Assembly: GCA_949297125.1 (NCBI GenBank)
Contig: CASFRS010000005.1
Location: 1 to 64,000 of the forward strand
Origin: an uncultured Bacteroidales bacterium
Lineage (GTDB): Bacteria; Bacteroidota; Bacteroidia; Bacteroidales; G3-4614
Reading direction: 5' to 3'
DNA length: 64,000 nt
Below, one piece after another: positions 1-64,000 of this stretch (its first letter is position 1; every line of letters starts with the position of its first letter). Below the pieces are notes generated by a model that was given only the letters and a program-made list of their open reading frames with translations, was not told where the DNA came from and ran no database searches. Position numbers and translations under genes: made by a program.

Positions 1-1525
1 TCACCTCTGCCGGATATCTCGACAATGCTATCTGCTTGTCGCTTGCATCCATTGTGAAGTTTGCGGCCGTGAACGTTACCGTCTGCTCATTGCCGTTGTT
101 CTCGTTTACGGCTACCGCAAAACCGGTGTTGGCATCTATCGTGCCGCTCTCTTTTGCCACCCAGCCTGTTCCCGAGAACTGCTCCACACTGGTGCTTGCG
201 CGTTTCGCACCGTCATATACAAGGAACCTGATGTTGCCGTCTATTACTGCCGCAGTCCCGCCTACGGTTACGTTGGCTATATCTATTGCAAAAGGCAACG
301 ACATAAAGGCCCATTCACCGGCCTTGACCGCACGGTTTACGCTTATGGTTTCGGCCGTTATCGTTCCGCTGCCGCTAAGGGCTATCTCAGGCGTTGCGGC
401 ATCGGCTGCTATCTCTATGTCGAGAGTCTGGGCCGATACGGAGTTCTCCCCTACTGTCCATACCGGCATCCGCGCATCCGCTCCGGCTTTTACGGTTACT
501 GTACGGTATTCCGCATCGCCTGTCTCCCGGGTATCGGAGGTTATCAGCTTATCCTCCGGTTCTGGTCCCGAATTGAAGAAGTCTTTCCAGACATCGGCCG
601 TTTTATATGCCTCTTCCGCCTCTTCAGGAACGTTAAGGGTACACTTGGATATATCGATATCGGTAAAGCATCCTGTCCCGCATACTGGCGGTACCATAGC
701 ACGGCTGGTTATCCGGGTAAGTTTTTCGCAATACTCAAAAGCATTATCCCCGATTGTCTCAACACCGCTGCCGAGAATAACGGTTTCGAGTTTGTTGCAT
801 AATGAAAAGGCACTTCCGCCTATCGACCTGACCCCGTCGGGAATATCAATGGAGTCAAGGGCGTGGCAAAACATGAAAGCATCATCCTTTATAACTTCAA
901 CACCGCTGCCGAGAATGACGGTTTCGAGTCTGTCGCAGGAACGAAAAGTGCTTTCTTCTATCGACTTGACCCCGTCTGGAATACTAATGGATGCAAGGGC
1001 ACTGCAACCGGCAAAAGCAGAAGGGCCCATCGTTGCAACAGTCTCGGGCAGGGTTATGGAGGTAAGCGATTCGCACGAACTAAAAGCATCAGTTCCTATT
1101 GTTACAAGGTCGCTGCCAAGCTCTATCTGTCTAAGGCTGGTGCAACAACTGAAAGCGCTTCTCGCGATTGTTTCAAGGCCGCTGCCGAAAACAATGGTCT
1201 CCATAGAGGTTCACCAGGAAAAAGCCCGCTCGCCTACCGACTTTATCCCGTCGGGGATACCATCCAACCAGAATAAGGAACATTCATAAAAAGCATAATC
1301 TCCTATCGCCGTAACGGTATACGTTGTTCCGCCGTTATTTACCGTTGCCGGAATAGTATACCCACCCACATACTCGTCTTCGCCCACCGTTACCTCAACG
1401 GTTTTATCGGCTTCGGAAGTAATGTTGTAGTAGATACCGCCCGCTACAAAATCGTACGCCCCGGCGCTCACCGTTGCGCAAAGCGAAACAGCCGCCAGCA
1501 AACCTTTTACAAAACTCTTTTTCAT
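1..1525 (-). pseudogene. BspA-like leucine-rich-repeat surface protein, interrupted by an in-frame TGA; 3' end outside window
   Basis: The reading frame begins with ATGAAAAAG and a signal peptide (MKKSFVKGLLAAVSLCATVS), then a short beta domain, then at least seven BspA/TpLRR repeats of the type AFxxC-x(3-5)-I-x(2)-P/GSGV-x(2)-I. After the repeats comes a segment with VPPVCGTGCF and a later beta-rich domain still open at the window edge. The TGA at 1211-1213 falls exactly on the repeat-conserved Cys: the frame reads AFSW-stop-TSMETIV, while sister repeats read AFSCC, AFSSC, AFMFC or AFSLC. The frame is otherwise unbroken on both sides, so this is one gene with a point nonsense change rather than two genes. 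TGA is a stop elsewhere in the window, so recoding is unlikely. Family members are secreted or cell-surface proteins thought to act in adhesion; the role here is not known. I chose the ATG at 1525 over an upstream TTG because it starts the signal peptide. Confidence 0.8.
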
Positions 1526-1613
1526 CTGCAATCAAAAATCCATACCGGAATATACCTCGATATATTCCTGACAACACAAATACGGTGTCCAGACAAAAGG
1601 GACGCGTCAACTG

Positions 1614-1644
1614 CAAAAATAATCAAAGGGGTTAAAAGCTACAA
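1614..1644 (-). promoter_or_regulatory. Putative Bacteroidota promoter of the BspA-like gene
   Basis: On the minus strand a TATTTTTG box (1621 to 1614) matches the Bacteroidota -7 consensus TAnnTTTG. A TTG sits 20 bases upstream (1644 to 1642), near the -33 position. The leader to the ATG at 1525 would be about 80 bases. Confidence 0.5.
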
Positions 1645-1711
1645 GCCTGATACGGGAACTCCATTTTATGATACTCCGGCATTGCATGACGATATAACGG
1701 CATTGCCGGGC

Positions 1712-1744
1712 ACAAGGGGGGGGGGGCGGCGCGCCCTCCCTTGT
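1712..1744. repeat. Inverted repeat with an 11-base G tract
   Basis: Eleven consecutive G residues (1716-1726) lie in one arm of an inverted repeat: ACAAGGGGGGG at 1712-1722 can pair with CCCTCCCTTGT at 1734-1744 with one G-T pair. No T run follows on either strand, so it does not look like a terminator. The tract lies about 100 bases upstream of the putative promoter of the BspA-like gene. Confidence 0.6.
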
Positions 1745-1789
1745 AAAAAAGGAACGCAGGCGACACACAAAATGTGCAACCTGCGTTCC
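1745..1789 (-). terminator. Rho-independent terminator of the GH16 gene
   Basis: Read on the minus strand, GGAACGCAGG and CCTGCGTTCC form a perfect 10-bp stem (1789-1780 with 1760-1751) followed by six T residues (1750-1745). It lies about 60 bases beyond the stop codon of the glycoside hydrolase gene. Confidence 0.85.
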
Positions 1790-1851
1790 GCTTTTACACT
1801 GCAATAGCCGGCAAAGCTACAACTGCCGTACTCCGGCCTTCACGTTCGGCA

Positions 1852-4629
1852 CTAAGGAACAAGCACTTTAGTCCCTCCTACAATATATATGCCTTTATCC
1901 AAGGAAATATCGGTACGGCCCTGAACCGTTTCGCGGAATACCAGACGCCCCATGATATCGTAAACCGATACCGTTTCGGGCTTCTCGCTCTCCACATGGA
2001 TATACCCCTGCGAAACCGTTATATCGGGTTGCTGCATCTCGGCGGCGGCATTTTCCACCCCGGAGATATGCTCTTTCTTCTGATAAACGCGAACCCAGTC
2101 GAAAAGGGTAACATACGTATGGTTTACATCGGCATTGGCCGCCCACGAACCGTTACCTACCGACTGGTTCAGTATTATATAGAACGCCTTGTCGAACGGC
2201 CACTGCCCCTTGTTCAGTGCATCCGTACTGGACGATTTGGCATATCGGCCCACCTGACGGCCGTCGACGAACCATGTCAGGGAAGTTTCGTCCCATTCAA
2301 GAGTATAGGTATGGTAACGGTCCATCTGTACCGACTCGCTGAACGACGATTGCGGGTTGCCCGTATTGCCGAGGTTGTAGGTCCAGTTGGAGTGTACGGT
2401 ATGGTAAGCCGTATTCTGGTTGTCTATCTGTTCCCATATGTCTATTTCGCCGTCGTTCGGCCAGCCGAGCGGCTGTGAGGCCGGCATCATCCAGAATGCG
2501 GGGAAGTTCCCGGTGTGCGGGTTGGTAAGGAGGCGCGCCTCTATCTTGCCGTAGCATACATCAAACTTGCCTTCCGACTGTATGCCGCCCGTTATCATTG
2601 CAACGGGGTCGGATGCCTTGTCGGGGTTGGGTATGGCACGGGCAACCAGTTTCCCGTCCTCGATGTAGATAACCTCTTCGCTGTCGGAGAGCCAGCGGTT
2701 CCATGTTGCGTTCTGGCGCGGGCAACGTCCCCAAATCTCTTCATTGGGCTGCGAGCCGTCCTCGCCGTCGAACTCCTCTATCATTACAGGCTGCCATTCC
2801 GATTCTGAGGTAGGCTCCCACAATGCCGTAATTTCAATATTTCCGTTTACCCTTTCGGCCGGAAGCGTATAGCTCCCATCAGTGCCGACGGTTATTTCGT
2901 CCCACTGGCGGTTACCGTGAACGTATTGCGGGCCGTCGAAATTCAACCCGTGCCTTATGGTCATCCCCTTGAACACGAAATCGTCGCCTGCAGGTGTGGG
3001 GACAAGTGTCATATCGGTAAAGTACGGGGTTTTGAGCGGCAGCCCCGTATTGCCTGCACCGTTCACGCTGCCGTGCTCGGTATTGACCGTAACGGTCTCG
3101 TCGCCCGTATGGACGTTCAGCAGGAAATCGACTATGTAACCGCCGTTATCGCACAACGACTGGTTGCCTGTCGACCCGGCCGGGTCGATGTTGTTCCAGT
3201 CCACCTTAAGGCGTGCGCGGTAAACCCCTACAGGCAATGCGCCGTTTACGGTAAACTCGGGAAGCGAGGTAACCGGCACATCGCCGGGCGCACCCGTAAT
3301 GGTTTCGCCGAGGCTGTTCTTGCCGTCGTAATAGGTGTATGCAAGAAGTTCGCTGCTCGGCGTGGGCGAACCGTCCTCGTTAAGGCTCGCCCTGAAACGT
3401 CCGTCCTGGTCGAGGTCGATATAGAAATAGGCGTGCATTGCGCTACCCGTATAATAAAGGGACAGGCTTATCTCCTCGCCCGGGGAAACCGAAACCTCCT
3501 TGTCCGTCATACTGTGGAAAACCTGCCTGTTGTCATCAATCTCCACGGTTGTGGAGCCCTTGCTCTGAGAAAAGAAAGTAAAGGTATTGAGAGCACGGTC
3601 GGTACGGGTTATACGGTCGTTCTCGTCATAATTGGAAAAGTAGTCCGTTCCGGTATCGGGCAAATCCCCTTCCTCGGCAAATACGCCCTGGATAAGCACA
3701 TCACCTATCATTATGTCGGCCGGAATAGAGAAAGAATCGTCCGCATCGAACATGAACGACGGATACGTAACTTCAAAATACTGGGGGTTGCCGTGTACGA
3801 GCCGGTCCCCGTCGAGGTTGTAGCCGTACCTTACCGTCAAGCCTTCACAGATATACCCGTCGGCAGGCACGACCTTCACCTTCAGTGCCTCGCCGAAAGC
3901 CGCCTCGGTCCCGTCCAGCGCAGAACCGTCGGCACGCTGTATGCTGCCGTTGTCCCCAGCCGCGCATGAAACGTTCACCATATCGCCGTGGATATTCAAC
4001 AGTACATCCACGACAACTCCGGCATTGTCTACAATGTGGTTGGGATCGGATGTACGTCCTCCGGGATCGACGCTACCCCAGTCCAGTTTATAGCGCATAC
4101 GGTAGAATCCGTTTTCCAGATCGGAAGGAATCTGAAAAGCCGGGGGGTTTATCAGGTTCTCGGCACCGCTGTCATACACCCATGTACCGTCGCTCTTATA
4201 CCCGCCCTTGTCGCCGGTAGAAACGGTTTCGAGGTAAGCATACGACATCAGGTCGCTCCCTTCAGGGATTCTCCACACGTCCTCAAGGTCGGCGGTAAAA
4301 ACACCGTCGTTGCCGCGGTCGATATATACGTACCCGTTCATCCACGTAGCCGCAAACCCGAAGAGCGGGGTTACCGTCTCCCCGGCCCTTGCCGTGAACA
4401 TTTCGTCAAGCAACGGGCGGTAAATGGTCTGCGGGTCGGATACGCTCACATCTATTGTCTGGTTTCCGTCGGCCGAACCGTTCAGGGAAATGGACGTAAC
4501 ATCACGGTCGGTACGGTCGGTCGTGGCGCCTGCATCGAAATTTATCGGATAATCGCCGCTCTGCGCACGCAAACCGAAGGGTGCAACTGCAAGGAGAAGC
4601 ACCATAAAGATAAATGTAAATTTTTTCAT
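1852..4629 (-). CDS. Secreted family 16 glycoside hydrolase (laminarinase-like) with two N-terminal beta repeats and a C-terminal sorting-domain-like tail
   Basis: This 925-residue protein starts with a signal peptide (MKKFTFIFMVLLLAVAPFG, cleavage near LRAQ). Two related modules of about 280 residues follow, each with a Y-x-YIDxxxDGxF motif (YVYIDRGNDGVF, YFYIDLDQDGRF) reminiscent of GEVED-type domains and each ending in an HGN-containing beta segment. The GH16 domain spans roughly residues 600-850. Its active-site motif EIDIWE at 728-733 gives the expected nucleophile Glu728 and acid/base Glu733, and the spacing is that of beta-1,3-glucanases/laminarinases. The tail (VSVYDIMGRLV, then LDKGIYIVGG) resembles a type IX secretion C-terminal signal. 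The predicted action is hydrolysis of beta-glucan outside the cell; the exact substrate is inferred. The gene has its own promoter and terminator and no SusC/SusD neighbour. Confidence 0.88.
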   Translation of the reverse strand: MKKFTFIFMVLLLAVAPFGLRAQSGDYPINFDAGATTDRTDRDVTSISLNGSADGNQTIDVSVSDPQTIYRPLLDEMFTARAGETVTPLFGFAATWMNGYVYIDRGNDGVFTADLEDVWRIPEGSDLMSYAYLETVSTGDKGGYKSDGTWVYDSGAENLINPPAFQIPSDLENGFYRMRYKLDWGSVDPGGRTSDPNHIVDNAGVVVDVLLNIHGDMVNVSCAAGDNGSIQRADGSALDGTEAAFGEALKVKVVPADGYICEGLTVRYGYNLDGDRLVHGNPQYFEVTYPSFMFDADDSFSIPADIMIGDVLIQGVFAEEGDLPDTGTDYFSNYDENDRITRTDRALNTFTFFSQSKGSTTVEIDDNRQVFHSMTDKEVSVSPGEEISLSLYYTGSAMHAYFYIDLDQDGRFRASLNEDGSPTPSSELLAYTYYDGKNSLGETITGAPGDVPVTSLPEFTVNGALPVGVYRARLKVDWNNIDPAGSTGNQSLCDNGGYIVDFLLNVHTGDETVTVNTEHGSVNGAGNTGLPLKTPYFTDMTLVPTPAGDDFVFKGMTIRHGLNFDGPQYVHGNRQWDEITVGTDGSYTLPAERVNGNIEITALWEPTSESEWQPVMIEEFDGEDGSQPNEEIWGRCPRQNATWNRWLSDSEEVIYIEDGKLVARAIPNPDKASDPVAMITGGIQSEGKFDVCYGKIEARLLTNPHTGNFPAFWMMPASQPLGWPNDGEIDIWEQIDNQNTAYHTVHSNWTYNLGNTGNPQSSFSESVQMDRYHTYTLEWDETSLTWFVDGRQVGRYAKSSSTDALNKGQWPFDKAFYIILNQSVGNGSWAANADVNHTYVTLFDWVRVYQKKEHISGVENAAAEMQQPDITVSQGYIHVESEKPETVSVYDIMGRLVFRETVQGRTDISLDKGIYIVGGTKVLVP

Positions 4630-4650
4630 AGGCTTTATTTATAATTTTTG

Positions 4651-4678
4651 CAAAAATATTATGTGCCGCATTTAACAA
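4651..4678 (-). promoter_or_regulatory. Putative promoter of the GH16 gene
   Basis: A minus-strand TATTTTTG box (4658 to 4651) matches TAnnTTTG, and a TTG lies 17 bases upstream. The box ends about 21 bases before the ATG at 4629. Confidence 0.5.
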
Positions 4679-4810
4679 CGTAAATATACTAAAACAAATC
4701 ATAACCGCAATATATCGGCCGCACTAAATTGCTTTTAGGGAAATAATAAGCAAAAAATGCAGGAAACAGACGGGACACTCCCGTTACCGATACCGGGAGG
4801 GCGGCAGGAT

Positions 4811-4855
4811 AAAAAACCGCGGCGCACGGGGAGGAATATCCCTGTGCGCCGCCGG
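4811..4855 (-). terminator. Rho-independent terminator of tspO
   Basis: Minus-strand GC-rich stem (CGGCGCACAGGG with CCCGTGCGCCG, one bulge) followed by six T residues (4816 to 4811). It lies just beyond the tspO stop codon. Confidence 0.75.
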
Positions 4856-4882
4856 GAACCGACAATCCGCCGCACGCCGGAA

Positions 4883-5338
4883 TCAATTACAAACTACCAC
4901 GACCGCGTTCAGGTATGTGGCGAACAACAGCCACAGCATATACGGCATGAAAAGCCACGCCGCGGTACGGCAGGAACGGAGACCGATATGGATATACCAC
5001 GCCACGAGAAGGTCGAGGACGACTATATCCGCAAATCCGGCAGCCGGGTTGCGCAACGCGAAAAACAGCACGCTCCACAAAAAATTCGCAAACAGCTGCA
5101 CCACCCACAAAAACACCATACGCCTGTTTACGCATTCCAGAACACATCCGAGCGAAACTCCCGCAAGGATATACATAACGCTCCAGACAACCGGGAAGAG
5201 CGCCGGCGGCGGGGTTAGGACAGACTTCGCCAACCCGGGATACCACACTTTCAGGGCCTCCCCCTGCAACTCTCCCGCAGTAAACCCGACCAGAAGGCAG
5301 ACAACGGCGGGGATAAAATACAATACGAACCTTTTCAT
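4883..5338 (-). CDS. tspO: TspO/MBR family tryptophan-rich sensory membrane protein
   Basis: The 151-residue product has five hydrophobic segments and the TspO signature near its first loop (WYPGLAKSVLTPPPALFPVVW), including the double-proline loop and the following tryptophan. Family members bind tetrapyrroles and cholesterol-like ligands in the membrane and act in porphyrin or stress responses; which of these applies here cannot be told. I start at the ATG at 5338 (MKRFVLYFIP) rather than seven codons upstream, because it opens the first membrane helix as in other family members. It is a single gene, divergent from corA. Confidence 0.9.
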   Translation of the reverse strand: MKRFVLYFIPAVVCLLVGFTAGELQGEALKVWYPGLAKSVLTPPPALFPVVWSVMYILAGVSLGCVLECVNRRMVFLWVVQLFANFLWSVLFFALRNPAAGFADIVVLDLLVAWYIHIGLRSCRTAAWLFMPYMLWLLFATYLNAVVVVCN

Positions 5339-5429
5339 ATACAAAAAACAAAATGACAAGTCTTATGTATTAACAACAAACAAAAGACAAAACAGCGGGG
5401 TGAAACAGGAAAAATTCCGGCACAAATGA

Positions 5430-5437
5430 TAAATTTG
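5430..5437 (+). promoter_or_regulatory. Putative -7 promoter element of corA
   Basis: TAAATTTG followed by CAG is a perfect TAnnTTTG match, about 65 bases before the corA start. No clear TTTG is seen at -33. Confidence 0.45.
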
Positions 5438-5501
5438 CAGTACAACGTAAAACAATCCGCGCACACCGCTGCCGCAAAAACAGAAATGAAAAACTACGAC
5501 A

Positions 5502-6521
5502 ATGAAGAACAACCTGCTTACCGAACGCCTCGTCTATAACGGTTCGGACGCCACCGACACCCACATCCATGCAACAGGATACGAATCGGGACGCTTCCGC
5601 GAGACGGTATGCGACACTTTCGCGCAACTTTCAGGGTGGATGGACAAAAACGAGAAACTGCTGCTAAGGGTACACGGCTTCAGGAACACCGGCAGCATAA
5701 GGGAGATATGCGAATATTTCGGTATCGACTTCCTCACCATACAGGACATTCTCAACATAGAACACCCGGCAAAGATAGAAGAACACGACAGCTATAACCT
5801 TGTAGTAACAAACCTGTTCGGCAACAACGGCGCCGCTCCGCTACGGCTCATACAGGGAAGCAACTTCGTGCTGAGTTTCACCGAAGGGGAGTCGCCGTTT
5901 TTCAACGATGTTGCAAAAGGGATAAAAGAAAACACCCTGAAAATACGGGAACGCACGTCCGACTACCTCTTTTCGGTAATGATAAACGAGGTAGTCTCAA
6001 ACTACATGACCTATGCCATGGCAATAGGCGATGCCCTGGACGATTTGCAAGAACAGCTGATAGCCGCCGCCGACAACAGGAGTTCGGGCGCAGAACTGCA
6101 AAAACTGCGGATGCGCCACTCGCAACTGAAACGTACCGTCATCCCCCTGAAGGACCAGTACACGCGGCTTCTCCGCTCCGATACCGCGCTGATACGCAAG
6201 AACAACCGCCCGTTCTTCAACGACGTGAACGACCACCTGTTCAATGCCGCCCAACTTATAGAAGAGTGCCGCGATACAATATCGTCGCTTACCGACCTTT
6301 ATATTTCCAACAACAACCTGCGCATGAACGACATAATGAAACGGTTGACGATAGTCTCCACGATTTTCATACCGCTGACTTTCCTCGTGGGGGTATGGGG
6401 GATGAACTTCAGCAACATGCCCGAAACGAAATGGGAATACGGCTATTTCGCCGCATGGGGGATAATAGTGGCGGTAGGCGCATTGTCGTACCTCTTCTTC
6501 AAAAGCAAGAAATGGAAATAA
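5502..6521 (+). CDS. corA: CorA family Mg2+/Co2+ transporter
   Basis: The 339-residue protein has a long, acidic, mainly alpha-helical cytoplasmic N-terminal domain and two C-terminal membrane helices. The family-defining GMN motif ends the first helix (VGVWGMNF), and the protein ends in a basic KSKKWK tail. CorA proteins form pentameric channels for divalent cations, chiefly Mg2+, in the inner membrane. Length and architecture are complete. It is a single gene with its own -7 element, convergent with the serS end of the large minus-strand operon; a hairpin lies between them. Confidence 0.93.
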   Translation: MKNNLLTERLVYNGSDATDTHIHATGYESGRFRETVCDTFAQLSGWMDKNEKLLLRVHGFRNTGSIREICEYFGIDFLTIQDILNIEHPAKIEEHDSYNLVVTNLFGNNGAAPLRLIQGSNFVLSFTEGESPFFNDVAKGIKENTLKIRERTSDYLFSVMINEVVSNYMTYAMAIGDALDDLQEQLIAAADNRSSGAELQKLRMRHSQLKRTVIPLKDQYTRLLRSDTALIRKNNRPFFNDVNDHLFNAAQLIEECRDTISSLTDLYISNNNLRMNDIMKRLTIVSTIFIPLTFLVGVWGMNFSNMPETKWEYGYFAAWGIIVAVGALSYLFFKSKKWK

Positions 6522-6530
6522 CGGCCGCAT

Positions 6531-6571
6531 AAAAAGAGGCCGCACCGGGAACATGCGTCCCGGTACGGTCC
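6531..6571 (-). terminator. Terminator hairpin between corA and serS
   Basis: GGCCGCACCGGGA can pair with TCCCGGTACGGTCC with one bulge. The five A residues at 6531-6535 give a T run on the minus strand, so it most plausibly ends the serS/dcw transcript and may also slow transcripts leaving corA. Confidence 0.6.
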
Positions 6572-6656
6572 TTAGCGTCGACGCCGGAAGAGATACCCCG
6601 ACCGGCCTTCCGTGCACAGCACTCCGCGCTATCGGTGCGGAATGTGCCGGCCGGCA

Positions 6657-7928
6657 TCAGTCGATAATATCGAACCTTGTGTACGGCACCAAAGCCGCCG
6701 GTATCCTGATACCTTCGGGCGTCTGGTTGTTCTCCAGCAGGGCGGCGACTATACGCGGCAACGCCAGCGCACTTCCGTTAAGGGTATGCACAAGGCGCGT
6801 TTTCTTGTCCTCCCCGCGATAACGGCATTTGAGACGGTTGGCCTGATAGCTCTCGAAGTTCGACACGGAACTTACCTCCAACCACCTCTTCTGGGCGGCC
6901 GAAAAGACTTCAAAATCATACGTGATGGCCGATGTAAAACTCATATCCCCACCGCAGAGCCTCAAAATATGCCACGGCAACTCCAGCTTGTCCACCAGGG
7001 TCTGCACATAGGCAATCATTTCGTCGAGGGCGGCATATGAATTTTCGGGCTTCTCTATACGGACAATCTCCACCTTGTCGAACTGGTGCAGACGGTTCAG
7101 CCCGCGCACATCCTTGCCGTAAGAACCCGCCTCGCGGCGGAAGCAGGCCGAATAGGCCGTATTCTTTATCGGGAGCTCGCTCTCCTGCAAAATAACATCG
7201 CGGTAAAGGTTGGTTACCGGCACCTCGGCAGTAGGGATAAGGTAAAAGTCATCCTCGTTGCAGTGGTACATCTGCCCCTCTTTGTCGGGCAGCTGGCCGG
7301 TTCCGTATCCCGAAGCGGCATTCACCACATACGGGGGCTGGATTTCAAGGTATCCCGCCTCGCGCGCATTATCGAGGAAAAAGTCTATAAGCGCCCGCTG
7401 CAACCTTGCCCCCTTGCCTTTATAGACGGGGAAACCGGCACCCGTAATCTTAACGCCGAGTTCAAAATCGATAAGGTCGTACTTCCGGGCCAGTTCCCAG
7501 TGCGGCAGGGCATCATCGCACAAATCGGGTATGCGCCCCCCCTCCTTCACCACAAGGTTGTCGGCTGCCGACGTACCGTCCGGGACCAGGTCGCACGGGG
7601 TATTGGGAATATTCAGCAGCAGTTCGGTTATCTCTTTCTCCGCCCCTTTCATGGACTCTTCGAGCGAAGCGCACTTCTCTTTCAGCGAAGCCACGGACGA
7701 CTTCGCCTCTTCCGCCTTGCTCTTCTCCCCGTTACGGATAAGAATTCCAATCTGCGACGAAAGGGTTTTAAGCTGCGAGAGCGACGAATCGAGTTCGGCC
7801 TGCGAGGCACGGCGCGTCTTGTCCAACTCTATTATTTTGGCAATCATCTCCTTGCCGTCGAACTGCTTGCGGGCAAGACGGCGTACTATATCTTCGGGAT
7901 TCTCCTTAATGGCTGCAAGTGTAAGCAT
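6657..7928 (-). CDS. serS: Seryl-tRNA synthetase
   Basis: The protein has 423 residues, the normal size for bacterial SerRS. It opens with the long antiparallel coiled coil (about residues 25-110) that contacts the tRNA-Ser variable arm. Class II motifs follow: motif 2 (FRREAGSYGKDVRG) and motif 3 (GSALALPRIVAALLEN). The enzyme charges tRNA-Ser with serine in the cytoplasm. It is the last gene of the long dcw transcript, 13 bases after yqeY, so serine charging and cell-wall synthesis are probably co-transcribed. Confidence 0.97.
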   Translation of the reverse strand: MLTLAAIKENPEDIVRRLARKQFDGKEMIAKIIELDKTRRASQAELDSSLSQLKTLSSQIGILIRNGEKSKAEEAKSSVASLKEKCASLEESMKGAEKEITELLLNIPNTPCDLVPDGTSAADNLVVKEGGRIPDLCDDALPHWELARKYDLIDFELGVKITGAGFPVYKGKGARLQRALIDFFLDNAREAGYLEIQPPYVVNAASGYGTGQLPDKEGQMYHCNEDDFYLIPTAEVPVTNLYRDVILQESELPIKNTAYSACFRREAGSYGKDVRGLNRLHQFDKVEIVRIEKPENSYAALDEMIAYVQTLVDKLELPWHILRLCGGDMSFTSAITYDFEVFSAAQKRWLEVSSVSNFESYQANRLKCRYRGEDKKTRLVHTLNGSALALPRIVAALLENNQTPEGIRIPAALVPYTRFDIID

Positions 7929-7941
7929 ACAAAAACCTCCT

Positions 7942-8394
7942 CTATTTCGACAACAATTCCTTTACTTTGGCCGATATTGCGCGACCGTCTGCACGGCCTG
8001 CAAGCTGCTTCGTGGCAGCCCCCATAACCATGCCCATCTGCGCCGGCGACGTAGCGCCGAGACCGGCTATAATCTCTTTCAGAGCCGCCTCAAGTTCGGC
8101 CTCATTCATCTGGGCGGGCAAAAACTCTTCAATTACGGCAGCCTCGGCCAGATTCGCCCCGGCCAGGTCGCTACGGTTGTTAGATGTGAAAATCTCCGCA
8201 CTCTCCTTGCGCTGCTTGACCATCTTGGCCAGAATCTTCATGGCAGCCTCATCGGTCAGTTCGCCCGATGCCCCTTTTGCAGTCTTTGCCTCTATAAACT
8301 CTTTCTTGATAGCGCGCAAAGCTTCGAGCCTGACTTTGTCCTTCGACAGCATGGCCTCCTTAATGCCGCTATTCACGGAATCGAATATGCTCAT
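7942..8394 (-). CDS. yqeY: GatB/YqeY domain protein
   Basis: The 150-residue protein matches the YqeY family over its full length: N-terminal helical part with LRAIKKEFIEAK, then the C-terminal helical domain shared with GatB (FLPAQMNEAELEAALKEII, then GMVMGAATKQLAGRADG). The GatB-like domain suggests tRNA binding, but no biochemical role is established for stand-alone YqeY proteins. It lies 21 bases after ftsZ and 13 bases before serS in the same operon. The link to tRNA charging is inference from the neighbour and the domain. Confidence 0.9.
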   Translation of the reverse strand: MSIFDSVNSGIKEAMLSKDKVRLEALRAIKKEFIEAKTAKGASGELTDEAAMKILAKMVKQRKESAEIFTSNNRSDLAGANLAEAAVIEEFLPAQMNEAELEAALKEIIAGLGATSPAQMGMVMGAATKQLAGRADGRAISAKVKELLSK

Positions 8395-8415
8395 AAAAAA
8401 CTCCTCTCTTTACAA

Positions 8416-9753
8416 TTAAAAAAATATCTGTTTTACAGAGGCGTCATCGCCCCCCTTATCTTCCTTTTTCCCTTTGCCCGAATCGGACTTCCTGCCGTCG
8501 GGCTGCTTGTTCTCCTTGTTCTCGAGGTCTCTCAGCTGCTGCTTGAAATTTGCGGGACGCTTGTATACCGGCGTCTTTATCACCTTGTCGATAAATGCGT
8601 CGTCCTCCATCTCCTCGAGCGTGAATACCACATACGATGCCCGGGCGTTGTCCAGGAACATCCTGTCTTCGGCATTGCTCCCGTAAACTTCCGAAATAAT
8701 ATCCTGCTCCTGCTTCCTTGAAGCCTGCACGCGGGAATCCGGCTCCTGACCCATGGGAATCTGCATATCCGAATCGACATTGAAACCGGTAGCCAGCAAC
8801 GTAACCTTAACCTTGCCGCCCAACGAATTGTCGACGGTACAGCCCCATATTACCTCCACATCGTTGCCGAAACGCTCCATAAACGTGTTTATCTCGCGCG
8901 ACTCGGCCATTGAAACAGGGTTCTCCCCTTCGGTCGAGAGATAGATGTTGAACAGTATGCGTTTGGCGTTGTTTACATCCCCTTCCTTGAGCAACGGCGA
9001 CTGGAGGGCATTCTCGAACGCCTTGAGAATCCGCTTCTCCCCTTCGCCGTAACCGGTACTCATGATAGCCACGCCGCCGTTCTTCAACGTATTGCGCACG
9101 TCAGCAAAGTCGAGGTTTATCTTCCCCTCCACCGTAATCAGTTCCGCAACGCTGCGGGCGGCATTCGTAAGGGTATCGTCGGCTTTCTCGAAAGCGTTCA
9201 CGAAATTCAGGTCGGGGTATATCTCGCTCAGACGCTCGTTGTTTATAATCAACAGGGCATCCACGTTCTTGCGCATCTCCTCCACCCCTTTCCACGCCTG
9301 CATAATCTTGCTCTTCTTCTCGAACAGGAACGGAATGGTAACGATGCCGATAGTAAGCAGTTTATGTTCGCGCGCCACGCGTGCCACAACGGGGGCCGCC
9401 CCCGTACCTGTACCGCCTCCCATACCGGCGGTAATGAACACCATTTCGGTGTCATCGTCAAACATGGCGTTAATCTTCTCTATATTCTCCTCGGCAATAC
9501 GCTTCCCCTCTTCGGGACGCCCTCCCGCCCCGAGACCCGGACCTATCTGCACCTTGTCGGCTATCTCGGAACGGAGCATAGCCTGACGGTCCGTATTGCA
9601 AAGCACAAACGACACGTTGTTTATTCCCGTCTTGAACATATGGGTTACAGCGTTACCTCCGCCGCCTCCCACGCCTATGACTTTTATTATCGGACCTTTC
9701 GGCGTATCCTTGTCGAAAAACGGATCCGGCCCATTCAATTCATTGTCGCTCAT
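8416..9753 (-). CDS. ftsZ: Cell division GTPase FtsZ
   Basis: The 445-residue tubulin homologue forms the cytokinetic ring. The GTP-binding signature GGGTGTG is at residues 112-118, and the NLDFADV segment of the GTPase/T7 region is intact. After the conserved core (to about residue 335) there is a lysine-rich, low-complexity linker and an unusual extreme C-terminus (DASVKQIFF) that does not look like the proteobacterial FtsA/ZipA-binding peptide, so the tail that docks partners may be lineage-specific. It lies 30 bases after ftsA in the dcw operon. Confidence 0.97.
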   Translation of the reverse strand: MSDNELNGPDPFFDKDTPKGPIIKVIGVGGGGGNAVTHMFKTGINNVSFVLCNTDRQAMLRSEIADKVQIGPGLGAGGRPEEGKRIAEENIEKINAMFDDDTEMVFITAGMGGGTGTGAAPVVARVAREHKLLTIGIVTIPFLFEKKSKIMQAWKGVEEMRKNVDALLIINNERLSEIYPDLNFVNAFEKADDTLTNAARSVAELITVEGKINLDFADVRNTLKNGGVAIMSTGYGEGEKRILKAFENALQSPLLKEGDVNNAKRILFNIYLSTEGENPVSMAESREINTFMERFGNDVEVIWGCTVDNSLGGKVKVTLLATGFNVDSDMQIPMGQEPDSRVQASRKQEQDIISEVYGSNAEDRMFLDNARASYVVFTLEEMEDDAFIDKVIKTPVYKRPANFKQQLRDLENKENKQPDGRKSDSGKGKKEDKGGDDASVKQIFF

Positions 9754-9783
9754 ATGCTGTATCGGTAATTTAAATTCACACTA

Positions 9784-11142
9784 TCACTTCATGGTCTCGT
9801 TATCGTCTTCGCCCATGATATCGACAATCTGGTTCCTTAACTTGTCGAAAATGCCGCCCGACGACTTGTCCTGTTTTTTCTTCACCGGCTTCGGCTTTTC
9901 GGGCTGAGGCTGCACGGGTTTATGTCTTGCAGGCTCGGAACGCCGGTTCTCATCCCCGCCGAACGGCCAGAAACGCGGAGAACTCTTCACGCTCTCCTTT
10001 TCGCGGTTAAGGCAAACCGTATCGCCGAGCATAAGCATCCCTATGCACTGCGAGTAGGAAAAGAGGTTGGCCCCCGGTTCATTCTCGATAAATACCGACG
10101 GCGAAACGCTGCCGCACCTTACCTCCATCCCGCTCTCCTTGTGCAGCAGTTCGGGCAGGTCCTTCAACTGCGAGGCGTTGCCGGAAATGACAATCCCCCC
10201 GTTCACCGTATCGCGGTAGCCCGATTCCTTTATCTGGTTCACGACATTAGCCACAATCTCTTCAATCCTCACCACGGTGGCCTTGTTCAGGTCTTTCGGC
10301 TTTATGGAATTCTTCCCTTTCCCTTCAAGGGTAATCCCCTTCAGCTGGTCGGTGTTGTTCAGCGATGCGCTGCCGAGTGTAATCTTGAACCTCTCTGCCT
10401 CGGCATCCACGAACCCGAGCGATATGATATCCATGGTTATGCTCTTCCCGCCCAGCGGCACAGTAACGAAATATTTCAGGAAACCGTTGCTGTAAACCGA
10501 TACGGCGGTTGTCCCGCCGCCGAAATTCACCAGCACGCACCCGTTCTCCCTGTCCTCTTTCGACAGCAGCGCTTCGGCATCGGCCTTCACCCCGAGGATG
10601 AAACCGGCAATGGGGAGTTTGGCCTTGGCGAATGCCGCGCGTATATTCTTGGCTATCGACTGGCGTGCTACGGCAAGCTGCATCTCTATCTGTATCTTCG
10701 TAGCGGCCATCCCTACCGGATTGTCTACTATATAGTCGTTTACGATAACCTCGTTAGGGATTATGTCTATAATATCGGCGTTGGCAATGGAAAAGTTGCG
10801 GCCTTCGTTATAGAGGGCCGACAGCAGGGCTTCCGTTACCACCGTCCCTTCCGGAAGATGCCTCGAAACCGTATGGCGGATGCTCCTTACCGATTGTCCG
10901 GATATGGCTACATAGGCCTTCTCTATCTTTGCCGACAGTTTGTTCTCAAGCAACGTAACGAGCTTTCTCAACCGCGAGGCCGCCTCTTCCACATTAAACA
11001 CGCAGCCGCGGCGCACAGCTCCTTCCGACGGGACTCTTTCCACAGCCGCTATCTTTATCCTGCCGCCTTCCTTGACACCGGCAACCCCCACTATGTTTGA
11101 GGAGCCGAGGTCTATGGCAACTACCATTCTTTCAGTTTCCAT
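9784..11142 (-). CDS. ftsA: Cell division protein FtsA
   Basis: The 452-residue actin-fold protein begins with the phosphate-1 motif (VVAIDLGSSNIVGVAG) and carries the FtsA-specific SHS2 region after about residue 85. A proline- and lysine-rich linker (HKPVQPQPEKPKPVKKK) leads to a C-terminal amphipathic helix (GIFDKLRNQIVDIMG) expected to bind the membrane. It tethers FtsZ filaments to the inner membrane and recruits later divisome proteins. The start overlaps the end of ftsQ by 11 bases, which indicates tight translational linkage. Confidence 0.95.
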   Translation of the reverse strand: METERMVVAIDLGSSNIVGVAGVKEGGRIKIAAVERVPSEGAVRRGCVFNVEEAASRLRKLVTLLENKLSAKIEKAYVAISGQSVRSIRHTVSRHLPEGTVVTEALLSALYNEGRNFSIANADIIDIIPNEVIVNDYIVDNPVGMAATKIQIEMQLAVARQSIAKNIRAAFAKAKLPIAGFILGVKADAEALLSKEDRENGCVLVNFGGGTTAVSVYSNGFLKYFVTVPLGGKSITMDIISLGFVDAEAERFKITLGSASLNNTDQLKGITLEGKGKNSIKPKDLNKATVVRIEEIVANVVNQIKESGYRDTVNGGIVISGNASQLKDLPELLHKESGMEVRCGSVSPSVFIENEPGANLFSYSQCIGMLMLGDTVCLNREKESVKSSPRFWPFGGDENRRSEPARHKPVQPQPEKPKPVKKKQDKSSGGIFDKLRNQIVDIMGEDDNETMK

Positions 11143-11881
11143 GTTTTTCTTTTACTCTTCTGGTACAAATAATCCTACCGTCGTAAGTAAGGTCTATCCG
11201 GGAGTATGTATCCCACCCTATTCTGGAAAACGCCTGGGAATACAACTCGTCCAGCAATTCAAATTTCCGCTCAAAGTTACTTATTTTTCCAAAAACTATC
11301 AACTGCCGTCCTATTCTGGGAATCAACTCTATATCCTGCGAAGCGGTAACATAAACCTGCGCTATCTGCGCTCCCCACTTGTTCCCCGAAGCAAGGTATT
11401 CGGCCAGGCGGAAAAGTTCGCCGCACGCATACTCCTCCGATATGTGCCCGGTAGCTACCGGAATATATGCCGTAACCCACCGTGAGAGCGGCATTATGCG
11501 CGCATTGGTATCGACATAATACGAACCGAGTGGAGATATGACCCGCAACAGCGGCACGCGTTGCGTAACATCTATCCTGACACGCCCCGTCGGGGTAACA
11601 TAACATTCGGCGCTCTCCACGACGGGATTCTCCCTCACCTTGCGTTCTATGGCGTCGGCATCCATCTCCGTCCTCTTCTTCCCGTCCGGGGAGAGGCCCG
11701 AAACATCCACTATCTCCATTATATCGTCCGCCGTAAGGAACGATACCGAAGCGCTGTCGAGGACCGACACCTCCGTACCGGTACATACCTCGCCGGCATA
11801 GAGGATATCGCAATACACCAGTGCCGCAACCATATAGGCCGGCATCAGCGACAGGAAAAATATGCGGAAAAACCTTTTCAT
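11132..11881 (-). CDS. ftsQ: Cell division protein FtsQ
   Basis: The 249-residue bitopic protein has a basic N-terminus, one membrane helix (about residues 6-28), then a POTRA-like segment with an RKVRENPVVESAEC-type motif and an extracytoplasmic beta domain ending in an arginine-rich tail. FtsQ bridges early and late divisome proteins. Identity rests on topology, size and its place between murC and ftsA, because FtsQ sequences are poorly conserved. It overlaps murC by four bases (ATGA). Confidence 0.9.
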   Translation of the reverse strand: MKRFFRIFFLSLMPAYMVAALVYCDILYAGEVCTGTEVSVLDSASVSFLTADDIMEIVDVSGLSPDGKKRTEMDADAIERKVRENPVVESAECYVTPTGRVRIDVTQRVPLLRVISPLGSYYVDTNARIMPLSRWVTAYIPVATGHISEEYACGELFRLAEYLASGNKWGAQIAQVYVTASQDIELIPRIGRQLIVFGKISNFERKFELLDELYSQAFSRIGWDTYSRIDLTYDGRIICTRRVKEKHGN

Positions 11882-13245
11882 TTATCGAGCAGTATTTCTT
11901 TGATGGAAGGCAGGAATCTGTCTACATCGCCTGCGCCCATTGTCATAAGCACGTCGAAATGACCTTCGCGTACCCTGTCCAGCAGCCCTTCCATTGGACA
12001 TATCTCTTTCTCCCGACAGGTAAGGGCATCAAGTATAATCTCCGATGAAACCCCGTCGATAGGAGCCTCTCTTGCCGGATATATGGGGAGCAGGATAACC
12101 CTGTCGGCAAGCGACAGCGCCTCGGCGAACTGCGGGGCGAAATCGCGGGTGCGGGAATAGAGATGAGGGTAGAAGACAACCGTTATGTGCCTGTCGGGAT
12201 AAAGTTCCCTCACCGACTGCAACGAAGCCTTCACCTCGTCGGGATGGTGCGCATAATCGTCGAGCAGCACAACGCGGTCGCTCTTAATCCAGAAGTCGAA
12301 CCTCCGTTCCACCCCCCTGAAAGAAGCCACCCCCTCGCGCAGCACGTCGTCATCCGCTCCGTTCAGCATGGCTATGGCCATGGCCGCCACTGCATTATAA
12401 ACGTTTATCCTGACCGGGACACCCAGGTCCACATCGCGCACGACACGTCCCGGGGCAACAAAATCGAACACAATCCTGCCGTTTCCCACACGCACGTTGT
12501 CGGCATGGAAATCGGAACCCGGGTCGCCGAACGAAAAGATTCTAACCCCTTCGGCACAGCGCGGCTTCACTTTCACCCCGCTTCGCACGAGCAATACCCC
12601 GCCGGGGCGTATCAGGGAGGTAAAATCGGCAAATCCTTTCAGGTACTCCTCTTCCGTACCGTAAATATCGAGATGGTCGGGATCGGCGGCCGTTATAACC
12701 GCCATATAGGGTGAAAGCTGCAAAAACGAGCGGTCGTACTCATCGGCCTCTATAACCGTCAGATCGCTCTTCTCCGACAGCATCAGATTACTGTTGCAGT
12801 TTTTCAGGATACCGCCCAGAAAGGCGTTGCAGCCGTCTGGAGCAGTTCCGAGTATATTGGCCAGCATGCACGACGTGGTAGTCTTCCCGTGCGTACCTGC
12901 AACGCACAAAGCCTTGCTGCTGCGCGTTATCATGCCGAGCAACCGGGCCCGCTTTACTATTTCAAATCCGTTTTCCCTGAAAAAGACAAACCCGGAATGG
13001 CTCTGCGGTACAGCCGGCGTATAGACCACAAGCGTGCTGGCGGGAAGCCTGCAGTAACCCGGTATCAGTTCCGGCGACTCGTCGAAACATATCTCCGCCC
13101 CTTCGGCAACCAGCGCATCGGTAATATGCGACGGGGTTCTGTCGTAACCGGCCACCTTATACCCCTTAAACAGGAAATAACGGGCCAATGCGCTCATCCC
13201 TATCCCGCCGATACCAAGAAAATATATCGAATCGAAACGCTCCAT
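11878..13245 (-). CDS. murC: UDP-N-acetylmuramate--L-alanine ligase
   Basis: The 455-residue Mur ligase adds L-alanine to UDP-MurNAc in the first step of stem-peptide assembly in the cytoplasm. The N-terminal Rossmann motif (FLGIGGIGMSALA) and the ATP-binding P-loop (AGTHGKTTTSCML) are intact. The central region has the D-x-DHLD motif, and the C-terminal domain DYAHHPDEV of MurC-type enzymes. Length is normal. It lies three bases after murG and its TGA stop overlaps the ftsQ start. Confidence 0.97.
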   Translation of the reverse strand: MERFDSIYFLGIGGIGMSALARYFLFKGYKVAGYDRTPSHITDALVAEGAEICFDESPELIPGYCRLPASTLVVYTPAVPQSHSGFVFFRENGFEIVKRARLLGMITRSSKALCVAGTHGKTTTSCMLANILGTAPDGCNAFLGGILKNCNSNLMLSEKSDLTVIEADEYDRSFLQLSPYMAVITAADPDHLDIYGTEEEYLKGFADFTSLIRPGGVLLVRSGVKVKPRCAEGVRIFSFGDPGSDFHADNVRVGNGRIVFDFVAPGRVVRDVDLGVPVRINVYNAVAAMAIAMLNGADDDVLREGVASFRGVERRFDFWIKSDRVVLLDDYAHHPDEVKASLQSVRELYPDRHITVVFYPHLYSRTRDFAPQFAEALSLADRVILLPIYPAREAPIDGVSSEIILDALTCREKEICPMEGLLDRVREGHFDVLMTMGAGDVDRFLPSIKEILLDK

Positions 13246-13248
13246 AAC

Positions 13249-14367
13249 TCAACACTTTTTACTCCCCTTGCGGGCAAGTTCAATAACCATGTCGGCAATA
13301 GTCGAAGCCGCATCCCTGAATGCCAGTTCAGAGACCTTTTTCCCTATCGATTCAAGTTCCTGTGCATCGGTAACCAGCGACAGTGCCGTGTCCATAAGGT
13401 TTTTTACGGCATCGGCATCCTTCACCAGCAACGCCGCACCGCGCGAAGTAAGAGCCAGGGCGTTTTTCGTCTGGTGGTCTTCGGCAACATTCGGCGACGG
13501 GACCAGTATGGAGGGTTTCCCGAGCAGGGCAAGTTCCGAAATAGAGCCGGCGCCCGCCCGCGAAATAACCAGGTCGGCAGCCTTGTAGGCCATATCCATT
13601 CTCTGTATGAACGCGCTCTGGTAAACACCTGCACTCCCTTTTTCGGCAATGGCCGCCTTGACTTCGCTGTCATAGAATTTTCCCGACTGCCATATCAGCT
13701 GCACGCCTTCGGGCAGATTCCCCAGCACCCCCTTTACGCTGTCGTTTATAGTCCTTGCACCAAGGCTTCCACCTACAACAAGGATTGTCTTCTTGTCCTT
13801 GTCGAGACCGAAAAACTCTACCGCCTCCTCCCTCGACACTTCCGTATTCAGCAATTCGCGCCTGACGGGATTGCCCGTAACGGTAATCTTCTCTTCGGGA
13901 AAGAACCTCTCCATCCCTTCGTAAGCCACACAGACGGCATCCACACGCGACCCCAGCAACTTGTTGGTTACGCCCGCATACGAGTTCTGTTCCTGTATCA
14001 AGGTAGGCACTCCCCGCTTCGCCGCGCTCCACAGGGTAGGCCCGCTGGCATAGCCGCCCACGCCTACGGCAACGTCGGGTTTGAACTCTTTCACTATGCG
14101 GGACGCCATCGAGAGGCTCTTCATAAGGCGTGCGACCACCGAAAAGTTCTTGAACAGGTTTTTCCTTACGAACCCGCAAACCGGCAGCCCCACAATCTTG
14201 AACCCGGCAGCCGGGACGCGTTCCATTTCCATACGCCCGAGAGCTCCTACAAACAGAATCTCGGTATCGGGCAATTTGCGTTTTATCTCTCCGGCAATCG
14301 AAAGGGCCGGGAAAATATGTCCTCCCGTTCCGCCGCCGCTTATAAGCACCTTAAGTTTTCGTTCCAT
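13249..14367 (-). CDS. murG: UDP-GlcNAc:undecaprenyl-pyrophosphoryl-MurNAc-pentapeptide GlcNAc transferase
   Basis: The 372-residue GT28 glycosyltransferase converts lipid I to lipid II on the cytoplasmic face of the membrane. The N-terminal glycine-rich loop (ISGGGTGGHIFPALS), the second glycine loop (GGSLGARTIND) and the UDP-GlcNAc contact region (RAGAGSISELALLGKPSILVP, here split for length: RAGAGSISEL then GKPSILVP) are present. It sits 14 bases downstream of ftsW and three bases upstream of murC. Confidence 0.96.
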   Translation of the reverse strand: MERKLKVLISGGGTGGHIFPALSIAGEIKRKLPDTEILFVGALGRMEMERVPAAGFKIVGLPVCGFVRKNLFKNFSVVARLMKSLSMASRIVKEFKPDVAVGVGGYASGPTLWSAAKRGVPTLIQEQNSYAGVTNKLLGSRVDAVCVAYEGMERFFPEEKITVTGNPVRRELLNTEVSREEAVEFFGLDKDKKTILVVGGSLGARTINDSVKGVLGNLPEGVQLIWQSGKFYDSEVKAAIAEKGSAGVYQSAFIQRMDMAYKAADLVISRAGAGSISELALLGKPSILVPSPNVAEDHQTKNALALTSRGAALLVKDADAVKNLMDTALSLVTDAQELESIGKKVSELAFRDAASTIADMVIELARKGSKKC

Positions 14368-14381
14368 ACTGTATATAATTA

Positions 14382-15659
14382 TTAATCTGTCAAATTAGGG
14401 TTGGGGGCCGAAATATCTTCCGGAACAGGCTCCTCGGCGACAACAGCCGCCCTCTCCGCATCGGGATTCCCGTTCTCTCCCTCCATTGCCGCATAGCGGC
14501 TTATGCTGAGCATCATACCGAAATAGCAGCAGGTTATCACCACCGAAGTCCCCCCGCGGCTTATCAGGGGGAGAGGCTGCCCGGTAACCGGAATAAGGCT
14601 TGTGGCAACCGCCATGTTTATTATGGCCTGGAAGACTATGAGCATGGCTATGCCCAGCATCAGAAATGCGGGAAAGGCATGCGTGCATTTTTTTGCATTC
14701 CTCAAGGCCCTGAAAAGAATCGAGAGGTAGAGGAACATAACCAGCAAACCGCCCAGAATACCGGATTCCTCAATAATTATCGCATATATGAAGTCGGAAT
14801 ACGCCTGGGGCAGATAATCCCTCTCCCTGCTGTTTCCGGGCCCTACGCCTATACCGTGGCTGTTGGCGATAGCCATACAGGCATGGTGCGTCTGGTAGTT
14901 GTCGTCTTCGGTAGCCTTGAAATATTCCGGTATCTCCTCCTTGTCGGAGAAGAATGTAAGGCGTTCGTTCCATGTGTTGGCCCGGTGGACCACTTTGGTA
15001 AAGAGGTTGCGCTTCTGTTCGGCGGTATTGTCCGTATCGAGTTTCTTCGCGGCATACAGCACGCCCAGGACGAACGTCAGCGCCAGGACAAGCAGCAGCC
15101 CCAGTTTCTTAAGGGAAACACCCGCTACCAGCATCATGCAAAAAGCCATGGTGCCTATAAGCAGCGTAGTGGAAAGATTCTCTGTAAAAATAAGCAGACA
15201 CGGGACAAGGACCGCCAGCAGCGTCTTTTTAAAGGCCTTGTTGTCCACACCGTTCTCGCACTGTCCTTTGGCAAGGAAATACGAAATTGTGATGACAACT
15301 CCCATTTTTGCCAGTTCCGAAGGCTGCAACCTGATGCCGAAAACCGAAATCCACCGGGCGGCTGCATTAATCTTCTCGCCGAAGAACAGGGCATAGATAA
15401 GCATTACGCAAGCAACCACCAGCAAGGGGAAACCCGCAATCCTGAGCCACTTGTAATGCACCCTGTGAATAAGATAGACAAGCAGCGTGCCGGCAGCGAG
15501 GAACAGGGCATGGCGCAGCACGGGGTCGAACGTATCGCCGCTCCCGTACGAAAGCGTACCGCTGGCGCTGTACATGGAGATAACCGAAACGAAGCAGAGT
15601 GCGAAGTACGTACCCCACAGATATTTGTCCCCTTTCAATATGCTCTTTTTGGCCTCCAT
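14382..15659 (-). CDS. ftsW: SEDS-family peptidoglycan polymerase FtsW
   Basis: The 425-residue protein has about ten membrane helices and the SEDS hallmarks: the early W-x-S-x-FGIRLQPSE segment and, near the C-terminus, TGQPLPLISRGGTSV. FtsW polymerises glycan from lipid II at the septum together with its cognate transpeptidase FtsI, which is encoded in the same operon. The cytoplasmic tail is acidic and short. RodA is the main alternative, but the dcw location supports FtsW. Confidence 0.94.
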   Translation of the reverse strand: MEAKKSILKGDKYLWGTYFALCFVSVISMYSASGTLSYGSGDTFDPVLRHALFLAAGTLLVYLIHRVHYKWLRIAGFPLLVVACVMLIYALFFGEKINAAARWISVFGIRLQPSELAKMGVVITISYFLAKGQCENGVDNKAFKKTLLAVLVPCLLIFTENLSTTLLIGTMAFCMMLVAGVSLKKLGLLLVLALTFVLGVLYAAKKLDTDNTAEQKRNLFTKVVHRANTWNERLTFFSDKEEIPEYFKATEDDNYQTHHACMAIANSHGIGVGPGNSRERDYLPQAYSDFIYAIIIEESGILGGLLVMFLYLSILFRALRNAKKCTHAFPAFLMLGIAMLIVFQAIINMAVATSLIPVTGQPLPLISRGGTSVVITCCYFGMMLSISRYAAMEGENGNPDAERAAVVAEEPVPEDISAPNPNLTD

Positions 15660-15672
15660 TGTCGAAACAGAA

Positions 15673-17010
15673 TCATAAATCCTTTACACAAGCCTTGAAC
15701 TGGCGGCCGCGGTCTTCGTAACTGCTGAATAGGTCGAAACTGGCGCAACAGGGCGAAAGCAACACCACATCGCCCGGCGAAGCCATTGCATACGACTTGT
15801 CCACCGCCTCCTTCATGCTCCCGGCATCGGCCATGGGCTTGCCCATGCCGTCGAAGAAAGCATGCAGCTTGGAGTTGTCGACGCCGAGGCAGACAATCCC
15901 TTTCACCTTCTCCTTTACCAGTTCCTCTATCTCGGTATAATCGTTTCCCTTGTCCTTCCCGCCGAGAATGAGCACGACCGGGGCTTTCATACTCTCCAGC
16001 GCATACCAGCACGAGTTTACGTTGGTAGCCTTGGAATCGTTTATGAATTCCACGCCGCGGACCCTCCCTGCATTCTCGATACGGTGCTCTACCCCCTTGA
16101 AGCCGCTCAAGGCCTCGCGGATATCGTCTTTCTTTATATCCAGCACCTTCGCCGATATGGAAGCCGCCATCGAGTTATACAGGTTATGCCTTCCGGGCAG
16201 GGCCATATCGCTGTCAAGCAGTTCCATAGAACCGTCATCGCCGCAGTCGATGATAATCCTGTGCCCCTCCTTGTAGGCACTCACCCCGTCTTCCTTCGTC
16301 TCGGCAAAAGGGTAAAGCCGCGCTTTCAAGTCGCGGCGCGCCACCTCGCGGGCTATAATGGGGTCGTCATTCCAGTATATGAACGCATCGTCGGCCGTCT
16401 GGTTTCGGGTTATGCGGAACTTGGCATTTATATAGTTCTGCATGTCGTAGCCGTAACGGTCGAGGTGATCGGGGGTTATATTCAGCAGCACTGCGATATT
16501 GGCCTTGAAGTCGTACATGTTGTCGAGCTGGAAACTGCTCAGCTCTATAACATAATAATCGAAGTCTTCCGTTGCCACCTGCAGTGCGAAGCTCCTGCCC
16601 ACATTCCCTGCCAGTCCTACCTTCAGGCCCGAACTCTTCAAAATGTGGTATGTAAGCAGCGTAGTGGTGGTCTTTCCGTTGCTGCCGGTAATACATATCA
16701 TTTTGGCATCGGTATAGCGTCCACCGAACTCGATTTCCGATATTACCGGAATCCCGCGCTCCCTTACAGCCTTTACAACCGGAGCGGTATCGGGGATACC
16801 CGGGCTCTTTACAACCTCCGAGGCATTCAGAATCTTCTCGAACGTATGCCCCCCCTCTTCCCATTCTATTCCGTACTTGTCCAGCAACGAAGCGTACTTC
16901 TCCTTTACCGGCGAGGCATCCGAGACGAAAACGTCAAACCCTTTTACTTTTGCAAGCACGGCAGCTCCTGCGCCGCTTTCGCCTGCTCCCAATACGACAA
17001 TCCTTTTCAT
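15673..17010 (-). CDS. murD: UDP-N-acetylmuramoyl-L-alanine--D-glutamate ligase
   Basis: The 445-residue enzyme adds D-glutamate to UDP-MurNAc-L-Ala. It begins with a Rossmann-like motif (RIVVLGAGESGAGAA) and has the ATP loop ITGSNGKTTTTLL and the later NDSKATN motif. I start at the ATG at 17010 rather than 19 codons upstream: that ATG opens the conserved domain, and its A is the last base of the mraY stop (TAATG), a typical coupled junction. Confidence 0.96.
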   Translation of the reverse strand: MKRIVVLGAGESGAGAAVLAKVKGFDVFVSDASPVKEKYASLLDKYGIEWEEGGHTFEKILNASEVVKSPGIPDTAPVVKAVRERGIPVISEIEFGGRYTDAKMICITGSNGKTTTTLLTYHILKSSGLKVGLAGNVGRSFALQVATEDFDYYVIELSSFQLDNMYDFKANIAVLLNITPDHLDRYGYDMQNYINAKFRITRNQTADDAFIYWNDDPIIAREVARRDLKARLYPFAETKEDGVSAYKEGHRIIIDCGDDGSMELLDSDMALPGRHNLYNSMAASISAKVLDIKKDDIREALSGFKGVEHRIENAGRVRGVEFINDSKATNVNSCWYALESMKAPVVLILGGKDKGNDYTEIEELVKEKVKGIVCLGVDNSKLHAFFDGMGKPMADAGSMKEAVDKSYAMASPGDVVLLSPCCASFDLFSSYEDRGRQFKACVKDL

Positions 17011-18284
17011 TATCTGATCTTCAAAGTAACAATTGTCAATACGGCGAGGAAAATACTGATAATCCAAAAACGCACCACTATTTTCGATTCCGGAACGGGC
17101 GTTTTCGGGAACTGGAACAAGGCCTTTACCGAACCGTCGCCCGGTTTCTGGAAATGGTGGTGCAGCGGGGCCATTTTGAACACCCTTATCCCCTCCCCGT
17201 ATCTGAATTTGGTATATTTAAAATAAGATTTCTGCAATATCACCGAAAGGCCTTCCAGCAAAAACAACCCGCACAGCAGCGGCAGCAGCAGTTCCTTGTG
17301 CAGCACGATAGCCAGTACGGCAATGATGCCGCCTATCGTAAGGCTTCCGGTATCCCCCATGAAAACCTGGGCCGGGTATGCATTGTACCAAAGGAAACCT
17401 ATCAGCGCACCTGCAAATGCGCTGACGAAGACAACCAGTTCCTGCGAACCCGGAATATACATTATATCGAGGTACGATGCGTATATGACATGCCCCGAAA
17501 GGTAGGCGAATACCCCCAGCGTAATCCCTATTATTGCCGACGTCCCGGTAGCCAGGCCGTCAAGCCCGTCGGTAAGGTTGGCGCAGTTCGACACTGCCGT
17601 AACTACGAATATGGTTACGAAAATGAAAATGACCCATGCGGCCGTCTGCGCCTTCTCGCCAGAGAAGGGGACAAGCTGGGCGTAATCGAAGTTGTTGTTC
17701 TTGACGAACGGGATTGTGGTCCTCGTCGATTTCAAATCGGGCGAGGCCGTCCTTTCCGCGGCGACCCCGCCGGTTGCAACCGCTTCGGTACGGATATGCG
17801 AAGCGTTCTCGCGGATAACCACATCGGGCGAGAAATAGAGGGTAAGCCCCACTATCAGGCCGAGCCCTACCTGCCCTATAATCTTGAAGATTCCTTTCAT
17901 TCCCTCCTTGTCTTTCTTGAATACCTTTATGTAATCGTCGGCAAACCCCAGGACTCCGAGCCAGACCGTAGTAACCAGCATCAGGATCATGTAGATATTG
18001 TGCAGGACGCCCAGCAGCAGGCAAGGAACAAGAATGGAGACAATGATTATTATCCCCCCCATGGTCGGGGTCCCTTTTTTTGAAAGCTGCCCTTCAAGCG
18101 ACAAATCGCGGATAGTCTCCCCTATCTGCAGCTGCTGCAGTTTGTTTATGATGCGCCGCCCTATTACGGTAGCGAAGAAGAGCGACAACATAAGGGCAAA
18201 AGAAGCCCTGAACGAAACGTACTTGAACATGCCGGCCCCCGGGATGTTCATCTCGTCGAGATACTGAAACAGATAATACAACAT
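17010..18284 (-). CDS. mraY: Phospho-N-acetylmuramoyl-pentapeptide transferase
   Basis: The integral membrane enzyme transfers phospho-MurNAc-pentapeptide to undecaprenyl phosphate, giving lipid I. It has about ten helices, the substrate motifs [14 protein letters not shown] and [10 protein letters not shown], and a late HHHFQ histidine motif. At 424 residues it exceeds the roughly 360 of E. coli MraY, because of a soluble insertion of about 60 residues after the fourth or fifth helix (around residues 175-235), as seen in other Bacteroidota. It overlaps murD by one base and follows murE by seven. Confidence 0.96.
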
Positions 18285-18291
18285 GACAAAC

Positions 18292-19752
18292 TCAACAGTT
18301 TAATTCATTAAAAGCCTCTTCAACAACCTCCCTGTCGTTGAAATGGTGCTTTACCCCCTTGATTTCCTGATAATCCTCGTGCCCTTTTCCCGCAACCAGT
18401 ACTACATCGCCGGGGCGGGCGAACCTCAGCGCAGTACGGATAGCCTCGCGCCGGTCGGTAACCGAAAGCACGTTTTTCAACATCTGCGGAGCAATCCCCG
18501 CCCGCATCTGCGCAATAATATCGTCGGGCTCCTCAAAACGCGGGTTGTCCGAAGTGAGAATAACCATATCCGAAAGACGGGCCGCCTCGGCAGCCATAAT
18601 GGGGCGTTTGCCCGCATCGCGGTTACCGCCCGCACCCACAACAGTTATAATGCGCCCCTTGTCCCTTACAACCTCGCGTATGGAATTCAGTACGTTGGTA
18701 ACGGCATCGGGTGTATGCGCATAATCGATTACGGCGGTCAGGCCTGACGGCGAGCGCAGTGTCTGGAAACGGCCCGAAACCGGGACCAGCATGGAGAGAC
18801 GCACCAGGGCCGTATCGGGGTCCATGCCCAGAAGGACGGCCGCACCGTAGACAGCCAGCAGGTTGCAGGCATTGAAACGCCCCACAAAAAGCGTCTCCAC
18901 CTCGTGTCCGTTTACCGACATCAACGTACCGTCCAGACGGCTCTCTATTATTTTGCCTTTAAAGTCGGCCATAGAGGAGAGCGAATACGTATGCACCGTC
19001 CCCTTGCAGTTCTGCACCATAACGCTGCCGTTCCGGTCATCGGCATTCACAAGGGCGAAAGCTTTGCGGCCGAGAGAATCGAAAAAACTCTTTTTGGCTT
19101 TCAGGTACGCCTCCGTGGTCTTGTGGTAATCCATATGGTCGCGGGTAAGGTTGGTAAATATGGCCCCGTCGAAATCGAGCCCCGCAATCCTTTTCTGGTC
19201 GGCCGAATGGGAACTCACCTCCATAAATGCGTAACGGCAGCCCGACTTTACCATGTCGGCAAGCAGCGCATTGAGCGATATTGCATCGGGCGTGGTATGC
19301 GTAGAGGCAACCGGCCTGTCGTCGACATAATTGCAGACAGTGGACAGAAGCCCCGCCTTTTCGCCCTGCAAACGGAACATTTCGTACAGCAGGGTAGCCA
19401 CGGTGGTCTTTCCGTTGGTACCGGTAACGCCGACAAGCGTCAGAGTGGAAGAAGGATGCCCGTACCATGCCGAAGCGATATGGCCCAATGCCTCGCGCGT
19501 ATCGGCCGCAACGACATAAGTAACCCCGTCGTGCAGCACGGCGGGAAGTTCTTCGCATACTATGCAGACAGCGCCCGCCCCTGCCGCAGCATCCATAAAG
19601 CGATGCCCGTCTGAAGCAGTACCGCGTACCGCTATGAAAAGCGTACCCGGAACTACCTTGCGCGAATCCTGTTCGATACCCGAGACCTGAACATCGGGCG
19701 ACCCCACGCACCTCAACGGTTTTATATCTTCAATCAAATCACCAACTCTCAT
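18292..19752 (-). CDS. murE: UDP-N-acetylmuramoyl-L-alanyl-D-glutamate--2,6-diaminopimelate ligase
   Basis: The 486-residue Mur ligase adds the third stem residue. The P-loop GTNGKTT is at 111-117, the Lys expected to be carbamylated is near 220, and the amino-acid selectivity motif is DNPR at 402-405. DNPR marks meso-diaminopimelate rather than lysine enzymes, so the cell wall should contain mDAP. It follows ftsI by 10 bases. Confidence 0.97.
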
Positions 19753-19762
19753 CTCGCTATAA

Positions 19763-21868
19763 TTAATGTAAATTCAGAATAACCTTTTCCCCGGCGGATA
19801 CGGCAGTCCCGGCAGCGGGTATCTGCTCGTAAACCGTCCCCCGGCCGTTTACGGAAACCTCCAGCCCCTCGCTCTCCAGGATGTAGAGGGCATCTACAAG
19901 CCCCATGCCTGTTACCGAAGGAAGAGTTCCCGAACGCAGTCCTACACCTTCAAGCTCGACGCCCGAATCTGTCTGGCGGGCTGTAACCCAACGGGAGGAA
20001 GAGCCGGCACCGGAAACGGAGAAGGCAATGCCTAACGAATCGCATGCTGCCGCCACAACCTGCTCCATACCCCCCTTCACAACCGGATAATAACAGTTCA
20101 GCGTGTCGCGGTCGGGCAGGGCCGGTTCGCCGAAATAACCGAGTGCGTACATCTGCTCGGCAATCCGCCTCAATACCATTCCCGACATGTCCCCGCCTGA
20201 AGGATAACCGATGCGGGGCTTGGTAATAACCACTATGCACGAATATTTCGGGCGTTCGTTATCGGGAAAATATCCGCAGAACGACACCCTGTGCCCCACC
20301 ACCTGCCCTCTGTGGCGGAGTTGCGCCGTACCGGTTTTACCGGCGATGGAGACGTACGGCGATTGCAGCACCTTTGCCGTCCCGAGCAGAACCACGTCCG
20401 AAAGCATCCGACGTATGGCGGCAAGCGTAGAGGGCTTGCAGATAGAATCGCGCACCACCTTCGCCTCGTAATGTTCAACCACCTTGCCGTCGCGAATGGC
20501 ATCGGTGGCAAAAACCGGGGCTATCATCTTGCCTCCGTTCGCAATGGCATTATAGAACATAAGGGTATAGACGGGCGGTATCAGCACGTTATACCCGAAC
20601 GACATCCACGGAAGCGTGGTAAGGTTCCACCCCCTGTATGTATCGGGATGCGGTATGAACGGATACCCCTGTCCTTTCAGGTTGAAATCCACCGAATCGG
20701 CCAGTCCCATACGGTAAAGGTGGTCGATAAAAAAGCCGGGGCGGTTTTCATATCCTTTAAGGATTGCCTTGGCCGTACCGATGTTTGACGAATACTGTAT
20801 GGCCTGCGAAAGGGTAATCTCGCCGTAACCGCCGCGGTGATGGTTGTGGTCGCGCATTATGGAGCGCCCCACGTGATAGATGCCGTTGCCGGTATCGAAA
20901 ATTTCGTCGTGAGCGGCAACACCGTCATCGAGAGCCGCCATTACCGCCACGGTCTTGAACGTGGAACCGGGCTCGACCATATCGGCCACGGCATTGTTCC
21001 GCAACTCGGCATATACCCCCTCCCTCACCCGGGTATAGTTCGCTATGGCGCGGACCTTCCCGGTAGCCACCTCCATTACTACGGCGGTGCCTGTTTCGGC
21101 ATCTATGTCCTTAAGTTTCCTGAGCAGGGCCATTTCGGTTATAGTCTGGATCCTGAGGTCGAGAGTGGTGCGTATATCCATTCCCTGCACCGGCTTGCGG
21201 CTGTAACGGTACACCCACGTATCGCGCACCTTCTCCTTGTCGGCAAGGCCGTCAACCCCTTTAAGCTGTGTGTTGTACGCCTGTTCCAGCCCGTAAATGC
21301 CGCCCGTATCGGCAAGACTGCCGATAGTCCGCGATGCTACCTTCCCGAACGGTTTGGTCCGCGTAATTACGTGCTCCTCGAAAAAACCGCTCTTGTAGCG
21401 GCCCTTGTTCAACAGGGGAAACTCTTCCACTTCGCGGTAATCGATATAGGAGACCCTTTTGCCGTGAAGCCTGTAGCGCGACACTTTTGCAGCATAGGCC
21501 CTTCTCAACGACTGCTCATACCCTTTCGCGCTCTTTTCCCCGAATTTCGAGGCGAGGGCTACCGAAAGGGGTTTCACGTATTTTTCAAAAGTATCCTTTT
21601 TCAGCCCGTCCACCCGGAAGTCGATAAAAAGCGAATATTCGGGAACGGTACTTGCCAGAATCTCGTCCTTGCACGAGAGGATGTTACCCCTCAACGCCCT
21701 CATCCTTACATTCGGGGTTTTCAGCGAATCGGCCTTCATATCCCAGTATTCGCTTTCAACCAGCGATATGCGCACCATGTTCCACACAATAGCGAAACAC
21801 ACCACTATTATCATGGCCGAAATAAGTATATATCGGAACAGTATCAGCGAGCGTCTATTCTGAGCCAT
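19763..21868 (-). CDS. ftsI: Septal class B penicillin-binding protein (transpeptidase) with PASTA domain
   Basis: The 701-residue protein has an N-terminal membrane anchor (about residues 10-30), the PBP dimerisation domain, and a transpeptidase domain with all three active-site motifs: STFK at 302-305, SSN at 360-362 and KTG at 511-513. A single PASTA module occupies roughly the last 60 residues. It cross-links septal peptidoglycan and is the expected partner of FtsW. The start overlaps ftsL by 14 bases. E. coli FtsI has no PASTA domain; Bacteroidota and Gram-positive relatives often do. Confidence 0.95.
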   Translation of the reverse strand: MAQNRRSLILFRYILISAMIIVVCFAIVWNMVRISLVESEYWDMKADSLKTPNVRMRALRGNILSCKDEILASTVPEYSLFIDFRVDGLKKDTFEKYVKPLSVALASKFGEKSAKGYEQSLRRAYAAKVSRYRLHGKRVSYIDYREVEEFPLLNKGRYKSGFFEEHVITRTKPFGKVASRTIGSLADTGGIYGLEQAYNTQLKGVDGLADKEKVRDTWVYRYSRKPVQGMDIRTTLDLRIQTITEMALLRKLKDIDAETGTAVVMEVATGKVRAIANYTRVREGVYAELRNNAVADMVEPGSTFKTVAVMAALDDGVAAHDEIFDTGNGIYHVGRSIMRDHNHHRGGYGEITLSQAIQYSSNIGTAKAILKGYENRPGFFIDHLYRMGLADSVDFNLKGQGYPFIPHPDTYRGWNLTTLPWMSFGYNVLIPPVYTLMFYNAIANGGKMIAPVFATDAIRDGKVVEHYEAKVVRDSICKPSTLAAIRRMLSDVVLLGTAKVLQSPYVSIAGKTGTAQLRHRGQVVGHRVSFCGYFPDNERPKYSCIVVITKPRIGYPSGGDMSGMVLRRIAEQMYALGYFGEPALPDRDTLNCYYPVVKGGMEQVVAAACDSLGIAFSVSGAGSSSRWVTARQTDSGVELEGVGLRSGTLPSVTGMGLVDALYILESEGLEVSVNGRGTVYEQIPAAGTAVSAGEKVILNLH

Positions 21869-22451
21869 AATCCTTGTCCAAAATTATATACGGGGGAATA
21901 TCGGGATAATGCAGGTTCAGCGTACTGTCCTGAACGGCCCTGAAAACCGACTCCTCTTTCTGAAGCCGCTTCAGGCGCACGAACATGTCGAGCGAACGGT
22001 ATCCGAGTTCCTCCACCTCCTTGCGCAGCATCCCTATCTGCGAAACCTTCTGCTGGCACGAATAGCGGTTGGATATGTAGAACATCAGCAGGATGAAAAC
22101 CGTCAGCAGCGTTTTCCAGCGGTGCAGTATAAAATCGATGGATATCATCTTCCCCGAAAAAAGGTTCTTCGGGTTCAGAAGCGACAGGACAAACAGCAAA
22201 ACACCCTTCACCGTGCGCCAGAACGTGTGCCGTTTCTTCCCGGCTGGAGAGGCTTCGGAAACGTTTTCTCCGCATGTCTCCGCCCCTGCGGCGTCTTCCC
22301 CGTCAGCAACCGGAAGGCACGCGTCCATGCCGGAAGGGTTGTCCGAAGCGGCACCTCCCTCATCCGTCGCGGCACGGGAGGGTATCACCGCACCGTCCTC
22401 CGCAATGTCCGGGGCAACATCCTTATCCGCCAATTCGTCTCTCTCTGCCAT
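21855..22451 (-). CDS. ftsL: FtsL-like divisome protein with a long acidic cytoplasmic extension
   Basis: The 198-residue protein has one membrane helix (about residues 112-130, TLLTVFILLMFYISNRY) followed by a heptad-like extracytoplasmic helix (QQKVSQIGMLRKEVEEL), the FtsL topology, and sits in the canonical ftsL slot between rsmH and ftsI. The first 70 or so residues are acidic and alanine-rich with almost no predicted structure, then a basic stretch (GKKRHTFWRTVKG) precedes a second hydrophobic segment near the membrane. This extension makes it much longer than the usual 100-120 residues. Identity depends on position and topology more than on sequence. Confidence 0.75.
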   Translation of the reverse strand: MAERDELADKDVAPDIAEDGAVIPSRAATDEGGAASDNPSGMDACLPVADGEDAAGAETCGENVSEASPAGKKRHTFWRTVKGVLLFVLSLLNPKNLFSGKMISIDFILHRWKTLLTVFILLMFYISNRYSCQQKVSQIGMLRKEVEELGYRSLDMFVRLKRLQKEESVFRAVQDSTLNLHYPDIPPYIILDKDYGSE

Positions 22452-22457
22452 GACACA

Positions 22458-23366
22458 TTACAATTTGCCCGCCACGCGCAGTTTTGCGCTGCGTGCGCGC
22501 GGATTCCTCTCTATCTCCTCCCCGTCGGGGACTATTACCTTGTTGTTTACGGGGCGCAGCGGAGCTTCCACCCTGCCGAAAAAATCTTTCTCTGCAACCC
22601 CGTCGAAGTTGCCGTATCTGAAAAAATTCTTTACCAGCCTGTCTTCAAGCGAATGGTACGTCAAAACGGCAAATCTCCCGCCCGGGACAAGCAGTTCCGC
22701 CCCTTGCTTCAGCATTGCGCGCAGGCTGCCGAGTTCGTCGTTGACCTCTATCCGCAAAGCCTGGAAAAGTTGCGAAAGCTCTTTTTTCTGCTGTTTGGGA
22801 CTGATAAATGGACTGACCGTCTCCACCAGCGTACCGGCATCGGCAATCCCTCCGGAACGCCTCCTTGCAACCACGGCCGCCGCCATGCGACGGGCATTCT
22901 TCAGTTCGCCGTAATTGCGGAAAATACCGGCAAGACGCTCTTCGTCATACGTATTCAGAATATCGGCGGCCGATACCGCGGCCGAACGGTTCATGCGCAT
23001 ATCGAGCCTCCCGCCGAAACGGAACGAAAACCCCCGCTCGGGCATGTCGAAATGGTGGAAAGAGACCCCCAGGTCGGCAATGATGCCGTCTACCTTTTCA
23101 ACTCCGTGGTAACGCATGAAATTCCGCAGGAAACGGAAATTGCCGTGGACAAAGACAAACCGCGGGTCGTCCACGATATTCGCCATTGCGTCCGCATCCT
23201 GGTCAAAGGCAAACAGCCTGCCGCCTGCTCCGAGACGCCGCAATATTTCGCGGGAATGCCCGCCGCCGCCGAAAGTAACGTCGACATACGTTCCGCTGTC
23301 GCAGACAGCAAGTGCATCCACACTCTCGGCAAGCAATGCAGATATATGATAAACAGGCGTTTGCAT
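22458..23366 (-). CDS. rsmH: 16S rRNA (cytosine(1402)-N(4))-methyltransferase
   Basis: The 302-residue protein has the SAM-binding motif DVTFGGGGHSREIL, the acidic second motif (AFDQDADAM) and the RsmH-specific DLGVSFHHFD and late TYHSLEDRLVKNF segments. It methylates N4 of C1402 in the 16S rRNA P-site. I start at the ATG at 23366 (MQTPVYHISALLAE), which matches the normal N-terminus; the ORF runs 20 codons further upstream but lacks family similarity there. It is the first gene of the dcw operon in this window; no mraZ precedes it. Confidence 0.95.
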   Translation of the reverse strand: MQTPVYHISALLAESVDALAVCDSGTYVDVTFGGGGHSREILRRLGAGGRLFAFDQDADAMANIVDDPRFVFVHGNFRFLRNFMRYHGVEKVDGIIADLGVSFHHFDMPERGFSFRFGGRLDMRMNRSAAVSAADILNTYDEERLAGIFRNYGELKNARRMAAAVVARRRSGGIADAGTLVETVSPFISPKQQKKELSQLFQALRIEVNDELGSLRAMLKQGAELLVPGGRFAVLTYHSLEDRLVKNFFRYGNFDGVAEKDFFGRVEAPLRPVNNKVIVPDGEEIERNPRARSAKLRVAGKL

Positions 23367-23405
23367 GATAATCCCGGAATCCTCCGCTACAAATTTTTTA
23401 GAGTT

Positions 23406-23413
23406 CAAAGTTA
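23406..23413 (-). promoter_or_regulatory. Putative -7 element of the dcw operon
   Basis: On the minus strand TAACTTTG matches TAnnTTTG, about 40 bases before the rsmH start. No clear -33 TTTG is seen at the usual distance. Confidence 0.4.
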
Positions 23414-23551
23414 GCGAAAAAAACATTTATACCTCCATAACGGCAACTAATTTTACACACACGCCGGAATAAGCGCAAAACAAACGCCGGAGCGGGGTAC
23501 ATTAAACGAAAAATAAACATTAAAAATAGTTATCTATCAGCAATAATATAG

Positions 23552-23559
23552 TATATTTG
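23552..23559 (+). promoter_or_regulatory. Putative -7 element of the acyltransferase operon
   Basis: TATATTTG followed by CC lies 20 bases before the ATG at 23580, so the leader would be very short. A matching -33 element is not obvious. Confidence 0.45.
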
Positions 23560-23579
23560 CCAATCTTTTTCCGTGAAAG

Positions 23580-24401
23580 ATGGATAACGGGCCGATACAA
23601 ATAGATATTGACAAAGTTGTAAAAAGCAGGGTAAGGAACGGCAAAGGGCTTCCGGGCTTTATTGTCCGCTATCTGAAGAGAATCATCCATCAGGACGAGA
23701 TGAATGAATTCCTCAAGGACAACTACAAGAAACGGGGCATAGACTTTGCCGAAGCCTGCAAGGGGCTGTTCAGCGCCGAATGGGAAATACACGGCGAAGA
23801 GAACATCCCGGCGGACGGGAAATTCATCTTTGCAAGCAACCACCCCCTCGGGGGGCTTGACGGCATATTGCTGATGACCTATCTGGGCAGGCGTTACGAC
23901 AACAGGCTGAAAGTACAGGTAAACGACCTGTTGATGAACGTCGAACCGCTCAGCCCGGTATTCCTGCCGGTAAACAAGTACGGGAAGCAGAGCCGCCAGC
24001 TGATACGCGAAACAGAAGAGACCCTCGCCTCGGACAACCAGCTGCTCGTGTTTCCCGCCGGGTTGTGTTCAAGAATGACAAACGGGACGATAAAAGACCT
24101 GGAGTGGAAAAAATGGTTCATTACCACGGCCGTAAACACCCGCCGCGATATAATACCCGTATACTTCGACGGGCAAAACTCCCGCTTCTTTTACCGATTC
24201 GCCAATCTCCGCAAAAAGGCCGGAATAAAATTCAACGTAGAACTCATATATCTGCCCGACGAAATGTTCAAGGCCAAACACAAGACGTTCGGCATCTACT
24301 TCGGGAAACCCATACCGTGGCAGACGTTCAACGACAGCAAAAAGCCCAATGAATGGGCGCAATACGTAAAAGAGATAGTTTACAAACTGAAAACAGAATA
24401 A
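23580..24401 (+). CDS. glsA: PlsC-like O-acyltransferase, probably glycine-lipid GlsA
   Basis: The 273-residue protein has the acyltransferase HxxxxD motif as NHPLGGLDG, and a downstream block (FPAGLCSR) in place of the usual EG-type phosphate-binding motif. No strong membrane helix is apparent. With the GNAT-type gene 13 bases downstream it matches the two-gene glsA/glsB arrangement described for Bacteroides, where GlsB makes N-acyl-glycine and GlsA adds the second acyl chain. A general lysophospholipid acyltransferase is the alternative. The assignment to glycine lipids is from family and pairing, not from a diagnostic residue. Confidence 0.75.
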   Translation: MDNGPIQIDIDKVVKSRVRNGKGLPGFIVRYLKRIIHQDEMNEFLKDNYKKRGIDFAEACKGLFSAEWEIHGEENIPADGKFIFASNHPLGGLDGILLMTYLGRRYDNRLKVQVNDLLMNVEPLSPVFLPVNKYGKQSRQLIRETEETLASDNQLLVFPAGLCSRMTNGTIKDLEWKKWFITTAVNTRRDIIPVYFDGQNSRFFYRFANLRKKAGIKFNVELIYLPDEMFKAKHKTFGIYFGKPIPWQTFNDSKKPNEWAQYVKEIVYKLKTE

Positions 24402-24414
24402 CACGCATCCCGTT

Positions 24415-25353
24415 ATGGAAGAAATAATTCCAAAGGTCGCAAGAGAACTGATAAAGGCAGAACTGACCGATGATAAATTTCTAAGGCACACACGTAAATG
24501 CAACAATGAAATTTACATAACCGATGCCGCGAGTTCGCCAAACATAATGCAGGAAATAGGGCGGCTGCGCGAAATAGCGTTCCGCTCGGCAGGGGGAGGT
24601 ACAGGCAAAGCCGTAGACATAGACCAGTACGACACCATGGAGCCCCCGTGCAAACAGCTCTTCGTTTGGGACCCCCAGGCAGAGGAGATACTGGGCGGAT
24701 ACCGTTTCATATTGGGAAAAGACATAAAATTCACCAGTCCGGGCGTACCGCGCATCGCCACGGCGCACATGTTCAACTTTTCCGACAAGTTCATAAAAGA
24801 GTACCTCCCCTACACGATAGAACTGGGACGTTCGTTCGTAACGCTCGAATACCAGTCGTCGCGGGCCGGCACAAAAGGGATATTCGCACTTGACAACCTG
24901 TGGGACGGATTGGGTGCGCTGGTAGTAAAGCATCCCGACATAAAATACCTTTTCGGCAAAGTTACCATGTACCCGTCGTACTCGATAGAAGGGCGCAACA
25001 TGATTCTCTACTTCCTGCACAAATACTTCGCAGACAAGGACCGCCTGGTATGGCCCGAGAACCCGCTCAAGACAGACATCGACGAGGCCCGGATGCAGGA
25101 GATATTCCACTACGACAATTTCAAGGAAGACTACATGGCGCTCAATGCCGGCGTAAGGAGCATGGGGACCAACATCCCGCCGCTCGTAAACGCCTATATG
25201 GGGTTATCCCCCACTATGCGGATGTTCGGCACGGCCATAAACGACGAGTTCGGCGACGTGGAAGAATCGGGCATACTGATTACCATAAACGACATATTCG
25301 AAGAAAAGCGCAACCGGCATATCTGCACCTACTCCGAGAACGACACAAAATAA
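24415..25353 (+). CDS. glsB: GNAT-like N-acyltransferase, probably glycine-lipid GlsB
   Basis: The 312-residue protein belongs to the hemolysin/OlsB-type GNAT group that transfers acyl chains from acyl carrier protein to an amino acid. Features include the REIAFRSAGGGTGK segment, FVWDPQAEEILGGYRFILG, and the ELGRSFV and GAL-LVVKHPD-like acceptor loops. Family members make the lyso intermediate of ornithine or glycine lipids in the cytoplasm. It is flanked by glsA 13 bases upstream and a lipoprotein gene seven bases downstream, implying co-transcription. Whether the acceptor is glycine or another amino acid cannot be read from sequence. Confidence 0.75.
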   Translation: MEEIIPKVARELIKAELTDDKFLRHTRKCNNEIYITDAASSPNIMQEIGRLREIAFRSAGGGTGKAVDIDQYDTMEPPCKQLFVWDPQAEEILGGYRFILGKDIKFTSPGVPRIATAHMFNFSDKFIKEYLPYTIELGRSFVTLEYQSSRAGTKGIFALDNLWDGLGALVVKHPDIKYLFGKVTMYPSYSIEGRNMILYFLHKYFADKDRLVWPENPLKTDIDEARMQEIFHYDNFKEDYMALNAGVRSMGTNIPPLVNAYMGLSPTMRMFGTAINDEFGDVEESGILITINDIFEEKRNRHICTYSENDTK

Positions 25354-25360
25354 CAGAGCC

Positions 25361-26473
25361 ATGCCGAAAACCACGTCTTACCTCATGCGGGCAACTGCAA
25401 CGGCTGCACTCCTTGCCGCGCTCCTGCTGCAAACGGCCGGATGCAGCGTAAACGAAGGCCGCATAACCAAAACGGGCGACATTCCGGTAGAGTATGCCGA
25501 CACCACATACTACATAAACGGCAGCGACGAACCCCAACTGACGACAACCTGCCGCGGCGCATCCCTGATACGCGACGGGTACGCCGTTGTAAACAACAAC
25601 GGCAACTTCGGCTACATGGACGATGACGGGGAAATGGCCCTTCCCGACATATACAAAAGCGCAACCATATTCCGCGACGGCAAGGCCTGGGCGGTACGCA
25701 ACGGCAGTGCACCGGGAGTAATAAACCGCAAGGGAGAAATCCGGTTCACGCTGGGTCAGGCGATAGAAGCAGAGATATTCTATGAAGGGTATGCACGCTT
25801 TACAGCCAGGGAGAGCGGCGGTATACGTTACGGATTCGTATCGGACGAAGGGGAAATAACCGTTCCCGCCATATACTATAACGCCACGCGTTTCAGCAAC
25901 GGCAGGGCATCGGTTGAAGACATGAACGGCAAATGGGGATACATAAACACCGCCGGCGAAGCCGTAATACCGGCCATATTCGATGCGGCAGGCGCATTCG
26001 ACGATGAAGGGACGGCCATAGTGCGCAGCAACAACAAATACGGCACAATAGATACGGACGGGAACTATATCCTCCAGCCAGCATTCGAGTGGCTCGAAAA
26101 AGACGGAAAACTCTACATTGCCACACGCGAAGGTAAATACGGGTGGTGCAACCGGGAAGGAGAATGGGTGATAGAACCGCATTTCGGGAACGCCATGCGG
26201 TTTTTCGGCTCAGGGCTTGCGCCCGTCCAGTTCCCCTCCGGCCGTTGGGGTTACATAAACAAAAAAGGGAAAATAAAGGTAAAGGAGCAGTTCGATGAAG
26301 CCTATCCGTTTGTAGGCGACATGGCCCTTGTAAAAGTAGGTCCGTACTACGGATTTATCGACGATGAAGGGAGATACGTAATAAACCCCCGATACACATG
26401 GATAAGTCCCGACTACATCAGCAACGCCGTCAGCGGGGAACCCTGCTACAAGAGCGTCAGGAGCGACCTCTGA
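25361..26473 (+). CDS. WG-repeat lipoprotein
   Basis: The 370-residue protein has a lipoprotein signal peptide with lipobox LLQTAGC, so it is probably lipid-anchored. The rest consists of about seven WG/YG beta repeats (FGYMDDDGE, YGFVSDEGEI, WGYINTAGEAVIP, YGWCNREGEW, WGYINKKGKIKV, YGFIDDEGRY). WG-repeat proteins occur widely in Bacteroidota and their molecular function is not settled; envelope-associated binding is likely. It is the third gene of the operon with the acyltransferases, which hints at an envelope role but does not prove one. Confidence 0.85.
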   Translation: MPKTTSYLMRATATAALLAALLLQTAGCSVNEGRITKTGDIPVEYADTTYYINGSDEPQLTTTCRGASLIRDGYAVVNNNGNFGYMDDDGEMALPDIYKSATIFRDGKAWAVRNGSAPGVINRKGEIRFTLGQAIEAEIFYEGYARFTARESGGIRYGFVSDEGEITVPAIYYNATRFSNGRASVEDMNGKWGYINTAGEAVIPAIFDAAGAFDDEGTAIVRSNNKYGTIDTDGNYILQPAFEWLEKDGKLYIATREGKYGWCNREGEWVIEPHFGNAMRFFGSGLAPVQFPSGRWGYINKKGKIKVKEQFDEAYPFVGDMALVKVGPYYGFIDDEGRYVINPRYTWISPDYISNAVSGEPCYKSVRSDL

Positions 26474-26585
26474 CAAAGGAGCCGCACCTTATGGCCGGCG
26501 CATGCGCAACACGCCCGCATACTGCGCACCCCGGAAGAAAGGGTAAAGGAAAAAGCATAAACTGCCGCCCGGAAATGCGCCTTTA

Positions 26586-27023
26586 TCACTTGGGGCGGGG
26601 AAACTCCCTGCCCTCATAGGCGGCTATAGCCGCTGCACACTCAGGCAGGACAGGCTTGCTCACGCCAGTCGTGGCATCGAACCCCACCATTACAGTACGC
26701 CCCGTACCTTTTACCTGACCGGTATCGGTATTGACAATCCGCTGTGCCAGCACAAGGCTCTTATGGCCAATCTCGACCGTAGCCGTCTCAACAGCCACAG
26801 GCTCGTCCATAACGATAGGGGCGAAAAAGTCGGCCTCGGCGTGAGCCACTACAAGCCCCATGCTGCGCCAGTCCATAAACCCTCCCCAGACACGCTCGAA
26901 ATAGGCGACCTTGCCTATATCGAAAAACGAAAAGAATAGAGTGTTGTTTACATGCCCCATAATGTCATAATCGTTAAAACGGGGCTGGACAGAAACCCTG
27001 TGCCTGAAAACCGAAAAATCCAT
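26586..27023 (-). CDS. Hotdog-fold acyl-CoA thioesterase family protein
   Basis: The 145-residue protein fits the 4-hydroxybenzoyl-CoA-type hotdog thioesterases. The signature near the N-terminus (RFNDYDIMGHVNNTLFFSFFD) includes the Asp that acts in the family and the HVNN loop. Likely substrates are acyl-CoA or acyl-ACP thioesters; specificity is unknown. It lies nine bases after the DUF721 gene, so it is probably co-transcribed with recF. Confidence 0.85.
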   Translation of the reverse strand: MDFSVFRHRVSVQPRFNDYDIMGHVNNTLFFSFFDIGKVAYFERVWGGFMDWRSMGLVVAHAEADFFAPIVMDEPVAVETATVEIGHKSLVLAQRIVNTDTGQVKGTGRTVMVGFDATTGVSKPVLPECAAAIAAYEGREFPRPK

Positions 27024-27032
27024 AAACCCGAT

Positions 27033-27323
27033 TTATCTGAAAACAATATCCTTGATAACCGCATTCCCAGCAGCGGCATTCAAACGTTCGAGGAGCACAT
27101 GCCTGTTCATGGCGAGCTCGCCCCGGACAACCGACGACGACACATGCACGAAGAGCACGCCGCCACGCACATACACCTTCCCCACGTACTGCATCATGGG
27201 GTTGCCTATGACATCGCCCAATGCGGCGACAGCCGAACACTCGTCGAGTTTCCCCTCCAAACCGTACCTCTGCACAAAAGAGTGGAGCGCCTCGCTTATA
27301 TGCACCGTATCTTTCCTTCTCAT
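27033..27323 (-). CDS. DciA/DUF721 family protein
   Basis: The 96-residue protein matches the DUF721/DciA family: an N-terminal helix (ISEALHSFVQRYGLE) and a compact KH-like beta-alpha region (GKVYVRGGVLFVHVSSSVVRGEL). DciA proteins load or control the replicative helicase in bacteria lacking DnaC or DnaI. Its start overlaps the recF stop by four bases, and a recF-DUF721 order is common near replication genes. Function in helicase loading is inferred from the family. Confidence 0.85.
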   Translation of the reverse strand: MRRKDTVHISEALHSFVQRYGLEGKLDECSAVAALGDVIGNPMMQYVGKVYVRGGVLFVHVSSSVVRGELAMNRHVLLERLNAAAGNAVIKDIVFR

Positions 27324-28420
27324 ACCATATCCGAAACAACGCCGTTTTCAACACCGAACAGCCGGTACTCGCCCGAAGCCGAACGGACAATGCCGTCGAG
27401 ATATTTCCTGTTCGTATCCGTAACGAAAATCTGCCCGAAACCGCTCCCCGAGACGAGAGCCATAATCCGTTCCACGCGCGAAGCGTCCAGTTTGTCGAAA
27501 ATATCATCCAGCAAAAGGAGCGGGGTCTTGCCAGAACGCTCCTTCAGGAACTCGAACTGGGCCAGACGCAACGCTATGACGAAACTCTTGGTCTGTCCCT
27601 GCGAACCGAACTTCTTAAGCGGGAAACCGCCGATTTCCATTACAAGGTCGTCCTTATGCACTCCGCGCGTAGAAAACCCTATGGCCATATCCCGCTCGCG
27701 CGAAGCCGCAAGCTGTGCCGGCAAACCGCCGTCGGCGACATGCGAGCGGTACGACAGCGAAACACGCTCGTTGCCTGCGCAAATATCGGCATAAAACCTC
27801 TCGAACACCGGGGCGAACCCTTCGACGAAAGCGACTCTGCGCCGATAGACGATATCGGCCGCAAGCCCCATCTGTTCCTCCAGAAGTTCAAACAGGTCGG
27901 CCGGACCAGTACCTTTCCTCAACAGGGCATTCCTCGAAGCCAAAGCCCTGTTGTAGGATATAAGCGCCGACAGATAACGGCTGTCGAACTGCGACAGGGT
28001 CTGATCCATAAAACGGCGGCGAACCTCGCTTCCGTCGCGCACCAGTTCAGAATCTTCGGGCCAGACAATCACCAAAGGGACAGAACCTATGTGGTCCGAC
28101 AAACGGCCGTACTCCTTGCCGTCCCTCTTAAAAGTCTTCTTCTGGTGCAGTTTAAACCCGCAGTGGACTTCGGTATCCCCTTCCGGCGCGACACCTGCGT
28201 ACACACCTTTCAGCATGAACATCTGCTCGCCGTTGCGGACATTCTGCGAATCGGGCAGTCCCGAACAGCTCTTGCAGAACGACAGATAATAAACGGCATC
28301 CAGCAGATTTGACTTTCCCATTCCGTTGTTTCCCAGAAAACAGTTAATGCCGGGCGAAAACCGAAGTTCGGCCTCGCCGATATTCTTGTAGTTCAGTATG
28401 GATAAAGACTTGAGAAACAT
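27320..28420 (-). CDS. recF: DNA replication and repair protein RecF
   Basis: The 366-residue SMC-like ATPase supports loading of RecA at single-stranded gaps. Walker A is GNNGMGKSNLLDAV near the N-terminus, the ABC-type signature region is FGSQGQTKSF, and Walker B is LLLLDDIFDKLD. I start at the ATG at 28420 (MFLKSLSILNY), which matches the family N-terminus, rather than seven codons upstream. It heads a three-gene operon with the DUF721 and thioesterase genes. Confidence 0.95.
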   Translation of the reverse strand: MFLKSLSILNYKNIGEAELRFSPGINCFLGNNGMGKSNLLDAVYYLSFCKSCSGLPDSQNVRNGEQMFMLKGVYAGVAPEGDTEVHCGFKLHQKKTFKRDGKEYGRLSDHIGSVPLVIVWPEDSELVRDGSEVRRRFMDQTLSQFDSRYLSALISYNRALASRNALLRKGTGPADLFELLEEQMGLAADIVYRRRVAFVEGFAPVFERFYADICAGNERVSLSYRSHVADGGLPAQLAASRERDMAIGFSTRGVHKDDLVMEIGGFPLKKFGSQGQTKSFVIALRLAQFEFLKERSGKTPLLLLDDIFDKLDASRVERIMALVSGSGFGQIFVTDTNRKYLDGIVRSASGEYRLFGVENGVVSDMV

Positions 28421-28438
28421 ATCGCGGAAATAGCGACA

Positions 28439-28446
28439 CAAAGGTA
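28439..28446 (-). promoter_or_regulatory. Putative -7 element of recF
   Basis: Minus-strand TACCTTTG matches TAnnTTTG, 18 bases before the recF ATG. A -33 element is not evident. Confidence 0.4.
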
Positions 28447-28506
28447 TACTATTTTAGCTTAACGGAGGCCTTCCCTGAAAACATAAAGACATTTTATTGA
28501 AATTAA

Positions 28507-28538
28507 TTTGCCGGAAAAACAAAAACATATTATATTTG
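28507..28538 (+). promoter_or_regulatory. Promoter of tRNA-Gly
   Basis: TTTG (28507-28510) is followed after 20 bases by TATATTTG (28531-28538), a near-perfect Bacteroidota housekeeping promoter. Transcription should begin around 28545, about 50 bases before the mature tRNA. Confidence 0.75.
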
Positions 28539-28597
28539 CACCGCTGTTCGGTACTCTGTGCTGCATTTACAACTCAGAGTAACAGGGACAGACAAAG

Positions 28598-28673
28598 GCG
28601 GTAGTAGCTCAGTTGGTAGAGCATCAGCTTCCCAAGCTGAGGGTCACGAGTTCGAGTCTCGCTTACCGCTCCA
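28598..28673 (+). tRNA. tRNA-Gly (anticodon CCC)
   Basis: A 76-base cloverleaf with encoded CCA. Acceptor GCGGTAG pairs with TTACCGC (last pair G-T), D stem GCTC/GAGC, anticodon stem TCAGC/GCTGA around loop TTCCCAA, so the anticodon is CCC and reads GGG. The T stem ACGAG/CTCGC has one A-C mismatch at its base, and the T loop is TTCGAGT. Confidence 0.95.
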
Positions 28674-28676
28674 AAG

Positions 28677-28722
28677 CAGAAAGCATTGACAATCGGAAAC
28701 AGGAATTGTCAATGCTTTTCTG
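28677..28722 (+). terminator. Strong hairpin following tRNA-Gly
   Basis: CAGAAAGCATTGACAAT pairs with ATTGTCAATGCTTTTCTG (17 bp with one bulge), just after the CCA. T residues lie inside the descending arm. It is a credible terminator for the tRNA. Confidence 0.75.
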
Positions 28723-28856
28723 TTTCAAGATATTTCTTCCGGACAGAAATGGGCACACGGCAAGGCCGATGCAAAAGAGAGGAAGATAATATGCGGACGG
28801 AGCCGAAAACCGAAAAAACCGCACCGCAGATTGCCCTCTATTTCATCCCTTTCGCA

Positions 28857-28864
28857 TATCTTTG
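28857..28864 (+). promoter_or_regulatory. Putative -7 element of the TPR gene
   Basis: TATCTTTG followed by CCG lies 26 bases before the ATG at 28891. The nearest TTG is 23 bases upstream, slightly beyond normal spacing. Confidence 0.4.
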
Positions 28865-28890
28865 CCGTAAAACGGCAAAAAAAACAGACT

Positions 28891-29136
28891 ATGGATACCG
28901 TCGAAAAGATAACCGAAGAGATAAAGTCCCTTGAAGAAGAGATAAAGGCAAACCCGACGGACGACACGCTGCATTACAGGCTCGGGAATCTCCACCGCAA
29001 GACCGGCAACTGGAAAGAGGCCGTAAAATGCTACCTTGCGGCCACAGGACTGAACCCGGCATCGCCCGCGGCGGAAGCCTACAAGAGCATAATGGAAATA
29101 CTCGAGTTCTACAACCGCGACCTCTACAACCCGTAA
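28891..29136 (+). CDS. Small TPR-domain protein
   Basis: An 81-residue acidic protein with one or two tetratricopeptide-like helical hairpins (LHYRLGNLHRKTGNWKEAV, then CYLAATGLNPASPAAEAYKS). It has no signal peptide, so it should be cytoplasmic. TPRs mediate protein contacts; the partner is unknown. I chose the ATG at 28891, preceded by a -7 element, over 20 upstream codons with no TPR character. Confidence 0.8.
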   Translation: MDTVEKITEEIKSLEEEIKANPTDDTLHYRLGNLHRKTGNWKEAVKCYLAATGLNPASPAAEAYKSIMEILEFYNRDLYNP

Positions 29137-29143
29137 ACGGGTA

Positions 29144-29174
29144 TTTGACGGAAAAAAGATTAGAGTTATCTTCG
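29144..29174 (+). promoter_or_regulatory. Putative promoter of the thioredoxin-fold lipoprotein gene
   Basis: TTTG (29144-29147) is followed after 19 bases by TATCTTCG (29167-29174). The -7 box departs from TAnnTTTG at one position, but the spacing is exact and the same variant occurs before other genes in this window. Confidence 0.6.
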
Positions 29175-29195
29175 CAGAAACAAACTCCCGGAACG

Positions 29196-30290
29196 ATGAA
29201 ACGACGGACAACATACCTTGCTCTTGCCGCCGCGCTCACACTGGCGGCAATATCGTGCAAGCACGGCATAATGCAGGGAGGCATAACGGTAAAGGGCGAC
29301 ATAACCGGCTACGGAGGGACAACCGTATATGCTGCGTATGAAAACCCCGAGAAGGGAATCGTAACAGACACGGCAAGGGTAAAATCGGGCAAATTCACGA
29401 TAAAGGCTGAATCGGCACAGGAAACCCCTCTGTACATCACCGACGAAAACGGCCGCCTTATCACCGCTCTGTTTGTAAAGGACAACGACAACATAACCGT
29501 AAGCGGCGAATTTTCGCCGTACAGGTCAAAAATAAGCGGGAATCCCGCCAACACGCTGCTCGGCGGGTTCTACAACGGGAATGCACCCATATTGTCCGCC
29601 CTCGACTCGCTGCGCAACCTGTACGTTGCCAACCACGGCGATTCGGCCTATTGCGCCCGCCTTGCGGCGACAACCGACAGCGTAAGCAGGCTTGCCGGGG
29701 CATTTGTAAAGGCAAACCCCTCATCCCCCGCGTCCATATTCCTGATATACCGGTATGTCAGCCGTTACGACAATCGCAACGAAACACGCCAGCTGACCGA
29801 ATCCACAACTTCCGAAGCCCGCCCAGAACGTTTTACGGCAAAAATAGAGCGGTACGTCTCGGCACAGCGCTACGACAAAGAAAAGGTAATGCCGTATACC
29901 CAGCTGCACACCCCCAACGACAGCGCCATATACAGCTTCTCCCGCAAGAACCTCCCCACAGTAGTCTGTTTCTGGTCGGTAAAAGACACGGCAAGCATGC
30001 GCATTATCGACACGCTGCGCACGCTGTACAGGAACATACCCGAAAAAAAGGTACAGATACACTCCGTATCGCTGGACATAGACAAAAACGCATGGAAAAG
30101 GGTAATACGCAGCCAAACGCTGCCATGGAGCCACAGCATCCTTCCCGAAGGGTGGAACTCGCAGACGGCTTACCTGCTGAACCTGAGCAAACTCCCCACA
30201 CTGTTTTTCATTGAAAGCAACGGTACCATAATAGGGCGCGATTTGAAGACAGACTCGCTCCGCACGCTAATAGAACAGAAACTGAAATAA
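29196..30290 (+). CDS. Thioredoxin-fold (TlpA/AhpC-like) lipoprotein lacking the CxxC motif
   Basis: The 364-residue protein has a lipoprotein signal peptide (lipobox LAAISC). The N-terminal half (ITVKGDITGYGGTTVYAAYE) resembles the DUF4369 beta domain often fused to TlpA-like proteins in Bacteroidota. The C-terminal domain has the thioredoxin-like strand PTVVCFWSVKD, but where TlpA has WCxxC this protein has SVKDTAS, so a dithiol active site is absent. The cis-proline region (KLPTLFFIESNG) is present. A redox role is therefore unlikely; a binding or scaffolding role is inferred. I start at the ATG at 29196, at the signal peptide. yifB begins 14 bases downstream. Confidence 0.85.
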   Translation: MKRRTTYLALAAALTLAAISCKHGIMQGGITVKGDITGYGGTTVYAAYENPEKGIVTDTARVKSGKFTIKAESAQETPLYITDENGRLITALFVKDNDNITVSGEFSPYRSKISGNPANTLLGGFYNGNAPILSALDSLRNLYVANHGDSAYCARLAATTDSVSRLAGAFVKANPSSPASIFLIYRYVSRYDNRNETRQLTESTTSEARPERFTAKIERYVSAQRYDKEKVMPYTQLHTPNDSAIYSFSRKNLPTVVCFWSVKDTASMRIIDTLRTLYRNIPEKKVQIHSVSLDIDKNAWKRVIRSQTLPWSHSILPEGWNSQTAYLLNLSKLPTLFFIESNGTIIGRDLKTDSLRTLIEQKLK

Positions 30291-30304
30291 CAGCCCGACA
30301 CACC

Positions 30305-31849
30305 ATGCTTAAGAAACTCTATTCGGCAGCCGTACAGGGCATCGACGCCCAGACAGTAACCATAGAAGTAAACTGTACTCAAGGCATCCAGTTTTTCATG
30401 GTGGGGCTGCCCGATGCCGCCGTAAAGGAGAGCCACCACCGGATAATATCGGCGATAAACCAGGCCGGATACAAATACCCGCGCCGCAAGACAACGGTAA
30501 ACCTCGCCCCGGCCGACATAAAAAAGGAAGGGACGGCATACGACCTGCCCATAGCCATGGGCATACTGGCGGCGGCCGACTGCATAAAAAGCGACGGGAT
30601 AGAAAACTTCATAATAATGGGGGAACTCTCGCTCGACGGCACGATACGCCCCATAAAAGGGGCGCTTCCCATAACCATAAAAGCCAAAGAAGAGGGGTTT
30701 ACCGGAATAATCCTGCCACGGGACAACTCCCCCGAAGCAGCCATTGTACAGGGGATAACCGTTTACGGAGCCGACAACCTGAAAGAGGTGGCCGGGTTCT
30801 TCAACAACGGGTGCAGCGGTTTGGAGCGTATAGAAGCCGACCTGGAAGAAGAGTTCAACAAGAGCGACGGCACATACCCGTTCGACTTCTCCGAAGTAAA
30901 AGGGCAGGAAAACGTAAAACGCGCGGTAGAAGTAGCCGCAGCAGGCGGACACAACATAATAATGATAGGGTCGCCGGGATCGGGAAAATCCATGATAGCC
31001 AAACGCATTCCCTCCATACTCCCTCCCATGACCACGGAAGAAGCGCTTGAAACAACAAAAGTCCATTCGGTAGCCGGCATATTGGGACAAAACATTTCGC
31101 TTATAAGGCAACGCCCGTTCCGTTCGCCGCATCACACCATATCGAGCGCTGCGCTGGTAGGGGGCGGCACATATCCGCAACCGGGAGAAATATCCCTGGC
31201 GCACAACGGAGTACTCTTCCTCGACGAACTGCCCGAATTTTCGCGGCACGTACTCGAAGTGATGCGGCAGCCGCTCGAAGACCGAACAATAACAATCTCG
31301 CGCAGTAAAAGCAGCATAACATACCCGGCCGGGATAATGCTCGTCGCATCCATGAACCCGTGCCCGTGCGGCTATTACAACCACCCCGAAAAAGAATGCA
31401 TATGCAGCGAAGGGGCGGTGGCTAAATATCTCGGGCGCATATCCGGTCCCCTGCTCGACCGCATAGACATACAGATAGAAGTGGTCCCCGTCCCGTTCGA
31501 CAGGCTGGCCGACAAGAAACCCGGCGAGACCAGCGCCGTAATACGCAACCGCGTAATATCGGCACGGCAAAGACAGACCCTCAGGTTTGCCGGCGAACCC
31601 GGCATACACTGCAACGCGCAGATGACCCCCGGGCTTATAGCCCGCTACGCTACACCCGATGCCGAAGGTATGGCCCTGCTGAAAAACGCCATGGAGCGTT
31701 TCAGCCTCTCCACCCGAGCCTACGACCGCATACTGAAAGTAGCGCGCACCATTGCCGACCTTGCCGGCCACGAAGAGATACTCCCGGGAGACCTGCGCGA
31801 AGCCATAACCTACCGCAACCTCGACCGCTCCACATGGGGCAGCCGGTAG
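30305..31849 (+). CDS. yifB: YifB/ComM family Mg-chelatase-like AAA+ ATPase
   Basis: The 514-residue protein has the ChlI-type N-terminal domain (GIQFFMVGLPDAAVKES, NLAPADIKKEG), an AAA+ module with Walker A GSPGSGKSM and the Walker B LFLDELPEF, and the C-terminal Mg-chelatase lid. A cysteine cluster (NPCPCGYYNHPEKECIC) is typical of the family. ComM, the studied member, is a hexameric helicase that extends branch migration during natural transformation, so recombination work is plausible here. Length is normal. Confidence 0.93.
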   Translation: MLKKLYSAAVQGIDAQTVTIEVNCTQGIQFFMVGLPDAAVKESHHRIISAINQAGYKYPRRKTTVNLAPADIKKEGTAYDLPIAMGILAAADCIKSDGIENFIIMGELSLDGTIRPIKGALPITIKAKEEGFTGIILPRDNSPEAAIVQGITVYGADNLKEVAGFFNNGCSGLERIEADLEEEFNKSDGTYPFDFSEVKGQENVKRAVEVAAAGGHNIIMIGSPGSGKSMIAKRIPSILPPMTTEEALETTKVHSVAGILGQNISLIRQRPFRSPHHTISSAALVGGGTYPQPGEISLAHNGVLFLDELPEFSRHVLEVMRQPLEDRTITISRSKSSITYPAGIMLVASMNPCPCGYYNHPEKECICSEGAVAKYLGRISGPLLDRIDIQIEVVPVPFDRLADKKPGETSAVIRNRVISARQRQTLRFAGEPGIHCNAQMTPGLIARYATPDAEGMALLKNAMERFSLSTRAYDRILKVARTIADLAGHEEILPGDLREAITYRNLDRSTWGSR

Positions 31850-31924
31850 CCGCCCGTACCCTGCACCCACCCCCGGCGCACAACAAAACGCTGCGCGGCA
31901 GCGGCAACTCTCGACAATATTTAG

Positions 31925-31932
31925 TATCTTCG
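31925..31932 (+). promoter_or_regulatory. Putative variant -7 element of cysE
   Basis: TATCTTCG followed by CAG lies 23 bases before the ATG, the same variant box as before the lipoprotein and efflux genes. No -33 TTTG is seen at the expected distance. Confidence 0.4.
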
Positions 31933-31955
31933 CAGCGGATTTAAAACACCCCGAT

Positions 31956-32870
31956 ATGCGCAAACAAGAGCATGCAAAAACGATAACCGACACGGTCAAC
32001 ACGCTCTCCGACTTCAACAGCGTGAAAGTACTCTGCAACCGCAGGCACGAAGGAGAGCCCAAACCGTCGTGGCACATCCTGCGCGAGATAACGGAACTCT
32101 GCCGCGCACTGATATTCCCCGGATACTTCGGCAACTCAAGAATAGATTCCGACACGCTCAAATACCACCTCGGCGTAACCGCCGAGCAACTCTACCAGAT
32201 GCTCACCGAGCAGATACTGGCAGGGATATGCAGCGCATGCACACAATCCGAGGCCGACATAACAAAAGAACACGAAAACGCCGCAGGCAAGGCTGCCGAA
32301 TTCATAGCCGCGCTGCCCGAAATGCGCCGCATACTGGCCACCGACGTCATAGCCGCATACAACGGCGACCCAGCGGCCGAAAGCTACGAAGAAGTGATTT
32401 TCTGCTACCCCGCCATACGCGCCATAAGCAACTACCGCATGGCGCACAAGCTGATAGAGTTGGGCGTACCGCTGATACCCCGCATCATATCCGAGCTGGC
32501 ACACTCCGAAACGGGAATCGACATACACCCGGCCGCGCAAATCGGCGAATACTTCACGATAGACCACGGCACCGGCGTAGTAATAGGGGCGACGGCCATA
32601 ATAGGCAACAACGTAAAACTCTACCAGGGAGTAACGCTCGGGGCCAAGAGCTTCCCGCTCGACGAGAACGGCAACCCCATAAAGGGGATACCCCGCCACC
32701 CGATAATAAAGGACAACGTCATAATCTACTCCAACGCCACCATACTCGGGCGCATAACCATAGGCGAAGGAGCGACCATAGGGGGCAACATATGGGTAAC
32801 CGAAGACGTAGCCCCGGGCGAACAGATAACACAGATAAAAGCAAAACAGAAGACAAGTGGAAACCGGTAA
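31956..32870 (+). CDS. cysE: Serine O-acetyltransferase
   Basis: The 304-residue protein has a helical N-terminal half and a left-handed beta-helix C-terminal half with hexapeptide repeats (IDIHPAAQIGEYF, IDHGTGVVIGATAIIG, LYQGVTLGAKS). The DHGTGVVIG segment carries the active-site Asp-His pair of the family. It transfers an acetyl group to serine for cysteine synthesis; it belongs to the longer, EpsC-like branch. The last 14 bases overlap the downstream methyltransferase gene. Confidence 0.92.
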   Translation: MRKQEHAKTITDTVNTLSDFNSVKVLCNRRHEGEPKPSWHILREITELCRALIFPGYFGNSRIDSDTLKYHLGVTAEQLYQMLTEQILAGICSACTQSEADITKEHENAAGKAAEFIAALPEMRRILATDVIAAYNGDPAAESYEEVIFCYPAIRAISNYRMAHKLIELGVPLIPRIISELAHSETGIDIHPAAQIGEYFTIDHGTGVVIGATAIIGNNVKLYQGVTLGAKSFPLDENGNPIKGIPRHPIIKDNVIIYSNATILGRITIGEGATIGGNIWVTEDVAPGEQITQIKAKQKTSGNR

Positions 32871-34341
32871 ATTTGAAATAATAGCAAAGACCCTCAGGGG
32901 AGTAGAACACATACTGGCGCAGGAGATAGCCGAGATAGGAGGAGAGGAGATAACCGAAGGGCGGCGCATGGTGTCGTTCATGGGGGACAAGGAGCTGCTT
33001 TACAAGGCAAACTTCCGCTGCCGCACCGCCCTGAAGATACTGAAACCCATATACAGGTTCGAGGCCGGGGACACCGACGAACTTTACGAAAAGGCCGCAC
33101 GGTACGAATGGGAAAACATACTCACCCCGAAAAGCACGTTCGCAATCGACTCGGTAGTCTATTCCGACGACTTCCGCCACTCCAAGTTCGCCGCCTATCG
33201 CGTAAAGGACGCCATAGCCGACCGCTTCATGGAAAAATACGGGGCCCGTCCGTCGGTAAGCCTCACCAATGCCGACATCCTCATAAACCTGCACATCTCG
33301 GGGCACGAATGCACAATATCGCTCGACAGTTCGGGCGAATCGCTGCACAAGCGCGGCTACCGCACGGTACAGACCGAAGCCCCGATAAACGAGGTACTTG
33401 CCGCCGCCATGCTGAAAATGGCGGGGTGGGACGGCAACAGCAACCTGCTCGATCCCATGTGCGGTTCGGGCACCATACTGATTGAGGCCGCACTGATAGC
33501 CACCAATACGCCTCCCGGAATATACCGGAGCGGGTATGCCTTTGAACGCTGGAACGATTTCGATGCCGACCTGCTCAACAGCATATACAACGATGAACAG
33601 GGGGAAAAAGAATTCGACTACAAGATATACGGCTGCGACATATCGCCGCGGGCCATAGAAACGGCGCGGGCCAACATAAAAAACGCACGGCTCGAAAAAT
33701 ACATCGAAACCGAAGTACGCTCCATACAGGAACAGAACGAGCCCCACACCCCGTGCCTGATAGTAACCAACCCGCCGTACGGCGAGAGGCTTGCCCCGCG
33801 CGACCTGGCCGACATATACCGCGAACTCGGCAGCAAACTCAAGCACCTCTATACCGGAGGCGAAGCATGGGTAATCAGTTCCAGCCGGGAAGGGTTCAAC
33901 AACATAGGGCTTAAACCCTCCGAGAAACACCAGCTGCTGAACGGACAGTTGGAATGCGAGTACCGCAAATACGAACTCTTCGGCGGCAAATACAAGGAAG
34001 CGGCAACAAAGAGAGCTGCCGAAAAACGGGACGGCAGAAGTTCCGCACAAAAACAGGAAAGCGGCAAAAAGCCGGAGGGCAAAGCCGCCGTTCCCCGCAA
34101 AGAAGAGAAAGCCGGGCGGAGGCCGCGTCCCGAGCAGCAGATAAAAAAAGAAGAAAAGCCGTACATGCACGAAAAAACGCCCTTACCCGCAGGAGCGGAT
34201 GAAACGGCGGCCGAAAAAAGGGAACTGCACGGCGAAGAATTCATGACACGTTTCATAAAGTTCCGCAAGCCCACGCTGCTAAACGAAGGGGAAACACAAA
34301 GCAGGCAGTTCCGTAAAAGGAAGAAAAAAGAAGAAGAATGA
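32857..34341 (+). CDS. THUMP-domain class I rRNA methyltransferase (RlmL-like) with charged tail
   Basis: The protein starts at a GTG, which overlaps the cysE end by 14 bases, and has 494 residues. The THUMP/ferredoxin-like N-terminus (residues 1-170) leads to a Rossmann methyltransferase domain with SAM motif DPMCGSGTILIEAA and catalytic NPPYGER, which targets an exocyclic amine, as in RlmL modification of 23S G2445. After about residue 375 it has a roughly 115-residue Lys/Glu-rich tail of low complexity that the family core lacks. Whether the target is rRNA or tRNA cannot be told from sequence. Confidence 0.88.
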   Translation: METGKFEIIAKTLRGVEHILAQEIAEIGGEEITEGRRMVSFMGDKELLYKANFRCRTALKILKPIYRFEAGDTDELYEKAARYEWENILTPKSTFAIDSVVYSDDFRHSKFAAYRVKDAIADRFMEKYGARPSVSLTNADILINLHISGHECTISLDSSGESLHKRGYRTVQTEAPINEVLAAAMLKMAGWDGNSNLLDPMCGSGTILIEAALIATNTPPGIYRSGYAFERWNDFDADLLNSIYNDEQGEKEFDYKIYGCDISPRAIETARANIKNARLEKYIETEVRSIQEQNEPHTPCLIVTNPPYGERLAPRDLADIYRELGSKLKHLYTGGEAWVISSSREGFNNIGLKPSEKHQLLNGQLECEYRKYELFGGKYKEAATKRAAEKRDGRSSAQKQESGKKPEGKAAVPRKEEKAGRRPRPEQQIKKEEKPYMHEKTPLPAGADETAAEKRELHGEEFMTRFIKFRKPTLLNEGETQSRQFRKRKKKEEE

Positions 34342-36497
34342 ACACCACAAGGGTAAAACGGCACGTCGCCACGCTGCTGGCAATAACCACAATAGCATTA
34401 ACCGCAACGGTTATGGCACAAAAAGAAGGAAACAGTTCACTGGAACAACTCATACCCGGAGGGAAAAAATATCTTCCCCTGGAAGGGAAACCCCTTTCGC
34501 AGCTGCAATTTGCCGGCGACAGATACGTGTATGTAAAAAACCGTGCCGTAGTAGCCGGGACGCCGCTTGAAAAGGGCGAAGAGACGGTAATCACCCTTGA
34601 AGGGCTCAACACGCTGCTCGGCGATACCCTGAAAAAAATACCCCTGTACACGGCCGCATCCCAGGACGGGGAGATAATACTGCAAATAAAAAACAAGGGA
34701 AAGATATACCATGTGGCAACCGCCCGGAAAACGGTTATCGGGACATACACCCTTGAAAGCGGCGACGGCACCCCCGTATACAACCCCGCCACACGCCGCT
34801 ATGCCGTAAGCCGCGGCAACGCCATAGTCCTGCTCACCCCCGACGGCAAAAGGGAGACAGCCGTCAGCACCGACACTCCCGGCATAAAAATCGGCAGCGA
34901 CGATGTACACCGCAACGAGTTCGGCATAAAGCAGGGGATATTCTGGAGCGAAAGCGGGCGTTACTTGGCCTACTACCGTATGGACGAACGCCGGGTAAAA
35001 GACTACCCGCTGGTAGACATAGACGCGCGCGAGGCAACCCTCCGCGCCATAAAATACCCGATGGCCGGCATGGAGAGCCACAAGGTAAAGGTAGGAGTCT
35101 ACGACACGCGCAACGGCAGGACGCGCCTGATGCAGACAGGGCTGCCCGCCGACAAATACCTCACCAACATAACGTGGTCGCCCGACGGGACGCGGCTCTA
35201 CATATTGGAGATAAACCGCAGCCAGGACACATGCAGCATGGTAGCCTACACCGTAAAAAACGGCAAACGCGAGAAGGTGGTATTTACAGAAACATCTGAA
35301 AAATACACCGAACCCGAACATGCCCCGCTGTTCGTAAACAACGATACGTTCATATACTTGACTCGTGCCGACGGATACCGACACGCATACCTGTACGACA
35401 CCGACGGCAGGCAGCTGCGGCGTCTCACGGGCGGAGACCATGAAATACTTGGAGCCGAACTGTCGCCCGACCGCCGGACACTATACGTAACGGCCGCCGC
35501 GCCGGCACCGACGGAAGAGAATGTCTACCGCATAAACATAGCCGACGGTACGCAGGAACGGATAACCTCCGCCCCCGGGGTACACTCGGTACAAATATCG
35601 CAGGGCGGGAAATACTACATGGACAAGTACAGCAACCACAACACCCCGCTTACGGTAAAGACCGGCAACCTGCAGACCGGGGCTGCCGAAACCCTCCATA
35701 CTGCAAAGCCGGGCTATACGCCCGACGGCCTGGTACAGGTACGCTGCGGAACGATAAAGAGCGCCGATGGCGAATACGACCTCTACTACCGTCTCACCGC
35801 GCCGGCCGACACATCGGGCGGCAAACGCTATCCGGCGATAATATACGTTTACGGAGGACCGCACGTCCAGCAGGTAAAGGACAGCTACCTGTGGGGAGTA
35901 CGCGGGTGGGACCTCTACATGGCCGAACGTGGCTATGCAGTCTTCACTGTGGACAACCGCGGTTCGGACAACCGGGGGCTGGAATTTGAAAGCGTAACCC
36001 GTCTCCGCCTGGGACAGGAAGAACTGGCCGACCAGATGCAGGGGGTTGCCTACCTCAAGACCCTGCCGTACATCGACCCCGACCGGATAGGGGTGCACGG
36101 GTGGAGTTTCGGAGGATTCATGACACTGAACATGATGCTCAACCGCCCTGACACATTCAAGGCGGCTGTTGCCGGCGGGGCCGTAACAGACTGGAAATAT
36201 TACGAAATAATGTACGGCGAACGCTATATGAGCACGCCGCAGAAAAACCCCGAAGGGTACAGGAAGAGCAACATGAACCTGCTGAGCGGGCGGCTGAAAG
36301 GGAAACTGCTGCTGATACACTGCGACACCGATCCGGTAGTAGTATGGCAACACACGCTGCAGTTCCTGAAAAGCAGCATAAAAAACGGGGCGTACCCCGA
36401 CTATTTCGTCTATCCCGGGCATCTGCACAACGTTACAGGGCACGACCGCGTCCACCTGTACCGCAAGATAACCGATTACTTTATAGAAAACCTGTAA
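34338..36497 (+). CDS. Dipeptidyl peptidase IV-like S9 family serine peptidase
   Basis: The 719-residue protein has a signal sequence (about residues 8-27, LLAITTIALTATVMAQ), an N-terminal DPP-IV-type beta propeller with YYRMDERRVKDYPLV, and a C-terminal alpha/beta hydrolase. The inferred triad is Ser590 in HGWSFGGF, Asp665 in CDTDPVV and His697 in YPGHLHN. Such enzymes remove X-Pro or X-Ala dipeptides outside the cytoplasm and help asaccharolytic Bacteroidota use peptides. The start overlaps the methyltransferase by four bases (ATGA), so they share an operon. Confidence 0.93.
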   Translation: MNTTRVKRHVATLLAITTIALTATVMAQKEGNSSLEQLIPGGKKYLPLEGKPLSQLQFAGDRYVYVKNRAVVAGTPLEKGEETVITLEGLNTLLGDTLKKIPLYTAASQDGEIILQIKNKGKIYHVATARKTVIGTYTLESGDGTPVYNPATRRYAVSRGNAIVLLTPDGKRETAVSTDTPGIKIGSDDVHRNEFGIKQGIFWSESGRYLAYYRMDERRVKDYPLVDIDAREATLRAIKYPMAGMESHKVKVGVYDTRNGRTRLMQTGLPADKYLTNITWSPDGTRLYILEINRSQDTCSMVAYTVKNGKREKVVFTETSEKYTEPEHAPLFVNNDTFIYLTRADGYRHAYLYDTDGRQLRRLTGGDHEILGAELSPDRRTLYVTAAAPAPTEENVYRINIADGTQERITSAPGVHSVQISQGGKYYMDKYSNHNTPLTVKTGNLQTGAAETLHTAKPGYTPDGLVQVRCGTIKSADGEYDLYYRLTAPADTSGGKRYPAIIYVYGGPHVQQVKDSYLWGVRGWDLYMAERGYAVFTVDNRGSDNRGLEFESVTRLRLGQEELADQMQGVAYLKTLPYIDPDRIGVHGWSFGGFMTLNMMLNRPDTFKAAVAGGAVTDWKYYEIMYGERYMSTPQKNPEGYRKSNMNLLSGRLKGKLLLIHCDTDPVVVWQHTLQFLKSSIKNGAYPDYFVYPGHLHNVTGHDRVHLYRKITDYFIENL

Positions 36498-36560
36498 CCG
36501 GCACCGGGACGGCAAGGAAGGGCGCGTCCGGCACCGGCCCTGAAAAAATGGCTGGGCAGT

Positions 36561-37406
36561 CTATTCCCACATGTAACGGCGGCGGAACTCGCGCGGCGAC
36601 ATCCCTTCATGCCGCTTAAAATAACGCCCCAGATAAGACTGGTCGGGGAAGCCCAGTCGGTCGGCGATATCCTGCACCGACACGCCAGTGCGCAACAGCT
36701 GCGACTTGATTTCCAACACCACGAAGTTATCTATTACCTGCTTTGCCGACACCCCCACCTCGCCGCGGGTGATATCGGAAAGGTACTTGGCTGAAATGCA
36801 CAGCTTCCCGGCATAAAACTCAACCTGCCTGTGCGACGTACAGAAGCGCCGCACCAAAACCATAAAACGGTGGAACATGTCGTACTTCCTGCCGGTCTGC
36901 AGCTGCAAGGCGGTCTCCCCCAGGCGGTGCCGCCCCTTGTCGTAGACGTCGAGCAGGAAACTCTGCAAACCGTTACGGGCAATCTGCAAACGGTACTTGT
37001 TCTCCCTATCGGCGAAAATCATCGATGACGAATCCATGAAGAGGTGCATCGACGCGAGTTCCCTTATATCCAGCAGCCGGCAGGGCTCATCCTTGAGCAA
37101 CTGGAAAAACGACGGGTCCATACGCATGAAAATATCGCGGCAGAACGCAGAAGAGGCCCCGAAACAGAATACCTCGTTGTCGTCGCTGCACATGTTCACG
37201 GTAAAGACAGTGCCGGGAAAAAGGAAAAAACGGGTATTGGACGAAACCCGGTAATTCTTCAGGTCGATAACCACATCCATCCAGCCGTTCTTGCAGAAAA
37301 ACACCAGCACATGCTCTACCTTCAGCAACGGCTTCCTCCTGAAAAAGGCAATATCGGACGAAACGAAAAACTGGTTATCGGAAAAAAGGTGTTCATTATT
37401 TTCCAT
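36561..37406 (-). CDS. AraC family transcriptional regulator
   Basis: The 281-residue protein has a cupin-like N-terminal sensor half (FFRRKPLLKVEHVLVFF) and a C-terminal AraC double helix-turn-helix (about residues 180-275). The second helix-turn-helix reads SVQDIADRLGFPDQSYLGRYFKRHEGMSP, given here in parts: ADRLGFPDQSYLGRYF then KRHEGMSPREF. It faces away from a three-gene RND efflux operon, so regulation of that pump is the most economical guess. The start at 37406 lies within 60 bases of a strong promoter. Confidence 0.9.
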   Translation of the reverse strand: MENNEHLFSDNQFFVSSDIAFFRRKPLLKVEHVLVFFCKNGWMDVVIDLKNYRVSSNTRFFLFPGTVFTVNMCSDDNEVFCFGASSAFCRDIFMRMDPSFFQLLKDEPCRLLDIRELASMHLFMDSSSMIFADRENKYRLQIARNGLQSFLLDVYDKGRHRLGETALQLQTGRKYDMFHRFMVLVRRFCTSHRQVEFYAGKLCISAKYLSDITRGEVGVSAKQVIDNFVVLEIKSQLLRTGVSVQDIADRLGFPDQSYLGRYFKRHEGMSPREFRRRYMWE

Positions 37407-37454
37407 AAGCCGGAACAAGGATAAAAAAATGACAAATCCGCAGCCAACGGGAAA

Positions 37455-37485
37455 CAAATATATAAAACCGATGCAATCGCCCAAA
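37455..37485 (-). promoter_or_regulatory. Promoter of the AraC-type regulator
   Basis: On the minus strand TTTG is followed after 19 bases by TATATTTG, a full Bacteroidota promoter. Its -7 box ends 48 bases before the ATG. Confidence 0.7.
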
Positions 37486-37533
37486 ACAAAAGAGGGTACA
37501 AAATAGGTATTTTTAGCAAATATTCAAAGCGTG

Positions 37534-37550
37534 TGTTCCTAAAATGAACA
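37534..37550. promoter_or_regulatory. Possible operator between the regulator and the efflux operon
   Basis: TGTTC-N7-GAACA is a 5-bp inverted repeat lying between the two divergent promoters. Its role as a regulator site is a guess from position only. Confidence 0.3.
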
Positions 37551-37593
37551 GTTTTAACAAAATTACGAAAACTATTCTGCAATAAAAACCCTT

Positions 37594-37601
37594 TATCTTC
37601 G
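37594..37601 (+). promoter_or_regulatory. Putative variant -7 element of the RND efflux operon
   Basis: TATCTTCG followed by CAACG lies 33 bases before the ATG at 37635. The same TATCTTCG box precedes two other genes here. No clear -33 match is seen. Confidence 0.4.
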
Positions 37602-37634
37602 CAACGAATTTAATAATAGGCTTTTATAAACAAG

Positions 37635-38798
37635 ATGAAAAGAAGTATTTACACAGCGGCACAGGCGCTGCTGCTTATCTGTTGCATAACAACAGGATGC
37701 AATAAAGCCCCGCAGGCAACAGGCGGCAACCAATACGAAACATACACGGTATCGCCGGCCGACAGGACTTTGGAGAGCGACTATTCGGCGACAATCCGCG
37801 GAAAACAGGACATAGAAATCTACCCGCAGGTAAGCGGAACGCTCACGCAGCTCTGCGTACAGGAGGGCGAACAGGTAAAGAAGGGTCAGACCCTTTTCAT
37901 TATAGACCAGGTTCCGTATATTGCGGCGCTGCAGACGGCCGACGCCAACGTAGAGGCTGCCGAGGCGGGCTATGCAACCGCGGAGCTTACCTACAAAAGC
38001 CGTCAGGAACTGTACAAGGAGAACGTAATATCGGAATTTGACCTTACCACGGCCAAAAACAACATGCTCACGGCCAAGGCCCAGTTGTCGCAGGCCAAGG
38101 CCCAGCAGCTCAGCGCAAAGAACAACCTTTCGTATACCGTAGTCAAAAGCCCGTCGGACGGAGTAGCCGGAACGCTTCCCTACCGCGTGGGCGCACTCGT
38201 AAGCTCGGCCATACCGCAGCCGTTGACGACCATATCGGACAACAGCGACATGTACGTCTATTTCTCGATGACCGAAAACCAGCTGCTGTCGCTTATCCGC
38301 CAGTACGGCACGAAAGAAGCCGCAATAAAGCAGATGCCCGAAATAAGGCTGCAGCTCAACGACGGCTCGATATACGGCGAACCGGGCAAGATAGAGACCA
38401 TAAGCGGCGTAATAGACCAGAACACCGGTACGGTAAGCCTCAGGGCGGTATTCCCCAACAAGCAGGGGCTGCTTCACAGCGGTGGCGTAGGCAACGTCAT
38501 AATACCTGTTACCCGCAAAGGGTGTCTTGTAATACCGCAGACCGCAACATTTGAAATACAGGACAAGGTATTCGCCTACAAGGTAGTAGACGGCAAAGCC
38601 GTGTCGGTAACGATAGAAGTAACGCGAGTAAACGGAGGTAAAGAATACATAGTCGAAAACGGGCTTCAGGCAGGCGACGTGATAGTGGCCGAAGGCGTTG
38701 GAATAATGCGCGAAGGCACCGAAATAATCCCTAAAAACACAACACAGGCCGGGGCGGGGAATGCCACGGCAAACCAGTCGAAGGAGGATAAACAATGA
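37635..38798 (+). CDS. RND efflux periplasmic adaptor lipoprotein
   Basis: The 387-residue membrane-fusion protein has a lipoprotein signal (lipobox ITTGC), then barrel-sandwich halves (QVSGTLTQLCVQEGEQVKKGQ) around a long alpha-helical hairpin (about residues 95-160, with AKAQLSQAKAQQLS), then beta-barrel and membrane-proximal domains. It connects the inner-membrane pump and the outer-membrane channel encoded just downstream. Its stop overlaps the next start by four bases. Substrates are unknown. Confidence 0.92.
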   Translation: MKRSIYTAAQALLLICCITTGCNKAPQATGGNQYETYTVSPADRTLESDYSATIRGKQDIEIYPQVSGTLTQLCVQEGEQVKKGQTLFIIDQVPYIAALQTADANVEAAEAGYATAELTYKSRQELYKENVISEFDLTTAKNNMLTAKAQLSQAKAQQLSAKNNLSYTVVKSPSDGVAGTLPYRVGALVSSAIPQPLTTISDNSDMYVYFSMTENQLLSLIRQYGTKEAAIKQMPEIRLQLNDGSIYGEPGKIETISGVIDQNTGTVSLRAVFPNKQGLLHSGGVGNVIIPVTRKGCLVIPQTATFEIQDKVFAYKVVDGKAVSVTIEVTRVNGGKEYIVENGLQAGDVIVAEGVGIMREGTEIIPKNTTQAGAGNATANQSKEDKQ

Positions 38799-41700
38799 AT
38801 CTGAGGACATTTATAGAACGCCCGGTACTCTCGGCCGTAATCTCCATAACCATAATGATAATGGGGTTGATTGGGCTTGCCAACCTCCCCATAGAGCGCT
38901 ACCCCGACATTGCGCCTCCAACCATACAGGTCTCCACCACATACTACGGGGCAAATGCCGAGACGCTTCTCAACAGTGTCATAGCGCCGTTGGAAGAAGC
39001 AATCAACGGAGTTGAAGACATGACCTACATGACCTCTACGGCCAGCAACTCCGGCAGTGCTTCCATAACAATCTACTTCAAACAGGGGACCGACCCCGAC
39101 ATGGCGGCCGTAAACGTACAGAACCGCGTATCGAAAGCCACCAGCCGACTCCCGGCCGAAGTGAACCAGGTGGGTGTAACCACATCGAAGCGGCAGACCA
39201 GTATGCTCCAGATTTTTTCGCTGTACAGCCCCGACGACCGTTACGACGAGAACTTCCTGGCCAACTACATAAGCATCAACCTCAAGCCCGAAATACTCCG
39301 TATCTCGGGCGTAGGAGACCTCAGCATAATGGGGGGCGACTACAGTATGCGCCTCTGGCTCAAGCCCGATGTAATGGCGCAGTACAAACTGGTACCGTCC
39401 GACGTAACGGCAGCCCTGTCCGAACAGAACATAGAAGCGGCAACGGGGTCGTTCGGTGAAAACTCCGAAGAGGCGTTCCAGTACACGATGAAATACCGCG
39501 GAAGGCTTATGACCCCCGAAGAGTTCGGCGACATAGTAATCCGCTCGACCGAAGACGGCGAAGTCCTCAAGCTCAAGGAAGTGGCCGACATAGAACTGGG
39601 CAAGGAGAGCTATGCCTACGTAGGTACTCTCGACGGGCACCCGGGCGTATCCTGTATGGTATTCCAGACGGCGGGGTCGAACGCAACACAGGTAAACAAG
39701 GATATCGACAAGTTCCTTGAAGAAGCCAGCAAGGACTTCCCCGAAGGGGTGGAACTCACGCAGGTGATGAGTACCAACGACTTCCTTTTCGCATCCATAC
39801 ACGAAGTGGTAAAAACGCTTCTCGAAGCAATCTTCCTGGTAATCCTCGTCGTATACGTGTTCCTTCAGGATATACGCTCCACGCTGATACCCTTGGTGGG
39901 AATCATAGTGTCGCTGGTAGGTACGTTCGCCTTCATGTACATAGCAGGGTTCAGCCTCAACCTCATAACGCTGTTCGCCCTTGTACTCGTGATAGGGACG
40001 GTCGTCGACGATGCCATAATTGTGGTCGAGGCGGTGCAGGCGCGCTTCGACGTCGGATACCGTTCGCCCTACATGGCCAGTATCGACGCCATGAAGGGTA
40101 TAAGCAACGCAGTCGTAACATCGTCGCTGGTATTCATGGCGGTGTTCATCCCCGTCTCCTTCATGGGGGGTACATCCGGAACATTCTATACCCAGTTCGG
40201 TATAACCATGGCCGTAGCCGTAGGTATCTCGGCAGTAAACGCGCTTACCCTCAGCCCTGCGCTCTGCGCCCTCCTGCTGCGCCCCTACCTCAATGAAGAC
40301 GGCTCGACGAAAAACAACTTCGCCGCCCGCTTCCGCAAAGCTTTCAACGCGGCCTTCGGGAAACTCTCCGAAAAATACAAGAACGGCGTGGTAGCCTTCA
40401 TCAAGCACAAATGGCTGCCGTGGGCAATCCTCGCATGTTCGGTGGTTCTCCTGCTCATACTTATGAACAACACCAAAACCAGTCTCGTACCCAACGAAGA
40501 CCAGGGCGTGGTATTCGTAAACGTGAGCGCAGCGCCGGGAAGTTCAATAAGCACCACCAACAAAATAATGAACAGGGTTGAAGAGCGGATAGCCTCGATA
40601 CCCGAAATAGAACATACGCAGAAGGTAACCGGATACGGCCTCCTCTCGGGGCAGGGCAACTCGTTCGGTATGTTGATGCTCAGGCTCAAACCGTGGGACG
40701 AACGTACCGGCAAGGGACAGGACATAGAATCCGTAATAGGGAAAGTCTACGCCTACACATCCGACATAAAGGATGCCACAATCTTCGCCATATCCCCGGG
40801 TATGATACCCGGATACGGTATGGGTAACGCCCTTGAGCTGCACCTTCAGGACCGTTCCGGAGGAGACATCAGCACCTTCTTCATGAACTCCCAGAAGTAC
40901 CTTGCCGCGCTCAACGCCCGCCCCGAAATAGCGGCGGCATACTCCACGTTCGACATCCGCTACCCGCAGTGGCGCATAGACATCGATGCGGCAAAATGCA
41001 AACGCGCAGGCGTATCGCCCAACAGCGTCCTCAGTACCCTGTCGGGTTACTACGGCGGACAGTACATATCGGACTTCAACCGGTTCTCCAAGGTTTACCG
41101 CGTAATGATGCAGGCCGACCCGCAGTACCGTCTCGACGAAAGTTCGCTCAACAACATATTCGTCCGTACCGACAAGGGGGAGATGGCGCCCCTCAGCCAC
41201 TTCGTAACGATGACGAGAACATACGGCGCGGAAACCATAAACCGTTTCAACATGTACACATCGATAGCCGTCAATGCCATGCCGGCCGACGGGTACAGTA
41301 CCGGTGAAGCCATACAGGCCGTAAAAGAGACGGCCGACGAGGCAATGCCGAGGGGTTACGGATACGGATTCGGCGGCATTACACGCGAAGAGGAGCAGCA
41401 GACCAACACCACAACGGTGATATTCATAATCTGTATCGCGATGATTTACCTCATCCTGTGCGCACTGTACGAAAGCTTCCTCATACCTTTCGCCGTAATC
41501 CTCTCGGTACCAATCGGGCTTATGGGCAGCTTCCTGTTCGCCAAGATGTTCGGTTCGGAAAACAACATATACCTGCAAACGGGTCTTATAATGCTTATAG
41601 GGCTCATATCCAAGACGGCAATCCTTCTGACGGAATACGCCGTTGACAGGCGCAAGGCAGGAATGGGCCTTACGGCCTCGGCTGTAAGCGCGGCCAAAGC

Positions 41701-41971
41701 CCGTCTGAGACCTATACTTATGACCGCCCTGACCATGGTATTCGGACTTCTGCCCCTTATGGTATCGACCGGTGTGGGAGCAAACGGAAACCGCGCACTC
41801 GGGTCGGGAACGGTAGGAGGGTTGCTGATCGGAACGCTCGCCATGCTGTTCATCGTACCGGCATTCTACATATTCTTCCAATGGCTGCAGGAGAAACTCA
41901 GCCCCGCACAGGCAGTCCCCACCGACGACTGGCAGATACAGGAAGAAATGAAACAGAACGATATAAAATAA
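38795..41971 (+). CDS. RND family (AcrB/HAE1-like) efflux permease
   Basis: The 1058-residue protein has the size and layout of AcrB: twelve membrane helices in two sets of six, each set after a large periplasmic loop. Helix 4 carries the proton-relay aspartates (GTVVDDAIIVVEAV), and the second half has the GLISKTAILLTEYA segment. It uses proton motive force to export hydrophobic compounds. The adaptor precedes it and the outer-membrane channel follows after 40 bases, so this is a complete tripartite pump. Confidence 0.95.
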   Translation: MNLRTFIERPVLSAVISITIMIMGLIGLANLPIERYPDIAPPTIQVSTTYYGANAETLLNSVIAPLEEAINGVEDMTYMTSTASNSGSASITIYFKQGTDPDMAAVNVQNRVSKATSRLPAEVNQVGVTTSKRQTSMLQIFSLYSPDDRYDENFLANYISINLKPEILRISGVGDLSIMGGDYSMRLWLKPDVMAQYKLVPSDVTAALSEQNIEAATGSFGENSEEAFQYTMKYRGRLMTPEEFGDIVIRSTEDGEVLKLKEVADIELGKESYAYVGTLDGHPGVSCMVFQTAGSNATQVNKDIDKFLEEASKDFPEGVELTQVMSTNDFLFASIHEVVKTLLEAIFLVILVVYVFLQDIRSTLIPLVGIIVSLVGTFAFMYIAGFSLNLITLFALVLVIGTVVDDAIIVVEAVQARFDVGYRSPYMASIDAMKGISNAVVTSSLVFMAVFIPVSFMGGTSGTFYTQFGITMAVAVGISAVNALTLSPALCALLLRPYLNEDGSTKNNFAARFRKAFNAAFGKLSEKYKNGVVAFIKHKWLPWAILACSVVLLLILMNNTKTSLVPNEDQGVVFVNVSAAPGSSISTTNKIMNRVEERIASIPEIEHTQKVTGYGLLSGQGNSFGMLMLRLKPWDERTGKGQDIESVIGKVYAYTSDIKDATIFAISPGMIPGYGMGNALELHLQDRSGGDISTFFMNSQKYLAALNARPEIAAAYSTFDIRYPQWRIDIDAAKCKRAGVSPNSVLSTLSGYYGGQYISDFNRFSKVYRVMMQADPQYRLDESSLNNIFVRTDKGEMAPLSHFVTMTRTYGAETINRFNMYTSIAVNAMPADGYSTGEAIQAVKETADEAMPRGYGYGFGGITREEEQQTNTTTVIFIICIAMIYLILCALYESFLIPFAVILSVPIGLMGSFLFAKMFGSENNIYLQTGLIMLIGLISKTAILLTEYAVDRRKAGMGLTASAVSAAKARLRPILMTALTMVFGLLPLMVSTGVGANGNRALGSGTVGGLLIGTLAMLFIVPAFYIFFQWLQEKLSPAQAVPTDDWQIQEEMKQNDIK

Positions 41972-42011
41972 TTCCGACGCAGGAACAACAGGAAAAAACA
42001 GAAACACGACA

Positions 42012-43370
42012 ATGAAAAAACTGATAATACTGACCGCCGTAGCGCTTATGACCGGAGGCTGCGGAATATACGGCAAATACAAGCCTGCCGAAGAAGCCCC
42101 CGAAGAGCTTTACGGCAACGTGGCCGCAGAGGGCGACACCGCCAGTTTCGGCGATCTCTCGTGGCGCGAAGTCTTTACCGACCCGTACCTCTGCGAACTG
42201 ATCGATACGGCGCTTGTACGCAACAGCGACATCCGCACGGCGCGCCTCAAGGTGGAAGAAGCCAAGGCATCGCTCATGACGGCAAGGCTCAGCTACCTCC
42301 CGTCGCTGGCGCTCACCCCCGAAGGAGGGATAACCACCTTCGACGGCAATGTAACGAAAACCTACACCGCACAAGTAAGCGCATCGTGGGAAATAGACAT
42401 ATTCGGGCGCATCACCAACGCCAGGCGCCAGGCCAAAGCCATGCTCGAACAGAGCAAGGAGTACGAGCAGGCCGTAAAGACCCAGCTCATAGCCGCCGTA
42501 GCCAACAACTACTACATGCTGCTGATGCTCGATGCCCAGCTGGAAATAGCCGAAAGCACGGAAAAAGCGTGGGAAGAGAGCGTCCGCACGTCGCGCGCCA
42601 TGAAAAAGGCCGGAATGCTTACCGAAGCCGGGCTGGCACAGACCGAAGCCACCTACTACAATATCTGCACCAACATACTCGATTTGAAAGAGCAGATAAA
42701 CCAGGCCGAAAACTCCATGTGCCTGCTGCTGGCCGATACCCCGCACAAGATAGAGCGGGGTACGCTGCAAAGCCAGCAGTTCCCCGAAGAGTTCTCGGTT
42801 GGCGTACCGCTGCTGATGCTCTCCAACAGACCCGATGTAAGACAGGCCGAAAGGGCATTGGAACAGGCATTCTACGCAACCAACTCGGCACGCTCGGCCT
42901 TCTATCCGCAAATAACCCTTGGGGGGGCGGCCGGTTGGAGCAACAACGCCGGGTCGATGATAATCAATCCCGGCAAGTTCCTTGCGTCGGCAATAGCCTC
43001 GCTCACCCAGCCGCTGTTCAACCGCGGGGCCAACATAGCCGGGCTGAAAATAGCCAAGGCGCAGCAGGAAGAAGCCCGCATAGCATTTGAAATGGCGCTG
43101 CTCTCGGCCGGAAGCGAGGTAAACGACGCCCTTACGCAATACCAGACGGCAAAAGGGAAATCGGAGTATTACGAAAAACAGGTAGCCTCGCTCGAAACGG
43201 CAGCCAAGAGCACCGCGCTGCTGATGAAGCACGGCAATACCACGTACCTCGAGGTCCTCACCGCACAACAGACCCTCCTCAACGCACGGCTGAACAACAT
43301 AGCCAACCGTTTCAGCGAGATACAGAGCATAATAACCCTTTACAGGGCATTGGGCGGAGGCAGGATATAA
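42012..43370 (+). CDS. TolC/NodT family outer-membrane efflux lipoprotein
   Basis: The 452-residue protein is a lipoprotein (lipobox LMTGGC) with two repeated outer-membrane efflux domains rich in coiled coil ([32 protein letters not shown]). Trimeric channels of this type form the outer-membrane exit of RND pumps. The conserved glycine/asparagine turn region is [14 protein letters not shown]. It is the third and last gene of the efflux operon, ahead of a clear terminator. Confidence 0.92.
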
Positions 43371-43416
43371 ACACGCTACAAAACATTTCCTTTCAACGAA
43401 TACACAATCGGAAGCA

Positions 43417-43457
43417 GAGGGGCGGAGCGGCGAAAGCGGCATCCGCCCCTCGATTTT
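43417..43457 (+). terminator. Rho-independent terminator of the efflux operon
   Basis: GAGGGGCGGA pairs perfectly with TCCGCCCCTC (10 bp) followed by GATTTT. Confidence 0.8.
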
Positions 43458-43477
43458 CACTATTCGCATAAAAAACG

Positions 43478-43485
43478 TACATTTG
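43478..43485 (+). promoter_or_regulatory. Putative -7 element of purD
   Basis: TACATTTG followed by CAG lies 27 bases before the purD ATG. A T-rich stretch lies at the -33 distance, without a full TTTG. Confidence 0.5.
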
Positions 43486-43512
43486 CAGGACAAACAGAAA
43501 ACTTTAAGAAAT

Positions 43513-44787
43513 ATGAACATACTCCTTCTCGGTTCAGGCGGCCGCGAAAGCGCCATAGCATGGAAAATAAAACAGAGCGGCAAGTGCGACACACTCTACA
43601 TAGCCCCCGGCAATGCAGGTACCGACACGATAGGACAGAATGTAAACATAAAGGCCGACGATTTCGGCCAGATAGCCCGTTTCGTAAAGGAGAACGGTAT
43701 AGGAATGGTAGTAGTAGGCCCAGAAGACCCCCTGGTAAAAGGGATATACGACTATTTCAAGAACGATGCGCAACTGAAGGATATACCGGTAATAGGACCG
43801 TCGAAAGAGGGCGCCCGCCTTGAAGGGAGCAAATCGTACGCCAAGGCCTTCATGCAGAAATACGGCATACCCACGGCGGCATACCGCAAATTCACAGCGG
43901 CCGAATACGATGAAGGGGTGAAGTTCCTCGACACGCTTACCCCGCCCTACGTACTCAAGGCCGACGGGCTTGCAGCAGGCAAAGGCGTACTGATAATAAA
44001 CGACCGCGACGAAGCCGCGGCAGAACTCAAAGAGATGCTCGGCGGCATGTTCGGCCAGGCCAGCAGCACGGTTGTGATAGAAGAGTTCATGAGCGGCATA
44101 GAGTGCTCGGTTTTCGTCCTCACCGATGGCAAGGACTACAAGATACTCCCCGAGGCAAAAGACTACAAGCGGATAGGCGAAGGGGACACCGGGCCCAATA
44201 CCGGCGGAATGGGGGCCGTATCGCCCGTATCGTTTGCCGATTCCGCCTTCATGCGGAAAGTTGAAGAAAAGATAGTAAAACCCACCATTGCCGGGCTGCA
44301 GGCCGAAAAGATAGAATACAAAGGATTCATCTTCCTCGGGCTGATAAACGTAGGCGGCGAACCCAAGGTAATAGAGTACAACGTACGCATGGGCGACCCC
44401 GAAACCGAAGCCGTAATGCTGCGCATAAAATCCGACCTTGTGGAACTGCTGCAGGCTACGGCCGAAGGGCGTCTGGGCGAATGCACCCTTGAAACGGACC
44501 CGCGCTACGCCGTAACCGTAATGCTCGTATCGGGAGGATATCCCGGAGCATACGAAAAGGGGAAGGCCATAACCGTAACCGGTACAACCGGAGAAAGCAT
44601 ACTGTTCCATGCCGGAACGGCAAAAACCCCCGACGGGGAAACCGTAACGTCGGGAGGGCGCGTCATAGCGGTAAGTTCCTACGGCAACAGCAAACAGGAA
44701 GCTCTCGACAAATCGTACAAGGCAGCCGAAGCCATAAACTTCGACAACAAATACTGCCGCCGCGACATCGGGTTCGACTTAAAATAA
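43513..44787 (+). CDS. purD: Phosphoribosylamine--glycine ligase
   Basis: The 424-residue ATP-grasp enzyme makes glycinamide ribonucleotide, the second committed step of purine synthesis. Its N-terminal motif [18 protein letters not shown], the ATP-grasp loops ([25 protein letters not shown]) and [13 protein letters not shown] are all typical. I start at the ATG at 43513, ten codons inside the longest frame, because it matches the family N-terminus. purN, for the next step, lies elsewhere in the window. Confidence 0.96.
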
Positions 44788-44851
44788 AACGGCAAGGTCC
44801 GGTGTCGGAAACAAAACTCCCGGCCCTTTCCCCGTCAAACAGCAGACAGCC

Positions 44852-45847
44852 ATGTACGAACAAAACATCAGGCGGCTGCCCACCGATGCGGCCGCCCACA
44901 TAACCTGCATAGCGGCAGGCATACTGCTAATCGCCATATCGGCATTCACGACAGACCCCGTAAGGACAAGCAGTTTCGCCCCGATAAGCATCCCGTTGCC
45001 GGAAACATGGTACTCCGGCATATGGGGCATAACGCTGAACGCTGCGGTAATCATAATCACAACCCTTACGGTAGCAGGTATCTCCAACCGGTACGCAATA
45101 ACAAGCAGCTACTCCATACTCCCCACACTGTTCTACATGACGCTGCAGTGCTGCAACCCCATGACAGGGCGCGTACTGCAACAGGGCAACATAGGCGCCC
45201 TGGCGATAATAACAGGCATCAGCATACTGTTCGGCAACTACCAGAAGCGGAACAGCAACGGGAGCATCTACGGCATAACGCTGCTGCTCGCCCTCGTATC
45301 GCTGCTGTGGGGAAGGGCGCTGCTGTTCATCCCGCTGCTGTGGATAGGAATGGTGCAGATGCACATATTCAACCTGCGCTCATTCGGCGCATCGTTGCTT
45401 GCCATACTTACCGTACTGTGGATATACGCATTCCTTCTGTTTGCCGGGATAATTCCAGCGCCGGAGGGGACACCCGACGAACTTCTCTCCTTCATCCTTC
45501 CGGGCGGATACCTCTCGCTCGACATTTCCGCGCAATACGGACTAATATACCTTCTGCCCGCCGTAATAATCCTGATTGCCGTTGCAATAGGCAACCTCTA
45601 CCGCGAAACGCACGACAAGATATCGGTTCGCTGCTACAACCGCCATATCAATACGGTTGCAATCTTCACGCTGCTATGCATTGCCGCCGACCCCGACGGA
45701 ATATTCAACTACATGCCCCTGTTCAACTGCGCCGCCGCAATACAGGCAGCCCGGTACTTCGATACGATAAGGAGCCGTCGGAAACTCCGCATGCTGCAGG
45801 CCACCATAACAATCTACCTGACCATGTACGCGATATGGATCTTATAG
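44852..45847 (+). CDS. Multi-pass membrane protein of unknown function
   Basis: The 331-residue protein has about nine hydrophobic segments (for example AAGILLIAISAFTTD, IWGITLNAAVIIITTLTVAG, LIYLLPAVIILIAVAIG) and no motif I recognise. It is probably an inner-membrane protein of a Bacteroidota family. Its end overlaps the start of the downstream VTT-domain gene by 13 bases, so the two are probably translated together. Function not assigned. Confidence 0.75.
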   Translation: MYEQNIRRLPTDAAAHITCIAAGILLIAISAFTTDPVRTSSFAPISIPLPETWYSGIWGITLNAAVIIITTLTVAGISNRYAITSSYSILPTLFYMTLQCCNPMTGRVLQQGNIGALAIITGISILFGNYQKRNSNGSIYGITLLLALVSLLWGRALLFIPLLWIGMVQMHIFNLRSFGASLLAILTVLWIYAFLLFAGIIPAPEGTPDELLSFILPGGYLSLDISAQYGLIYLLPAVIILIAVAIGNLYRETHDKISVRCYNRHINTVAIFTLLCIAADPDGIFNYMPLFNCAAAIQAARYFDTIRSRRKLRMLQATITIYLTMYAIWIL

Positions 45848-46284
45848 CCGAATTTTCAGGGTGGGGATACACCGGGATGTTCGTATCGGCCTTCATAGCC
45901 GGGTCGATATTCCCGTTCTGCTCCGAGGCCGTGCTGGCAATACTCGTGGCGGCAGGATACAACGTACCCCTTACGCTGGCCGTAGCCACGGCAGGCAACT
46001 TTCTCGGCGGGGTAACCTGCTACTGCATAGGGCGTCTGGGGAAGATCGAATGGATAGAGAAATACCTCGGCGTCAAACCCGAAAAACTGGAAAAGACAAG
46101 AAAATTCCTGCAAAAAGGACCTGGAGGGATAATGGCCTTCTTCACATTCCTGCCGGCAGGCGACGTAATAATAATAGCCCTCGGATACATGAGGGCCAAC
46201 ATGTGGGTGTGCAACATCTCGATGCTCCTCGGGAAATTCCTGCGCTACTACCTTATATACATGGGTGTGGACATATTTGTCTGA
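45835..46284 (+). CDS. YqaA/DedA-like VTT-domain membrane protein
   Basis: The 149-residue protein starts at ATGGATCTTATAGCC and has the VTT/SNARE-associated signature: SIFPFCSEAVLAILVAAG, NFLGGVTCYCIGRLG, and a late FLPAGDVIIIALGYMR. Members move or flip lipids across the inner membrane. It overlaps the preceding membrane protein by 13 bases. A longer frame runs upstream in the same phase, but it lies inside the previous gene and lacks family similarity. Confidence 0.88.
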   Translation: MDLIAEFSGWGYTGMFVSAFIAGSIFPFCSEAVLAILVAAGYNVPLTLAVATAGNFLGGVTCYCIGRLGKIEWIEKYLGVKPEKLEKTRKFLQKGPGGIMAFFTFLPAGDVIIIALGYMRANMWVCNISMLLGKFLRYYLIYMGVDIFV

Positions 46285-46332
46285 AAACCGCAAAAAAACG
46301 CCGCATCGCGTTCCGGAACAGCACAAAAAAGC

Positions 46333-46340
46333 TAAATTTG
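46333..46340 (+). promoter_or_regulatory. Putative -7 element of the phosphatase/kinase gene
   Basis: TAAATTTG followed by CAG is 17 bases before the ATG at 46358. No clear -33 element is seen. Confidence 0.45.
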
Positions 46341-46357
46341 CAGAAAGCGGCGACAAC

Positions 46358-48700
46358 ATGCGGATAAACCTGTCAATATCCACGCGCCTTAGCGCAATGA
46401 TAATCATATTCACCGGCATACTCTTCGTATCGAGTCTGCTGGCCATATTCAACTTCTCCAAGAAGCTGATCCGCCGCGAAGCGTTCACGAACGCAGCCAT
46501 ACTGCTCGACAACATCAACAACGAAGCCAACGCCTTTTTCATTCTCGTCTCCCTGTCGGTCGACAACGCATCGCTGACGGTAACCGAAAACAGCAATCTC
46601 CCTCCCGACTCGCTCTATTCCATAACAAGGAAGATTCTGCAGAACAGTCCCAACATAAAAGGGTCGGCCATAGCATTCCAGCCGGGGGCGACAAACGCGT
46701 ACACCGGGCCGTACGCCCCCTACACCTACCGCAAGGGAAACGGCATAATAGACACGCAACTCGACAACGGTACAGAACCGTACACACAAAGCCAGTGGTT
46801 CCGCAAGGCAAAAGAAGAGAACAGGAGCATCTGGAGCGACCCGTATTTCGATGCCTCGGGGTCGCAGGAGATGGTATTCACATACTCCCGCCCCTTTTAC
46901 AACGACAAGAACCAGTTCATGGGCGTTGTAACGGCCGACATCTCCATAAACTGGCTCTGCCGCAACCTCGAGAGGATAAAGCCGTACCGGGAAGCAATGA
47001 TGCACATAATAGACCGCAACGGAAACCTGATAGTAAAACACGGCGAACTGACAGCCGGGGAAAACATCTCCGCACGCCGGAGCGACGAACCCCTCGCCTC
47101 CCCGGACATGGCCGGGATTCGCAACGACATGGTTGCCGGAAAAGAAGGGTGGGCGGTTTACAGGCAGGAAGGAAGGCCGATGTTCATCTTCTACCAGCCG
47201 ATAGAGGAACTTGGGTGGTCCATGTACATGACCTGCCCGGCAAGCGCGATATTCCGCGAAGTGCACATGCTTGCAATATGGATAAGCATAGTAATGGCCG
47301 CAGCCCTGATAATAATGTTCATCAGCAGCTACCGGATAATACACAAGGTACTCTCTCCGCTGACAACGCTAACGGAGGCGGCCAACATGATATCCGGCGG
47401 AAACCTGCACGCCCCGCTGCCGGCAATAAGGACCAACGATGAAATAACCCAGCTCAGCAATGCGTTCTCCAAAATGCAGGATTCCCTCAACCGTTACATA
47501 AAGAGCCTCAAGCGCGAAACCGGCAACCGCGAACGCATGGAGAGCGAACTCCGCATAGCCGGCACAATCCAGAACGAGATGCTTCCCGACAACATGCCAG
47601 ACTACGGGGAGGGTACGCCAGTCGACCTCTACTCCGTCCTTATACCTGCAAAAGCCGTGGGGGGCGACCTGTACGACTATATAAAAAAGGGGGATACCCT
47701 CCGTTTCATAATCGGCGACGTATCGGGCAAAGGCATACCGGCCTCCATACTCATGGCCACCGCCATATCGCTGTTCCGCTCGGCCGCCTCCATATACGAC
47801 ACACCCGAAGAGATAATAGGAAGCATAAACAAGGAAATATCGCAAAGGAACAGATTGCAGATGTTCGTTACACTGCAGGCGGGCAAGATAGACCTGGTCC
47901 GCAACGAACTCCAAATCTGCAACGCCGGGCACACCCGTCCCATAATGGTAAGGCACGGCGGGGAGGCCCGCTACCTGGAAGTAACCCCCAACCTTCCGGC
48001 CGGCATAATAAAAGATTTCAGCTACCGCAGCGACAGTTATTCCATGACACCGGGCGACACGCTGCTGCTCTATACCGACGGGCTTACCGAAGCGGAAAAC
48101 GACAAGGGGGAACAGATAGGGGAAAAAGGGGTTCTCGACATGCTCGGCCGGGCTTCGGCATATCCGCCACAGGCCATAGTGATGCACCTGCTCGATAAGG
48201 TAAAAGAACATGCCGGCAATGCCGAACGCAATGACGACACGGCAATAATAGCCATACGCACCGGCAACGACCGCCCTTTCAAGCTGGAAATAAAAAACAG
48301 TTTAGAAGAGCTGGAAAAACTCCCGCCGTATATCCGGATGATTCTGCAGGGGCACGAAACCGATGCCGGAATCCCCGACAAGCTCAACCTTGCCCTGGAA
48401 GAACTGCTCACCAACACAATCAGCTACGGGTACAAGACAAAGAAACCGGAAACCATAACCGTAACAAGCTACGTGCACGACGGGAAAATAACGATACATG
48501 TAAGCGATACGGGCGAAAAGTTCGACATCACCTCGCAAGCCCCGGACGTAGAGCTGGATGCCACGGCAGAAGAGCGGAAGATAGGAGGATTAGGAATATT
48601 TTTGATAAACAAGATAATGGATAGCGTCGAATACAGCTATCTTTGCGGAAAGAATACCGTAACGCTTACAAAACAGCTAAAAACCCCAACCGACAGATGA
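46358..48700 (+). CDS. Membrane switch protein: extracellular sensor, HAMP, SpoIIE-type PP2C phosphatase and RsbW-like ATPase in one chain
   Basis: The 780-residue protein has two membrane helices (about residues 8-29 and 305-325) flanking a Cache-like extracytoplasmic domain, then a HAMP segment (HKVLSPLTTLTEAANMISGG). A PP2C/SpoIIE phosphatase follows with GGDLYDY, GDVSGKGIPASILMAT, LLYTDGLTEAEND and NDDTAIIAI. The C-terminus is a GHKL/RsbW-like ATPase with N box LALEELLTNTISY, DTGEKFD and GGLGIF. The phosphatase and the kinase of a partner switch are thus fused. The STAS antagonist begins in the stop overlap (ATGA). I chose the ATG at 46358, with its -7 element, over an upstream frame extending into the previous gene. 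Confidence 0.88.
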   Translation: MRINLSISTRLSAMIIIFTGILFVSSLLAIFNFSKKLIRREAFTNAAILLDNINNEANAFFILVSLSVDNASLTVTENSNLPPDSLYSITRKILQNSPNIKGSAIAFQPGATNAYTGPYAPYTYRKGNGIIDTQLDNGTEPYTQSQWFRKAKEENRSIWSDPYFDASGSQEMVFTYSRPFYNDKNQFMGVVTADISINWLCRNLERIKPYREAMMHIIDRNGNLIVKHGELTAGENISARRSDEPLASPDMAGIRNDMVAGKEGWAVYRQEGRPMFIFYQPIEELGWSMYMTCPASAIFREVHMLAIWISIVMAAALIIMFISSYRIIHKVLSPLTTLTEAANMISGGNLHAPLPAIRTNDEITQLSNAFSKMQDSLNRYIKSLKRETGNRERMESELRIAGTIQNEMLPDNMPDYGEGTPVDLYSVLIPAKAVGGDLYDYIKKGDTLRFIIGDVSGKGIPASILMATAISLFRSAASIYDTPEEIIGSINKEISQRNRLQMFVTLQAGKIDLVRNELQICNAGHTRPIMVRHGGEARYLEVTPNLPAGIIKDFSYRSDSYSMTPGDTLLLYTDGLTEAENDKGEQIGEKGVLDMLGRASAYPPQAIVMHLLDKVKEHAGNAERNDDTAIIAIRTGNDRPFKLEIKNSLEELEKLPPYIRMILQGHETDAGIPDKLNLALEELLTNTISYGYKTKKPETITVTSYVHDGKITIHVSDTGEKFDITSQAPDVELDATAEERKIGGLGIFLINKIMDSVEYSYLCGKNTVTLTKQLKTPTDR

Positions 48701-48999
48701 ACATCACAGCAAACACAACCGAAGGCAAAACATCGATAAGCGTAGAGGGGAGGATAGATACTCTCACTTCGGCCGAATTCCTGCAAACGGCCGAACCCTT
48801 TACCACCGTAGAGAACCCCGACGTAACAATCGACTGCAAAAACCTGCAGTACATCAGCAGCGCGGGACTGCGCGCCCTCCTGATACTGCAGAAGAACGTA
48901 AACGCCAACAGCGGGACGCTGGTGCTTGCCAACGTCATACCCGCAATAAGGGAGATATTCAAGATAACAGGGTTTGAATCCATTTTCACCATAAGATAG
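48697..48999 (+). CDS. STAS-domain anti-anti-sigma-like protein
   Basis: The 100-residue protein is a stand-alone STAS domain. The switch helix region is YISSAGLRALLILQK; by alignment with SpoIIAA/RsbV the second serine (Ser55) should be the phosphorylation site. Such proteins bind an RsbW-like kinase when unphosphorylated. The start overlaps the upstream stop by four bases, so the two proteins are made together and should be functional partners. No sigma B-like factor is encoded next to them. Confidence 0.88.
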   Translation: MNITANTTEGKTSISVEGRIDTLTSAEFLQTAEPFTTVENPDVTIDCKNLQYISSAGLRALLILQKNVNANSGTLVLANVIPAIREIFKITGFESIFTIR

Positions 49000-49023
49000 T
49001 CGGAGTCAATCCGGTAAGGAGAT

Positions 49024-50010
49024 ATGAAAATAGGGAAAACCGATTTCGGCGAAAAACCGCTCTTCCTGGCACCCATGGAAGGCGTAACAGACGCATCGTT
49101 CCGGCTTATGTGCAAGGAGTTCGGGGCAGACATGGTCTATACCGAATTCGTATCGGCCGACGCGCTCATACGCCATATAAAAAAGACGCAGGCCAAACTT
49201 GAAATATCAGACGAGGAACGTCCCGTGGCCATACAGATATACGGACGCGATGCGGAATCCATGGCCGAAGCCGCCCGCATCTGCGAAGAAGCTGCGCCCG
49301 ATATCATAGACATCAACTTCGGATGCCCCGTCAAGCGCGTTGCAGGCAAAGGGGCGGGGGCCGGTCTGTTGCGCGATATTCCCAAAATGCTGCAGATAAC
49401 CCGTGCCGTAGTGGAAAGCGTTGCACTTCCCGTTACCGTCAAGACACGGCTGGGGTGGGACCACGACAACCGCATAATAGAGACGCTTGCCGAAGAACTG
49501 CAATCGTGCGGCATAGCCGCCCTGACCATACACGGGCGTACGCGCAGCCAGATGTATACCGGACAAGCCGACTGGGAACCGATAAAACGCGTAAAGGAGA
49601 ATCCCCGCATGAACATTCCCGTAATAGGGAACGGCGACATAACCTCCCCGCAAAAGGCCGCAGAGTACTTTGAACGGTACGGTACCGATGCCATAATGAT
49701 AGGGCGCGGAGCAATAGGCAACCCGTGGATATTCCGCGACATCAAGGGGTATATCTTCTCGCCCGACAGGTACGTCCCGCTCACACCGGCCGAGAAGATG
49801 GAAGTATTCAGGCGTCAGATGCGCGAAAGCATAGCCCGGCTGGACGAACGCCGCGGCATACTGCACATACGCCGCCATCTGGCCGCCACATCGCTGTTCA
49901 AGGGAATCCCCGACTTCCGCGAAACCCGCATAGCCATGCTGCGCGCCGAAACAGCCTGCGAACTGGAAAAGATATTCGACAAGATAGAAACGACATTCCT
50001 GAAACAATAA
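49024..50010 (+). CDS. dusB: tRNA-dihydrouridine synthase
   Basis: The 328-residue FMN enzyme reduces uridines in the tRNA D loop. The N-terminal loop is APMEGVTDASFR, the catalytic cysteine is in INFGCPVKRVAGKGAGAGLL, and phosphate-binding residues follow in IGRGAIGNPWIF. The DusB subfamily fits best, but the exact target position is not shown by sequence. It follows the STAS gene by 24 bases, probably in the same transcript. Confidence 0.9.
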   Translation: MKIGKTDFGEKPLFLAPMEGVTDASFRLMCKEFGADMVYTEFVSADALIRHIKKTQAKLEISDEERPVAIQIYGRDAESMAEAARICEEAAPDIIDINFGCPVKRVAGKGAGAGLLRDIPKMLQITRAVVESVALPVTVKTRLGWDHDNRIIETLAEELQSCGIAALTIHGRTRSQMYTGQADWEPIKRVKENPRMNIPVIGNGDITSPQKAAEYFERYGTDAIMIGRGAIGNPWIFRDIKGYIFSPDRYVPLTPAEKMEVFRRQMRESIARLDERRGILHIRRHLAATSLFKGIPDFRETRIAMLRAETACELEKIFDKIETTFLKQ

Positions 50011-50022
50011 ACGTAGAAAAAG

Positions 50023-50745
50023 ATGAAAAAAAGAGCAATAACGCTGATAATAGCCGCCATTGCGGCAACAGGCTCGATAATGGCCGCCACGGCTGAAGAG
50101 AGCGTAAAGGAGAAATACGTCTATGCCGACAAGGAAATACACGAATTCGACAGAATAGCGGTAACCTCGCCCATAAACGTAGTATATACCCAGTCGGCCG
50201 ACTCGGCAAAGCAGCTCCGCATATACGCCCCCGAACAGATGCTGGCGAAAGTGAAGGCCGAAGTAAAGGACGGCAAACTCACCATAAGCTGCAACCGCGG
50301 GTTCAGAAAGGATTTCAACGTAATAATCGTCTACGCCCGCTCCAAGGCGCTCACAGGGGTGGAGTGCAGCGGGGGTGCGGTATTTACCGCTACTGAACCC
50401 GTCAACGGGGCCTACATATCGCTCAAGGTAACAGGGCAGAGCCAGATTCGCTGCACCGGGCTCAACTACGACGAAGTTAAAGGACGCCGCGGCATAGGGC
50501 AGGGCGACCTGATAATAGGAGGCAGGACCTCGAAAGCCAACCTCTCCATACTCGGGCGAGGTGAAATCAACGCCGAGAACCTGATATCGGAAACGGTAAG
50601 CTGCCGCATATTCGGGAAAGGCGACATAGGGTGCCACGTAAACGAAACCATAGAAGTAAGGAGCATAGGACGCGGATGCGCCTATTGCAAAGGAAACCTG
50701 CCGATAAGCGGCAAGCACGACAAGATAAGGAAAATGGTAAAATAG
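50023..50745 (+). CDS. DUF2807 (auto-transporter adhesin head GIN) family secreted protein
   Basis: The 240-residue protein has a signal peptide (MKKRAITLIIAAIAATGSIMA) and a right-handed beta-helix-like DUF2807 domain with short repeated strands (IAVTSPINVVYTQ, CSGGAVFTA, GRGEINAEN, GKGDIGCHV). Structural members look like the head of trimeric adhesins but function is unestablished. It lies 12 bases after dus, with a strong hairpin downstream. Confidence 0.85.
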   Translation: MKKRAITLIIAAIAATGSIMAATAEESVKEKYVYADKEIHEFDRIAVTSPINVVYTQSADSAKQLRIYAPEQMLAKVKAEVKDGKLTISCNRGFRKDFNVIIVYARSKALTGVECSGGAVFTATEPVNGAYISLKVTGQSQIRCTGLNYDEVKGRRGIGQGDLIIGGRTSKANLSILGRGEINAENLISETVSCRIFGKGDIGCHVNETIEVRSIGRGCAYCKGNLPISGKHDKIRKMVK

Positions 50746-50785
50746 CAGCCTGCTTCGCCTCGCCGACCCATTATCCGTATACCAG

Positions 50786-50828
50786 CAGCGGCATGCACTC
50801 TCCTTAAAGGTTGGGGTGCATGCCGCTG
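50786..50828 (+). terminator. Perfect hairpin between the DUF2807 gene and rdgB
   Basis: CAGCGGCATGCAC and GTGCATGCCGCTG form a perfect 13-bp stem with a 17-base loop. There is no clean T run after it, so it may be a terminator or another palindromic element. Confidence 0.55.
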
Positions 50829-50878
50829 TAACGACAACCTCCGCATAATAAAAAACCACCTGAAACCGTTATCAAGAT

Positions 50879-51463
50879 ATGACACTGAAGAATCTGGTAT
50901 TCGCAACCAACAACAGGCACAAGTTGCGTGAAGCAAGGGAGATGCTCGAAGGGAAAATACACATCCTCTCGCTCGCCGACATAGGGTGCCACGACACCAT
51001 ACCCGAAACAGCCGACACCCTGCAGGGCAACGCACTGGAGAAGGCGCGCTACATAAAGGCGCACTACGGTTACGACTGCTTTGCCGACGATACCGGCCTT
51101 CAGGTAGTACAACTGGGCGGACGCCCCGGCGTCTATTCGGCACGCTACGCAGGCGAAGAGTGCGACCCCGAAAAAAACATGCAGAAACTACTTGGCGAAC
51201 TTGACGGGGAGAATGACCGCAGAGCATCGTTCATAACAGTAGTAGCCCTTATAGAAGGCAATGACGAAAAGATATTTGAAGGAGAAGTAAAAGGGCGCAT
51301 ACTGACAGAAAGGCAAGGCGGTGAAGGGTTCGGTTACGATCCCCTCTTCGTACCTGACGGATACGAAGAGAGTTTTGCGCAAATGGGCAACGAAACCAAA
51401 AACCGCATAAGCCACCGCGCCCGTGCCATGCAAAAGATGAAAGAATACCTTTTGGGCAGATAA
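50879..51463 (+). CDS. rdgB: Non-canonical purine NTP pyrophosphatase (RdgB/HAM1)
   Basis: The 194-residue protein removes ITP, dITP and XTP from the nucleotide pool. The motif [32 protein letters not shown] and the C-terminal HRARAMQKM all match. Length is normal for the family. porZ begins 19 bases downstream. Confidence 0.95.
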
Positions 51464-51482
51464 AAACAGAGAAGAAAATTCC

Positions 51483-53810
51483 ATGACAAAAAAGATAACC
51501 TCCTTCATAACGGCAGCAATAATGCTCCTGTGTACGGAAATGACCGCGCAGACGGAAATGTTCCAATGGAAGACATACACACCGTACGGAACACCCGGTC
51601 AGATTTCGGAAACACGTACCGGCGTCTACTTCACATCGGACGGCTATCTATACCTCTACGGAAAAAGCGACAACTCCCTGTCAGGGCTGACACGCGACAA
51701 CTCCCTGTCCGACTCCGACATAAAACTTATAGAATACAACTACGAAAAAGACCTGCTGGTAATAGCCTACCGGAACAGCAACATAGACCTCCTCACGGGC
51801 GGGCGCATATACAACATACCGTACATAAAGGAAGCCGTAATGACAGGGTCTAAAACCATAAACAATATCAACATCATACCCGAAAGGGATGAAATATACA
51901 TTTCAACCGATTTCGGCGTGGTAATAATAAACAGCAAAAAATACGAAATAAAGAACAGTTTCATTCTCGGGCGCAAGATATACGATGCCGCATGCCATAA
52001 CGACATCTACTACATAAGCGATGCGGAAAAAGGGGTAATGGAGTGCAGCGACGAAGAGATACCTTACAAGTACGAGAACTGGAGACAGTCGGCCGACCTC
52101 ACCCACATAGCGAAAAAAATAGTAATCAACGACGGGGCGATATGGACGGTCAGCACGGCCGCAATAACCAGGTATATCCCGGGCGTAACAAATGAAAAGG
52201 TGGAGTTCGGCACTTTCGACTTCATAAAAAGAACCCCCGGAAACGAAATATACGCATACCACGGCGGAAAAATATCGGTATACAACTCCGACGGGACCAA
52301 AAAGGGAGAAACTGAACTGGACCGGTACACCGACGATATTCCGGCAGACATAAGCAACGGCAACCGTACAGGAACATACTGGGGAATAAGCGGCAAAGGG
52401 ATAAAATCGTACAGGATATCCGACGGTACGGTAACCCTTACGGCCGACGTACCGGTAAAAGACAGGCCATCGGTAACCGTTCCCTACACACTCGCCGTGC
52501 AGGGAAAATCGCTCTACTGCATCCCCACGGGAATAAACACTGACTATGAAGACGAGAGCCTCACGGCCAACATAGCGAGAATGAACAATTACAGGTGGGA
52601 AAACATCCTGTGCGACGACATACCGTCCATAAACAACAAAAACACCGGAAAATTCGGCCTTACCTCCGACATAGTCATATCCCCGCACGATGAAAACACC
52701 ATATACGTAGGGACATGGTTCGACGGCCTTTACCGTTTCAGGAACAACCGTTACGATGCTGTATGGAACTATACCAACAGCCCCATAACCGGCATGTTCG
52801 ACAACTATGTAAATATGATAGGCGCACTTGCTTTCGATTCCGGCAACAACCTGTGGATGACAAGTTACAGTCCCGACTGCGGGCTGCTTGCCATGAAACC
52901 CGACGGTACATTCGTAACATTCGCAAACAGCGACCTGAAAGACCGAAAATACTTTACGCAGATACTGATACCGGAACAGAGCGGGACAAAATGGATAATC
53001 CACGGGGGGGCATCGGGTTTCATATATGCGCACAACCATAACGGCACGCTCGAAAACCAGGGCGATGATACATACCGCATGTTCACCACCTTCACCGACC
53101 AGGACAACCGCAGCATAGACGGTTCAAGGTTTTACTGCGCGGCAGAAGACCGCAGCGGCAGGATATGGATAGGAACGGACCGCGGGCCCATACTCCTCAA
53201 CCGGCCCGACAATTTCCGCAACAGCAACTTCAGCTGTTACGTTATAAAGATACCGCGCAACGACGGGACCAATACGGCCGACCTTCTGCTCAATGCCGAA
53301 GTGATACGCGCCATAGAACCGGACGATGCAGGCAACATATGGCTGGGGACCGAAACTTCAGGGGCATACCTTGTAAGCGAAGACGGACAAACCACCATAT
53401 ACCACTTCACTACTGAAAACTCGGTACTCCCGTCGGACAAGATATACGACGTAAAAGTAAAGCACGATACGGGCGAAGTCTTCTTCGCAACCGAAAAAGG
53501 GCTTGTATCGTTCAGGGCGGAAGCAGCCGAAGCACAGGAGAATTACGACAACGTCTACGCCTTCCCCAACCCTGTACGCCCGGAATACACCGGGGTGATA
53601 ACGGTAACGGGGCTCGAATTCAACTCGCTTGTAAAGATAACCGACACGGCCGGAAACCTCATCTATCAGAACTATTCGCAAGGAGGGCAGATAGTATGGG
53701 ACGGCAACGGACCCGACGGCCGTCGGGTAAAGAGCGGAATCTACTACGTATGGATGTCCAACAGCGAAAACAAGGACGGCAAGGTAGCCAAGATTGCCGT
53801 AATAAACTGA
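51483..53810 (+). CDS. porZ: Type IX secretion system protein PorZ-like
   Basis: The 775-residue protein has a signal peptide, two beta-propeller domains and a C-terminal sorting-type domain; size and layout match P. gingivalis PorZ (about 776 residues). Early marks are YNYEKDLLVIAYRNSNIDLL and PERDEIYISTDFGVVIIN; late, propeller-like regulator motifs RSGRIWIGTDRGPILL and AGNIWLGTETSGAYL. The tail (FPNPVRPEYTGVITVTGL, then GRRVKSGIYYVWM) is a type IX-like domain. PorZ is part of the cell-surface attachment complex that links cargo to A-LPS. No other por gene is in the window. Confidence 0.85.
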   Translation: MTKKITSFITAAIMLLCTEMTAQTEMFQWKTYTPYGTPGQISETRTGVYFTSDGYLYLYGKSDNSLSGLTRDNSLSDSDIKLIEYNYEKDLLVIAYRNSNIDLLTGGRIYNIPYIKEAVMTGSKTINNINIIPERDEIYISTDFGVVIINSKKYEIKNSFILGRKIYDAACHNDIYYISDAEKGVMECSDEEIPYKYENWRQSADLTHIAKKIVINDGAIWTVSTAAITRYIPGVTNEKVEFGTFDFIKRTPGNEIYAYHGGKISVYNSDGTKKGETELDRYTDDIPADISNGNRTGTYWGISGKGIKSYRISDGTVTLTADVPVKDRPSVTVPYTLAVQGKSLYCIPTGINTDYEDESLTANIARMNNYRWENILCDDIPSINNKNTGKFGLTSDIVISPHDENTIYVGTWFDGLYRFRNNRYDAVWNYTNSPITGMFDNYVNMIGALAFDSGNNLWMTSYSPDCGLLAMKPDGTFVTFANSDLKDRKYFTQILIPEQSGTKWIIHGGASGFIYAHNHNGTLENQGDDTYRMFTTFTDQDNRSIDGSRFYCAAEDRSGRIWIGTDRGPILLNRPDNFRNSNFSCYVIKIPRNDGTNTADLLLNAEVIRAIEPDDAGNIWLGTETSGAYLVSEDGQTTIYHFTTENSVLPSDKIYDVKVKHDTGEVFFATEKGLVSFRAEAAEAQENYDNVYAFPNPVRPEYTGVITVTGLEFNSLVKITDTAGNLIYQNYSQGGQIVWDGNGPDGRRVKSGIYYVWMSNSENKDGKVAKIAVIN

Positions 53811-53837
53811 TACGGCACACGGAAATATCTGATATAT

Positions 53838-53873
53838 AAAAAAGTCCCTCCGACAGGTCGAGGCCTGTCGCGG
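53838..53873 (-). terminator. Terminator hairpin between porZ and the radical SAM gene
   Basis: CGACAGG pairs with CCTGTCG in GACAGGTCGAGGCCTGTC, and six A residues at 53838-53843 give a T run on the minus strand, so it most clearly ends the radical SAM transcript. It may also serve porZ. Confidence 0.65.
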
Positions 53874-53878
53874 GTATT

Positions 53879-54655
53879 TCAGTACACCGAAACGGGAACT
53901 CCCGTCTCGCGCAGAATTGCGGCAATCCTTTCCAGTTCGGGACGCTCCACCTTTGTCAGTGCGCTCTCCGGAGTGTCCCGGGCAATGGAATAGACCATCA
54001 CGCCTGCAGGTTTCAGAAAAGCTACCGCCTCCTTGAGCGCGGCGACTTCCGCACCGGTGGTATTGTCCACCGCTCCGGAATTGTGCATTCCCCTTACGAA
54101 CATGGTCTGCAAAATGAACTTTCCTTCAAAACGCGACAGTGCCTCAATCTGACGGGCAACGGTAAGTCCCGACATGCACGGTGCATTCAGAATCCTGAAA
54201 GTAGAATCCACGGCCGTGTCCAATTTCAATATATTGTTGTCCACACTGCAAAGGGCTTTGAATACCGAATCGTCCCATACCCTTGTGGCGTTCGACAAAA
54301 CCGAAACCTTCACATCGGGAAAATAAGTATCCCTCAACATAAGCGTATCTTCTATTACGCCGCCGAAATCGGGATTCAGCGTAGGCTCGCCGTTTCCGGC
54401 AAAAGTTATGACATCGAGCCTCTGCCCGGCCTCTTTCATTGAAAACAGCCTCTGTTCCAGGGCGTTCTTTACATCGGCTCTTGCAGGCATATGCCTGTCT
54501 CCGGCATGTTCGGCGTTATACCCGCACTCGCAGTATATGCAGTCGAAAGAACAGAGCTTCCCTTCCGATGGAAGCAGGTTGACCCCGAGCGAAATTCCCA
54601 GACGCCTGCTCTTGACAGGACCGAAAACAATACCTTCAAACAATTTCGTGGACAT
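53879..54655 (-). CDS. Radical SAM protein
   Basis: The 258-residue protein has the radical SAM cluster motif in CSFDCIYCECG (C-x3-C-x2-C) near residue 35, the GGE-like motif FAGNGEPTLNPDF and a complete partial barrel. The N-terminal VFGPVKSRRLGISLGVN is characteristic of a small, widely distributed family often annotated as a wybutosine/YfkB-like enzyme; the substrate is unknown. It is divergent from the DUF4294 gene across a 346-base gap. Confidence 0.88.
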   Translation of the reverse strand: MSTKLFEGIVFGPVKSRRLGISLGVNLLPSEGKLCSFDCIYCECGYNAEHAGDRHMPARADVKNALEQRLFSMKEAGQRLDVITFAGNGEPTLNPDFGGVIEDTLMLRDTYFPDVKVSVLSNATRVWDDSVFKALCSVDNNILKLDTAVDSTFRILNAPCMSGLTVARQIEALSRFEGKFILQTMFVRGMHNSGAVDNTTGAEVAALKEAVAFLKPAGVMVYSIARDTPESALTKVERPELERIAAILRETGVPVSVY

Positions 54656-54730
54656 TCTCGTACAATAAAATAAATAATCCTTATTCGGCAGGCTTCTTAG
54701 AAAAACAGTACTGAAACCTTTTTACGGCTG

Positions 54731-54738
54731 CAAATTTA
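54731..54738 (-). promoter_or_regulatory. Putative -7 element of the radical SAM gene
   Basis: Minus-strand TAAATTTG followed by CAG is a perfect TAnnTTTG, about 75 bases before the ATG at 54655. Confidence 0.45.
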
Positions 54739-54870
54739 GCAATAAAACCGACTGTCCATACAATACGTGCCGCACAATATAAACAGGAAAAACAGATGCG
54801 GCATTAAACTGAAAAACCGATAAATAGTCATAACATAAGCTATACAATCGGGGCATATCCATAAAAATAG

Positions 54871-54878
54871 TATCTTTA
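54871..54878 (+). promoter_or_regulatory. Possible -7 element of the DUF4294 gene
   Basis: TATCTTTA departs from TAnnTTTG at the last base. It lies about 120 bases before the ATG, so this assignment is tentative. Confidence 0.3.
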
Positions 54879-55001
54879 CGCACAAACAGGAACTTCAAAT
54901 ACAGAAGCGGGCCGTTCCCGCCGCAGAGAAACACTTCATAAACACCATACACGTCCTATACGGCAAATACACGTCATACACAACCTACAGACTGGAAACA
55001 G

Positions 55002-55622
55002 ATGAAAAAGTGGATAACCGGCATACTACTCACCTTATCTGCGCTCGGCACGGCAAAAGGGGCCGACGGAAATGCCAATCCATACCTCGACAGGCACTCT
55101 ATATTCAGCCGCCCGTATCTGTCGGTAATAGAAACCGGCGATACCGTAATAACCATAAACATGCAACAGATAGTCTGCATGCCGGAGTACAAGTTCAAGA
55201 ACAGAAGAGACGAAAAGTTTTACTGGAAAACGGTAAGGGACGTAAAAAAGACCCTGCCGTACGCTAAAATGGTACGTGCTGCAATAATAGAGACATACGA
55301 GTATATACAGACCATCCCCGAGGACCAGCGCGAAGCTCACCTTAAACAGATGGAAAAGGATATATTCAAGGAGTACCGTCCGGTATTGAAAGAGTTCACA
55401 TATTCGCAGGCAAAGATGCTAATACTGCTTATTGACCGCGAATGCAACCAGACCTCCTTCAATATACTGAAATCTTTTCTCGGAGGGTTCAGGGCCAGGT
55501 TCTGGCAAATGTTCGGAGGAATGTTCGGACTGAGCCTCAAAAAAGACTACGAACCCGAAAAAAGAGAACGCGACAGGATAATAGAACGCGTGTGCATACT
55601 TGTAGAATCGGGTATGCTATGA
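55002..55622 (+). CDS. DUF4294 domain protein
   Basis: The 206-residue protein has a signal peptide (MKKWITGILLTLSALGTAKG) and the DUF4294 core (NMQQIVCMPEYKFKNRRDE, ILLIDRECNQTSFNILKSFLGGFRARFWQ, in shorter pieces: LIDRECNQTS, LKSFLGGFRA). DUF4294 is found mainly in Bacteroidota and its role is unknown; the signal peptide puts it in the periplasm or envelope. Its TGA stop overlaps the convergent methyltransferase by six bases. Confidence 0.85.
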   Translation: MKKWITGILLTLSALGTAKGADGNANPYLDRHSIFSRPYLSVIETGDTVITINMQQIVCMPEYKFKNRRDEKFYWKTVRDVKKTLPYAKMVRAAIIETYEYIQTIPEDQREAHLKQMEKDIFKEYRPVLKEFTYSQAKMLILLIDRECNQTSFNILKSFLGGFRARFWQMFGGMFGLSLKKDYEPEKRERDRIIERVCILVESGML

Positions 55623-56150
55623 ATGCAGACCGCAGAAAAAGTGCCATATCAGGATTCCGGCAGCAACCGAAACATTGAGCGAATGCTTTGTGCCGAACTG
55701 CGGTATTTCAACAGAACCGTCGCACAAGTCAACAACCTCCTGCCCCACCCCCTTCACTTCATTGCCGAGTACAATGGCATAACGGGTATTCCTGTCCACA
55801 TTAAAACCGTCCAGCATTATGCTTCCCTCGGTCTGTTCGGCAGCGTAAACCGAAAACCCTTCGCCTTTCAGAAGTTCGACAGCCCGGCCGGTCTCTTCCA
55901 TATAAACCCAGTCCACGCTGTTCTCTGCCCCGAGCGCAGTTTTGTGTATTTCAGCATCAGGAGGTGTGGCGGTAATACCGCAAAGGTATATTTTCTCTAC
56001 CCTGAAAGCGTCGGAACTGCGGAATACCGAACCTATATTGTTCAGGCTCCTTACATTATCCAGCACTATAACCAGCGGAATTTTCTCTGCAGCCTTGAAT
56101 TCGCTGCACGACAGGCGGTTCATTTCAAGAACAGAAAGTTTTCTTCCCAT
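55617..56150 (-). CDS. TrmH/SpoU family RNA 2'-O-methyltransferase
   Basis: The 177-residue SPOUT-fold protein has the three SpoU motifs: NVRSLNNIGSVFRSSDAF, a central IVLGNEVKGV, and a knot motif IPQFGTKHSLNVSVAAGI. It lacks the extra N-terminal substrate domain of longer TrmH forms, which is common for small tRNA/rRNA methyltransferases. It faces the origin-like region, with a TATATTTG box (56177-56170) 20 bases before its start. Confidence 0.9.
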   Translation of the reverse strand: MGRKLSVLEMNRLSCSEFKAAEKIPLVIVLDNVRSLNNIGSVFRSSDAFRVEKIYLCGITATPPDAEIHKTALGAENSVDWVYMEETGRAVELLKGEGFSVYAAEQTEGSIMLDGFNVDRNTRYAIVLGNEVKGVGQEVVDLCDGSVEIPQFGTKHSLNVSVAAGILIWHFFCGLHS

Positions 56151-56684
56151 TTGTCCAATAACTTTGGTGCAAATATAAACTATCTCCCGCAGCTAATATA
56201 AACTCCCCTCCTTTAAAAAAGGATAACTCCTGTACGGCTTTTTCAAAGCTATCAACATAACCCGGAAACAACATGTTGATATCGTTTGATAACTTATTGG
56301 AAAAAAACAATAGAAAAACAGACATAAAGACAGAAAAAAATATATAGGGCGAAATTTTCAAAAGGCAGCCGTATAATTACACTTTTGTTTTTTAATACTT
56401 ATCCACATCTTAAAACAGGGTTATTATCGGGCCAACAAAAAAATTTAATTAACTTTGCGCTTTATCAAACATCTGTTGATAACTGTATGAATCAATTATA
56501 AATCAAAAATTTAATATGTTGATAATATAACAAGAACAAACGTTATGATATTGATAACGGTAAAATAAAGGAAAAGGCAAAAAAGTTATCAATGCTATCA
56601 ACAGCATATTATCATCATCATTTATTTACATTAAAAAATATATTATTCTTATTTGGTTGTTGATTGTCGATAAAGCACGTACAA
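56151..56684. other. Candidate chromosomal replication origin (oriC)
   Basis: A 534-base, strongly AT-rich, non-coding segment with many DnaA-box-like 9-mers. A canonical TTATCCACA is at 56399-56407. TTATCAACA-type boxes lie on the minus strand at 56482-56474 and 56525-56517. Near matches are at 56249 (CTATCAACA), 56282-56274 (ATATCAACA), 56292-56284 (TTATCAAAC), 56462 (TTATCAAAC), 56557-56549 (TTATCAATA), 56586 (TTATCAATG) and 56595 (CTATCAACA). An almost pure A/T stretch at 56604-56655 with ATCATCATCA would suit a duplex-unwinding element. TAACTTTG at 56450-56457 could be the nadA promoter -7 box. recF and the DciA-type gene are 28 kb away; dnaA is not in the window. Origin identity is inferred from box density and composition. 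Confidence 0.75.
56399..56407 (+). promoter_or_regulatory. Canonical DnaA box
   Basis: TTATCCACA, an exact match to the consensus DnaA box, in the origin candidate. Confidence 0.7.
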
Positions 56685-57620
56685 ATGAACTTGACTGAAA
56701 AAATACTCGAACTTAAAAAAGAGAAGAATGCCGTAATACTTGCCCACTATTACCAGCGCGATGAAATACAGCAGGTGGCCGACCATATAGGCGACAGCCT
56801 TGCACTTGCCCAGATAGCGGCCAAGTGCGACTGCGACATACTTGTCATGTGCGGGGTGAATTTTATGGGAGAGACTGCCAAAATTCTGTCTCCCCGTAAA
56901 AAGGTACTGTTGCCCGACAATACGGCAGGGTGCTCCCTGGCAGACAGCTGCAACGCCGTGGATTTGCAGAAATTCAAGGAGAAATACCCCGGATATACCG
57001 TAATATCTTATGTAAACACAACGGCCGAAGTAAAGGCTCTGACCGATATAGTGGTAACCTCTTCCAATGCCCGGCAGATAGTCGAATCCATGCCTGCCGG
57101 CGAAAAGATAATATTCGGTCCGGACAGGAATCTCGGAAACTATATAAAAGGCGTTACAGGGCGCGACATGGTCATATGGGACGGCGCATGCCACGTGCAT
57201 GAACAGTTTTCCGCTGCCGGAATAAAGGAACTTAAAGAAAAGAATCCCGATGCGGAAGTGCTGGCTCATCCCGAATGTAACAGGAGTGTACTCGATGTAG
57301 CCGATGTTGTAGGTTCCACCGCGGCTTTGCTCAAACATTCGGTTTCCTCACCGTCCGTAAAATTCATAGTTGCAACCGAACCCGGAATTCTTTTTGAAAT
57401 GAAGAACAGGTGTCCGGGAAAAGAGTTTATACCGGCTCCGTCGGAAGAAGGAGGGTGCGCGTGCAACATATGTTCTTATATGAAGCAGAATACTCTTGAG
57501 AAACTGTATGAAGCTCTCGAATATGAAAGGTATGAAGTAACGTTGCCGGAAGAACTGAGAGCGAAAGCGGAAGTACCCATACGCCGCATGTTGGAAATAT
57601 CGGAAAAGTTGAAACTGTAA
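56685..57620 (+). CDS. nadA: Quinolinate synthase
   Basis: The 311-residue enzyme condenses iminoaspartate with dihydroxyacetone phosphate to quinolinate in NAD synthesis. Three cluster cysteines are expected in MCGVNFMGETAK, in HPECN and in GGCACNIC. The N-terminal NAVILAHYYQRDEIQQ is diagnostic. I start at the ATG at 56685 (MNLTEKILEL), not at an upstream TTG, because the family N-terminus begins there. No nadB or nadC lies in the window. It reads away from the origin candidate. Confidence 0.95.
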   Translation: MNLTEKILELKKEKNAVILAHYYQRDEIQQVADHIGDSLALAQIAAKCDCDILVMCGVNFMGETAKILSPRKKVLLPDNTAGCSLADSCNAVDLQKFKEKYPGYTVISYVNTTAEVKALTDIVVTSSNARQIVESMPAGEKIIFGPDRNLGNYIKGVTGRDMVIWDGACHVHEQFSAAGIKELKEKNPDAEVLAHPECNRSVLDVADVVGSTAALLKHSVSSPSVKFIVATEPGILFEMKNRCPGKEFIPAPSEEGGCACNICSYMKQNTLEKLYEALEYERYEVTLPEELRAKAEVPIRRMLEISEKLKL

Positions 57621-57632
57621 AAGAAAAATAAA

Positions 57633-58196
57633 TTGAAAAATATAGTTGTATTCGCCTCAGGTAACGGTTCAAATTTTGAATCGATAGCAGCTGCATGTAA
57701 AAGCGGTGAAATAGATGCCGAAGTAAAACTCCTCGTATGCGATAAAAAAGGTGCGTTTGCAATAGAGAGGGCAAAAAAATACGGAATAGAAACACTCGTA
57801 TTATCGCCGAAAGAATTTCTTTCAAAAGCAGACTATGAATCGGAAATATTGAGAAAACTCTCCCAAATAGATATAGATTTGATATGTCTTGCAGGGTATA
57901 TGCGTGTAATAGGCGATACGCTTCTTGATCCGTATATTGGAAAAATAATAAATACGCACCCTGCGCTTCTACCATCTTTCAAAGGTATGCATGCCATAGA
58001 ACAGGCTATGGAGTATGGTGTAAAAATTTACGGAATAACAATACACTATGTCGACAGTACACTCGACGGCGGAAAAATAATAGACCAGGCATCATTGTAT
58101 TACGACGGTGATGATATAGATTACCTGAAAGAAGAACTGCTTAAAATAGAGCATCCTTTATACATATCTGTGATAAAGAAGTTGCTCGGTAAATAG
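57633..58196 (+). CDS. purN: Phosphoribosylglycinamide formyltransferase, TTG start
   Basis: The 187-residue enzyme uses 10-formyl-THF to formylate GAR, the step after PurD. Motifs: NIVVFASGNGSNFESI, NTHPALLPSFKG and YVDSTLDGGKIIDQ, with the catalytic Asn, His and Asp. The only start that fits is TTG at 57633, because the frame carries no ATG before well inside the domain. It follows nadA by 12 bases. Its coding sequence is distinctly more AT-rich than the genes left of the origin candidate. Confidence 0.93.
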   Translation: MKNIVVFASGNGSNFESIAAACKSGEIDAEVKLLVCDKKGAFAIERAKKYGIETLVLSPKEFLSKADYESEILRKLSQIDIDLICLAGYMRVIGDTLLDPYIGKIINTHPALLPSFKGMHAIEQAMEYGVKIYGITIHYVDSTLDGGKIIDQASLYYDGDDIDYLKEELLKIEHPLYISVIKKLLGK

Positions 58197-58320
58197 TATT
58201 GCGCTTTATATATAAAGTTCCGATATAAAGGTTTTTATTATATGTGTACTTCCTGTAAAAATAAGCAGGTTATGTAAACATAATTTGCGGCAATACGGGC
58301 ATAAATAATTTGTTTAAAAT

Positions 58321-58363
58321 ATAACATACTGTATATAAAGTATATATGGTATGTTATTTTTTT
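58321..58363 (+). terminator. Terminator of nadA-purN
   Basis: ATAACATAC pairs with GTATGTTAT (with further pairing inside) and is followed by a run of T residues. Confidence 0.8.
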
Positions 58364-58393
58364 GAATAGTATTTTGAATATATAGCGTAACCG

Positions 58394-58431
58394 AAAAAAA
58401 AGGAGATATTCCAGTTTCCTAAAATATCTCC
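58394..58431 (-). terminator. Orphan minus-strand terminator-like hairpin
   Basis: On the minus strand GGAGATATT pairs with AATATCTCC (9 bp) and is followed by eight T residues. No annotated minus-strand gene lies just upstream of it, so it would end an unannotated leftward transcript. Confidence 0.6.
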
Positions 58432-58667
58432 ATAAAAACATCCCGAATATCAAATAAAAAACTTACAGTTACAATGTGAAAAAACTTCACAGCTCATTTT
58501 CGGTTTCCAATTTGAATATTTCAGACTGCATGTTTGAAAAATTGAAAAATCAAAAATCACATGAAAACAAATAATACAGTATCATTTGTAAATGACAATA
58601 TCGATTTTCAGTGAACTGACAGTGTAACAATGTTACAGTCTTTTCAGATTTTCCTAAATTCAATTTT

Positions 58668-58767
58668 TACTGGACGATGCACTCATCAGGATGTTTTTTT
58701 GAAAATCATGTTTTATCATAGTAATGATTTTCAGTTTTAAAAATACGTAAATACTGTTTGTCCAGTA
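58668..58767. repeat. Nested inverted repeats, possible structured RNA or DNA site
   Basis: An outer 8-bp stem (TACTGGAC 58668-58675 with GTCCAGTA 58760-58767) encloses an inner perfect 10-bp stem (TGAAAATCAT 58700-58709 with ATGATTTTCA 58724-58733). Function is unknown. Confidence 0.5.
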
Positions 58768-59053
58768 TACTGCCCTATAAATACAATATCAATTCATAAC
58801 ACATATAAAAAAACAAGGTTCAAGGTTTATTACACAGCAGTATACATAAAAAGCAAACTATTATATATAGAGGAATAACATACCATATTTCCAACACCTG
58901 TTATTGTTTTTATATTAAAAATTTTCAGTATTCAAATATTATACTCTTAGTAAGTCATCCTTTATGTTATAATAGAGGGAAAAACTCAGGTAATTATAAC
59001 ACTGTGCCTGTAAAATTCCGGTATGGTCTGTTTTCTTTAGACGTGTAGTATAT

Positions 59054-59092
59054 AAAAAGGGTGCGTCAAAAATATATTGCGCACCCTTTTTT
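59054..59092 (-). terminator. Bidirectional terminator downstream of the ECF sigma gene
   Basis: AAAAAGGGTGCG pairs with CGCACCCTTTTT, with A and T runs on both sides. It ends the minus-strand sigma gene transcript and could end a plus-strand transcript too. Confidence 0.85.
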
Positions 59093-59196
59093 ATTGTTTT
59101 CTTTTTCTTTACCGTTCCATACCTTTTTACATGATCAGGTATGCAAGCCTGTTTGCCTTGTTTATTTATAAGGCACCAGTCCGGTTTTTTTCTATT

Positions 59197-59697
59197 TTAC
59201 TCTTCCAGTACTTTTTTAAGTTTGAGTTTTGCGTAGTGTATCCTGCTTTTTACGGTACCTATTGGCAGATTCATGAATTTCGCTATTTCAAAGTATTTGT
59301 ATCCCGATATGAACATCAGCAGCGGAACTTTGTGGGCTTCCGGAAAATTTTGAAGGGCAAGGGATATATCGTCCAGAGTGTATATATAGGAACTGTCTTC
59401 AATAATATAGTCGGGCAGGTAAAAAGGAATATCGGAATCCTTGTACTCCGGCAGGATTATGTTTCTCGCGGCCTGCCTGTATCTGTTTATGAAGATATTC
59501 CGCATTATTGTAAATACCCATCCCGTGAAGTTCGATTTGTCGGTATATTTTTTCCTGCTGTCCAGAACTTTCAGAACCGTATCCTGGAAAAGTTCCATGG
59601 CCTCCTCTTTACTGTTTGTAAGAGAAAAGGCGAAACCGAACATGTTATCCTTTATGTCCAGCAGTTTACTATCCAGAACGTTGTCCTTTTCATTCAT
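59197..59697 (-). CDS. ECF-type RNA polymerase sigma factor
   Basis: The 166-residue protein has sigma region 2 (ELFQDTVLKVLDSRKKY, FTGWVFTIMRNIFINRYR) and region 4 with the helix-turn-helix (KYFEIAKFMNLPIGTVKSRIHYAKLKL, in parts: YFEIAKFMNLPIGTVKSR and IHYAKLKLKK). It is short and has no extra domain. No anti-sigma gene is adjacent; a polysaccharide deacetylase gene lies 27 bases upstream on the same strand. Its target genes are unknown. Confidence 0.92.
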   Translation of the reverse strand: MNEKDNVLDSKLLDIKDNMFGFAFSLTNSKEEAMELFQDTVLKVLDSRKKYTDKSNFTGWVFTIMRNIFINRYRQAARNIILPEYKDSDIPFYLPDYIIEDSSYIYTLDDISLALQNFPEAHKVPLLMFISGYKYFEIAKFMNLPIGTVKSRIHYAKLKLKKVLEE

Positions 59698-59724
59698 GGC
59701 AACTCCCGAACTATATGTTTTCCG

Positions 59725-60363
59725 TCAATGGTTTATGCAGTTGAAAGGAAGGGGTTTTATGCGGTATCCGTTTTCAATGAGCCACTCTATAGCCTTTGGC
59801 AGGGCATACCTTAGATTTTTTTGTGCTTTCAGAGAGTCGTGGAATACAATTACCGAACCGTTGCGCGTATATTTCTTTACGTTTTCCAGTACCTGTTCGG
59901 GTTTCATTTTTTTGCTGTAATCTCGTGTAACCACATCCCACATTATAATGTGGTAACCCTGTTTTCTGAGCGCAAGGGTCTGTTTGAAGAGCATATGCCC
60001 GTGAGGCGGCCTGAAGAGCGTACTGTTTATAAGGGTATCTGCCCCTTCTACGTTCTTCAGATAATTTTCGGTAGTATTGTGTATACCCTGAATATGGTTC
60101 ATGGTATGGTTTCCGGTAAGGTGTCCCCTCGAAATGATTTCGTTGTAAAGATCCTTGTAACGGGCTACATTGTCTCCTACGCAAAAGAAAGCGGCCTTTA
60201 CCCTGTATTGGTCCAGAACGTTAAGGACCCACGGGGTAACCTCCGGAATAGGCCCGTCGTCGAAAGTCAGATAAACGGTCTTCTCCCTGCGCGGAATCCT
60301 CCAGATAGTTTCCGGATACAACATTCTGTAAATATATGGAGGCTGCTCTATAATCATCGCCAA
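59725..60363 (-). CDS. Polysaccharide deacetylase (NodB/CE4 family)
   Basis: The 212-residue protein is a NodB-homology domain: motif 1 TFDDGP, motif 2 HTMNH (metal His pair), motif 3 RPPHG, and a later DVVTRDY and IVFHDS. It deacetylates N-acetylglucosamine in chitin-like or peptidoglycan material, or related sugars; the substrate cannot be set. There is no obvious signal peptide, so the site of action is open. It lies 27 bases before the sigma gene, suggesting a shared transcript. Confidence 0.9.
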   Translation of the reverse strand: MAMIIEQPPYIYRMLYPETIWRIPRREKTVYLTFDDGPIPEVTPWVLNVLDQYRVKAAFFCVGDNVARYKDLYNEIISRGHLTGNHTMNHIQGIHNTTENYLKNVEGADTLINSTLFRPPHGHMLFKQTLALRKQGYHIIMWDVVTRDYSKKMKPEQVLENVKKYTRNGSVIVFHDSLKAQKNLRYALPKAIEWLIENGYRIKPLPFNCINH

Positions 60364-60387
60364 TGTGAACTTTCAACATATAGACGC

Positions 60388-60427
60388 AAAAAAATATCCG
60401 CATGCTGCATACATGCGGATATTTTTT
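60388..60427 (-). terminator. Bidirectional terminator between the DUF2723 gene and the deacetylase
   Basis: AAAAAATATCCGCATG pairs with CATGCGGATATTTTTT, a perfect stem of about 16 bp. It clearly ends the DUF2723 gene transcript on the minus strand. Confidence 0.9.
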
Positions 60428-60454
60428 CCGGTATTTTTACGGGGTAGCCTTAAA

Positions 60455-63400
60455 TTACCCTTCATTCGTGCTATTTTCCTCAAAAATATCGTACCCCATA
60501 TTGCTGAGGGTTCTGATATATTTTTCGGCCGTTTCGGTTTCACCCTCCTGAACCATGAAGTAAACTGCGGTTTTCAGGGTATATTCGTGCTTCAACAGGT
60601 CGCTGCTTACAGAATTCAGCTGGCTTGGGGTAAGCGTAGAGTACCATACTACGTATTCCAGAGAATTGTCGGCAATCTCCTTCATAAGTTCCAATCCTTT
60701 CTCCTTTTCGCCGAGACTGTAATACATGTAGGCCACCTGTGTGGAGAGGTAATCGTGCCTTACGGCCGTCGACGGAATCTTCTCCATCATGTAGTCTATT
60801 ACTTTCAGTGCCCTTTCGCTGTCGTTTTCGTTTATAAGGGCATCGGCAAGGTCGATGAACATCATTCTCAACGTATAGCTCATGCGCCGTATGTTCTCGT
60901 CGAGGTAAATATCGGGATTATCAATACCTCCGAAGCGGAACTTGTTCATCATGTTATCGTACATCTTGTCTATGTCCACCATTATTTCTTCCTTGTTGTT
61001 TGCCTTTACCGGAAGAATCCTGTTGGCCATTCCCACCGAAACGAAATAGTCGTCGAGGTTCACGTACATGTCCGGCGAAACTGTGGCGGCATAATATACC
61101 GGACGTTTCCATCCGTCTTTGGCTATGGAGTTGAGTATGCTCAAGACGGCTATTTCATTGAGCATAAGCCCGTTCTTGTCCGAAAGGTCTATAACCATCT
61201 GCTTTACGGCCCTGTCCTTCAGGTTTCGAGGAATGCAGCCGGCAGCTGCGGCCGAATCCACATCGATATGCAGCTTGTGCGAGGGGATGATATCTATCCG
61301 TCCATCGTAATTGCTCAGCCTCTTGGTCCAGTCCTCTTCCGACATGAGGAATTGCAGGGCGGCATCGAGCGAAAGCGACGAATCGCCCCCGAGCAGGTCT
61401 ATTATATATGCAAAAACGAGTCTGTTGTTTCCGTAGCGGCTCTCTTCCATATTTATCGGTAGCGGGGACGATTCATAAGCCTGGCTCATCATCTGTCCCA
61501 CATACCAGTCGGTTTGCAGGTAACTCAGGTTGCACACCCTTACGTCCGTCCTGAACCCTTCCGTCTCCTGTGCGTACCACAGCGGGAAAGTCTCGTTGTC
61601 GCCGTTGGTGAAGATAATGCCGTCTTCCTCGACGCACGAAAGGTAGTTCATGCCGAAGTCGCGGGCGGCATAACGCCCCGACCTGTCGTGGTCGTCCCAA
61701 GTCTGGCTTACCATCTGCGCAGGTACGCACAGGCATATAACGGCGGCAAGCGCCGCACCTGCGGCAGGTCTCTTTTCAAACACCTTTTTCTGCAGCAGTT
61801 TCGATATGGCGGCCACGCCCAGACCTATCCAAATGGCAAAGGCGTAGAAAGAGCCTGCATAGGCGTAATCCCTCTCTCTCGGCTGGTACGGGGTCTGGTT
61901 AAGGTATATGACAATGGCAAGACCCGTCATGAAGAACAGGAAAAACGTTATCCAGAATCCCTCTATCCCTTTTTGCCCAGAATAAGCCTGGTAGAAAAGG
62001 CCTATAAGTCCGAGAATAAGAGGCATCATGTAAAACACGTTATGCCCCTTGTTGTCTTTAAGGTCGGAGGGAAGCAGGGTCTGGTCGCCGGCAATATGCT
62101 TGTCTATGAAATTGAAACCGCTTATCCAGTTTCCTTTCGATACTTCGCCGTGTCCCTGAATATCGTTCTGTCGCCCGGCAAAGTTCCACATGAAATACCT
62201 CCAGTACATGTAATTGACCTGATAGTTCAGGAAGAATTTAAGATTCTCCATAAACGTAGGCTTGACAACGGTCTTATACCCCGCAGGGGTTTTGACCTGC
62301 ACAGGCTTCCCCTTGAAACCGCTCCACTCCTTGTATGCCGCCACGTGTTGCGGGTTGTTGCTGTACATCCTGGTAAAGAGCATGTTCAGTTCGGGGTTGT
62401 ATACATAGTCGCGCTTGTGGTCCTTTACCACATACCTGTCCGGTTGGGACGGGTCGGTTTTGATAACCCTGCCCCACAGGGGACGCCCCTCTTTAGACAA
62501 GGCATTCCCATCATCGTCGCGGGCCACGTCCGACACGAACGTATAGCCGTAGAAGAGCGGCCTTTCGCCGTACTGTTCGCGGTTAAGATAGCCAGAAAGC
62601 GCAAATACGTCTTCAGGCGAGTTCTGGTCCATGGGGGTATTGGCCGTAGAGCGGATAATGATGAGCGCGTACGACGAATAACCTATAAACACAACCAGGA
62701 TGCACGTCAGTACGGTATTGACGAGCGTAATGTTCAGATTCTTCCTGTAGAATATGTAAAGGGCGAACACCGCGGCGACGAGGGCCGATATGTAGGGGTT
62801 GTCGCTTACGAACGGAATACCCACCATGATTATGCTTACGAGAAACGAGAGTCTTATGCGCAGAATATCCTTCTGTACGAATGTTTCGTAGATTCCCCAC
62901 CCGATGCAGAGAATGACGAGGAAGAAGTAGACAATCGCCCCGGTGTTGTACGGCGCCCCGAATACGTTTACGAACAGCAGTTCGGCCCAACCGGCAACCT
63001 TTACGAAACCCGGAACAAGTCCGTAAAGGATGAAAGCGATAATCAAAAACGATACGAGCACGGCCAGAAGCGACCCTTTGGCCGTGGGATTCTTGAACTT
63101 CCTGTAATAATATACAAGCACTATTGCCGGGATGCAGAGCAGGTTCAGCAGGTGTACCGCAACCGACACGCCTATTATGTACGCTATCAGGACTATATAC
63201 TTATAGGCATGGGGCTCGTCGGCGCGTTTCTCCCATTTAAGTATCAGCCAGAAAACAAGGGCTGTACAGAACGAAGAGTATGCGTAAACCTCACCCTCTA
63301 CGGCGGAGAACCAGAAAGTGTCGCTGAAAGCGTAGGCCAGCGAACCTACAAGGCCGCACCCGAGGACCGTAATCATTGTCGCCGTCGACATCTCCCCCTC

Positions 63401-63730
63401 CTTGTCGCCGTTGCCGGCAATCTTTCTTGCAAGGCAGGTGATAGTCCAGAACAGCAGCATTATGGTGGCCGCACTCAGCAGCCCCGACATGAAGTTGACG
63501 CACCATGCCACCTGCGTCGGGTCCGAGGCGAAGTTGGCGAAGAAGCGCGCCGTAATCATGAAGATAGGGTTTCCGGGGGGGTGTCCCACTTCCAGTTTAT
63601 AAGCCGAAGATATGAACTCGCCGCAGTCCCAGAAACTTGCGGTAGGTTCGAGGGTAAGGGTGTAGACGACGGCCGAAACAAGGAATACCGTCCACCCGAG
63701 GATGTTGTTTAGTTTTTCGTAACGTATCAT
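60455..63730 (-). CDS. DUF2723 family multi-pass membrane protein, glycosyltransferase-like
   Basis: The 1091-residue protein has the DUF2723 N-terminus with YTLTLEPTASFWDCGEF and GHPPGNPIFM, which resembles the first loop (Asp-containing) of GT-C-type protein O-mannosyltransferases, and about 15 membrane helices. After residue 700 a soluble domain with RRYARDFGMNYLS-like text, given as RYAARDFGMNYLS, and TPR-like helices (DYMMEKIPSTAVRHD, GEKEKGLELMKEI) follows. The donor and acceptor are unknown; lipid-linked sugar transfer in the envelope is inferred. It is the last complete gene of the window. Confidence 0.85.
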   Translation of the reverse strand: MIRYEKLNNILGWTVFLVSAVVYTLTLEPTASFWDCGEFISSAYKLEVGHPPGNPIFMITARFFANFASDPTQVAWCVNFMSGLLSAATIMLLFWTITCLARKIAGNGDKEGEMSTATMITVLGCGLVGSLAYAFSDTFWFSAVEGEVYAYSSFCTALVFWLILKWEKRADEPHAYKYIVLIAYIIGVSVAVHLLNLLCIPAIVLVYYYRKFKNPTAKGSLLAVLVSFLIIAFILYGLVPGFVKVAGWAELLFVNVFGAPYNTGAIVYFFLVILCIGWGIYETFVQKDILRIRLSFLVSIIMVGIPFVSDNPYISALVAAVFALYIFYRKNLNITLVNTVLTCILVVFIGYSSYALIIIRSTANTPMDQNSPEDVFALSGYLNREQYGERPLFYGYTFVSDVARDDDGNALSKEGRPLWGRVIKTDPSQPDRYVVKDHKRDYVYNPELNMLFTRMYSNNPQHVAAYKEWSGFKGKPVQVKTPAGYKTVVKPTFMENLKFFLNYQVNYMYWRYFMWNFAGRQNDIQGHGEVSKGNWISGFNFIDKHIAGDQTLLPSDLKDNKGHNVFYMMPLILGLIGLFYQAYSGQKGIEGFWITFFLFFMTGLAIVIYLNQTPYQPRERDYAYAGSFYAFAIWIGLGVAAISKLLQKKVFEKRPAAGAALAAVICLCVPAQMVSQTWDDHDRSGRYAARDFGMNYLSCVEEDGIIFTNGDNETFPLWYAQETEGFRTDVRVCNLSYLQTDWYVGQMMSQAYESSPLPINMEESRYGNNRLVFAYIIDLLGGDSSLSLDAALQFLMSEEDWTKRLSNYDGRIDIIPSHKLHIDVDSAAAAGCIPRNLKDRAVKQMVIDLSDKNGLMLNEIAVLSILNSIAKDGWKRPVYYAATVSPDMYVNLDDYFVSVGMANRILPVKANNKEEIMVDIDKMYDNMMNKFRFGGIDNPDIYLDENIRRMSYTLRMMFIDLADALINENDSERALKVIDYMMEKIPSTAVRHDYLSTQVAYMYYSLGEKEKGLELMKEIADNSLEYVVWYSTLTPSQLNSVSSDLLKHEYTLKTAVYFMVQEGETETAEKYIRTLSNMGYDIFEENSTNEG

Positions 63731-63811
63731 ATATTATGTGAGTAGCATATGGCAAACATGCAAAAAACGCTCTGTCAGGGTGCGAAGATAATAAAAACGC
63801 TTCAAACCCCG

Positions 63812-64000
63812 TTATTCGGCCGGGACCCCTATAAGCGTAGCCGAAGTAACATCCGTAATCCTCACCCTTGCCAGGTCGCCTATTTTATATCCGTTCCTGT
63901 CGAAAACCGCGGTTTTGTTCTGTTCCGTCCGTCCGCAAAGTTTGTCGGTGGAACGTTTTGAAACCCCTTCCACAAGCACCTCCACAACCTTGCCGATGTC
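63812..64000 (-). CDS. miaB: MiaB-family tRNA methylthiotransferase, C-terminal part only
   Basis: Only the last 62 codons are present. They form the C-terminal TRAM domain: EVLVEGVSKRSTDKLCGRT, then NGYKIGDLARVRITD and TSATLIGVPAE before the stop. This matches the end of MiaB, which adds the methylthio group to A37. The radical SAM and N-terminal domains are outside the window, so MtaB or RimO remain possible, though SKRSTDKLCGRTEQN-type wording favours MiaB. Confidence 0.85.
   Translation of the reverse strand, partial: DIGKVVEVLVEGVSKRSTDKLCGRTEQNKTAVFDRNGYKIGDLARVRITDVTSATLIGVPAE

Follow-up and report, generated by a model that had tools for sequence, protein, structure and literature searches.

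The intergenic region at positions 56151–56687 of the analysed DNA, a 64-kb window that forms the start of a 112.7-kb contig, was identified from its sequence as the probable single chromosomal origin of replication (oriC) of this gut Bacteroidales bacterium, a reading to which we assign a probability of roughly 0.92. The origin reading, offered in a preliminary description of the window, was supported because several kinds of evidence agree independently: a DnaA-box cluster that has no counterpart in the genome, the persistence of such a cluster upstream of nadA across most relatives, the polarity of rRNA operons, the GC-skew minimum of a relative assembled as a single contig (G195), and the layout of a candidate unwinding element. 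The source genome comprises 2.14 Mb in 27 contigs and is 99.8% complete; among named organisms, Candidatus Caccoplasma merdipullorum is the closest, with 86% identity in NadA.

DnaA boxes and candidate unwinding element

As first described, the segment holds no gene and constitutes the gap between a TrmH/RlmB-family gene (trmH-like) and nadA (Table 1). Both genes diverge from it, and this divergent pairing was found again in many families. A full-length gene for the type IX secretion protein PorZ lies at window positions 51483–53810 (NF052228, E=2e-174), ~2.3 kb left of the predicted origin.

Table 1. Coordinates of the predicted origin, its neighbours and its component elements within the window.
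Feature	Positions	Strand	Remarks
TrmH/RlmB-family RNA methyltransferase gene, left neighbour	55617–56150	−	NCBIfam TIGR00186 E=1e-30, under curated cut-off
Predicted oriC, entire intergenic region	56151–56687	.	Genome's densest DnaA-box cluster, 27% GC; conserved in relatives
DnaA box CTATCAACA, 1 mismatch, left subcluster	56249–56257	+
DnaA box ATATCAACA, 1 mismatch, left subcluster	56274–56282	−	TGTT(G/A)ATA part kept in genus
TTATCAAAC, 2 mismatches, next after ATATCAACA in left subcluster	56284–56292	−
DnaA box TTATCCACA, exact	56399–56407	+	TTAT(C/T)CACAT kept in 7/7 genus members
TAACTTTG, promoter-like, toward nadA, directly ahead of DnaA box	56450–56457	+	Invariant in genus
Inverted box pair TTATCAAAC (+) / TTATCAACA (exact, 56474–56482, −)	56462–56482	.
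DnaA box TTATCAACA, exact	56517–56525	−	TGTTGAT kept in 7/7 genus members
DnaA box TTATCAATA, 1 mismatch	56549–56557	−
Tandem abutting DnaA boxes TTATCAATG (2 mismatches) + CTATCAACA (1 mismatch), putative unwinding-element platform	56586–56603	+	Block conserved in genus
4-nt spacer GCAT	56604–56607	+	Spacer length in relatives peaks sharply at 4
Probable duplex-unwinding region, AT-rich	56606–56665	.	Nearest-neighbour stability scan
Five DnaA-trio-like triplets ATT ATC ATC ATC ATT	56608–56622	+	Opposite strand 3'-TAA TAG TAG TAG TAA-5'
DnaA box TTATCGACA, 1 mismatch, nadA edge	56665–56673	−
nadA, quinolinate synthase gene, right neighbour	56688–57620	+	NCBIfam NF006878 E=1.4e-132, over cut-off

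Over 56249–56673 (~425 bp), nine boxes were found at no more than one mismatch (three of them exact) and 16 at no more than two, on both strands and at irregular spacing. The preliminary figure of ten boxes in ~350 bp holds if two-mismatch boxes are counted and fails at up to one mismatch, where the count is nine over the interval just given; the single exact TTATCCACA (56399, +) and the two exact TTATCAACA (56474 and 56517, both −) were recovered as reported. Each of the other non-overlapping 534-bp parts of the window contained at most two boxes. The genome-wide scan that had been proposed was run on 2.136 of the 2.140 Mb with boxes at up to one mismatch, and it placed predicted oriC at the top of the 500-bp intervals with nine boxes (three exact), followed by a runner-up with five. 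Equal box density in random AT-rich DNA had been named as evidence against an origin and was not what the genome showed; among 66 AT-rich 500-bp intervals, predicted oriC had eight boxes and one other had five, with the remaining 64 having 0–3.

Boxes were likewise enriched in relatives. The 500 bp upstream of 110 Bacteroidales nadA loci contained a mean of 4.6 boxes, compared with 0.52 expected from the own composition of each upstream region, and the density peak was restricted to −500..0. Among the boxes common across loci were TTATCAACA and, in other families, TTATCTACA, and individual boxes were kept across the seven genus members. An arrangement in which the trmH-like gene and nadA point away from intervening boxes was encountered repeatedly across Bacteroidales families; at Muribaculaceae-type loci, a methyltransferase homologue is found downstream of nadA, with the boxes still upstream of nadA.

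The almost pure A/T block noted earlier was also present, comprising two stretches with four G/C per 40 bp, and the 60 bp at 56606 were the second least stable in the whole 64 kb according to the nearest-neighbour stability scan. The basal unwinding system (BUS) is defined by a DnaA box, a spacer of 0–16 bp and, on the opposite strand, three or more NAN triplets (PMC8287927). This layout was found here, with the box at 56595, the 4-nt spacer and five triplets, whereas the BUS trinucleotide consensus 3'-GAT-5' was replaced by 3'-TAG-5'; among relatives, CTA triplets on the box strand are uncommon (triplet tally: 8). The element thus appears to resemble the BUS in layout, and full membership of that system is not claimed. 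A strict search for at least four [CT]T[AT] triplets (3'-GAT-5' type) returned none; it was the published NAN rule that revealed the element, and the relaxed triplet rule of that work could have accepted an element of this type (PMC8287927).

With polarity toward nadA, the box–4-nt–trio layout was observed at 50 of 106 loci, compared with seven on the reverse strand and 6.25 (maximum 11) in simulation, and a redundancy-reduced set gave 29 of 78 loci versus 3.4 simulated. At 43 of these 50 loci, the element falls in bins 76–125 bp upstream of nadA. The specific pattern occurs once in the source genome (2.136 of 2.140 Mb). At many other loci the triplets are TTG, and the 4-nt spacer is unchanged. 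At L137, L147, L158, L180 and other Muribaculaceae-type loci, TTG repeats (opposite strand 3'-AAC-5') replace the ATC repeats and are located ~90–125 bp upstream of nadA, after a DnaA box and the 4-nt spacer. The box–spacer–triplet pattern was discarded as an origin finder when used alone, as it was detected in 45 of 297 genomes of the order, at 52 places, little above the reversed control; seven of these places, including predicted oriC, lie ~70–125 bp upstream of nadA.

Strand composition and rRNA operon polarity

GC skew was computed contig-wise, since the division of the genome into 27 contigs affords no whole-replicon curve. Left of the segment, 4-fold sites gave GC skews of −0.156 (plus-strand genes) and −0.062 (minus-strand genes), with T-A skews of −0.36 and −0.31, respectively. 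The corresponding GC skews to the right were −0.02 and +0.03, with a T-A skew of ~−0.05. Both raw and gene-strand-corrected 4-fold counts therefore agreed with the preliminary estimate of negative skew on the left and approximately zero on the right; the right flank is neutral, not G-rich, and the direction of the switch is nonetheless the right one for an origin.

When 291 positions on all contigs were evaluated, the strongest negative-to-positive switch was located at 64 kb, on the same contig as predicted oriC. Position 56 kb ranked sixth, with a value of 0.166 compared with 0.162 for the best position on any other contig, so that the five positions ranking above it also belong to this contig. 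The skew supports the neighbourhood of 56 kb and not the exact base, since the best corrected change point was found at 64.6–67.7 kb, i.e. 8–11 kb right of predicted oriC. The raw cumulative-skew minimum anticipated at ~56.4 kb was not seen, as the contig curve is flat from 56 kb and lowest at 97.6 kb. That raw minimum was rejected as an origin mark because it is misleading, being confounded by gene direction.

The source genome being fragmented, replicon-level polarity was derived from relatives. The direction of rRNA operons was compared with two candidate origins, the nadA site and dnaA, in 13 single-contig Bacteroidales genomes. In the six with at least four boxes before nadA, the operons were directed away from this site in 22 of 22 cases; a random point would fit the polarity in all six with a probability of ~1.4e-4, calculated as a product of fractions with the genomes taken as independent. 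Among the other seven genomes, whose nadA has three boxes or fewer upstream, an origin at nadA fitted only 20 of 31 operons. From this difference it follows that origin polarity tracks the boxes, not nadA.

Five of the single-contig genomes merit separate description. In G099 and G256 (loci L268 and L264), rRNA polarity fits nadA and no box at up to one mismatch is found within 500 bp upstream, so the origin may have divergent boxes or be situated nearby. In G239 and G198 (loci L272 and L266), nadA lacks boxes and the polarity fits nadA for 0 of 4 and 6 of 12 operons, which suggests that nadA and the origin have separated. G195, a genome of 3.288 Mb, has six exact boxes clustered at 2.6657–2.6660 Mb, and its dnaA is at 0.6 kb. 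The sampled GC skew of this genome has its minimum at ~2.605 Mb and its maximum at ~1.14–1.2 Mb, which places the boxes ~60 kb from the sampled minimum, with 2.580–2.625 Mb unsampled.

Promoter-like element and alternative readings

Within predicted oriC, TAACTTTG, which we take to resemble the Bacteroidota −7 promoter element (TAnnTTTG), was present in 73 of 109 nadA upstream regions compared with 1 of 100 control stretches. Across loci it is clustered at −275 to −226 and is almost always forward. The genus keeps TTTAATTAACTTTG and the DnaA box after it almost unchanged at window positions 56443–56470, and the form ATTTATTAACTTTGCAGTTATCTACA recurs in other families. Judging by these motifs, both forms are promoter-like, with a transcript start that would coincide with the DnaA box. 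The element within the origin probably drives nadA and, as a conjecture, may be under DnaA control. Scans for sigma-70 promoters and terminators gave chance-level results.

These features lend themselves to another reading, namely that the boxes serve nadA and the trmH-like gene as a promoter controlled by DnaA or as a site of DnaA titration, with the origin elsewhere. It would account for a conserved promoter-like sequence that often stands right ahead of a DnaA box and for the divergent genes on both sides. We nevertheless consider it improbable: the dependence of polarity on boxes rather than on nadA counts against a mere nadA promoter, rRNA polarity and skew put the origin here in box-bearing relatives, an unwinding-type element is present, and the lack of any comparable cluster elsewhere would leave the chromosome with no recognisable origin.

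An origin beside dnaA, with the nadA-side cluster secondary, would follow the general rule in many phyla, and many assemblies among the relatives are merely rotated to begin at dnaA. In this genome, one complete dnaA gene is present, on a different contig (G000:C1:2701-3186), at least 58 kb from predicted oriC, and its product is intact, with ATPase and box-binding domains (PF08299 and TIGR00362 over cut-off). The absence of dnaA from the region, claimed at the outset, was thereby verified, and the genome-wide count detected no box cluster near the gene. In the six relatives with at least four boxes, dnaA as the origin fits only 6 of 22 rRNA operons, so that their rRNA polarity and skew already largely refute this possibility, which we regard as very unlikely. 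The description of an origin separated from dnaA was correct, and such separation is unsurprising because oriC is commonly distant from dnaA in Bacteroidetes, according to a Prevotella genome paper (PMC4755523).

A structured leader RNA, a riboswitch or an NAD-regulator operator, in place of an origin, was judged to be equally far from probable. The nadA leader would be ~220 nt long and the inverted box pair is operator-like, but no Rfam family matched (one weak match at E=1 fell far under the gathering score), the boxes span 425 bp on both strands with irregular spacing, and in genomes whose nadA has no boxes, nadA ceases to match rRNA polarity reliably. Plasmid and phage origins also carry box clusters, yet an integrated origin of this kind is the least credible alternative, given that no DNA match was found in plasmid or phage collections and that the housekeeping neighbours are conserved across families.

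Predicted mechanism and relation to known origins

Taking 56151–56687 as oriC, we infer DnaA binding, melting, helicase loading and initiation from the known system. DnaA produced from its distant gene would occupy the boxes spread across ~425 bp, load onto the tandem boxes at 56586–56603, and extend past the 4-nt spacer along one strand of the triplet run at 56608–56622. The AT-rich DNA adjoining nadA would then melt, helicase would be loaded there, and two forks would depart in opposite directions.

The Escherichia coli oriC is located between gidA and mioC, away from dnaA, with boxes on both strands and transcription units on both sides; its neighbours are different, and the likeness is one of related organisation only. 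The Bacillus subtilis origin is situated at dnaA. Its BUS and those of its relatives are similar to the element described here in having tandem DnaA boxes, a short spacer (~4 bp average) and three or more trinucleotides on one strand, each with A in the middle, followed by AT-rich DNA, but differ in the trinucleotide, which is 3'-GAT-5' there, 3'-TAG-5' here, and 3'-AAC-5' or 3'-AAT-5' in other families (PMC8287927). The oriC predicted for chromosome I of Prevotella intermedia OMA14 and the DoriC Bacteroidetes origins likewise combine several DnaA boxes with a GC-skew transition and a distant dnaA (PMC4755523); the passage describing them names no neighbouring genes, whereas here the trmH-like/nadA address is given and is shown to be conserved across families.

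In the literature searched, no oriC paired with quinolinate synthase was found, nor were a conserved nadA address, a variant unwinding element or a promoter inside the origin, and curated origin databases may hold predictions at this address. We know of no experimentally mapped Bacteroidales origin. More tentatively, and with the odds against the full proposal, Bacteroidales might possess an ancestral trmH-like/nadA origin with variant trinucleotides (3'-TAG-5' and 3'-AAC-5' versus the known 3'-GAT-5') and a DnaA-gated promoter that couples an NAD-synthesis gene to initiation.

The candidate origin is short, exactly bounded and at a conserved address, and experiments on it could be done in a relative that grows in culture. 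Growth rates estimated from metagenome read depth also become more accurate once the origin is placed correctly; in assemblies rotated to dnaA, the zero point is wrong. How strictly DnaA reads single-stranded DNA could, in turn, be probed with the variant trinucleotides.
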